Source: Actinomycetota bacterium (GTDB taxonomy: Bacteria > Actinomycetota > Acidimicrobiia > Acidimicrobiales > CADCSY01). From it: a stretch of DNA of 35,456 nt. The notes below the pieces were generated by a model. That model was not told where the DNA came from. It worked only from the letters and a program-made list of their open reading frames with translations, and made no database searches. Below, piece by piece: positions 1-35,456 of this stretch (its first letter is position 1; each line of letters opens with the position of its first letter). Position numbers and translations under genes: made by a program. The stretch spans positions 1-35,456 of the forward strand of contig SIRW01000085.1 in NCBI GenBank assembly GCA_004366205.1, written 5' to 3'.

Positions 1-115
1 GATCCGCCAACACCTTCGTGATCGCCGCCGTCAACGTCGTCTTCCCATGATCGATGTGCCCCATCGTCCCCACATTCAAATGAGGCTTCGTCCGCTCGAA
101 CTTCTCCTTGGCCAT
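1..115 (-). CDS. tuf: Elongation factor Tu, N-terminal fragment (runs off left edge)
   Basis: This is the first 38 codons of EF-Tu, the GTPase that delivers aminoacyl-tRNA to the ribosome. The visible protein starts [17 protein letters not shown] and contains the P-loop [10 protein letters not shown] at about residues 19-28; the rest lies beyond the window. The ATG at 113-115 has an AGAGGA ribosome binding site six bases upstream. It lies just downstream of tRNA-Met and tRNA-Thr on the same strand, as tuf does behind tRNA genes in several bacterial groups. The codon choice is odd for the region: all three Leu are TTG, all three Gly are GGG, all six Thr are ACG, and AAT, CAT, GAT and CCT occur, whereas neighbouring genes use C-ending codons. 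Identity is certain. Confidence 0.95.
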
Positions 116-153
116 GGGTGATCCTCTCGATGATGGCTGGTCGGGGTGGCGTG

Positions 154-230
154 TGGTAGCGGCGGCCGGACTCGAACCGGCGACCTCTCGATTATGAGCC
201 GAGCGCTCTCACCAACTGAGCTACGCCGCC
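154..230 (-). tRNA. tRNA-Met (anticodon CAU), probably elongator
   Basis: A complete cloverleaf reads from 230 down to 154. The acceptor strand GGCGGCG pairs with CGCCGCT, with a G1-U72 wobble. The D-arm has AGCTCAGTTGG, the anticodon loop is CTCATAA (anticodon CAT), the T-arm is GCCGG-TTCGAGT-CCGGC, and the CCA end is encoded. The anticodon stem lacks the GGG/CCC pairs of initiator tRNA, so this is elongator tRNA-Met. A lysidine-modified tRNA-Ile2 cannot be fully excluded. It follows tRNA-Thr by one base and precedes tuf by 38 bases, so all three probably share a transcript. Confidence 0.93.
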
Positions 231-231
231 G

Positions 232-307
232 TGGAGCCCCCTGTCGGAATCGAACCGACGACCTTTTCCTTACCATGGAAACGCTCTGCCGACTGAGCTA
301 AGGGGGC
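232..307 (-). tRNA. tRNA-Thr (anticodon GGU)
   Basis: The cloverleaf reads from 307 to 232. The acceptor GCCCCCT pairs with AGGGGGC. The D-arm has AGCTCAGTCGG, the anticodon stem is TTTCC/GGAAA around loop ATGGTAA (anticodon GGT), and the T-loop is TTCGATT. The discriminator is U, followed by an encoded CCA. It reads ACC/ACU codons. It is the first of the closely packed tRNA-Thr, tRNA-Met, tuf set. Confidence 0.95.
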
Positions 308-330
308 GCGGGGGCCGACGGGCCCCGACG

Positions 331-336
331 ATGATA
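331..336 (-). promoter_or_regulatory. Probable -10 box for the tRNA-Thr/tRNA-Met/tuf transcript
   Basis: TATCAT on the - strand fits the TAnnnT -10 pattern and lies 23 bases upstream of the tRNA-Thr 5' end. A GGGGCC-CGTC-GGCCCC hairpin (311-326) sits between it and the tRNA. No good -35 hexamer is visible. The same bases contain an ATG/ATA codon pair on the + strand, which makes them an unlikely coding start for the acetyltransferase. Confidence 0.4.
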
Positions 337-374
337 GCGGTCGGCCTGCGAGCTCCCCGCATCCGGTCAGCGGA

Positions 375-380
375 TAGCGT
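375..380 (+). promoter_or_regulatory. -10 box of a leaderless GNAT gene
   Basis: TAGCGT is followed by exactly seven bases and then the GTG at 388. A -10 box at that distance puts the transcription start at or next to the start codon, so the mRNA would be leaderless. The same TAnnnT-N7-GTG layout occurs before yajQ and nuoA of nuo1. The -35 region is not recognisable. Confidence 0.45.
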
Positions 381-387
381 CGGCCCG

Positions 388-900
388 GTGGAGCGACCCG
401 TCGAGAAGCCGGCGATCGAGGTCCGTCTCGCCGGACCCGACGACGCCGAGGCGATCCGGGAGATCTACAACCTCGAGGTGACGACCTCCACGGTGACGTT
501 CGACCTCGAGCCCCGGTCGGTCGAGGGCCAGCGCGCCTGGCTGTCCGCCCGTAGCGGCGTGCACCCCGCCATCGTGGCGGTCGAGGACGGCCGGGTGCTC
601 GGCTTCGGCTCGCTCTCACCCTACCGGGACCGGCCCGCCTACCGCACGACCGTGGAGGACTCGGTCTACGTGCACCGCGGCGAGCAGGGCCGCGGGGTCG
701 GCCGCCTGCTGCTCGCCGAGCTGGTGCGGCTGGCCGAGCTCCACGGCTTCCACGCCGTCATGGGCCGCATCGTGGGCGGCCACGAGGCCTCGATCGCCCT
801 GCACCGGGCGCTGGGCTTCGAGCAGGTCGGCCACGAGCGCGAGGTCGGCCGCAAGTTCGGTCGCTGGCTCGACGTGGTCGTCATGGAGCGCCTGCTCTGA
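388..900 (+). CDS. GNAT N-acetyltransferase, PAT/MddA-like
   Basis: This 170-residue single-domain GNAT protein uses acetyl-CoA to acetylate a small amine. It resembles the phosphinothricin/methionine-sulfoximine acetyltransferase branch (PAT, MddA/YncA): it has IYNLEV near the N-terminus, VEDSVYV before the acetyl-CoA loop, the loop itself (GEQGRGVGRLL), SIALHRALGF, and the closing KFGRWLDVVVM. An upstream in-frame ATG at 331 exists, but it overlaps the tRNA promoter and is followed by a rare ATA codon. GTG 388, placed seven bases after a -10 box, is preferred. The gene lies on the opposite strand between tRNA-Tyr and tRNA-Thr, as if inserted into a tRNA-tuf cluster. The true substrate cannot be read from sequence. 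Confidence 0.85.
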   Translation: MERPVEKPAIEVRLAGPDDAEAIREIYNLEVTTSTVTFDLEPRSVEGQRAWLSARSGVHPAIVAVEDGRVLGFGSLSPYRDRPAYRTTVEDSVYVHRGEQGRGVGRLLLAELVRLAELHGFHAVMGRIVGGHEASIALHRALGFEQVGHEREVGRKFGRWLDVVVMERLL

Positions 901-912
901 CGCGCCGGACGG

Positions 913-997
913 TGGTGGGCCGGGGAGGATTCGAACCTCCGAAGGCTGTGCCGGCAGATTTACAGTCTGCTCCCTTTGGCCGCTCGGGCACCGACCC
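913..997 (-). tRNA. tRNA-Tyr (anticodon GUA)
   Basis: A class II tRNA reads from 997 to 913. The acceptor GGGTCGG pairs with CCGGCCC. The anticodon stem GCAGA/TCTGC encloses CTGTAAA (anticodon GTA). There is a long variable arm, a T-loop TTCGAAT and an encoded CCA. It converges on the GNAT gene, 12 bases from that gene's stop. A possible -10 box, TACCGT, lies at 1010-1015 on the - strand. Confidence 0.94.
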
Positions 998-1040
998 TTG
1001 GAGCCGACAACGGTAGCAGCCGCCGCTCCGGACACCGTGC

Positions 1041-1070
1041 TCGGCAGACCGCCAGCAGCGGCGGTAACTT
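1041..1070 (+). promoter_or_regulatory. Promoter of yajQ, leaderless layout
   Basis: A -35-like TCGGCA (1041-1046), an 18-base spacer and a -10 TAACTT (1065-1070) are followed by seven bases and the GTG of yajQ at 1078. That spacing predicts transcription starting at the start codon. It probably drives yajQ and the GGDEF gene together. Confidence 0.5.
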
Positions 1071-1077
1071 GCCCGCT

Positions 1078-1566
1078 GTGCCCAGCTTCGACGTGGTGTC
1101 TGAGGTGGACGAGCAGGAGGTCCGCAACGCGGTCGACCAGGCCCGGCGCGAGGTCGCGACCCGCTACGACTTCAAGGGGACCGGCAGTGAGATCGACCTC
1201 GGCAAGGACGAGATCGTGCTGCGCTCCTCCACGGAGGACCGGCTGAACGCCCTGCGCCAGGTGCTCGAGGAGAAGCTGGTGCGGCGCAAGGTGTCCCTCA
1301 AGGCGGTGTCGTTCGGCCGGGTCGAGGAAGCGGCCGGCGCCACGGTCCGTCAGGTGGGGACGTTGCAGGCCGGTATCTCCGCGGAGCTTGCCAAGGACAT
1401 CAACAAGCGCATCAAGGCGCTCGGCCTCAAGGGTGTGCAGAGCCAGACCCAGGGCGACCAGGTGCGGGTGACGGGCAAGAAGCGCGACGACCTCCAGGCG
1501 GTCATCGCCCACCTGCGGGAGGCCGACCTCGACATCCCCCTCCAGTTCACGAACTTCCGGGACTGA
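1078..1566 (+). CDS. yajQ: YajQ-family nucleotide-binding protein
   Basis: This 162-residue protein begins VPSFDVVSEVD and carries the family's hallmarks: YDFKGT near residue 32, then the second-repeat segments QVGTLQAGIS and KDINKRIKALGLKGVQSQ, and a C-terminal DIPLQFTNFRD. YajQ proteins are small cytosolic proteins with two ferredoxin-like domains that bind nucleotides; in Xanthomonas a homologue binds cyclic-di-GMP. The GTG at 1078 is chosen because it matches the family N-terminus, follows a -10 box by seven bases and avoids overlapping tRNA-Tyr. The next gene, a diguanylate cyclase, starts one base after this stop. That pairs a possible c-di-GMP effector with a c-di-GMP synthase. Confidence 0.93.
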   Translation: MPSFDVVSEVDEQEVRNAVDQARREVATRYDFKGTGSEIDLGKDEIVLRSSTEDRLNALRQVLEEKLVRRKVSLKAVSFGRVEEAAGATVRQVGTLQAGISAELAKDINKRIKALGLKGVQSQTQGDQVRVTGKKRDDLQAVIAHLREADLDIPLQFTNFRD

Positions 1567-1567
1567 T

Positions 1568-2437
1568 GTGAACGACTCGCGGCGGTCAGGTGGCGTGGCG
1601 GGCCTGGTCACCGAGCACCTCGCCGCCATCGTGGCCGACTGGCAGGAGCTCTGCCGGTGGGACCCGATGCTGCCGCCAGACTCACGCCCGGCCATCGCGC
1701 CGGTGCTGGTCTCGGCGCTCGCCAGCGCCCTCGACCGCCCTCAGCCCCTCGGGTGGGGGCCCGACCCCGAGATGGAGCCCGTCGCCGAGGCGTTCGCCCT
1801 GGCCGTCGGCACCGTCGACGAGGCGATCGGCCAGCTGGTCTGCCTGCGGGAGGTCATGGTTCGCCGCCTGACGCCGATCGTGCCCGACGGCCAGCGCGAC
1901 GAGGTGCTGCACCGGCTGCACATGCTGCTCGACCGGGCCATCGGCGTCGCCGCCCAGCGCACCACCTCCCGGCTCCGGGAGGAGGCGCTCACCGATCCGC
2001 TCACCCTGCTGCCGAATCGCCGGGCCCTCGAGCGGGACCTGCGGCGGGAGCTGGCGCGGGCGAACCGCCACGAGCGACCGCTCACGTTGGTCGTGCTCGA
2101 CATCGACGACCTGCGGGAGACGAACGACCGCCACGGCCACGGGGTGGGCGACCGGCACCTCCGCACGTTCTCGACGACGCTCGGCGCGTCGCTGCGGGCG
2201 GGCGACCGCGCCTACCGCATCGGCGGCGACGAGTTCGTGGTCATGCTCCCCGAGACCGAGCCCGATGCCGTCCCGTCCCTCATGCGTCGCATCACCGACG
2301 AGGGTGCCCCACCGTTCAGCTGGGGCGCGGCGGCGTACCCCGCCGACGGGGACAGCGAGCAGACCCTGCTCGAGACGGCCGACCGGCGCCTGACCGACGC
2401 CCGGCGCCGGCGGGGGACGGCGCCGGCTAGGGGATGA
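1568..2437 (+). CDS. GGDEF-domain diguanylate cyclase
   Basis: This 289-residue protein should make cyclic-di-GMP from two GTP. The N-terminal 135 residues are a predicted all-helical region that I do not recognise; it may be a sensor. The GGDEF domain follows: LTDPLTLLPNRR (141-152), the metal/nucleotide segment DIDDLRETNDRHGHGVGD (178-195) and an intact GGDEF at 219-223. An RxxD inhibitory site (210-213) lies exactly five residues before GGDEF, so product inhibition is expected. The C-terminal helix is somewhat degenerate (ADRRLTDARRRR). No membrane segment is apparent, so it is cytosolic. It is co-transcribed with yajQ (one-base gap). Its 3' end overlaps the convergent M23 gene by 11 bases. 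Confidence 0.9.
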   Translation: MNDSRRSGGVAGLVTEHLAAIVADWQELCRWDPMLPPDSRPAIAPVLVSALASALDRPQPLGWGPDPEMEPVAEAFALAVGTVDEAIGQLVCLREVMVRRLTPIVPDGQRDEVLHRLHMLLDRAIGVAAQRTTSRLREEALTDPLTLLPNRRALERDLRRELARANRHERPLTLVVLDIDDLRETNDRHGHGVGDRHLRTFSTTLGASLRAGDRAYRIGGDEFVVMLPETEPDAVPSLMRRITDEGAPPFSWGAAAYPADGDSEQTLLETADRRLTDARRRRGTAPARG

Positions 2438-3698
2438 CCGCCGCCAGGCCCGCTGGCACCAGCGGAGCGAGCAGCTGGCGCGCCCGCTGGTCGGCCAGGC
2501 TGCGGGCCATGACCTGTGCGTGCTCGGCGACGACCCGCTCCTGCCAGTCGATCCCCTCGGCGACCCGAGCGACCTCGGTCGTGGCCAGGTGCAGGGCGCT
2601 GCCGGCGGGGCTCGCCGACGAAGCCCAGAGCACGGCGGACCGGGAGGCACCCTCGGGCAGGTGCTCCTCAGGCAGGACGGGCACCCGCGCCGCGGCCGCG
2701 CCGGCCACCGCCACGGCAGGCACGGCCTCACCCGCCCGGGCGGTGTAGGCGGCGACCAGCTCGGGCGCCCGGGCAAGGGCGTCGTCGAGGAACTTGTCGA
2801 GGATGGGCTTCGGGTCGATGGGATCGCCCCCGTAGGGGTGGATCTGGATGTGCAGGTGGGTCGCCCCGCCCCGGGCGTTCCCGGAGTCACCCACGAAGCC
2901 GACGACCTGACCCGTGCGCACCTCCTGGCCCTCGTGGAGGCCCTCGGCCAGGCCCGCCAGGTGGGCCAGGTAGTAGTAGGTGCCGTCGGGCTGGATCACG
3001 TACACGGCCAGGCCGCCCAGGCCGCCGTTGGTGATCCGGACCCGCCCGTCGACCGGCGCCCGCACCGGGGTGCCCCGAGCGGCGAAGATGTCGGTGCCCT
3101 GGTGCAGCCGCCAGGTGGGGCCGAACCGGGGGAACCACCAGTCGTGGATGTAGCTGGCGTAGCCCGCCACCGGGAAGCGGCCGAACCCGGCGACGGCGAC
3201 CTCCTCTTCGCTGTACCCCAGCTCCACGAGCGGGGCGAGGGCGTCGAGCAGGGCCCGGGTGTTCCTGGGCCCGGAGCGGGCGATCGAGTCGCGCATGGCG
3301 GCGAGGTGCGGCGGGAAGCCGGCGTAGCCGTCCTCGGGCAGGGGCTCGCTGTCGTCGCCACCGCCCGGAGGCGGGGGGGGCGCGCCCTCTTGGGGCGGCG
3401 GTGGGCCCGGCTGAGGCCCCGGCGCCGGTGACGGCGAGGGGAGCGGCACGCCCGGCGCGGTGGTCGTCGTGGTGCTCGACGTGGTCGTGGTCGTCGTGGA
3501 CGAGGTGGGTGCCGGGTCGGGCGGCGGAGCCGGCTCGCCCGGGGGCGCCGTGGTCGTGGTCGTCGTGGTGCCGTCCGAGCCGATCAGGCCGCCGAGCTGG
3601 GCGGTGGCGGGCGGTGCGGCAGCCCCGAGGCCGAGCATGACCGCTGTCGCCGCCACCAGGGCGGCCGACCGTGCACGGGGGGAGAGCCGGTCGAGCAT
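2427..3698 (-). CDS. Secreted M23 (LytM-type) metallopeptidase with Thr/Pro-rich linker
   Basis: This 423-residue exported protein probably cleaves peptidoglycan cross-links. Residues 1-33 form a signal peptide (arginines, hydrophobic core, then PPATAQ). Residues 43-118 are a low-complexity linker of Thr runs and Pro-rich stretches that probably spans the wall. A helical segment follows at about 125-180. The M23 domain at about 195-295 has zinc ligands H199 and D203 (HQGTD) and the HLH pair H281/H283 (HLHIQIHP). About 120 residues of Ala-rich C-terminal sequence follow the domain. The catalytic residues appear intact, so an active peptidase is likely rather than an EnvC-like regulator. No clear promoter or strong ribosome binding site is visible. 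It lies 88 bases downstream of htpX on the same strand. Confidence 0.9.
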   Translation of the reverse strand: MLDRLSPRARSAALVAATAVMLGLGAAAPPATAQLGGLIGSDGTTTTTTTAPPGEPAPPPDPAPTSSTTTTTTSSTTTTTAPGVPLPSPSPAPGPQPGPPPPQEGAPPPPPGGGDDSEPLPEDGYAGFPPHLAAMRDSIARSGPRNTRALLDALAPLVELGYSEEEVAVAGFGRFPVAGYASYIHDWWFPRFGPTWRLHQGTDIFAARGTPVRAPVDGRVRITNGGLGGLAVYVIQPDGTYYYLAHLAGLAEGLHEGQEVRTGQVVGFVGDSGNARGGATHLHIQIHPYGGDPIDPKPILDKFLDDALARAPELVAAYTARAGEAVPAVAVAGAAAARVPVLPEEHLPEGASRSAVLWASSASPAGSALHLATTEVARVAEGIDWQERVVAEHAQVMARSLADQRARQLLAPLVPAGLAAVIP

Positions 3699-3786
3699 GA
3701 CCTGTACTGGTTCGCCACGCGGGGCGGCTGGTCCTGCTCCGATCGTGAAGGTCCGCGGCTGATGGCGTCGGCGGGGGCGGCGTGCG

Positions 3787-4647
3787 TCAGTGCAGCCAGT
3801 CGCTGCTGCGCAGGCGGGCGACGCGCTTTTCGACCGGCGGGTGCGACATGAACAGGTTGGCGAACTCGACCTTGCGGCCGGTGAGCGGGTTGACGATGAA
3901 GGCCTGGGCGTGCGCCGGGTCGATGTCCATCGGGATGGTGCGGGCGCCCCGCTCGAGCTTCTCGAGGGCCCGGGCGAGCGGTTCCCCGTTGTTGATCAGC
4001 CGGGCTCCGGTGCGGTCGGCCTCGAACTCGCGGCTGCGCGACAGGGCCATCTGCATGAGCATGGCCGCCATGGGAGCGAGGATGACCATGGCGATCATGG
4101 CGATGGGGTTGCCGCCCCGATTGTCGCCGCCCCTGTTGCCGCCCAGCAACGCCCCCCACATGGCCATGCGGGCCGCGAACATGATGCCCATGGCCACGGC
4201 GGCGGCCACCGAGCTGATCAGGATGTCGCGGTTCTTGATGTGGGCCAGCTCGTGGGCGAGCACGCCGCGCAGCTCGTCGCGGTCGAGGATCTGCAGGATG
4301 CCCTGGGTGACGGCGACGGCGGCGTTGTCGGGGTTGCGGCCGGTCGCGAACGCGTTGGGCTGCGGGTCGGGCGTGACGTAGAGCTTGGGCATCGGCATCT
4401 GCGCCGCCGCGGTCAGCTCGCGCATGATGGCGTGGTACTCGGGCATCTCGGCTTCGGTGACGGGCCGGGCCCGAGCGGCCTTGATGGCCAGCTTGTCGCT
4501 GAACCAGTAGGAGCCACCGACCATCACCAGGCCGATGGCGAGGCCGATCAGCGCCCCGCCGCCGCCGCCGAGCAGCTGGCCGATGACGATCAGCAGGGCG
4601 CCGAGCCCCGCGAGCATCGTGAAGGTCTTCAGCGTGTTCGTGTGCAT
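3787..4647 (-). CDS. htpX: HtpX membrane zinc metalloprotease (M48B)
   Basis: HtpX is an integral-membrane zinc endoprotease that degrades misfolded membrane proteins. The 286-residue protein has two N-terminal membrane segments (about 8-24 and 30-50), the zinc motif HELAH at 132-136, two more hydrophobic stretches (about 143-168 and 180-202) and the second metal motif EFEAD at 207-211. PNAFATGRN before the catalytic helix is also typical. Length and order match the family. A Gly/Asn-rich loop ([10 protein letters not shown], about 171-180) separates the last two hydrophobic stretches. A TAGATT box nine bases before the ATG suggests its own promoter with almost no leader, although it also lies 44 bases downstream of the HAD gene on the same strand. 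Confidence 0.95.
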
Positions 4648-4656
4648 CTCACGGCA

Positions 4657-4662
4657 AATCTA
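4657..4662 (-). promoter_or_regulatory. Candidate -10 box for htpX
   Basis: TAGATT on the - strand lies nine bases before the htpX ATG, which predicts a leader of about two bases. No convincing -35 hexamer is seen. The 44-base gap between the HAD stop and htpX is otherwise unremarkable. Confidence 0.35.
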
Positions 4663-4691
4663 CCGGCCGCCGGACCCCTCCGGACCTCAGC

Positions 4692-5192
4692 TCAGTCGTA
4701 GTAGCCGGAGTGGATGTAGATGCAGGGCACCTGGGCGGCGTGGAACATGTGGACGTTGCGACGGTCGTCCTCGAACGCCAGGCGCAGGTCGAACCCGTAC
4801 CCCCGCAGCTCGTCGACGGTGTCGCGCTTGAACTCGGGCGCGAGCCCGTAGTCGCCGTACGGGCGCATCACCAGGAGGTCCCAGCGCAGCTGGTAGCGCT
4901 CGAGCCAGGCGAGCGTCTGGGGCTGCACGCGGATCGGCCGGGCGGTGAGCAGGACGATGTGGAGGTCCTCGGCGAGGAGCTCGAGGAGGGTGGCGACCTC
5001 CTCGATGAGGGGGTCGTCGCCGCAGGCGTCGAAGAACGCCTGCCAGTCGCGGCGGGGCCGGTCGAGGAAGTGCTGGCGGCTGGCGGCGTCGGACAGCACG
5101 CCGTCCATGTCGAACACGACGGCGGGCCCGGGCCCCACCGGGCCCGAGCGCCAGTACCAGTTCTCGGGGGCGGCCGCCGGGGCGGCGCTCAC
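4692..5192 (-). CDS. HAD-superfamily phosphatase, polynucleotide-kinase 3'-phosphatase-like
   Basis: This 166-residue HAD hydrolase has motif I FDMDGVLSD (nucleophile D28, acid D30), motif II LLTAR (T83), motif III lysine K122 in EFKRD, and motif IV EDDRRNV (141-147). DWQAFFDACGDDP in the cap position, followed by TLAWLERYQLRWDLLVMRP, resembles the phosphatase half of T4 polynucleotide kinase and its phage and bacterial relatives, as does the ending in which the acidic motif is followed by a Met-Phe helix and a short strand. That family removes 3'-phosphates from nucleic acid ends or acts on nucleotides, but no kinase domain is present here and the substrate is unknown. It starts with GTG seven bases after the acs stop, so it is probably co-transcribed with acs. 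Confidence 0.8.
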   Translation of the reverse strand: MSAAPAAAPENWYWRSGPVGPGPAVVFDMDGVLSDAASRQHFLDRPRRDWQAFFDACGDDPLIEEVATLLELLAEDLHIVLLTARPIRVQPQTLAWLERYQLRWDLLVMRPYGDYGLAPEFKRDTVDELRGYGFDLRLAFEDDRRNVHMFHAAQVPCIYIHSGYYD

Positions 5193-5199
5193 TCGGCCG

Positions 5200-7155
<1,956 letters not shown>

Positions 7156-7161
7156 GGCTCG

Positions 7162-7167
7162 TCCCCC
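7162..7167 (-). promoter_or_regulatory. Ribosome binding site that sets the acs start
   Basis: GGGGGA on the - strand lies six bases upstream of GTG 7155. The reading frame is open much further upstream, so this site decides the start. Confidence 0.6.
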
Positions 7168-7199
7168 GTCGGTCTCGGAAACAACTACGCCGGCGGAGC

Positions 7200-8276
7200 C
7201 TACCCGGGCGGTCCCCCTCGCTCTCCCGGCACGACCCACTCGAGCACGCGGTGGGCGCCGAGGCCGGCCGGGTCGGTGAGCGCCGACCCCTCCCCCACCC
7301 GGCTCCGGTGCCGGAGCGCCTCGATGTCGCCGATGTGGGCCCGCTCGTGCCAGGCGGCGCGGGCGGCCTCGACGAGCTCGTCGATGCCGTGGGCCGCGAC
7401 GAACGCGGCCTGCGACCGGTCGGCGTCGGGCGGTCGCACCCGGGCGAGCTGGTCGACGGCCACCTGGCACGTGACGTCCTGCTCGCCGACGTGGGCCAGC
7501 GGGTGGGCGCCCCGGGCGTGCCCGCGGTAGGTGCGCACCCACTCGGTCCAGGGGCGCGCCGCCAGCTCGGCCGTGGTGGCGCAGTAGTCCACGAGCACCA
7601 CCCGGCCCCGGTCGAGGACGTCGAGAGCCCGGGCCAGCCAGGCCGAAGCCTGCTCCTGAAGCGGGATGCGGGCGCCGGGCGCGGCGGTGGGGGCGAGGTC
7701 GTCTGCCAGCTCGGCGACATCCGGCGAGGCCGGCACCAGCACCTCCCTGAGCGCCTCGTCGTCGCCGGCGCCGACGAGCACCTCCGACCAGCCGCCGGCG
7801 CCTCGCTCGAGCAGGCGGAACGGCAGGTTGTCGAGCAGCTCGTTGGCCAGCACGACGCCTGTGATGGGTCCGGCGGGGAGGTCGGCGCGCACCTCCACCG
7901 CAGGGTGCACGAGGGCCCGGGCCTGGTCCTGCAGCACAGCCGACCGCTCGACGCACACGTAGCGGAGCACCGGTCCACACTCGGGCGCCGCCTCCAGCAC
8001 GGCGTGGGCGAGCGCGCCCCGTCCGGCGCCACCCTCCAGGACCCAGAACGGGTCGGGCTCGCCGAGCTGGCGCCACCACGTGTCGAGCGCCCGGGCCACC
8101 ACGGCGCCGAAGAGCCCGCCGAGCTCCGGGCTGGTGAGGAAGTCGCGGCGCCGGCCCGGTCCGGCCCCAGCGGCGAAGAACCCGCCGGTCTCGTCGTAGA
8201 GGGCGAGCTCGACGAGCTCGTCGAAGCGGACCGGCCCCGAGCGGCGGATGCGCCCGACGAGGTCCGCGACGCTCAC
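7200..8276 (-). CDS. MidA/NDUFAF7-family SAM-dependent methyltransferase
   Basis: This 358-residue class I methyltransferase belongs to the MidA family (DUF185). Family features are LYDETGGFF (27-34), [13 protein letters not shown] (45-57), the SAM loop [10 protein letters not shown] (80-89), the acidic residue ending strand 2 (E110) and ANELLDNLP (144-152), the equivalent of the family's NE(F/L)xDxLP. In mitochondria NDUFAF7 symmetrically dimethylates an arginine of NDUFS2, the NuoD homologue, and is needed for complex I assembly. Here its GTG start overlaps the nuoN stop as GTGA, so it is the twelfth translationally coupled gene of an 11-subunit nuo operon. That makes NuoD a plausible substrate. 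Family assignment is firm; the substrate is inferred. Confidence 0.88.
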
Positions 8277-9799
8277 AACCGGGTGAGGATCGCCTGGAGC
8301 GCCTCGAAGCGGGCCAGGTCACCGAGCCGGGCGACCAGCTGCGGGAACACGCCGAGCACGAGCGTGCCGGCGACGGTGAGCACGAGGGCGAAGCCGAGCG
8401 AGGGTGGGACGCTGACCGGCGTGCGGTCGTCGTCGGGCACGGGCCGCATCCACATCTCCCGGGCGACGGCGGCGTAGTAGAAGAGGGCGATCACGGCGTT
8501 GACCGCGGTGATCACGCCCAAGACGATCGCCCAGGCCGTCCCGGCGTCGAGCACGGCCCGGAACACGACCAGCTTGGCGAACCAGCCCGCGAGCGGCGGG
8601 ATGCCCGCCAGCGAGAACAGGAAGACCGTCATCACCACGGCCAGGCCGGGGGCGTACTCGAACAGCCCGCCGTAGGAGGCGATCTCGCCCGAGCGGGTCT
8701 TGCGGGCCACGGTGATGACGACCGCGAAGGCGCCGAGGTTCATCACCGCGTAGATCAACAGGTAGGTGACGACGGCGGACAGGGCGCTGCCCGCTGCCTC
8801 GGGGTTGAGCCCGACGACGCCGAGGGGCACGAGCATGAACCCACCCTGGGCGACCGACGAGTACGCGAGCATCCGCACGATGTTGGTCTGGCGCAGCGCG
8901 ATCAGGTTCCCGACCGTCATGGTCGCAGCCGCCAGCACCCAGAAGAACGGCCCCCACACGTCCTCACGGCCCAGGAAGCCGACGAAGACCAGCTGGAGGA
9001 TGGCGGCGAAGCCAGCGGCCTTCGAGGCCACCGACAGGAACGCGGTGACGGGGGTGGGAGCACCCTCGTAGGTGTCGGGGGCCCACTGGTGGAACGGCAC
9101 CGCCGAGATCTTGAAGGCGAACCCGATGAGCACGAGCACGATGCCGAAGGTGACGGCCGGGGCGGCGGTGGGCGACCCGCCGAGCAGGGCCCCGATGTCG
9201 GCGAGCACGGTGGTGCCGGTGAACCCGAACACCAGCGACATGCCGTAGAGCATCACGGCCGCCGCGAACACGCCGAGCAGGAAGTACTTGACGGCCGCTT
9301 CGTTGCTCTTCGGGTCGCGCTTGCGCCACCCGGCGAGGAGGTAGGCGGGCAGCGAGAGCAGCTCGAGGGCGACGAAGATCGTGATCAGGTCGCGCGCCGA
9401 GGCCATCAGGATCATGCCGAGCAGCGCCGAGAGCAGCATGAAGTAGTACTCGCCCTCGTAGTAGTCGCCCTCGCCGACGTAGTTGACCGACAGCAGCACC
9501 ACGACGTAGCCGCCGAGCAGGAACAGGCCCTTCAGCACGAGCGCGAAGTCGTCGACGACGAACGCCCCACCGAACATCGCCCGCTCGTCCCCCGCCACGG
9601 CGAGGGTGAGCACGGGCAGGGCGGCGAGCAGCAGGCCCGTGCCGGCGATGGTGGACGACGCCCAGCGGGTGCGCTCGTCGAAGAAGAGGTCGGCGACGAG
9701 CAGCACCACGAGCACGCCCGCGAGCACCAGCTCGGGCGCGAGGGCGTGGAAGTCGAGGACCGGCTCGACGAACCCCAGCGCGGCGGCGACGGGCCCCAC
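8273..9799 (-). CDS. nuoN: NuoN, complex I antiporter-like subunit (nuo1)
   Basis: This 508-residue membrane protein forms one of the proton channels of complex I. It has about 14 hydrophobic segments. The channel Glu is E146 (in [14 protein letters not shown]) and the broken-helix Lys is K230 (in [14 protein letters not shown]), followed by the NuoN-type [15 protein letters not shown] and SKAAG motifs. The start is GTG three bases after the nuoM stop. Its TGA overlaps the GTG of the MidA-family gene. It is the last subunit gene of the nuo1 operon and pairs with another NuoN at 19898-21445 from which it differs clearly in sequence. Confidence 0.95.
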
Positions 9800-9802
9800 C
9801 GG

Positions 9803-11320
9803 CTAGCCCCCCAGCGCCCGCAGCGCGACGCCGACGGCGCCGTCGGTGACCCGGAACAGCAGGTGCGGGTAGACGCCCAGCACCAGGATCAGCACGAGCA
9901 GCGGCGACCACGCGATCCACTCGGGCCCGTTCACGTCGGGCACGGCCTGATCGGCGAACTCGTCCTTGGGTGTGCCGAAGGCGGCGCGCTGCAACATCCA
10001 CAGCAGGTAGCCGGCGGCGAACACCGTGCCGATGGCGGCGACGACCATGTAGGCGCGGAAGACCTCCTCCGGCAGGCCGTCAGCCGGGTTGTAGGCGGCG
10101 AGGATGGCGGGGAACTCGCCCCAGAACCCGGCCAGACCAGGAAGGCCGAGCGACGCCATGGCGCAGAAGCCGAGGATCCAGCCCATGCGGGGGGCCTGGA
10201 CGAGCAGGCCGCCCAGGCGGGACAGCTCGAGGGTGTGCAGGCGGTCCTTCACCGAGCCGGCGACGAAGAAGAGCATGCCGGTGATGAGGCCGTGGGCGAC
10301 CATGCCGAACACTGCGGCGTTGAGGCCGAAGTCGGTGAGGGTGGCGATGCCCAGCATCACGTAGCCCATGTGGGCGATCGACGAGAAGGCGATGAGCCGC
10401 TTCATGTCGCGCTGGGCCAGGCAGCCGAGGGCGCCGTAGATGATCCCGATCACCGCGAGCAGGCCGATCCACGGGGCCCACTCGACCGCCGCCTCCGGGA
10501 GGATCGGGATGGCGATGCGCACGAAGCCGTAGGTGCCGAGCTTCAGCAGGATGGCGGCCAGGATCACCGACCCGACCGTCGGCGCCTCGGTGTGGGCGTC
10601 GGGTAGCCACGTGTGGAACGGGAACATGGGCACCTTGATGGCGAAGCCCATGAAGAGGCCGGCGAAGATCAGCAGCTGGGTGTTTCGGGCGATGCCCTGG
10701 GCGGTGTCCTGCAGCTCGACGATCGAGAACGTCTGCCCGCCCAGGAAGAACAGGGCCAGGAAGCCGAGGATCATGAGGGCCGAGCCGAACAGCGTGAAGA
10801 GGAAGAACTTGATGGCGGCGTACTGCCGGTTCGGCCCACCCCAGACGCCGATCATGAAGTACATCGGCAGCAGCACGACCTCGAAGAAGACGAAGAACAG
10901 GATCAGGTCCTGGGCCACGAACGTGCCGTTCATACCGGTCTCGAGGATGAGCAGCAGGGCGAGGAAGGCCTTGGGGTTGTGCGGCTCGGGGAAGTGGTTC
11001 CACGAGTAGATGACGCACAGCATCGAGACGAACATCGACAGCACCAGCAGCGGCAGCGAGATGCCGTCGATGCCGACGATGTAGCGGCTGTTGATGACCT
11101 CGATCCACGACCGGTCGACGACGAACTGGAGCTCGTCGGTGGCCCCGTAGTCGAAGTTGACGAGGATCCAGACGCCGACCGCGAACGTGGCCGCCGTGGT
11201 CAGCAGCGCCACCGTCTTGATCGAGGTCTCGTCGCGGCGCGGCACCAGCAGCAGCACCGCCGCGCCGGCGAGCGGCAGGAACACCGCAAGCGTGAGCGCC
11301 CAGCTGTCGAATCCGTCCAT
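9803..11320 (-). CDS. nuoM: NuoM, complex I antiporter-like subunit (nuo1)
   Basis: This 505-residue multi-spanning subunit is the middle proton channel. E147 (FFEVVLLPMYFMIG) and K229 (GFAIKVPMFPFHTWLPDAH) are the expected channel residues, followed by TEAPTVGSVILA and AHMGYVMLG. Residues 150-165 (MIGVWGG) match NuoM rather than NuoL. ATG 11320 starts 15 bases after the nuoL stop with only a weak ribosome binding site. Length is normal. No truncation or missing residue is seen. Confidence 0.95.
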   Translation of the reverse strand: MDGFDSWALTLAVFLPLAGAAVLLLVPRRDETSIKTVALLTTAATFAVGVWILVNFDYGATDELQFVVDRSWIEVINSRYIVGIDGISLPLLVLSMFVSMLCVIYSWNHFPEPHNPKAFLALLLILETGMNGTFVAQDLILFFVFFEVVLLPMYFMIGVWGGPNRQYAAIKFFLFTLFGSALMILGFLALFFLGGQTFSIVELQDTAQGIARNTQLLIFAGLFMGFAIKVPMFPFHTWLPDAHTEAPTVGSVILAAILLKLGTYGFVRIAIPILPEAAVEWAPWIGLLAVIGIIYGALGCLAQRDMKRLIAFSSIAHMGYVMLGIATLTDFGLNAAVFGMVAHGLITGMLFFVAGSVKDRLHTLELSRLGGLLVQAPRMGWILGFCAMASLGLPGLAGFWGEFPAILAAYNPADGLPEEVFRAYMVVAAIGTVFAAGYLLWMLQRAAFGTPKDEFADQAVPDVNGPEWIAWSPLLVLILVLGVYPHLLFRVTDGAVGVALRALGG

Positions 11321-11335
11321 CGTGTCCGTCGCTCC

Positions 11336-13390
<2,055 letters not shown>

Positions 13391-13392
13391 CG

Positions 13393-13701
13393 TCAGCCCC
13401 TCATCAGGTCCACGTCGGACACGTCGATGGACTGGCGGTTGCGGTACAACATGAGCACGATCGCCAGCCCCACACCGACCTCGGCCGCCGCCACGGCGAT
13501 GACGAACAGGGCGAAGACGGAGGCGACCACCGCGCTCTCACCACCGAGCATCGCGCCGAAGGCGATCAGGTTGATGATGACGGCGTTGAGGATCAGCTCA
13601 ATCGACATGAGCACGAGCACCCCGTTGCGGCGCGCCAGCACCCCGTAGACGCCGATGCAGAACAGCACGGCCGCGAGGATCAGGAACTGGTTGAGCAGCA
13701 A
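13393..13701 (-). CDS. nuoK: NuoK, small complex I membrane subunit (nuo1)
   Basis: This 102-residue subunit has three membrane helices. The two functionally important glutamates are present: E35 in MSIELILNAV and E74 in AAAEVGVGLAI. The start codon is TTG, supported by an ideal AGGAGG seven bases upstream that overlaps the nuoJ stop. It is probably translated by re-initiation after nuoJ. Confidence 0.94.
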   Translation of the reverse strand: MLLNQFLILAAVLFCIGVYGVLARRNGVLVLMSIELILNAVIINLIAFGAMLGGESAVVASVFALFVIAVAAAEVGVGLAIVLMLYRNRQSIDVSDVDLMRG

Positions 13702-13708
13702 CGTCGTT

Positions 13709-13714
13709 CCTCCT
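13709..13714 (-). promoter_or_regulatory. Strong ribosome binding site before the TTG start of nuoK
   Basis: AGGAGG on the - strand is spaced seven bases from TTG 13701 and shares a base with the nuoJ TGA. It is the clearest Shine-Dalgarno sequence I noticed in the window and justifies the unusual start codon. Confidence 0.7.
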
Positions 13715-14205
13715 CAGTCGCGCCGGGCGAGGACGATAGCGCCGACGAGGGTTGCGAGCAGCAGGAAGCCCACGGCCTGGAACTGCAGCATGTAGGTCTC
13801 GAAGATGCGGATGCCGACGTCGCCCGTCCGCACGATCGTGGTGGGCTCGACCCGGGTGTCGCTGAAGGCGTCGACCAGCACGAAGGCCAGCACGCCGAGC
13901 AGGAGCAGGGCCACGGCGAGGGACAGCCCGCGCTGCTCGTTGTCGAGGCCCGCCTCCTTCCCCATGCGCGCCCGGGTGAGCATGATGCCGAACAGGAACA
14001 GCACGACGATGGCGCCGATGTAGACGATCACCTGCACGACCGCCATGAACTCGGCGGCCAGGAGCACGAACAGCCCGGCGGCACCGGCGAGCACGACGAC
14101 GAGGTACAGCGCCGCGTGCACGACGTTCTGGGTGGTCACCACCCGGAGGGCGGCGATCACCATGGCGGCCGCGAGGATGCCGAAGGCGACGTTCTGGGCG
14201 ACCAC
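13714..14205 (-). CDS. nuoJ: NuoJ, complex I membrane subunit (nuo1)
   Basis: This 163-residue protein has five hydrophobic segments. The conserved third helix [20 protein letters not shown], which carries the pi-bulge in solved structures, is complete. The GTG start lies three bases after the nuoI stop. Its partner in nuo2 (25299-25871) is longer and has a different loop after this helix. Confidence 0.94.
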   Translation of the reverse strand: MVAQNVAFGILAAAMVIAALRVVTTQNVVHAALYLVVVLAGAAGLFVLLAAEFMAVVQVIVYIGAIVVLFLFGIMLTRARMGKEAGLDNEQRGLSLAVALLLLGVLAFVLVDAFSDTRVEPTTIVRTGDVGIRIFETYMLQFQAVGFLLLATLVGAIVLARRD

Positions 14206-14208
14206 GGG

Positions 14209-14688
14209 CTACTTCTTGCCCTTCGTCTGGGCGCCCGCCTCGAGCGGGGGCGGCTCGGGCACGGTGGCCATCCACTCGCCGAGGCGCTCCTTGTCGTGCA
14301 GCAGGTCGGCGATGCGCACCTCGGAGTACTCGTACTCGGGGCTCCAGAACAGGGCGTCGAACGGGCACACCTCGACGCAGATGCCGCAGTACATGCACAA
14401 CCCGTAGTCGATGTCGAAGCGGTCGAGCTTCTGCACGGTACGGGGCTTGCCGCCGGCCCGGCGCGGCGGCGCCTTGGTCTTGTGGCCCTCGATGTAGATG
14501 CACCAGTCGGGGCACTCCCGGGCGCACAGCATGCAGACCGTGCAGTTCTCCTCCTTGAGGGCGATCACCCCTCGGGCACGGGTCGGCGGGGCCTCCTTCA
14601 CGTGGGGGTACTGCACGGTCACGGCCGGCTTGAGCATCGTCTTGAAGGTGACGCCCAGGCCCTTGAACATGCCGGGAAGCTCAGGCAT
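14209..14688 (-). CDS. nuoI: NuoI, 2x[4Fe-4S] subunit (nuo1)
   Basis: This 159-residue ferredoxin-like subunit carries clusters N6a and N6b: C49, C52, C55, C59 ([12 protein letters not shown]) and C98, C101, C104, C108 ([12 protein letters not shown]). Between the clusters lies a strongly basic loop, [19 protein letters not shown] (69-87), and the protein ends in TKGKK. The nuo2 NuoI has an acidic, Pro-rich loop at the same place. In ferredoxin-dependent NDH complexes the acidic ferredoxin docks near this subunit, so the basic surface may matter in an operon without NuoEFG. The ATG overlaps the nuoH stop (TGATG). Confidence 0.95.
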
Positions 14689-15752
14689 CAGAACAGCTCC
14701 ATGAACAGGCCGGTGAGCAGGACGTTGGCGAGGGCGATCTGGACCAGCCACTTCCAGGCGAACCCCTGGAGCTGGTCCTCACGGAACCTCGGGAAGCTGA
14801 TGCGGGCCCAGAAGATGAAGAAGGCCACGATCATCGTCTTGAGGAACAGGGCGATGGGGCCGACCACGTTGGCGAGCGTGGTGCCGGGGTCGATGCCGGG
14901 CACGTACCAGCCGCCGAGGAACAGGGTGGCGGCGATGGCCGACAGGGCGAAGGCGGTGCCGAACTCGCCCATGAAGAAGAGCAGGAACCGGAAGCCCGTG
15001 TACTCGACGTGGTAGCCGCCGACGAGCTCGGACTCGGCGACGGGCATGTCGAAGGGGGTCTGCGTGAGCTCGGCCTGCGCGGAGATCATGAACAGGGCGA
15101 AGCCCACGAACTGCGGGATGATCAGCGGCAGGCCGATGGCGTCGAAGCCGAAGATGGCGCCCTCGGCCTGGTAGGCCACGATGCCCTGCAGCGAGAGCGT
15201 GCCCGCCTGCATGGCGACGCCGACCACGGCGAAGATCAGCGGCAGCTCGTAGGCGACGAGCTGGCCGGCGGAGCGCAGCCCGCCGAGCAGCGAGTACTTC
15301 GAGGCCGACGCCCAGCCCGCCATGAGCACGCCGATGACCGAGATCGAGGCGACGCCGAGGGCGAAGAAGATGCCCACATCGAGGTCCGCGATCACCAGGT
15401 TCGGTCCGGCGGGCACCACCACGTAGACCAGGAACGTGCCCAGGAGCACGATCATCGGCGCGGCCGCGAACACGAAGCGGTCGGCCCGCTCGGGGAAGAT
15501 GTCCTCCTTCTGGAGGAACTTCACGCCGTCGGCCACGAGCTGCAGCACCCCGTGGGGGCCGGCCTCCATGGGGCCGAGCCGGCTCTGCATGTGGCTCATC
15601 ATCTTGAGCAGGTAGACGTAGCCGAGCACGAGGGCGCCGAAGGGGATGACCGCGAGCAGCACCCCGACCTTGATGAGGGTCTCCTGCCAGTAGGCCAGCT
15701 CGAGCGCGAACGTCGGCGCGGCGTGCACGAGGGGGAGGGCGGCGGCCGTCAA
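14688..15752 (-). CDS. nuoH: NuoH, quinone-channel membrane subunit (nuo1)
   Basis: This 354-residue subunit of about eight helices forms the quinone tunnel with NuoB and NuoD. Seen: [19 protein letters not shown] followed by [11 protein letters not shown], the acidic channel loop, and [21 protein letters not shown]. Where NADH-type NuoH proteins (and the nuo2 copy) have GPNRxGP, this copy has GPMEAGP, so the arginine is replaced. Plastid NdhA has GPEYAGP there. The likely start is TTG 15752, overlapping the nuoD TGA as TTGA, with GGGGGA upstream. GTG 15728 is the alternative, but it has no ribosome binding site. Confidence 0.92.
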
Positions 15753-16921
15753 CGGTCGATGTCCCCCAGGATGAAGTAGAGGCTGCCGAGGATGGTGATG
15801 ATGTCGGGCACGTAGACGCCCTTCAGCAGCCAGGGCAGGATCGAGATGTTGTTGAACGAGGCCGAGCGGATCTTCACCCGGAACGGACCGGTGTCGCCCT
15901 TGCTGACGATGTAGTAGCCCATCTCGCCGAGGGGGTTCTCGGTGGAGACCCAGGCCTCGCCCTCGGGGACCTTGATGATCCGGGGCACCTTGGCCATGAT
16001 CGGGCCCGAGGGCAGGCCGTCGAGCAGTTGATCGACGATGCGCGTGGCCTCGCGCGTCTCCTGCAGGCGGACCCAGTAGCGGGCGAAGCTGTCGCCGTCG
16101 GGGTGCGTCCAGACCTTCCAGTCGACGTGCTGCCACGCCAGCGGGGTGGGCACGTCGCGGCGCAGGTCCCAGTCGACGCCGCTGGCCCGCAGGTTCGGGC
16201 CGGACAGGCCGTAGGACTGCGCGATCTCGGGCGGGATGACGCCGATGCCCCGGGTGCGGGCCTCGAAGATCTCGTTGCCCATGAGCAGGGTCTCGAGCTC
16301 GTCGCAGAAGCGCCGGATGCGCTCCATGGCCTGGCGGGTCTCGTCGATCCAGCCCTTGGGCAGGTCGTCCTTGAGCCCGCCGATGCGGTTGAAGTTGGGG
16401 TGGAAGCGGCCGCCGCTGGCGGCCTCCATGAGGTTCAGGACGTGCTCGCGGTCGCGGAACGCGAAGAAGACCGGCGTGAGGGCCCCCAGCTGCACGCCCA
16501 TGTCACCGAGGAACAGCGCGATGTTGGCGATGCGCGATAGCTCGAACAGGATCGTGCGGATCCACTGCGCCCGCTCGGGCGCCTCGATCTCCATGAGCTG
16601 CTCGGCGGCGAGGACGAACGGCACCTCGTTGGCGAAGTGGCCGAGCCAGTCGATGCGGTTGACCAGCGTGTTGATCTGCGGGTACTTGCGGACCTCGACG
16701 AGCTTCTCGTAGCCGCGGTGCATGTAGCCGCACACCGGGTCGGCGGCGATGACCTGCTCGCCGTCGAGCTGCACGACGATGCGCAGCGTGCCGTGCGTGG
16801 CCGGGTGCTGAGGCCCGATGTTGAGGAGCATGCCCTCGGTCTCGAGCTCGACGTTCACCCGAGCCTCGGCGGCCTGACCGGCGATGTAGGCGAGCTGCTG
16901 GCGGTCGGTGATGGCGGTCAC
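15749..16921 (-). CDS. nuoD: NuoD, 49-kDa-type quinone-site subunit (nuo1)
   Basis: This 390-residue protein forms the quinone pocket beside cluster N2. The quinone histidines are in GPQHPATHG (H39, H43). Aligning without gaps to Thermus Nqo4, R89 matches the N2-proximal arginine, but the quinone-contacting tyrosine (Thermus Tyr87, from memory of the sequence) is W92 in NRIDWLG; the nuo2 NuoD keeps RMDY. The stretch GDSFARYWVRLQE and the MHRGYEK motif recall plastid NdhH. The C-terminus ILGDIDR is intact. GTG 16921 overlaps the nuoC stop as GTGA. The protein is a normal-length, apparently functional NuoD of a different lineage from the nuo2 copy. Confidence 0.95.
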   Translation of the reverse strand: MTAITDRQQLAYIAGQAAEARVNVELETEGMLLNIGPQHPATHGTLRIVVQLDGEQVIAADPVCGYMHRGYEKLVEVRKYPQINTLVNRIDWLGHFANEVPFVLAAEQLMEIEAPERAQWIRTILFELSRIANIALFLGDMGVQLGALTPVFFAFRDREHVLNLMEAASGGRFHPNFNRIGGLKDDLPKGWIDETRQAMERIRRFCDELETLLMGNEIFEARTRGIGVIPPEIAQSYGLSGPNLRASGVDWDLRRDVPTPLAWQHVDWKVWTHPDGDSFARYWVRLQETREATRIVDQLLDGLPSGPIMAKVPRIIKVPEGEAWVSTENPLGEMGYYIVSKGDTGPFRVKIRSASFNNISILPWLLKGVYVPDIITILGSLYFILGDIDR

Positions 16922-17670
16922 GGGGTGTCACCCTCCTCCGCGGCGCCCTCGGCGGCGGCCGCGTCGCCGGCCTCCTCCTCCGGCATGGGCTCGACGTCGA
17001 CGATGCCGGGCCAGGGCTTCACCTCGCGCGAGAGCAGGGGGAAGTCCTTGCGCAGCGGGTGGCCCTCGAACTCGGTCGGCAGGTAGATGTTGCGCAGGTC
17101 GGGGTGACCCGGGAAGTCGATGCCGAACATCTCCCAGGTCTCGCGCTCGTGCCAGTTGGCGCCGGCGAACACCGGGGTCCAGCTGGGCACGGCGAGCGTG
17201 TCGTCGGGGACGTCGGCTTTGAGGATGACGCCGATCCCCCGCTTGATCGAGTGCAGCCGGGCGAACACCTGGAAGCGGGTGGCGCCTCCCGTGTAGCCGT
17301 GCTCGGGCTCGGCGTCGGCAGCCGCGCCGGTGTCGCCGCTCTCCTCCCCGGCGCCCGGCGCCGCGACCGAGCCGCCCTCGCTCTTGCCGAAGGGGGAGGG
17401 CTTCCAGTCGATGCCCGACAGGAAGCAGAAGTAGGTGAAGCCGGCCTGGCGCAGCACCTCGGCCGCCCGGGCCCACTGCGCCGTGTCGATGCGCAGCCAC
17501 AGCTCGCGGCCGGGCGCGATGTGGGAGTCGACGACGGCGTCGCCGAGCAGGCCGGTCAGCTCGGCGAGCAGCGCTTCGCGCGCCTCGTCTCGCGGCGCCG
17601 CCTCCTCCTCGGCCGCCTCGGTCTCGTCGGGGGCGGTCTGCTCGGTGTCAGCCGACGACAATCGGCTCAC
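16918..17670 (-). CDS. nuoC: NuoC, 30-kDa-type subunit (nuo1) with insert
   Basis: NuoC is a peripheral-arm scaffold subunit. The family core is clear: [21 protein letters not shown] followed by [18 protein letters not shown]. Three parts are unusual: an acidic N-terminal tail of about 30 residues, a Gly/Ala/Glu-rich insert of about 35 residues after [11 protein letters not shown], and an acidic, Ala-rich C-terminus. GTG 17670 is only one base from GGAGG (17672-17676), whereas an in-frame TTG at 17661 lies ten bases from it, so the real start may be TTG. Either way the start overlaps the end of nuoB. Confidence 0.92.
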
Positions 17671-18148
17671 CCCTCCAGCGCTCGGCCATGTCCTCGTTCT
17701 GGATGCGCTCCTGGAGCAGCACGATCCCCTCGAGCAGCGCCTCGGGCCGGGGCGGGCAGCCCGGCACGTAGACGTCGACGGGGATGAGCTGGTCGACGCC
17801 CTTGGTGACCGAGTAGCTGTCCCAGTAGGGGCCGCCGCAGTTGGCGCAGCTGCCCATGGAGATCACGTACTTGGGATCGGGCATCTGCTCGTAGAGGCGC
17901 AGCACGGCGGGCGCCATCTTGTCGGTGACGGTGCCCGAGATGACCACCAGGTCGGCCTGGCGGGGGCTCGCCGGGAAGGGGATGACGCCCAGGCGCATGA
18001 CGTCGTAGCGGGGCGAGCCGAACGCCGCGCCCATCTCGATCGCACAGCACGCCAAACCCCACTGGTACACCCACAGCGAGTACTTGCGGCTGGCGTTGAG
18101 CAGCTTCGTGAGCGGCTTCGGGATCCGACCGCGGTCGACTAGACCCAC
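17648..18148 (-). CDS. nuoB: NuoB, cluster N2 subunit (nuo1)
   Basis: This 166-residue subunit holds the last [4Fe-4S] cluster, N2. The ligands are C34 and C35 (LACCAIE), C101 (GSCANCGG) and C131 (PGCPPRPEA). An extra cysteine, C104, makes a CxxC with ligand C101; the nuo2 NuoB has Ser there. GTG 18148 follows AGGGAG by seven bases and overlaps the nuoA end by ten bases. Length is typical. Confidence 0.95.
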
Positions 18149-18513
18149 CGGAGCACTCCCTTCCGCCAGGCGTAGACGATGGCCAGGTCGAGCACGATCA
18201 CGAAGATGGCCATGGTGACGAGGCCGTACATGCCGAGGGTCGCGAACTCGACGGCCCACGGGAAGATGAACACGGCCTCGATGTCGAACAGCAGGAACAG
18301 CAGGGCGAAGACGTAGTAGCGGATCTGGCTCTGAGGAAACGCCCCGCCCACGGGATCGACGCCGCTCTCGTAGTTGATGTACTTCTGCGGCTGCGGCCGC
18401 CGGGGGCGGATCAGCCGGCCCAGTCCGAGCGTCACCATCACCAGCGCGAAGGCGGCACCACCCACCACCGCCACCGTGAGGTAGGCGCGCAGGAACTCGG
18501 AGTACTCCGGCAC
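18139..18513 (-). CDS. nuoA: NuoA, small complex I membrane subunit (nuo1), first gene of operon
   Basis: This 124-residue subunit has three membrane helices. Family motifs are [13 protein letters not shown] in the first loop (canonical YECG is YESG here, so the Cys is absent), [24 protein letters not shown] with the membrane acid pair D-x-E, and [11 protein letters not shown] at the end. The GTG start lies seven bases after a TAGGCT -10 box, so the mRNA is probably leaderless. It is the first gene of the 11-subunit operon. Confidence 0.94.
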
Positions 18514-18520
18514 GCGCCGG

Positions 18521-18550
18521 AGCCTACCGACGCCCCGCGCGGGCCGCCAA
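18521..18550 (-). promoter_or_regulatory. Promoter of the nuo1 operon
   Basis: On the - strand, TTGGCG (18545-18550), an 18-base spacer and TAGGCT (18521-18526) form a good sigma-70-type promoter. Seven bases separate the -10 box from the nuoA GTG, so transcription would begin at the start codon. It lies between the first palindromic repeat and nuoA, so nuo1 can be transcribed independently of nuo2. Confidence 0.6.
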
Positions 18551-18591
18551 AAGGGCTCGCGACCACCCTCCGGCCCGCCCCGCCGCCACCA

Positions 18592-18638
18592 CTTTCCGGA
18601 CCGCGCGCGCTCATATGCGACGTCGAGGGTCCCGAAAG
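18592..18638. repeat. Palindromic repeat copy R1
   Basis: 47-base element: arms CTTTCCGGACC and GGTCCCGAAAG (one mismatch from perfect pairing) around a 25-base loop that ends ATGCGACGTCGAG. R3 and R4 share the loop almost base for base, and all three have CACCA before and CGGGCGGG after the arms. Confidence 0.85.
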
Positions 18639-18665
18639 CGGGCGGGGGCGGGCGCACCCACGCAG

Positions 18666-18710
18666 TTTCCGGACCCTGAACGCGCAGATGCGACGTCGAG
18701 GGTCCGGAAA
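18666..18710. repeat. Palindromic repeat copy R2 (diverged)
   Basis: 45-base element with perfect 10-base arms TTTCCGGACC/GGTCCGGAAA and a 25-base loop. The right half of the loop (ATGCGACGTCGAG) matches the other copies; the left half and the flanks do not. Same orientation as R1, R3 and R4. Confidence 0.8.
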
Positions 18711-18792
18711 GCGCCGGGACCGGGGGCCGGGCCGGTGCTCGCGAAGGGGCACGAGAGGGCATGTTGTTACACCCCTTGGACAGACTCGCTCC

Positions 18793-19713
18793 ATGGACGC
18801 ACTGACCTACACCCGGGCGACACGGGTCGCCGCTCGGCAGCACGGCCTCCTGACCCTCGACCAGGCCATGGCGGCCGGGCTCTCGGTCGCGCAGGTGCGC
18901 CGGCTGGTCGCCACGGGTGTGTGGCTGGGCGTCCGGCCCGGCGTGTTCGCCGTGTCGGGCACGGTCCCCAGCTGGGAGCAGCAGGTCGCGGCGGCGTGCT
19001 TCGCCGTCCGTGGGCCAGTGGCCGCTTCCCACCTGACGGCAGGGAGGCTCGCGACCCTGCGCGTGCCCGAGCCCGACCGGATCGACCTCATCACACCCGA
19101 TGACCGCCGGCTGCGGGCGCGTGGCGTGCGCCACCACCGCACCGACGTGCTGCCGGACCGCGACATCCGCAGCCTGCGCGGCATCCCCACCACGACGGTC
19201 GCCCGCACCCTCTGCGACCTGAGCGGGCTGCTGTCGGTGCGGCGGCTCGACGCCGCCGTCGTCGACGCCGTACGGCGCGAGCTGGTCGAGCTGCCCGACA
19301 TCCACGCCTGTCACGAGCGATTGGCGCTCGGGTCCGGTCGGCGGCCACACCGGACCATGACGGCGGTGCTCGAGCGCCGGACGCTCGACCTCCACCCGGG
19401 CGACAGCGACTGGGAGCTCTGGGTGGCGGACACGCTCACCGCAGCGGGGTTCGAGCCGGTCCAGCAGCACCGGGTCCGCATCGGCCGTCGGGAGTTCGTT
19501 CTCGACGTGGCCCTGCCGGCCGAGATGATCGACGTCGAGTTCGACGGCTGGGCCGCTCACCGCAACGTCGAGGCCTTCCACGCCGACCGCGAGCGGATGC
19601 GGCTGCTCGCCGCGGCCGGCTGGCGGCTCGTCCCGGTCACCGCCCGCACCACCGCCGCCGAGCTCATCGACGCCGTGGCCGCCCACGTCGCCGCCGCCCA
19701 CCACTCCGCCTGA
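18793..19713 (+). CDS. AbiEi-like/DUF559 protein (PD-(D/E)xK-like C-terminus)
   Basis: This 306-residue protein is of the type often labelled AbiEi-family antitoxin with a DUF559 domain in actinobacteria. Residues 1-60 look like a winged-helix region (ARQHGLLTLDQAMAAGLS, then RRLVATGVWLGVRPGVFAV). The C-terminal domain has a Vsr/PD-(D/E)xK-like pattern: E208 in SDWELWV, D238 in FVLDVALP, E249 and D251 in VEFDGWAAH, then RDRxR-like HADRERMRLLAAAGWRLV. No AbiEii toxin or other partner gene is present, and the real function of this family is not known to me. It is the only + strand gene between the two nuo operons and has two palindromic repeats on each side. No ribosome binding site or clear promoter is visible. 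Confidence 0.8.
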   Translation: MDALTYTRATRVAARQHGLLTLDQAMAAGLSVAQVRRLVATGVWLGVRPGVFAVSGTVPSWEQQVAAACFAVRGPVAASHLTAGRLATLRVPEPDRIDLITPDDRRLRARGVRHHRTDVLPDRDIRSLRGIPTTTVARTLCDLSGLLSVRRLDAAVVDAVRRELVELPDIHACHERLALGSGRRPHRTMTAVLERRTLDLHPGDSDWELWVADTLTAAGFEPVQQHRVRIGRREFVLDVALPAEMIDVEFDGWAAHRNVEAFHADRERMRLLAAAGWRLVPVTARTTAAELIDAVAAHVAAAHHSA

Positions 19714-19753
19714 CCGACGACCCCCCCGGCATCCGCGACCCCCACCACCACCA

Positions 19754-19800
19754 CTTTCCGGACCGCGCGCGCTCGTATGCGACGTCGAGGGTCCGGAAAG
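19754..19800. repeat. Palindromic repeat copy R3
   Basis: 47-base element with perfect 11-base arms CTTTCCGGACC/GGTCCGGAAAG. The loop differs from R1 and R4 by one base. It begins 40 bases after the DUF559 gene stop. Confidence 0.85.
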
Positions 19801-19841
19801 CGGGCGGGCGCCGGGCGCATCCGCGACCTGCGCCGCCACCA

Positions 19842-19888
19842 CTTTCCGGACCGCGCGCGCTCATATGCGACGTCGAGGGTCCGGAAAG
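19842..19888. repeat. Palindromic repeat copy R4
   Basis: 47-base element with perfect 11-base arms and a loop identical to R1. It lies nine bases beyond the nuoN (nuo2) stop, so it would form a hairpin in the 3' end of that transcript. There is no T-run after it, so it is not a typical intrinsic terminator. Confidence 0.85.
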
Positions 19889-19897
19889 CGGGCGGGG

Positions 19898-21445
19898 TCA
19901 GCCGGCGAGGACGAGGAGGGGCGTGGCGTCGCGGGCGAGGTCGACGAGGGGGCCGGGCAGGATGCCGGCGGCGAGGGTGTAGACGACGGCGACGGCGAGG
20001 GTCAGCTTGACGCCGAGGGGGATGGGGGGCCGGACGGGGCGGGGGGCGGGACCGGTCCGGGCGGCCTGCTCGTCGGTCTGGGAGTACATGGTGACGATGA
20101 GGCGCAGGTAGACGAAGGCGGCCACGACGGCGCCGAGCATGGCGGCGACGGCGAGGAGGTAGGTGCCGGCGTCGACGGCGGCGGCGATCACGTAGAACTT
20201 GGCGAAGAACCCGGCGGTGAGCGGGATGCCGGCCTGGGCCATGAGGAACAGCGTGAGCGCCAGGGCGAGCCCGGGCCGGCTGTAGGCCATGCCCCGGTAC
20301 GCGTCGAGGTCGTGGCCCACGTCGCCTCGCCGCGAGACCGTGGTGAGCACGGCGAACATGCCGAGGATCACTACCGCGTAGGTCGCCGAGTAGAAGAGCA
20401 CGGCCACCACGCCCTGGTCGGTGGCGGTCTGCACGGCGACGAGGATGAACCCGGCGTGCACGAGCGACGTGTACGCCAGCGTGCGCTTGAGGTCGGTCTG
20501 CACAGCGGCGAGCACGGCGCCCACGACCAGGGTGAGCACGGCCAGCGCCCCGACGATCGGCTGCCAGTCGAGCTGGTAGCCACCGAAGGTCGAGACGAAC
20601 ACCCGAACCAGTGCGGCGAAGGCGGCCGCCTTGGTGGCGGCGGCCATGAACCCGGTGATCGGCGTGGGGGCGCCCTGGTAGACGTCGGGCACCCAGACGT
20701 GGAACGGCGCGGCGGCCACCTTGAAGCCCAGGCCCACGAGCAGCAGGGCGAAGCCGGCCAGCAGGAGCCCCGTGGACTCGAGCACGTTGCCGGCCAGGAA
20801 GTCGGCGATGCGCGCCAGGTTCGTCGACCCGGTGGCTCCGTAGACGAGAGCGATGCCGTAGAGCAGGAAGGCCGACGAGAACGCGCCCAGCACGAAGTAC
20901 TTCATGGCCGACTCCTGCGACTCGATGCGGCGCAGGTGGTAGCCGGCGAGGACGTACACGGCGATCGAGAGGATCTCGAGGCCGAGGAACAGCACGATCA
21001 GGTCACCGGCCGCGGCCATGACGATGCCGCCCGTGCCGGCGAGGAGGAGCAGGGCGTAGAGCTCGGGACCGTCGAGCCCCTCGCGGCGGAGGTACCCGGC
21101 GCTGGTCATGGCCGTGAGGATCACCGCCACGCAGACCACGACGGTCACGAACACGGTGAAGCCGTCCACGGCGACGGCGCCGGCGACGGCGCTGGAGGGC
21201 CCCCGCTCGGGGTCGGTGACGCGCACCCACACGGCGGCGGCGAGGCCGATGGCGACGAGCGAGGTCACCACGGTGACCGCCGCCCACACCCCTGGAGCCG
21301 GCCGCCACCGCGTGACGCCCACGAGCGTGAGGATCAGCAGCGAGCCGGCCAGCAGCGCGACCGGGGGCGAGATGGCCAGCCAGTCGATGGCCGGTGTGTC
21401 GATGGGGCCGAGCTGCTGGGCCATGACGGCGGGGAGGGTGCTCAC
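19898..21445 (-). CDS. nuoN: NuoN, complex I antiporter-like subunit (nuo2)
   Basis: This 515-residue proton-channel subunit is the last gene of the 14-subunit operon. E157 (FLGLEILSIAVYVLAGY) and K242 (GFKVAAAPFHVWVPD) are present, then VYQGAPTPITGFM and AATKAAAF. GTG 21445 overlaps the nuoM stop (GTGA). Downstream are only the R4 and R3 palindromes and the convergent DUF559 gene, so the operon should end here. Confidence 0.95.
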   Translation of the reverse strand: MSTLPAVMAQQLGPIDTPAIDWLAISPPVALLAGSLLILTLVGVTRWRPAPGVWAAVTVVTSLVAIGLAAAVWVRVTDPERGPSSAVAGAVAVDGFTVFVTVVVCVAVILTAMTSAGYLRREGLDGPELYALLLLAGTGGIVMAAAGDLIVLFLGLEILSIAVYVLAGYHLRRIESQESAMKYFVLGAFSSAFLLYGIALVYGATGSTNLARIADFLAGNVLESTGLLLAGFALLLVGLGFKVAAAPFHVWVPDVYQGAPTPITGFMAAATKAAAFAALVRVFVSTFGGYQLDWQPIVGALAVLTLVVGAVLAAVQTDLKRTLAYTSLVHAGFILVAVQTATDQGVVAVLFYSATYAVVILGMFAVLTTVSRRGDVGHDLDAYRGMAYSRPGLALALTLFLMAQAGIPLTAGFFAKFYVIAAAVDAGTYLLAVAAMLGAVVAAFVYLRLIVTMYSQTDEQAARTGPAPRPVRPPIPLGVKLTLAVAVVYTLAAGILPGPLVDLARDATPLLVLAG

Positions 21446-22974
21446 CGCTCACCTCCGGCGGCAACGGTCGGCTGCTCGTAGTCGGAGTGGGCCTCGACGT
21501 GGGCGACGAGGCGGTCCACCGCCGGCTCGATCCGCTCGAGCACGGGCTTCGGGTACACGCCGAGGAACACGATGAGGACCAGCAACGGCGCCATGACGGC
21601 CCGCTCCCGCCAGGTCAGGTCGAGCATGCCGGCGTTGGCCTCGTCGGGCTCGCCGTGGAACACCCGCTGGTAGGCCCACAGCAGGTAGAGGGCGGCGAGG
21701 ATCACGCCGGCAGCGGCCACGACCGCCCACCAGCGGTAGGTGACGAAGGCACCGAGCAGCACGAGGAACTCGCCGACGAACCCGTTCAGGCCGGGCAGCC
21801 CGATCGACGACAGCATCACGACGGTGAACACGGCGGCCAGGACGGGTGCGGGCTTCTGGAGGCCCCGCAGCTCGCTGATCCGGCGGGTGTGACGGCGCTC
21901 GTAGATCATGCCGACGAGCAGGAACAAGGCACCGGTGGAGATGCCGTGGTTGACCATCTGCAGGATCCCGCCCTGGATCCCCTGCGTGGTGAGGGCGAAG
22001 GTGCCGAGCACGACGAAGCCAAGGTGGGCGACCGACGAGAACGCGACCAGGCGCTTCAGGTCCGCCTGCATGGCGGCCACGACGGCCCCGTAGATGATCC
22101 CGACGACGCCGAGCGTGACCAGGACGGGAGCGAACCAGGCCGTCGCCTCGGGGAACAGGTAGAGCCCGAAGCGCACGAAGCCGTAGGTGCCGACCTTCAG
22201 CATCACGCCGGCCAGCACGACCGAGCCGGCCGTGGGCGCCTGGGTGTGGGCGTCGGGCAGCCACGTGTGGAACGGGAACACCGGCACCTTCACGGCGAAC
22301 GCCAGGGCGAAGGCGGCGAAGAGCCACCGCGCCGTGGTCGGGGCGATGGCCTGGGTCTCGGCGATCACGACCAGGTCGAAGGTCAGCTCGCCCGTGGCCT
22401 GCTGGTGGAGGAAGGCCGTGGCCACCACGCCGACCAGGAACAGCGCGGAGCCGGCGAGCGTGTAGAGGAAGAACTTGAGGGCGGCGTAGACCCGGTCCTC
22501 GTAGCCCCAGCCGGCGATCAGGAAGTAGATCGGCACGATCACCAGCTCGAAGAACACGAAGAACAGCAAGAGGTCGAGCGCCATGAACGCGCCCAGGCAG
22601 CCGGCCTCGAGCAGCAGCAACCAGGCCACGTAGGGCTTGGGGTCGTGCTTGGGTGCGGCGCCGACGAGTGCGATCGGGAACAGCACGCCGGTGAGCACGA
22701 CCAGGAACAGCGAGATGCCGTCGACACCGAGGTACCAGGCGGCGCCCAGGTCGGCGACCCACTCGTGGCGCGACACGAACTGCAGGCCGGCCTCGCCCAG
22801 CTCGAACTGCCAGAGCAGGACGAGCGTGAGGATGCCGGTCCCGGTGCTCGTCGTGAGCCCGACGATGCGGGCGATCTCGCCCCGCGCCCGCGGGGTGAGG
22901 GCGACGGCGACGGCGCCGGCGATCGGCAGCAGCACGATCGTGCTGAGCAGCGGGAACCCGAGGTCGTTCGTCAC
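21442..22974 (-). CDS. nuoM: NuoM, complex I antiporter-like subunit (nuo2)
   Basis: This 510-residue middle proton channel has E143 (FFELVIVPIYFLIAGWG) and K229 (FAVKVPVFPFHTWLPDAH), followed by TQAPTAGSVVLAGVMLKVGTYG split by the usual turn. GTG 22974 overlaps the nuoL stop. Length is normal; the C-terminus adds about 20 polar residues. Confidence 0.95.
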   Translation of the reverse strand: MTNDLGFPLLSTIVLLPIAGAVAVALTPRARGEIARIVGLTTSTGTGILTLVLLWQFELGEAGLQFVSRHEWVADLGAAWYLGVDGISLFLVVLTGVLFPIALVGAAPKHDPKPYVAWLLLLEAGCLGAFMALDLLLFFVFFELVIVPIYFLIAGWGYEDRVYAALKFFLYTLAGSALFLVGVVATAFLHQQATGELTFDLVVIAETQAIAPTTARWLFAAFALAFAVKVPVFPFHTWLPDAHTQAPTAGSVVLAGVMLKVGTYGFVRFGLYLFPEATAWFAPVLVTLGVVGIIYGAVVAAMQADLKRLVAFSSVAHLGFVVLGTFALTTQGIQGGILQMVNHGISTGALFLLVGMIYERRHTRRISELRGLQKPAPVLAAVFTVVMLSSIGLPGLNGFVGEFLVLLGAFVTYRWWAVVAAAGVILAALYLLWAYQRVFHGEPDEANAGMLDLTWRERAVMAPLLVLIVFLGVYPKPVLERIEPAVDRLVAHVEAHSDYEQPTVAAGGER

Positions 22975-24986
22975 AGGCCCGCCCTCAGGAGGAACCAGCC
23001 GAGCAGCAGGACGGCCCCCGCGGCGATGCCGAGGGCGTAGGTGCGCACGAAGCCGGTCTGCACGTGCCGCAATCGGCTCCCGCCCGCCCGGATCAGGGCG
23101 CCCACGCCGTTGACGGCGCCGTCGATGCCCTGGGCGTCGACGCGCTCGGCGAGCACCGTGGCGCCGGCGCGGCCGGGGCCGCCGAAGAACGCGGCGAGGC
23201 CCTCGTCGACGTACCACGCCCGTCGCAGCAGCTCGGGCTCGACCCGTTCGGGTGCGACCCGCTCCTTCAGGTACACGGCGCAGGCGGCGGCGATGCCGGC
23301 GGCGGCCACGGCGACGGCGATGCCGGCGACGACCAGCTTCAGCAGCCCCCCCGCCTCGAGGTGGTGGAGGTTCTCGCCGAAGACCGGCTCGAGGAAGTGC
23401 TCGAGGAAGTGCAGGTCCTTGGCGAACGGCAGGTTCAGGGCCCCGCCCACGGTGGCGAGCACGGCGAGCACGACGAGCGGCACGAGCATGATGGCCGGCG
23501 ACTCGTGGGGCTCGTCGTGGGGGTCGGCCCGGTGCCCACCCACCGTCGCCAGCTCGTCGGCGGCGGGGGTGCGCTCGGGCTCGCTGCCCGGTTCGACCTC
23601 GGCGTCGGCCTGCGCCCCGGCGGCCGGGTCGGGCTGGGCCGACACCAGCTCGGCGGGCTCCCGCCAGCGCTCCTCCCCGAAGAAGACGAGCAGCACCTGG
23701 CGGGTCATGTAGTAGGCGGTGAGCAGGGCGGCGACCAGCGCCAGCACGAACAGCACGGGGTTGACCTCGAGGGCGTTGATGAGGATCTCATCCTTCGACC
23801 AGAACCCCGAGAAGGGGGGCACGCCCGCGATGGCCAGCCAGCCGATTATGAACACGCCGGCCGTGACGGGCATGTACCGGCGCACGCCACCCATGCGGGC
23901 CATGTCCTGCTCGTCGTGCAGGCCGTGCATGACCGAGCCGGCCCCGAGGAACAGCAGCGCCTTGAAGAAGGCGTGGGTGACCATGTGGAAGATCGCCGCC
24001 ACGTAGGCGCCCACGCCGACGGCCAGGAACATGAAGCCGAGCTGCGAAACGGTGGAGTAGGCGAGGACCTTCTTGATGTCGCGCTGGGCCACGGCGGCGA
24101 GGGCGGCGAACAGGGCGGTGGCCACGCCGACGGCGGCGATGACGGTGAGCACCCACTCGGCCTGGGCGAGGACCGGGTTGATGCGGGCCATGAGGTACAC
24201 GCCGGAGGTGACCATCGTGGCGGCGTGGATGAGCGCCGAGACCGGTGTCGGGCCCTCCATGGCGTCGGGGAGCCACACGTAGAGCGGCAGCTGGGCCGAC
24301 TTGCCGGCCGCACCCACGAACAGCAGCAGGGCGATGCCGGCGGCCGTGGCCTCGGCGAGCTGCTCGGCGCCCTCGAAGATCTCGGTGTAGGTCAAGGTGC
24401 CGAGCGACACGAACGCCAGGAACATGGCGACCATGAAGCCCCAGTCGCCGATGCGGTTGGTGACGAACGCCTTCTTGCCGGCCACCGCGGCGCTCTCGCG
24501 GGTGAACCAGAAGCTGATCAGCAGGTACGAGCACGCCCCCACGCCCTCCCACCCCAGGAACGTGAGCAGGAGGTTGTCGCCCAGCACGAGCACGAGCATC
24601 GAGGCGGCGAATGCGTTCAGGTACAGGAAGAACTGGTGGAACCGCTCGTCGCCGTGCATGTAGCCGATCGAGTAGAGGTGGATCAGCGAGCCCACGCCGG
24701 TGATGAACAGCACCATCGTCATCGACAGCGGGTCGACGAGGAAGCCGACGTCGACCGAGAACCCGCCCGCGGGTACCCACGTGTAGAGCGTCTGGACGAA
24801 CTGGCGGTCGTCCCCGGGCCGCTCGAGCAGGCCGAGCAGCACGACGAGGGCGGTGAGGAACGAGCCGGCCATCGCTCCGGTGGCGACCCAGCCGGCGTAG
24901 GGCTCACCGAACCGGCGCCCGAACGCGAGGAGCAGCAGGACGCCGGCCAGCGGCAGCGCGGGGATGAGCCAGGTCGCCTCGAGCAC
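22971..24986 (-). CDS. nuoL: NuoL, complex I distal antiporter-like subunit (nuo2)
   Basis: This 671-residue distal channel subunit has E147 (FLGWEGVGACSYLLI) and K229 (GAAGKSAQLPLYVWLPDAM), then GPTPVSALIHAATMV and FWSKDEIL. Residues about 440-495 are an extra Pro/Ala/Glu-rich, His-containing cytoplasmic-type loop not seen in the nuo1 copy. GTG 24986 lies ten bases after the nuoK stop, one of only two nuo2 junctions without overlap. Confidence 0.95.
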   Translation of the reverse strand: MLEATWLIPALPLAGVLLLLAFGRRFGEPYAGWVATGAMAGSFLTALVVLLGLLERPGDDRQFVQTLYTWVPAGGFSVDVGFLVDPLSMTMVLFITGVGSLIHLYSIGYMHGDERFHQFFLYLNAFAASMLVLVLGDNLLLTFLGWEGVGACSYLLISFWFTRESAAVAGKKAFVTNRIGDWGFMVAMFLAFVSLGTLTYTEIFEGAEQLAEATAAGIALLLFVGAAGKSAQLPLYVWLPDAMEGPTPVSALIHAATMVTSGVYLMARINPVLAQAEWVLTVIAAVGVATALFAALAAVAQRDIKKVLAYSTVSQLGFMFLAVGVGAYVAAIFHMVTHAFFKALLFLGAGSVMHGLHDEQDMARMGGVRRYMPVTAGVFIIGWLAIAGVPPFSGFWSKDEILINALEVNPVLFVLALVAALLTAYYMTRQVLLVFFGEERWREPAELVSAQPDPAAGAQADAEVEPGSEPERTPAADELATVGGHRADPHDEPHESPAIMLVPLVVLAVLATVGGALNLPFAKDLHFLEHFLEPVFGENLHHLEAGGLLKLVVAGIAVAVAAAGIAAACAVYLKERVAPERVEPELLRRAWYVDEGLAAFFGGPGRAGATVLAERVDAQGIDGAVNGVGALIRAGGSRLRHVQTGFVRTYALGIAAGAVLLLGWFLLRAGL

Positions 24987-24996
24987 CGTGTCCCCC

Positions 24997-25302
24997 TCAG
25001 CCCTTCAGCAGCGCGATGTCGTCGGCGGTCGCGCCGGGGCGCCGCCTGAGGATGGCCACGATGATGCCCAGGCCGACGACCACCTCGGCGGCGGCGACCA
25101 CCAGGACGAAGAACACGACCACCTGCCCGCCGATGTCGTTGAGCATGCGGGCGAAGGTGACGAACGTGAGGTTGACGGCGTTGAGCATGAGCTCGACGCA
25201 CATGAACATCACGAGCGGGTTGCGGCGCACCAGGAGCCCGAGAGCGCCGATCGTGAACAGCATGGCGCTCAGGACCAGGTACCAGCTCGGCTCGACGCTC
25301 AC
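24997..25302 (-). CDS. nuoK: NuoK, small complex I membrane subunit (nuo2)
   Basis: This 101-residue, three-helix subunit has the two conserved glutamates E37 ([12 protein letters not shown]) and E73 ([11 protein letters not shown]). GTG 25302 overlaps the nuoJ stop as GTGA. It ends DDIALLKG, typical of actinobacterial copies. Confidence 0.94.
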
Positions 25303-25871
25303 CGGTCCTCCCCTCGCTCGGCGGGTTCCCCCTTGAAGTGGCGGGCGGGCCGGGGGTCGCGGGGCTTGCGGGCCAGCAGCACGGCGCCGATCACGGCGAT
25401 CACCAGCAGCACCGAGGTGGCCTCGAAGGCGAAGACGTAGTCGGTGAACAGGGCCTCGGCGAGCTTCTCGATGTTGCTGCCGGGACCGTCGAGCTCGCCG
25501 TGCACCGAGCGGGCGCCGAGGCTCACCTGGGCGGCCCGAACCCCGAGCACGACGATGAAGCCGAGCCCGATCACCGCCACGACGGCGGCAGCCGGCCGTT
25601 GCCCGCCGAGCGGCTCGCGCTCGAGGTCCTCGGCCCGGTCGACGCCGAGCAGCATGATGACGAACAGGAAGAGCACGACGATGGCGCCGGCGTAGACGAT
25701 CACCTGGACGGCCGCGAGGAAGTGCGCCTCCTGGGCGACGAAGAGCACGGCGACGCCGAACAGCGTCATGACCAGCATCAACGCCGAGTGGACGGGGTTG
25801 CGCGCCAGGATCACGCCGAGGGCGCCAGCCAGCACGATGACGGCGGACACGAGAAACACCGTGGTCTCCAT
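25299..25871 (-). CDS. nuoJ: NuoJ, complex I membrane subunit (nuo2)
   Basis: This 190-residue subunit has five hydrophobic segments. The third helix [21 protein letters not shown] is intact. The ATG at 25871 overlaps the nuoI stop (TGATG) and matches the family N-terminus METTVFLVS; an open frame upstream is not used. A charged C-terminal tail ([14 protein letters not shown]) follows the last helix. Confidence 0.94.
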
Positions 25872-26482
25872 CAGCCCTCCTCCTCCGATGGATCCGCGGC
25901 CTCCTGCGGCGGCTCGGGTGCCCGCACGCCATAGCCCAGCTCGCCCGACCACTGGACCTCACCGGTCCAGCGGTGGTCGCCCGCGGGGGCGGTGGCCCGC
26001 ATCCAGCCCGAGGTGAGCGCGTCCTCGCCGGGTCGCCAGTCCTCCCACGGGAGCTGCCGGGGCCGGCCGTCGTCGCCGACGAGCAGCTCGGCTCGGGTGT
26101 AGATGGCGTCGTCGCGGTTGGTGAAGGAGAACTCGAACAGCTTCGACTCGGTGATGGCCTCGGTGGGGCAGGCCTCCACGCACAGGTCGCAGTGGATGCA
26201 GCGCAGGTAGTTGATCTCGTAGACGAACCCGTAGCGCTCGCCCGGCGACACCGGGTCGTCGGGCGGGTTGTCGGCGCCGCGCACGTAGATGCAGCGGGCC
26301 GGGCACACCCCGGCGCACAGCTCGCAGCCGATGCACTTCTCCATGCCGTCCTCGTAGCGGTTGAGGACGTGGCGGCCGTGCAGGCGCTCGACCTTGGGCC
26401 GCTTCTCCTCGGGGTACTGCCCGGTGATGCGCGGCCGGAACATCTGGCGGAAGGTGACCCAGAAGCCCTCGAGGTAGCCCAT
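25871..26482 (-). CDS. nuoI: NuoI, 2x[4Fe-4S] subunit (nuo2)
   Basis: This 203-residue subunit carries clusters N6a and N6b: C50, C53, C56, C60 ([12 protein letters not shown]) and C95, C98, C101, C105 ([12 protein letters not shown]). The loop between them is acidic and Pro-rich ([13 protein letters not shown]), unlike the basic loop of the nuo1 copy. A long C-terminal region rich in Trp and Glu is typical of actinobacterial NuoI. The ATG overlaps the nuoH stop. Confidence 0.95.
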
Positions 26483-27699
26483 CAGGCCTCCACCTGCCGC
26501 TCGGTGACCTCGCCCAGGATCTCGCCGCTGCGGTGCACGGCCTGGCCGGTGCGCACGGCGGCGAGCAGCAGCCCGGCGGCCGCGAGCAGGCCGGCGACGG
26601 CGACGGCCAGCACGGCGAACACGTTCCAGTCCTGCACCTGGGCGACGCGGATGGCCGCCAGCACCATGAGCCAGCCCAGCGACAGCGGGATCAGCAGCTT
26701 CCAGCCCAGGTCCATCAGCTGGTCGTAGCGGAAGCGGGGCAGCGTGGCCCGCAGCCACACGAACAGGAAGAGGAACACGAAGAGCTTGAGCAGGAACCAC
26801 ACGGGTGGCCACAGCCACTCCGGGCCGAACAGGATCGGCCCCCGGGGGCCGCCCAGGAAGAGGGTCACGACGATGGCCGCCATCGTCACGGTGTTCATGA
26901 ACTCGGCCAGGAAGAACAGGGCGAAGCGGATCGAGGAGTACTCGGTGTGGAAGCCCCCCACGAGCTCCTGCTCGGCCTCGACGAGGTCGAACGGTGGGCG
27001 GTTCAGCTCGGCGGTGCCGGCGAGCAGGAACACCACGAAGGGCACCACGACGACCACGAAGAGGTTCCACTCCCACGGCGCCGTGCCCTGCATGGCCACG
27101 ATGGTGTTGGTCGACAGCGACCCCGCCATGAGCACCACCGACGCCACCGCCAGCGAGAGCGCGGCCTCGTAGGAGACCATCTGGGCCGAGGCCCGCACCG
27201 AGCCGAGCAGCGGGTACTTCGAGCCCGACGACCAGCCCGCCAGCATGACGCCGTACACCGCCACCGACGACATGGCGAGCAGCACGAGGATGCCGATGGG
27301 GGGGTCGGCGACCTGCAGGAAGGTCTCCCGCCCGAAGATCGTCACCGTGCCCGGCCGGTCGCCCTCGAACACCCCGCCGATGGGCACGATCGTGAACGTG
27401 AGGAAGGCGGGGACCAGCGAGAGGTAGGGAGCCAGCTTGAAGACCACCCGGTCGGCGCGGTCGGGGATCAGGTCCTCCTTGAAGAACAGCTTGATGCCGT
27501 CGGCGAGCGTCTGGAGGATGCCCCAGGGGCCGGCCCGGTTCGGTCCGATGCGGTTCTGCATGTCGCCGATGAGCTTGCGCTCGAACCAGATCATGAACAG
27601 CACCGACACCATCAACAGGGCGAAGGCCACGACGACCTTGCCGATGACGATGAGCACCACCGTCAGGTCGACGCCCTCGGCGAAGAGCGGGTCGCCCAT
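26482..27699 (-). CDS. nuoH: NuoH, quinone-channel membrane subunit (nuo2)
   Basis: This 405-residue subunit has canonical NADH-type motifs: RIGPNRAGPWGILQ, LADGIKLFFKEDLIP, and AELNRPPFDLVEAEQELVGG followed by FHTEYSSIRF. The C-terminus adds about 50 residues, including one more hydrophobic stretch and a polar tail. ATG 27699 overlaps the nuoG stop as TGATG. It differs clearly from the nuo1 NuoH, so the two operons are not a recent duplication. Confidence 0.95.
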   Translation of the reverse strand: MGDPLFAEGVDLTVVLIVIGKVVVAFALLMVSVLFMIWFERKLIGDMQNRIGPNRAGPWGILQTLADGIKLFFKEDLIPDRADRVVFKLAPYLSLVPAFLTFTIVPIGGVFEGDRPGTVTIFGRETFLQVADPPIGILVLLAMSSVAVYGVMLAGWSSGSKYPLLGSVRASAQMVSYEAALSLAVASVVLMAGSLSTNTIVAMQGTAPWEWNLFVVVVVPFVVFLLAGTAELNRPPFDLVEAEQELVGGFHTEYSSIRFALFFLAEFMNTVTMAAIVVTLFLGGPRGPILFGPEWLWPPVWFLLKLFVFLFLFVWLRATLPRFRYDQLMDLGWKLLIPLSLGWLMVLAAIRVAQVQDWNVFAVLAVAVAGLLAAAGLLLAAVRTGQAVHRSGEILGEVTERQVEA

Positions 27700-30530
27700 C
27701 AGGCGCCACCTCCCCCGGCGCGGGTCTCGAGGCGGACCTCGGTGACGCGGGCGGTGGCGTCGATGAGCGCCGCCGCCGACACGCCGGGCTGGTTGAACGG
27801 CAGCAGCGCCGAGCCCCGCGCCACCCCGGGGTCGGCCTCCACCTCGACGACGACCGAGCCGCGGGCCGAGCGCAGGGTGGCGCCATCGCCCGTGTGGAGC
27901 CCCAGCCGGTCGAGGTCGTAGGGGTTGACCCGGAGGTGCGCGCCCGGCGCCAGCCCGGCAAGGGACGGGGCGTGCTGGACCAGGGTCCCCTGGTCGTACA
28001 GCTTGCGGCCGCTGACGAGGCGGAGCGAGTACGCGTCCACGGGTGGGGCGGGCCCGGCCTCGACCGGCTCGAAGGCCAGCAGGGGCGGCCGGTCGGGTCC
28101 GTGCTCGACCGGTGCGCTGACATCGCCCTCGCCGGCATCCTCGGTGGCGGCCTCGACGGCGGCCTGCTGGGCCGCGGCCTCCAGGGCGGCGGCCTCCTCG
28201 GGCGCTTCCGCCTCCCGTGCGGCGTCGCCGGCCGCTGCGGCCTCGGCGATCTGCTCGGGCATCGTCGCACCCGAGGCTCCCGAGGGCGACCGGGGCACCG
28301 AGGGCACCGTCTCGCCGCCCGGCAGGGTGGTGGCCACGCTCTCGGGCCCCATATGGGTGTCGGCCGCGGTGACCTCGGGAGCCTCGGTCTGCGCGAGGGG
28401 TCGCCGGTCGGCGCCGGCCTCGTGGTGGTCGCTCAGCGGCACCACGACGCCGTCGAGCCCGTCGGCCGCGAGGAGGCGGGCCCGGGCGAGACCGGCATGC
28501 GCGGGTGCCACCGACTCGATCTCGGCCCAGATGCCGTCGAGCGAGTCGAGCCCCAGGTCGGCGCCGAGCCGGTGGGCGAGCTCGACGGCGATCATCCAGT
28601 CGGCGCGGGCCGTGCCCGGTGGGGTGACCTTCTGGTTGAGGACGCTCACGCGACCCTCGATGTTGGTGGTGGTGCCGGATCGCTCGCCGAACGCAGCGGC
28701 GGGCAGCACGACGTGGGCCCGGCGCGACGACTCGGTGAGGAAGCAGTCGACGGCGACGATCCGGGGCACCCGCTCGAGCGCGCCCTGGGCCAGCCGGGCG
28801 TCGGGGAAGTCCCGCAGCGGGTCCGCGCCGAGCAGCACCAGCGTCTCGATGGCGCCCTCCGCCGCGGCGGTGAGGATGCCGGTGGCGTCGAGCCCGCGGG
28901 ACGCGGGCACCGCACCCCAGCGGGCCTCGAACCAGGGCCGGCCGGCGTCCAGGTCGACCCGGCCCGGCAGCACGCCGGGCGCGAGCCCGAGGTCGAGGGC
29001 GCCGTGCACGTTCGCCCGGCGCAGCACCGGCAGGAAGCGCACGCCGGGGAGACGGGCCGCGAGCAGCGACGCCGCCGCCACCACGGCGTCGGGCGCCTCG
29101 GCGAGGGACGGGCGGCCGAGCACCACGGCGACGTCGCCTTCGGCGAGCAGCTCGGCGGCGCGGGCGACGCGCGGGTCGTCACCGGCGCCGTCGAGGGCGG
29201 CCCGCACGGCGGCGGCGGCCTCGCCGGGGCGGTGGCGGAGGGCGACGGTGGCGACCTCGGTGAGGCCGGTGTCGTGGGGCGACACCTCGACGATGCGAAC
29301 CCCCTTCTCGACGGCGGCGTCGCGCAGCCGCAGGTAGAGGACCGGCAGCTCCTCTTTCAGGTCGGGGCCGAGCAGCACCACGGTGCGGGCGGCGCAGACC
29401 TCGTCGATGGTCGCCCGGGGCAGGCCGAGCACCACCTCGGCGGGGAGGCCGTCACCGATCTGGGCGTCCACGTTGTCGGTTCCCACGACGCTCTTGGCCA
29501 GCTTCGCCCAGGCGTAGGCGTCCTCGTTGGTGAGGCGGGCGCCGCCCAGCACGGCCACCGCACCCGGGCCGCCGGCGTCGAGCCCGGCCCGGATCGCCCC
29601 GGCGGCCGCCTCGAGCGCCTCGGCCCAGGTCGCCTCCGCCAGGGTGTCGCCGGCGCGGACGAGCGGGCGGCCGAGCCGGTCGTCGCTGTTCACGCCCTCG
29701 AAGCCGAAGCGGCCCTTGTCGCACAGCCAGCCCCAGTTCACCGGGTCGACGTCGACGCCGAGGTGCCGGACGAGGCGGTTCGTGGAGGACTGCACGGCGA
29801 TGCGACAGCCGACCGAGCAGAACGTGCAGGTCGACTCGACCTGCTCGAGGTCCCACGGCCGGGCCCGGAACCGGTAGGGGACGGCCGTGAGCGCCCCCAC
29901 GGGGCACAGCTGCACGGTGTTGCCGCTGAAGTACGAGGCGAAGGGCTGGTCGGGGAAGGTGTTGACCTGCGTGTGGTCGCCCCGGTCGACGAACGTGATG
30001 AGCGGGTCGCCCGCGACCTCGTCGGCGAACCGGGTGCAGCGGTCGCACAGGATGCAGCGCTCCCGGTCCAGGTAGACGAGGTCGCTGATCGGGATGGGCT
30101 TTTCGAAGTGCCGCTTCTGCTCGACCATGCGGCTCTCACCCGGACCGAAGGCCAGCGTCTGGTCCTGGAGGGGGCACTCGCCGCCCTTGTCGCACACGGG
30201 GCAGTCGAGCGGGTGGTTCAGCAGCAGGAACTCGAGCACCCCGTCCTGGGCCTTCCTGGTGGCCTCGGACTCGGTGTCGACCGTCATGCCGGGCGCCACC
30301 GGGATCATGCACGAGGGCTGGAGGGCCGGACCCCGCCCCGTGTCGACCTCCACCAGGCACATGCGGCACATGCCCACGGGCCGCATGCGCGGGTGGTAGC
30401 AGAACCGGGGGATGTAGACGCCGTGGCGCTCGGCGGCGTCGATGAGCAGCTCACCGGGCTTCGCCTCGATCGCCGTGCCGTTGATCGTGACGGGCACCGC
30501 CTCGGGCTCGGTGCGGGTGGTGTCGGTCAC
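27699..30530 (-). CDS. nuoG: NuoG, iron-sulfur subunit of the NADH module (nuo2)
   Basis: This 943-residue subunit conducts electrons from NuoF towards NuoI. Ligand sets visible: [2Fe-2S] N1b C44, C55, C58, C74; N5 H106, C110, C113, C119; N4 C159, C162, C165, C209; and the off-path N7 C235, C238, C242, C270. A molybdopterin-oxidoreductase-like domain follows, then an Ala/Glu/Pro-rich insert of about 110 residues (roughly 715-830), and the C-terminal beta domain starting YSLRLVSGRKLYDQG. The insert looks like a flexible linker. GTG 30530 overlaps the nuoF stop. Confidence 0.95.
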   Translation of the reverse strand: MTDTTRTEPEAVPVTINGTAIEAKPGELLIDAAERHGVYIPRFCYHPRMRPVGMCRMCLVEVDTGRGPALQPSCMIPVAPGMTVDTESEATRKAQDGVLEFLLLNHPLDCPVCDKGGECPLQDQTLAFGPGESRMVEQKRHFEKPIPISDLVYLDRERCILCDRCTRFADEVAGDPLITFVDRGDHTQVNTFPDQPFASYFSGNTVQLCPVGALTAVPYRFRARPWDLEQVESTCTFCSVGCRIAVQSSTNRLVRHLGVDVDPVNWGWLCDKGRFGFEGVNSDDRLGRPLVRAGDTLAEATWAEALEAAAGAIRAGLDAGGPGAVAVLGGARLTNEDAYAWAKLAKSVVGTDNVDAQIGDGLPAEVVLGLPRATIDEVCAARTVVLLGPDLKEELPVLYLRLRDAAVEKGVRIVEVSPHDTGLTEVATVALRHRPGEAAAAVRAALDGAGDDPRVARAAELLAEGDVAVVLGRPSLAEAPDAVVAAASLLAARLPGVRFLPVLRRANVHGALDLGLAPGVLPGRVDLDAGRPWFEARWGAVPASRGLDATGILTAAAEGAIETLVLLGADPLRDFPDARLAQGALERVPRIVAVDCFLTESSRRAHVVLPAAAFGERSGTTTNIEGRVSVLNQKVTPPGTARADWMIAVELAHRLGADLGLDSLDGIWAEIESVAPAHAGLARARLLAADGLDGVVVPLSDHHEAGADRRPLAQTEAPEVTAADTHMGPESVATTLPGGETVPSVPRSPSGASGATMPEQIAEAAAAGDAAREAEAPEEAAALEAAAQQAAVEAATEDAGEGDVSAPVEHGPDRPPLLAFEPVEAGPAPPVDAYSLRLVSGRKLYDQGTLVQHAPSLAGLAPGAHLRVNPYDLDRLGLHTGDGATLRSARGSVVVEVEADPGVARGSALLPFNQPGVSAAALIDATARVTEVRLETRAGGGGA

Positions 30531-31912
30531 GAGGCGGCACCCCCCACGGGGGCCGGCCCGGCGATCGTCACCGGCGTGCCCGCCCGCTCGATGTAGGCCT
30601 CGAACTCGTCCCGGAACCGGTGGATGGCCGACACGAGCGGGGCGCCGACCGACGGGCCGAGCGGGCAGATCGTGGTCTGGCGTGGCGGGAACGGCACCGG
30701 CTCGGCGCCCAGCGACCCGGTCCCGGCCCGGGGGTAGGGGCCGGGGCTGATGTTGTCGACCACGTCGAGGATCAGGTCGATGTCGGTGGGCCGGCCCGAT
30801 CCGGCGAGGACGCGCCGGACGATCTTCTCGAGCCACCCGGTGCCTTCGCGGCAGGGCGTGCACTTGCCGCACGACTCGTGGGAGAAGAACCGCACCAGGC
30901 TGAACGCGGCCCGTACGGCGTCGGTGGTCTCGTCCATGACGACGATGGCGCCCGAGCCGAGCATCGAGCCGGCGGGACCCACCGCGGTCTGGTCGAGGGG
31001 CAGGTCGAGGTGCTCCTCGAAGAACCACGGGGCCGAGGCCCCACCGGGGATGAACGCCTTGAGGGCGTTGTCGTCGCGGATCCCGCCGGCGTAGACGGGC
31101 GCGTAGATGATGTCGCGGAAGGTCGTGACGCCCAGCTCGACCTCGTAGACACCCGGGCGCTTCACGTGGCCCGACACGGCGAACATGCGGGTGCCCGACG
31201 CGCGCTCGGTGCCGAGGGCGTCGAAGGCGGCCCCGCCGTTGCGGAGGATCCAGGGCAGGTTCGAGATCGTCTCGACGTTGTTCACGACGGTGGGCTGCAG
31301 GTAGAGCCCCTTGGCGGCGGGGAAGAACGGTGGCTTCAGCCGCGGGAAGCCCCGGCGCCCCTCGAGGCTCTCGATCAGGGCTGTCTCCTCCCCGACGATG
31401 TAGGCCCCCGCGCCCCAGTGCAGCAGCACGTCGACCGAGAACCCGCTGCCGTCGATGTCGCGCCCGACCCAGCCGGCCTCGTAGGCCTCGTTGAGGGCCG
31501 CGACGAGCCGCTCCTGGGCGAGGGCCATCTCGCCCCGGACGTAGATGAACGCCTGGGCGACGCCGATGGCGTAGGAGGCGATGAGCACGCCCTCGATCAG
31601 CTGGTGGGGGTCGCGCTCCATGAGCAGCCGGTCCTTGTAGGTGCCCGGCTCGCTCTCGTCGCCGTTGATCACGAGGTACCGGGGGAACACGCCCGGCGGG
31701 CAGAACCCCCACTTGACCCCCGCGGGGAAGCCGGCGCCGCCCCGTCCGAGCAGGTTGGCGGCCTTGACCTCGTCGGTGACCTCCTCGGGGGTCTTCGCCA
31801 GCGCGGCGCGCAGGCCCTCGTAGCCCCCGGTCGCGAGGTACCGCGACAGGGTGTGGCTGTCGTCGTACTCGAACCGGGCCGTGACGATGCGGGGTGCGTC
31901 GGTGACCGCCAT
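30527..31912 (-). CDS. nuoF: NuoF, NADH- and FMN-binding subunit (nuo2)
   Basis: This 461-residue subunit oxidises NADH with FMN. FMN/NADH motifs: GRGGAGFPAGVKWGF (57-70) and NGDESEPGTYKDR (83-95). Cluster N3 ligands are C348, C351, C354 (SCGKCTPCREG) and C416 (TTICPLGPS). The gap between the third and fourth cysteines is 61 residues rather than about 40, because of a Pro/Gly-rich insert (about 390-411). ATG 31912 overlaps the nuoE stop. Confidence 0.96.
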   Translation of the reverse strand: MAVTDAPRIVTARFEYDDSHTLSRYLATGGYEGLRAALAKTPEEVTDEVKAANLLGRGGAGFPAGVKWGFCPPGVFPRYLVINGDESEPGTYKDRLLMERDPHQLIEGVLIASYAIGVAQAFIYVRGEMALAQERLVAALNEAYEAGWVGRDIDGSGFSVDVLLHWGAGAYIVGEETALIESLEGRRGFPRLKPPFFPAAKGLYLQPTVVNNVETISNLPWILRNGGAAFDALGTERASGTRMFAVSGHVKRPGVYEVELGVTTFRDIIYAPVYAGGIRDDNALKAFIPGGASAPWFFEEHLDLPLDQTAVGPAGSMLGSGAIVVMDETTDAVRAAFSLVRFFSHESCGKCTPCREGTGWLEKIVRRVLAGSGRPTDIDLILDVVDNISPGPYPRAGTGSLGAEPVPFPPRQTTICPLGPSVGAPLVSAIHRFRDEFEAYIERAGTPVTIAGPAPVGGAAS

Positions 31913-32517
31913 CAGCCGTCACCCCCCAGCGAGGTGCGGTCGGGCGGCAGCCCCTCGGCCCCGCGACCGGCCCAGCGGCCGGCGGGAACCTGCTGGCGCA
32001 CGCGGGTGAGGGTGCCGTGCGGCGGGACCTCGTCGTCGCGCCGGCCGGCGGCCAGGTCGTCGAGGAGGGCGTCGACGGCGTCCGGGGTCACCTTGTGGAA
32101 GTAGCGGTAGTTCACCTGAAGGCAGGGCGCCTCGGTGCAGGCGGCGATGCACTCGACGTGGTTGACGGTGAACCGGCCGTCGGGTGTGGTGCCGCCGCTG
32201 CGGACCCCCAACCGCTCCTCGACGTGGTGCAGCAGCTCGTCGCCCCCCAGGAGGTGGCAGCTGATGCTGGTGCACACGTTGACGACGTAGCGCCCGACGG
32301 GCTCGCGCTTGAACATCTCGTAGAAACTGCAGGTGCCCAGCACCTCGGCCGCCGTGAGGCCGAGGAGCTCGCCGATGTGCCCCATGGCCTCGGGGCTCAC
32401 CCAACCGTCCTGCTCCTGGGCGAGGTGCAGCAGCGGGATCAGCGCGGACCGCGGCCGCGGGTAGCGCCCGATGATCTCCTGGGCGCGGGCGACGTTGTCG
32501 GGCGTGAGCCGGGCCAT
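31912..32517 (-). CDS. nuoE: NuoE, [2Fe-2S] subunit of the NADH module (nuo2)
   Basis: This 201-residue thioredoxin-like subunit binds cluster N1a through C82, C87 (CTSISC) and C123, C127 (CIAAC). The N-terminal helices (IIGRYPRPRSALIPLLHLAQ) match the family. About 35 extra residues at the C-terminus are polar and Arg/Gly-rich. Its ATG overlaps the nuoD stop (TGATG). No second nuoE occurs in the window. Confidence 0.95.
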   Translation of the reverse strand: MARLTPDNVARAQEIIGRYPRPRSALIPLLHLAQEQDGWVSPEAMGHIGELLGLTAAEVLGTCSFYEMFKREPVGRYVVNVCTSISCHLLGGDELLHHVEERLGVRSGGTTPDGRFTVNHVECIAACTEAPCLQVNYRYFHKVTPDAVDALLDDLAAGRRDDEVPPHGTLTRVRQQVPAGRWAGRGAEGLPPDRTSLGGDG

Positions 32518-33905
32518 CAGCGGTCGACCTCCCCCATGATCGGGTCGACCGAGGAGATGATGGCGACGGCGTCGGCGACGAGGCCACCGCGCAGCATGTG
32601 GGGGAGCGTCTGGAGGTTCACGAACGAGGGACCGCGGATGTGGAGCCGGTAGGGACGGGCCGAGCCGTCGGACACGAGATAGCAGCCCAGCTCGCCGCGC
32701 GGCGACTCGACGGCGACGTAGACCTCGCCCTCGGGCACCCGGAAGCCCTCGGTGAAGATCTTGAAGTGGTGGATCAGGGCCTCCATCGACTGGTCGATGC
32801 GGCCCCGGGGGGGTGGGGTGACCTTCTTGTCCTGCACCCGGTAGTCGCCGGGCGGGATGCGGTCGAGCACCTGACGGACGATCTTCATCGACTCGCGGAT
32901 CTCGTTGAGCCGGATGGCGTACCGGTCGAACGTGTCGCCGTAGGTGCCCACCACCACGTCGAACTCGAGCTCGTCGTAGGTGAGGTAGGGCATCGAGCGC
33001 CGCAGGTCCCAGGGCACGCCGGTGGAGCGCAGGATTGGCCCGGTGGCGCCGAGCGCCATGGCCTCCTCGGCGGTGATGACGCCCACCCCCTGGGTGCGCT
33101 CGCGCCAGATGGGCTGGCCCGTCATCAGGATGTCGTAGTCCTCGAGGGCGGGGGGCAGGGCGTCGAGGATGCGCAGGACGTCGTCGCGCCACCCCGGCGG
33201 GAGGTCGGCGGCCACCCCGCCAGGGCGGATGAAGTTGTGGTTCATCCGCAGGCCGGTGACCTTCTCGTAGAAGTCGAGCAGCAGCTCGCGCTCGCGCCAG
33301 CCGTACAGCATCATCGACACCGCCCCCAGGTCCATGCCGTTGGTGGCGAGGAACAGGAAGTGCGACGACATGCGGTTCAGCTCGGAGAGCAGCACGCGGA
33401 TCCACGTGGCCCGCGGCGGGATCTCGACTTCGAGCAGCGCCTCGGTGGCGAGCGAGAAGACCAGCTCGTTGAAGAACGGCGAGGCGTAGTCCATGCGCGT
33501 CACGTTGGTGGCGCCCTGCAGGTAGGTGAGCTCCTCGGCCGTCTTCTCCATGCCGGTGTGCAGGTAGCCGATGACCGGCTTCGACCGCAGGACCATCTCG
33601 CCCTGGAGCTCGAGCATCAGCCGCAGCACGCCGTGGGTGCTGGGGTGCTGGGGCCCCATGTTGATGATCATCGTCTCGTCGGCGCTGACCTGCTCGGCCA
33701 TGGCGGCGACGTCGGCCTCCGACAGGCGCAGCACCGCTCCGGCCTCGCGCAGGAACGACAGGGGCGACACCTCGCCGCGGGCGGCGAGCTCCTGGCCGCC
33801 CTCCGACGTGACGGCCCACCCGCGGCGGCGGCCGCCGTCGCCGGTGCCGGCGGAGGCCCGGGCACCGCCCGTGGTCGGTTCGTCGTCGTGGTTCGTCGAG
33901 GTCAT
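32517..33905 (-). CDS. nuoD: NuoD, 49-kDa-type quinone-site subunit (nuo2)
   Basis: This 462-residue subunit has the quinone histidines H87 and H91 (GPQHPSTHG), the N2-proximal R137 and the quinone-contacting Y140 in TRMDY, all canonical. It carries HTGMEK as in Thermus and mycobacterial NuoD. The N-terminus is about 50 residues longer than in Thermus and is polar and Gly/Arg-rich. ATG 33905 lies 19 bases after the nuoC stop, one of only two nuo2 gaps. It is clearly divergent from the nuo1 NuoD. Confidence 0.95.
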   Translation of the reverse strand: MTSTNHDDEPTTGGARASAGTGDGGRRRGWAVTSEGGQELAARGEVSPLSFLREAGAVLRLSEADVAAMAEQVSADETMIINMGPQHPSTHGVLRLMLELQGEMVLRSKPVIGYLHTGMEKTAEELTYLQGATNVTRMDYASPFFNELVFSLATEALLEVEIPPRATWIRVLLSELNRMSSHFLFLATNGMDLGAVSMMLYGWRERELLLDFYEKVTGLRMNHNFIRPGGVAADLPPGWRDDVLRILDALPPALEDYDILMTGQPIWRERTQGVGVITAEEAMALGATGPILRSTGVPWDLRRSMPYLTYDELEFDVVVGTYGDTFDRYAIRLNEIRESMKIVRQVLDRIPPGDYRVQDKKVTPPPRGRIDQSMEALIHHFKIFTEGFRVPEGEVYVAVESPRGELGCYLVSDGSARPYRLHIRGPSFVNLQTLPHMLRGGLVADAVAIISSVDPIMGEVDR

Positions 33906-33924
33906 CGGTGGTCCGGTGGGCTGG

Positions 33925-34458
33925 TCAGCGGGGGCCCGGCGCGCCCTTGAACTGCACCGGGATGCGCCCCACGGGGTAGTCCTTGCGGAGCGGGTGACCC
34001 TCCCAGTCCTCGGGCATGAGGATGCGGGTGAGGTCGGGGTGGCCGTCGAAGCGGATGCCGAACATGTCGTACACCTCGCGCTCCATGGCCTCGGTGCCGG
34101 GGTGGATCTCGAACAGCGAGGGCACCACCGGGTCGTCGCCCGGCACCTGGACCCGGATGCGGAGGCGGTCGCGCCGCTCGAAGGCGATGAGCGTCACGAC
34201 CACCTCGAAGCGCTCGGGTGCCACGCCCGCCGGCAGGCCCGAGCGCCCCGGATGGGTGAGGTAGTCGACGGCGGTGACGTCGAGGCAGACGTCGTAGCCG
34301 TCGGCTCGCAGCGCGGCGACGAGCGCTGCGTAGCCGTCGCGGCCGACGTGCAGGACCCGCTGGCCGTGGCGCTCGGTGACGATCGCCCCGTGCAGCAGCT
34401 CGGGGCCGTCGCCGGCGGCGGGCGCGGCCTCCTCGGTGGCCCCGGTGTCGTCGGTCAC
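33925..34458 (-). CDS. nuoC: NuoC, 30-kDa-type subunit (nuo2)
   Basis: This 177-residue subunit has the family signature [17 protein letters not shown] and [17 protein letters not shown]. It is compact, without the inserts seen in the nuo1 NuoC, apart from a short acidic N-terminal tail. GTG 34458 overlaps the nuoB stop as GTGA. Confidence 0.94.
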
Positions 34459-35021
34459 GCCCGGTCTCCGGGTGCAGTGACGCTGACGGCGCCCGCGTGC
34501 TCGACGTGCAGGGCGGCGCCCGCGCCCGTGGACTGGCGGCGCCGGGTGATCTCGCCGGTGCGGATCAGCTCGTGGAGCGTGAGGATCGAGTGCATCAGGG
34601 TCTGCGGGCCGGGCGGGCAGCCGGGGGCGTACACGTCGACGGGCACGATCTGGTCGACGCCCTGGACGATGGCGTAGTTGTTGAACATCCCACCGCTCGA
34701 GGCGCACACGCCCATCGAGATGACCCACTTGGGCTCCATCATCTGGTCGTAGACCTGGCGGAGCACCGGTGCCATCTTCTGCGAGACGCGCCCGGCGACG
34801 ATCATGAGGTCGGCCTGGCGGGGTGAGGCGCGGAACACCTCCATGCCGAACCGGGCCAGGTCGTACTTGCCGGCCCCGGTCGCCATCATCTCGATGGCGC
34901 AGCACGCCAGCCCGAACGTGGCGGGCCACACGCTGTTGCGGCGGGCCCACTTGACGAGGTTCTCGAGGTTGCCGGTGAGGAAGTTGTGCTGGAGGCCGCC
35001 GAGGCCCTCACCCGCCTGCAT
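34455..35021 (-). CDS. nuoB: NuoB, cluster N2 subunit (nuo2)
   Basis: This 188-residue subunit binds N2 through C40, C41 (LACCAIE), C106 ([14 protein letters not shown]) and C135 (PGCPPGPQ). The GVCASSGG form equals that of Thermus Nqo6. The C-terminal 30 residues are a polar tail. Its ATG shares one base with the nuoA TGA. Confidence 0.95.
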
Positions 35022-35456
35022 CAGGTCCTGACCTCCTGACCGGTGGGGGCGTCCGGGGCGACCTCGGCGGCGACGGGGACGGGGCGGCCCTCGAGCCCGA
35101 CGCGCCGGACGGTGGTCTCGGTGGTGCGCCCGGGCGCGAGGGCGGGATCGAGCCGGCGCAGCCGCTTGGCGGGGCCCCACTCGAGCCCGCCCTTGCCGAC
35201 CTCGTAGAGGAACGAGAAGAAGAAGATGGCGAGGAAGATCAGCATGGCCACGAGACCGAACGTCCCCAACCGCTGGCTCACGACCGCCCAGGGGTAGAGG
35301 AAGATGATCTCGATGTCGAACATGATGAACAGCATCGCCACCAGGTAGAACTTCACCGGGAAGCGCTCGGGGGGCTCCCGGCTGGGGACGATGCCGCACT
35401 CGTAGGGGGCGAGCTTGGCGGCGGACGGTCGCTGGGGCGCGAGCAGGCGGGACGCG
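35021..35456 (-). CDS. nuoA: NuoA, small complex I membrane subunit (nuo2), 5' end outside window
   Basis: 144 residues are visible before the right edge. The frame is open to the edge and contains [19 protein letters not shown], the conserved first loop with its YECG, then [22 protein letters not shown] with the membrane acid pair, so the gene extends beyond the window and the start is not visible. The C-terminal tail of about 50 residues is unusually long and polar. It is probably the first gene of nuo2, but its promoter lies outside. Confidence 0.93.

Follow-up and report, generated by a model that had tools for sequence, protein, structure and literature searches.

The stretch of DNA analysed here (35,456 nucleotides, hereafter the window) carries two nuo operons, coding for complex I, in tandem on the minus strand (positions 8273-35455). 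The upstream operon looks complete, and one gene is enclosed between its nuoN and the nuoA of the next operon. Several genomes of the family show the same tandem arrangement, their two NuoN paralogues being about 40% alike. Four palindromes of the same orientation, two on each side of the enclosed gene, had been described in an earlier note and can be read directly from the sequence (Table 1). The label given there to the enclosed gene needs revision, as PF04480/DUF559 is absent from its Pfam matches and AbiEi_4 was found instead (2.8e-10), together with a weak match to REase_MTES_1575 that lies below the cut-off of that family.

Table 1. Coordinates of the nuo genes, the enclosed gene and the palindrome copies (window positions unless a locus handle is given).
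Feature	Position	Strand	Basis or remark
nuoA of the downstream nuo operon	18139..18513	-	Pfam Oxidored_q4, 8.4e-34
R1, palindrome copy, 47 nt, 45-nt core at 18593-18637	18592..18638	+	sequence
R2, palindrome copy, other sub-type, left inner half CTGAACGCGCAG	18665..18711	+	73 bp after R1
Enclosed gene, 306 aa, AbiEi_4 N-terminal and REase_MTES_1575-like C-terminal domain	18793..19713	+	Pfam
R3, palindrome copy	19754..19800	+	sequence
R4, palindrome copy, 88 bp after R3	19842..19888	+	9 bases from the nuoN stop (19898)
nuoN of the upstream nuo operon	19898..21445	-	Pfam Proton_antipo_M, 1.1e-71
45-nt palindrome family of the sister genus (G004)	L277:3042-3189 and L298-L313		two copies at the nuoN-nuoA junction

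All four copies are imperfect palindromes of 47 nt on the plus strand. R1, R3 and R4 are near-identical (1-2 bases apart), and their flanks agree over up to 11 bases on the left and 9 on the right; between R1 and R4 about 67 bases, flanks included, are nearly identical, and the right arm of R1 carries one changed base (GGTCCCGAAAG). R2 differs from these three at 7-8 of 47 positions and has only 2 flanking bases in common with them on each side, so that two sub-types can be distinguished among R1-R4. Several details of the earlier description hold as given: the arms of R2 are 10 bases long, its outermost base pair being broken; the loop half adjoining the right arm, ATGCGACGTCGAG, is identical in all four copies and has 0 matches in shuffled sequence; and the coordinates agree with a position of R4 nine bases after the nuoN stop.

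Copy number, anatomy and setting of the palindrome

A covariance model built from 49 copies located the element in about 67 distinct places of the 3.44-Mb Acidimicrobiales genome (136 matches, the two strands merged), and the palindrome is hence dispersed and not confined to the nuo locus. A pattern search allowing at most 3 mismatches matched 35 places, the reversed control pattern giving 0. The 45-nt unit, TTTCCGGAC...GTCCGGAAA, is imperfectly palindromic and contains an inner CGTC-N7-GACG dyad whose right half is the best preserved. The CGTC motif is internal and paired (positions 16-19 with 27-30). Exactly 25 bases separate the 10-base arms in nearly every copy, and the arm-to-arm length is almost always 45 nt. 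Conservation spans from about 3 bases before TTT to about 3 bases after AAA, that is, some 3 bases beyond the 45-mer, and the paired ends of the family read CRC-TTT and AAA-GYG.

No covariation of the arms was found among the copies of this genome, arm changes being both less frequent than in shuffles and less often compensated. As the arms are conserved as sequence in the absence of such covariation, a DNA sequence signal is favoured over a purely RNA-structural one. The suspicion of a dispersed element or a protein site, raised from the four copies, is accordingly backed by the copy number and by the conservation of arms and inner half; a REP-associated transposase is not supported. A search for PF01797 (Y1 transposase) returned 0 matches at E<=1 in the genome, while the control was positive in 10 of 14 genomes, and RAYT was rejected as the mobiliser.

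The exact 22-mer had no match in GTDB genome contigs, a collection from which the source genome itself may have been left out, and no significant match occurred in nuo-region DNA (466 kb in all) of other actinobacteria and Acidimicrobiales. Viral contigs, phages and plasmids held no match to the family either, and a phage or plasmid origin was rejected. No description of the family was found in the open-licence literature. The starts of two contigs of the genome, C49 (L094:1-189) and C119 (L098:41-85), fall within arrays that have a common spacer, probably because the assembly was interrupted there by a longer array of the repeats.

With genes called by codon usage, 38 of 39 repeat clusters were intergenic. 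Thirty-five clusters could be placed between gene pairs that are convergent (15), divergent (9) or unidirectional (11); the convergent excess reached p=6e-4 by intergenic length, a value that ignores that the regions were chosen for holding repeats. Among 200 flanking genes no gene family recurs meaningfully, and an association with a neighbour gene was rejected. Thirty nearest neighbours of arrays that were checked are ordinary genes, e.g., mraZ, ftsX, a penicillin-binding protein and thiolase. One two-copy array (L088:8424-8540) lies between a lipoyl-ligase gene and mraZ, which is downstream on the same strand, and is upstream of a cell-division gene.

This setting bears on the proposal that the hairpins act at RNA 3' ends, terminating or stabilising mRNAs on both strands, with R4 serving nuoN and R3 the enclosed gene. 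Strong predicted folds (-26 to -34 kcal/mol, z -3.7 to -7.1; R4 at -32.6 to -34 kcal/mol), the enrichment between convergent genes and the proximity of R4 to the nuoN stop speak for such a role, and capping of the nuoN mRNA by R4, as suggested earlier, is possible on the predicted fold. The flanks of the stem point the other way: on both strands TTT precedes and AAA follows it, which is the reverse of an intrinsic terminator, whose form of a GC hairpin followed by a T run was not found. Moreover, the 9 clusters between divergent genes, the uncompensated arm changes within the genome and the lack of any Rfam family above its gathering score for the palindrome count against it, and we consider this role improbable as the main explanation. 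Under the reading preferred below, the hairpins could still protect or end flanking mRNAs, as REPs do, but this would be a side effect of the repeats and not the reason for their conservation.

Tandem arrays and the nuoN-nuoA junction

Copies within a cluster share one orientation and follow each other head-to-tail. The array step is 71-73 bp in 20 of 25 spacings and 79-88 bp in the remainder, and the spacers are near-identical inside most arrays and unrelated between arrays (47% identity). In C111, C87 and C32, in the R3-R4 pair of the window and in one array of the sister genus G004, the spacer is readable as a copy's right flank joined to its left flank, with join offsets that differ from case to case. 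The duplicated segment measures about 72 bp in C111, C87 and G004, and 79-88 bp in C32 and R3-R4. Such a composition is the signature of a copy having been duplicated in tandem together with its surroundings, as a segment of roughly constant length; the right-flank-plus-left-flank trace is missing from most other arrays. Either the mechanism of duplication or selection acting on the spacing could account for the constant step. Four pairs with copies 72-73 bp apart (L096:9816-9933, L097:4928-5044, L103:3537-3653 and L114:10083-10200) combine two clearly different sub-types. Some pairs are therefore not recent duplications, though the same step is kept.

The junction between nuoN and nuoA varies among relatives. 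It is 48 bp long in G002, 74 bp in G011 and 226 bp in G003. Elsewhere it is occupied by genes that were assigned by eye and not with Pfam: an unnamed one in G007, a methyltransferase-like one in G004 and transporter-like ones in G006. No repeat was detected in the stretch searched of the G007 insert, and the G004 junction contains two copies of a different palindrome, 74 bp apart.

These comparisons bear on the idea, advanced from the window, that recombination between direct copies could excise the enclosed gene, and on the repeats as a device for bringing it in. In its fuller form, the paired direct repeats would be the boundaries of a movable unit carrying an AbiEi/REase gene, which is excised by recombination or by a repeat-specific enzyme. 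The arrangement of two copies on each side of the gene, the extended identity of R1 and R4 including their flanks, and the absence of this gene from the junction of relatives are consistent with it, and the geometry makes excision between R1 and R4 possible. However, the junctions of relatives hold other genes or none, in G007 with no detected repeat; the genome's other DUF559-type genes lie away from repeats; no gene family turns up repeatedly next to the clusters; and most clusters flank nothing in particular. A device of this kind was not supported by the comparison: the gene cassette was rejected as the main explanation, given the position of the DUF559-type genes elsewhere and the variation of the junction, and we judge it very improbable. 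The finding also cautions against taking four repeats that surround one gene in a single window for the boundary of a cassette, as they are samples of a family spread over the genome.

Palindromes of the same geometry in other lineages

The sister genus G004 has a multicopy palindrome family of its own, found by sequence similarity (16 matches). Each resolved copy is exactly 45 nt long, from GTT to AAC, with arms GTTGTGTGCGC...GCGCACACAAC that are unrelated to those of the genome studied here. CGTC is typically at positions 16-19 and GAC at 27-29, the consensus of our family has CGTC and GACG at the same positions, and the tandem step of the G004 family is 72-74. Copies of 45 nt with yet other arms, single or few, were observed in five genomes (G011, G203, G040, G144 and G322), with 4 strict matches in G011; in G144 the 15-nt centre of our family (CGTCGNCATNCGACG) is retained, the arms being different. 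The arm type of our family was found in none of 394 other genomes of the order. In a model search of 59 genomes, no other member of the order had more than a single weak hit. Further copies of G144 and G011, outside the model-building set, scored E=1.5e-6 and E=6e-4, respectively. Intergenic DNA of the genome could not be aligned to that of other genera.

A permissive palindrome scan produced hundreds of chance palindromes, and an intergenic scan requiring stricter arms took its place. A geometry pattern allowing one mismatch was likewise noisy, and only its excess over a reversed control was counted; across 397 genomes it gave 32 matches against 1 in the own genome, 10 against 1 in G004, and 14 against 0 in G144 and G322, the latter two being genomes in which 45-nt copies were also seen directly. 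Covariation of the dyad between lineages was 0.430 (ungapped alignment of 18 copies), compared with 0.184 +/- 0.025 in shuffled and <=0.126 in slid alignments, a value that is inflated since the copies of G144, G322 and G203 came from palindrome- or geometry-based scans, those of G004 having come by sequence. The dyad thus appears to be kept between lineages by compensatory change, and a DNA dyad would give the same covariation as a structured RNA.

Two further palindromic arrangements were encountered. A separate 49-nt palindrome, GTTCTTTGTCGC...GCGACA(A/G)AGAAC, is common to G010 (L244:766) and G011 (L256:10001) and is perhaps another repeat family. In G322 (L372:18660-18850) tandem repeats resembling GCCGGCGCCGCCCCGCCCTCTAA come after the 45-nt copy.

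The fixed geometry suits a host protein-binding site equally well. The palindromes might be dyad operators for a chromosome-organising or topology protein (gyrase- or HU/IHF-like), with the 72-bp step reflecting the helical phasing of cooperatively bound sites. Conservation of the arm sequence with no covariation inside the genome, the 45-nt length and inner CGTC/GACG positions fixed across lineages, and a near-constant array step despite unrelated spacers would all be expected of it. Yet copy number varies sharply by genus, from about 67 here and at least 16 in G004 to 4 strict copies in G011 and none of the arm type in the 394 others, which is unusual for a housekeeping site, and divergent, convergent and unidirectional gaps all tolerate copies. 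We therefore regard host sites as a rather unlikely account, though one to be taken seriously.

Interpretation and comparison with known repeats

The reading that we prefer, at a probability of roughly two in three, is that the four copies R1-R4 represent an untagged REP-like repeat, which spread as a non-autonomous element and formed arrays by tandem duplication. The palindromes are probably mobile, non-autonomous DNA whose recognition depends on a two-part dyad; we infer this mobility from the copy-number differences between genera and from the dispersal. Under the proposed mechanism, the repeats would be recognised in trans, via the bipartite dyad, by a putative protein co-evolving with the arms, and local arrays would arise through tandem duplication of a segment of about 72 bp round one copy. 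At the nuo junction, R1, R3 and R4 may stem from one expansion and R2 from another, and the AbiEi-type gene would be a separate occupant of a variable inter-operon gap.

A broader proposition is that an order-wide superfamily of mobile palindromes exists, with a fixed geometry (45 nt, inner CGTC-N7-GACG, outer TT/AA, tandem step of about 72 bp) and arm letters turning over by lineage, moved by a non-RAYT enzyme that co-evolves with the arms. We put this forward tentatively, as a possibility that goes well beyond the reading of R1-R4. Sister genera with the same geometry, different arm letters and a fixed 72-bp step offer a comparative handle on the recogniser of the repeats. Its gene should be one that the copy-rich genera have in common, and its DNA-binding surface should vary along with the arms.

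Among known systems, MITEs resemble the family in being small, non-coding and dispersed inverted repeats. In contrast to MITEs, the whole unit here is one 45-nt palindrome, and no target-site duplication was found: direct repeats in the flanks of 18 single copies scored 2.06 compared with 2.03 in mismatched pairs. Among the genes neighbouring the repeats, no recurring family suggested a parent transposon with shared terminal repeats. REP/BIME elements with RAYT (GTAG superfamily; PMC2817692, PMC3733652) are, like the family described here, short dispersed palindromes of intergenic location with a bias to 3' ends and convergent genes, a clustered arrangement and lineage-specific sequence. Unlike the GTAG REPs, the present repeats have no GTAG tag, measure 45-47 versus 20-40 nt (PMC2817692, PMC3733652), occur in a genome with no RAYT, and form head-to-tail arrays, whereas head-to-tail dimers are absent or rare in GTAG families.

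The CGTC-tagged REPs (Di Nocera 2013, PMC3733652) share with our family the palindromic form, the lack of an associated transposase and the CGTC motif, and have no known mobiliser (PMC3733652). They carry an unpaired terminal CGTC tag, 8-9-bp stems and CCA tails and form head-to-head dimers (PMC3733652), whereas in our family CGTC and GACG pair with each other inside the palindrome, on either side of a 7-nt centre, and the copies are head-to-tail. No unpaired GTAG or CGTC tag was found at one end of the palindromes. Because of the missing unpaired tag, the missing RAYT and the head-to-tail arrays, we assign the family to an untagged REP-like superfamily and not to REP proper. Untagged REP-like palindromes are not reported for Acidimicrobiales in PMC3733652, and the family looks like a previously undescribed relative of bacterial REP repeats. 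Untagged REP-like palindromes of M. tuberculosis, D. radiodurans, Bordetella and Brucella are mentioned in that survey (PMC3733652); by description, the family shares with them the REP-like character and the lack of a conserved terminal tag.
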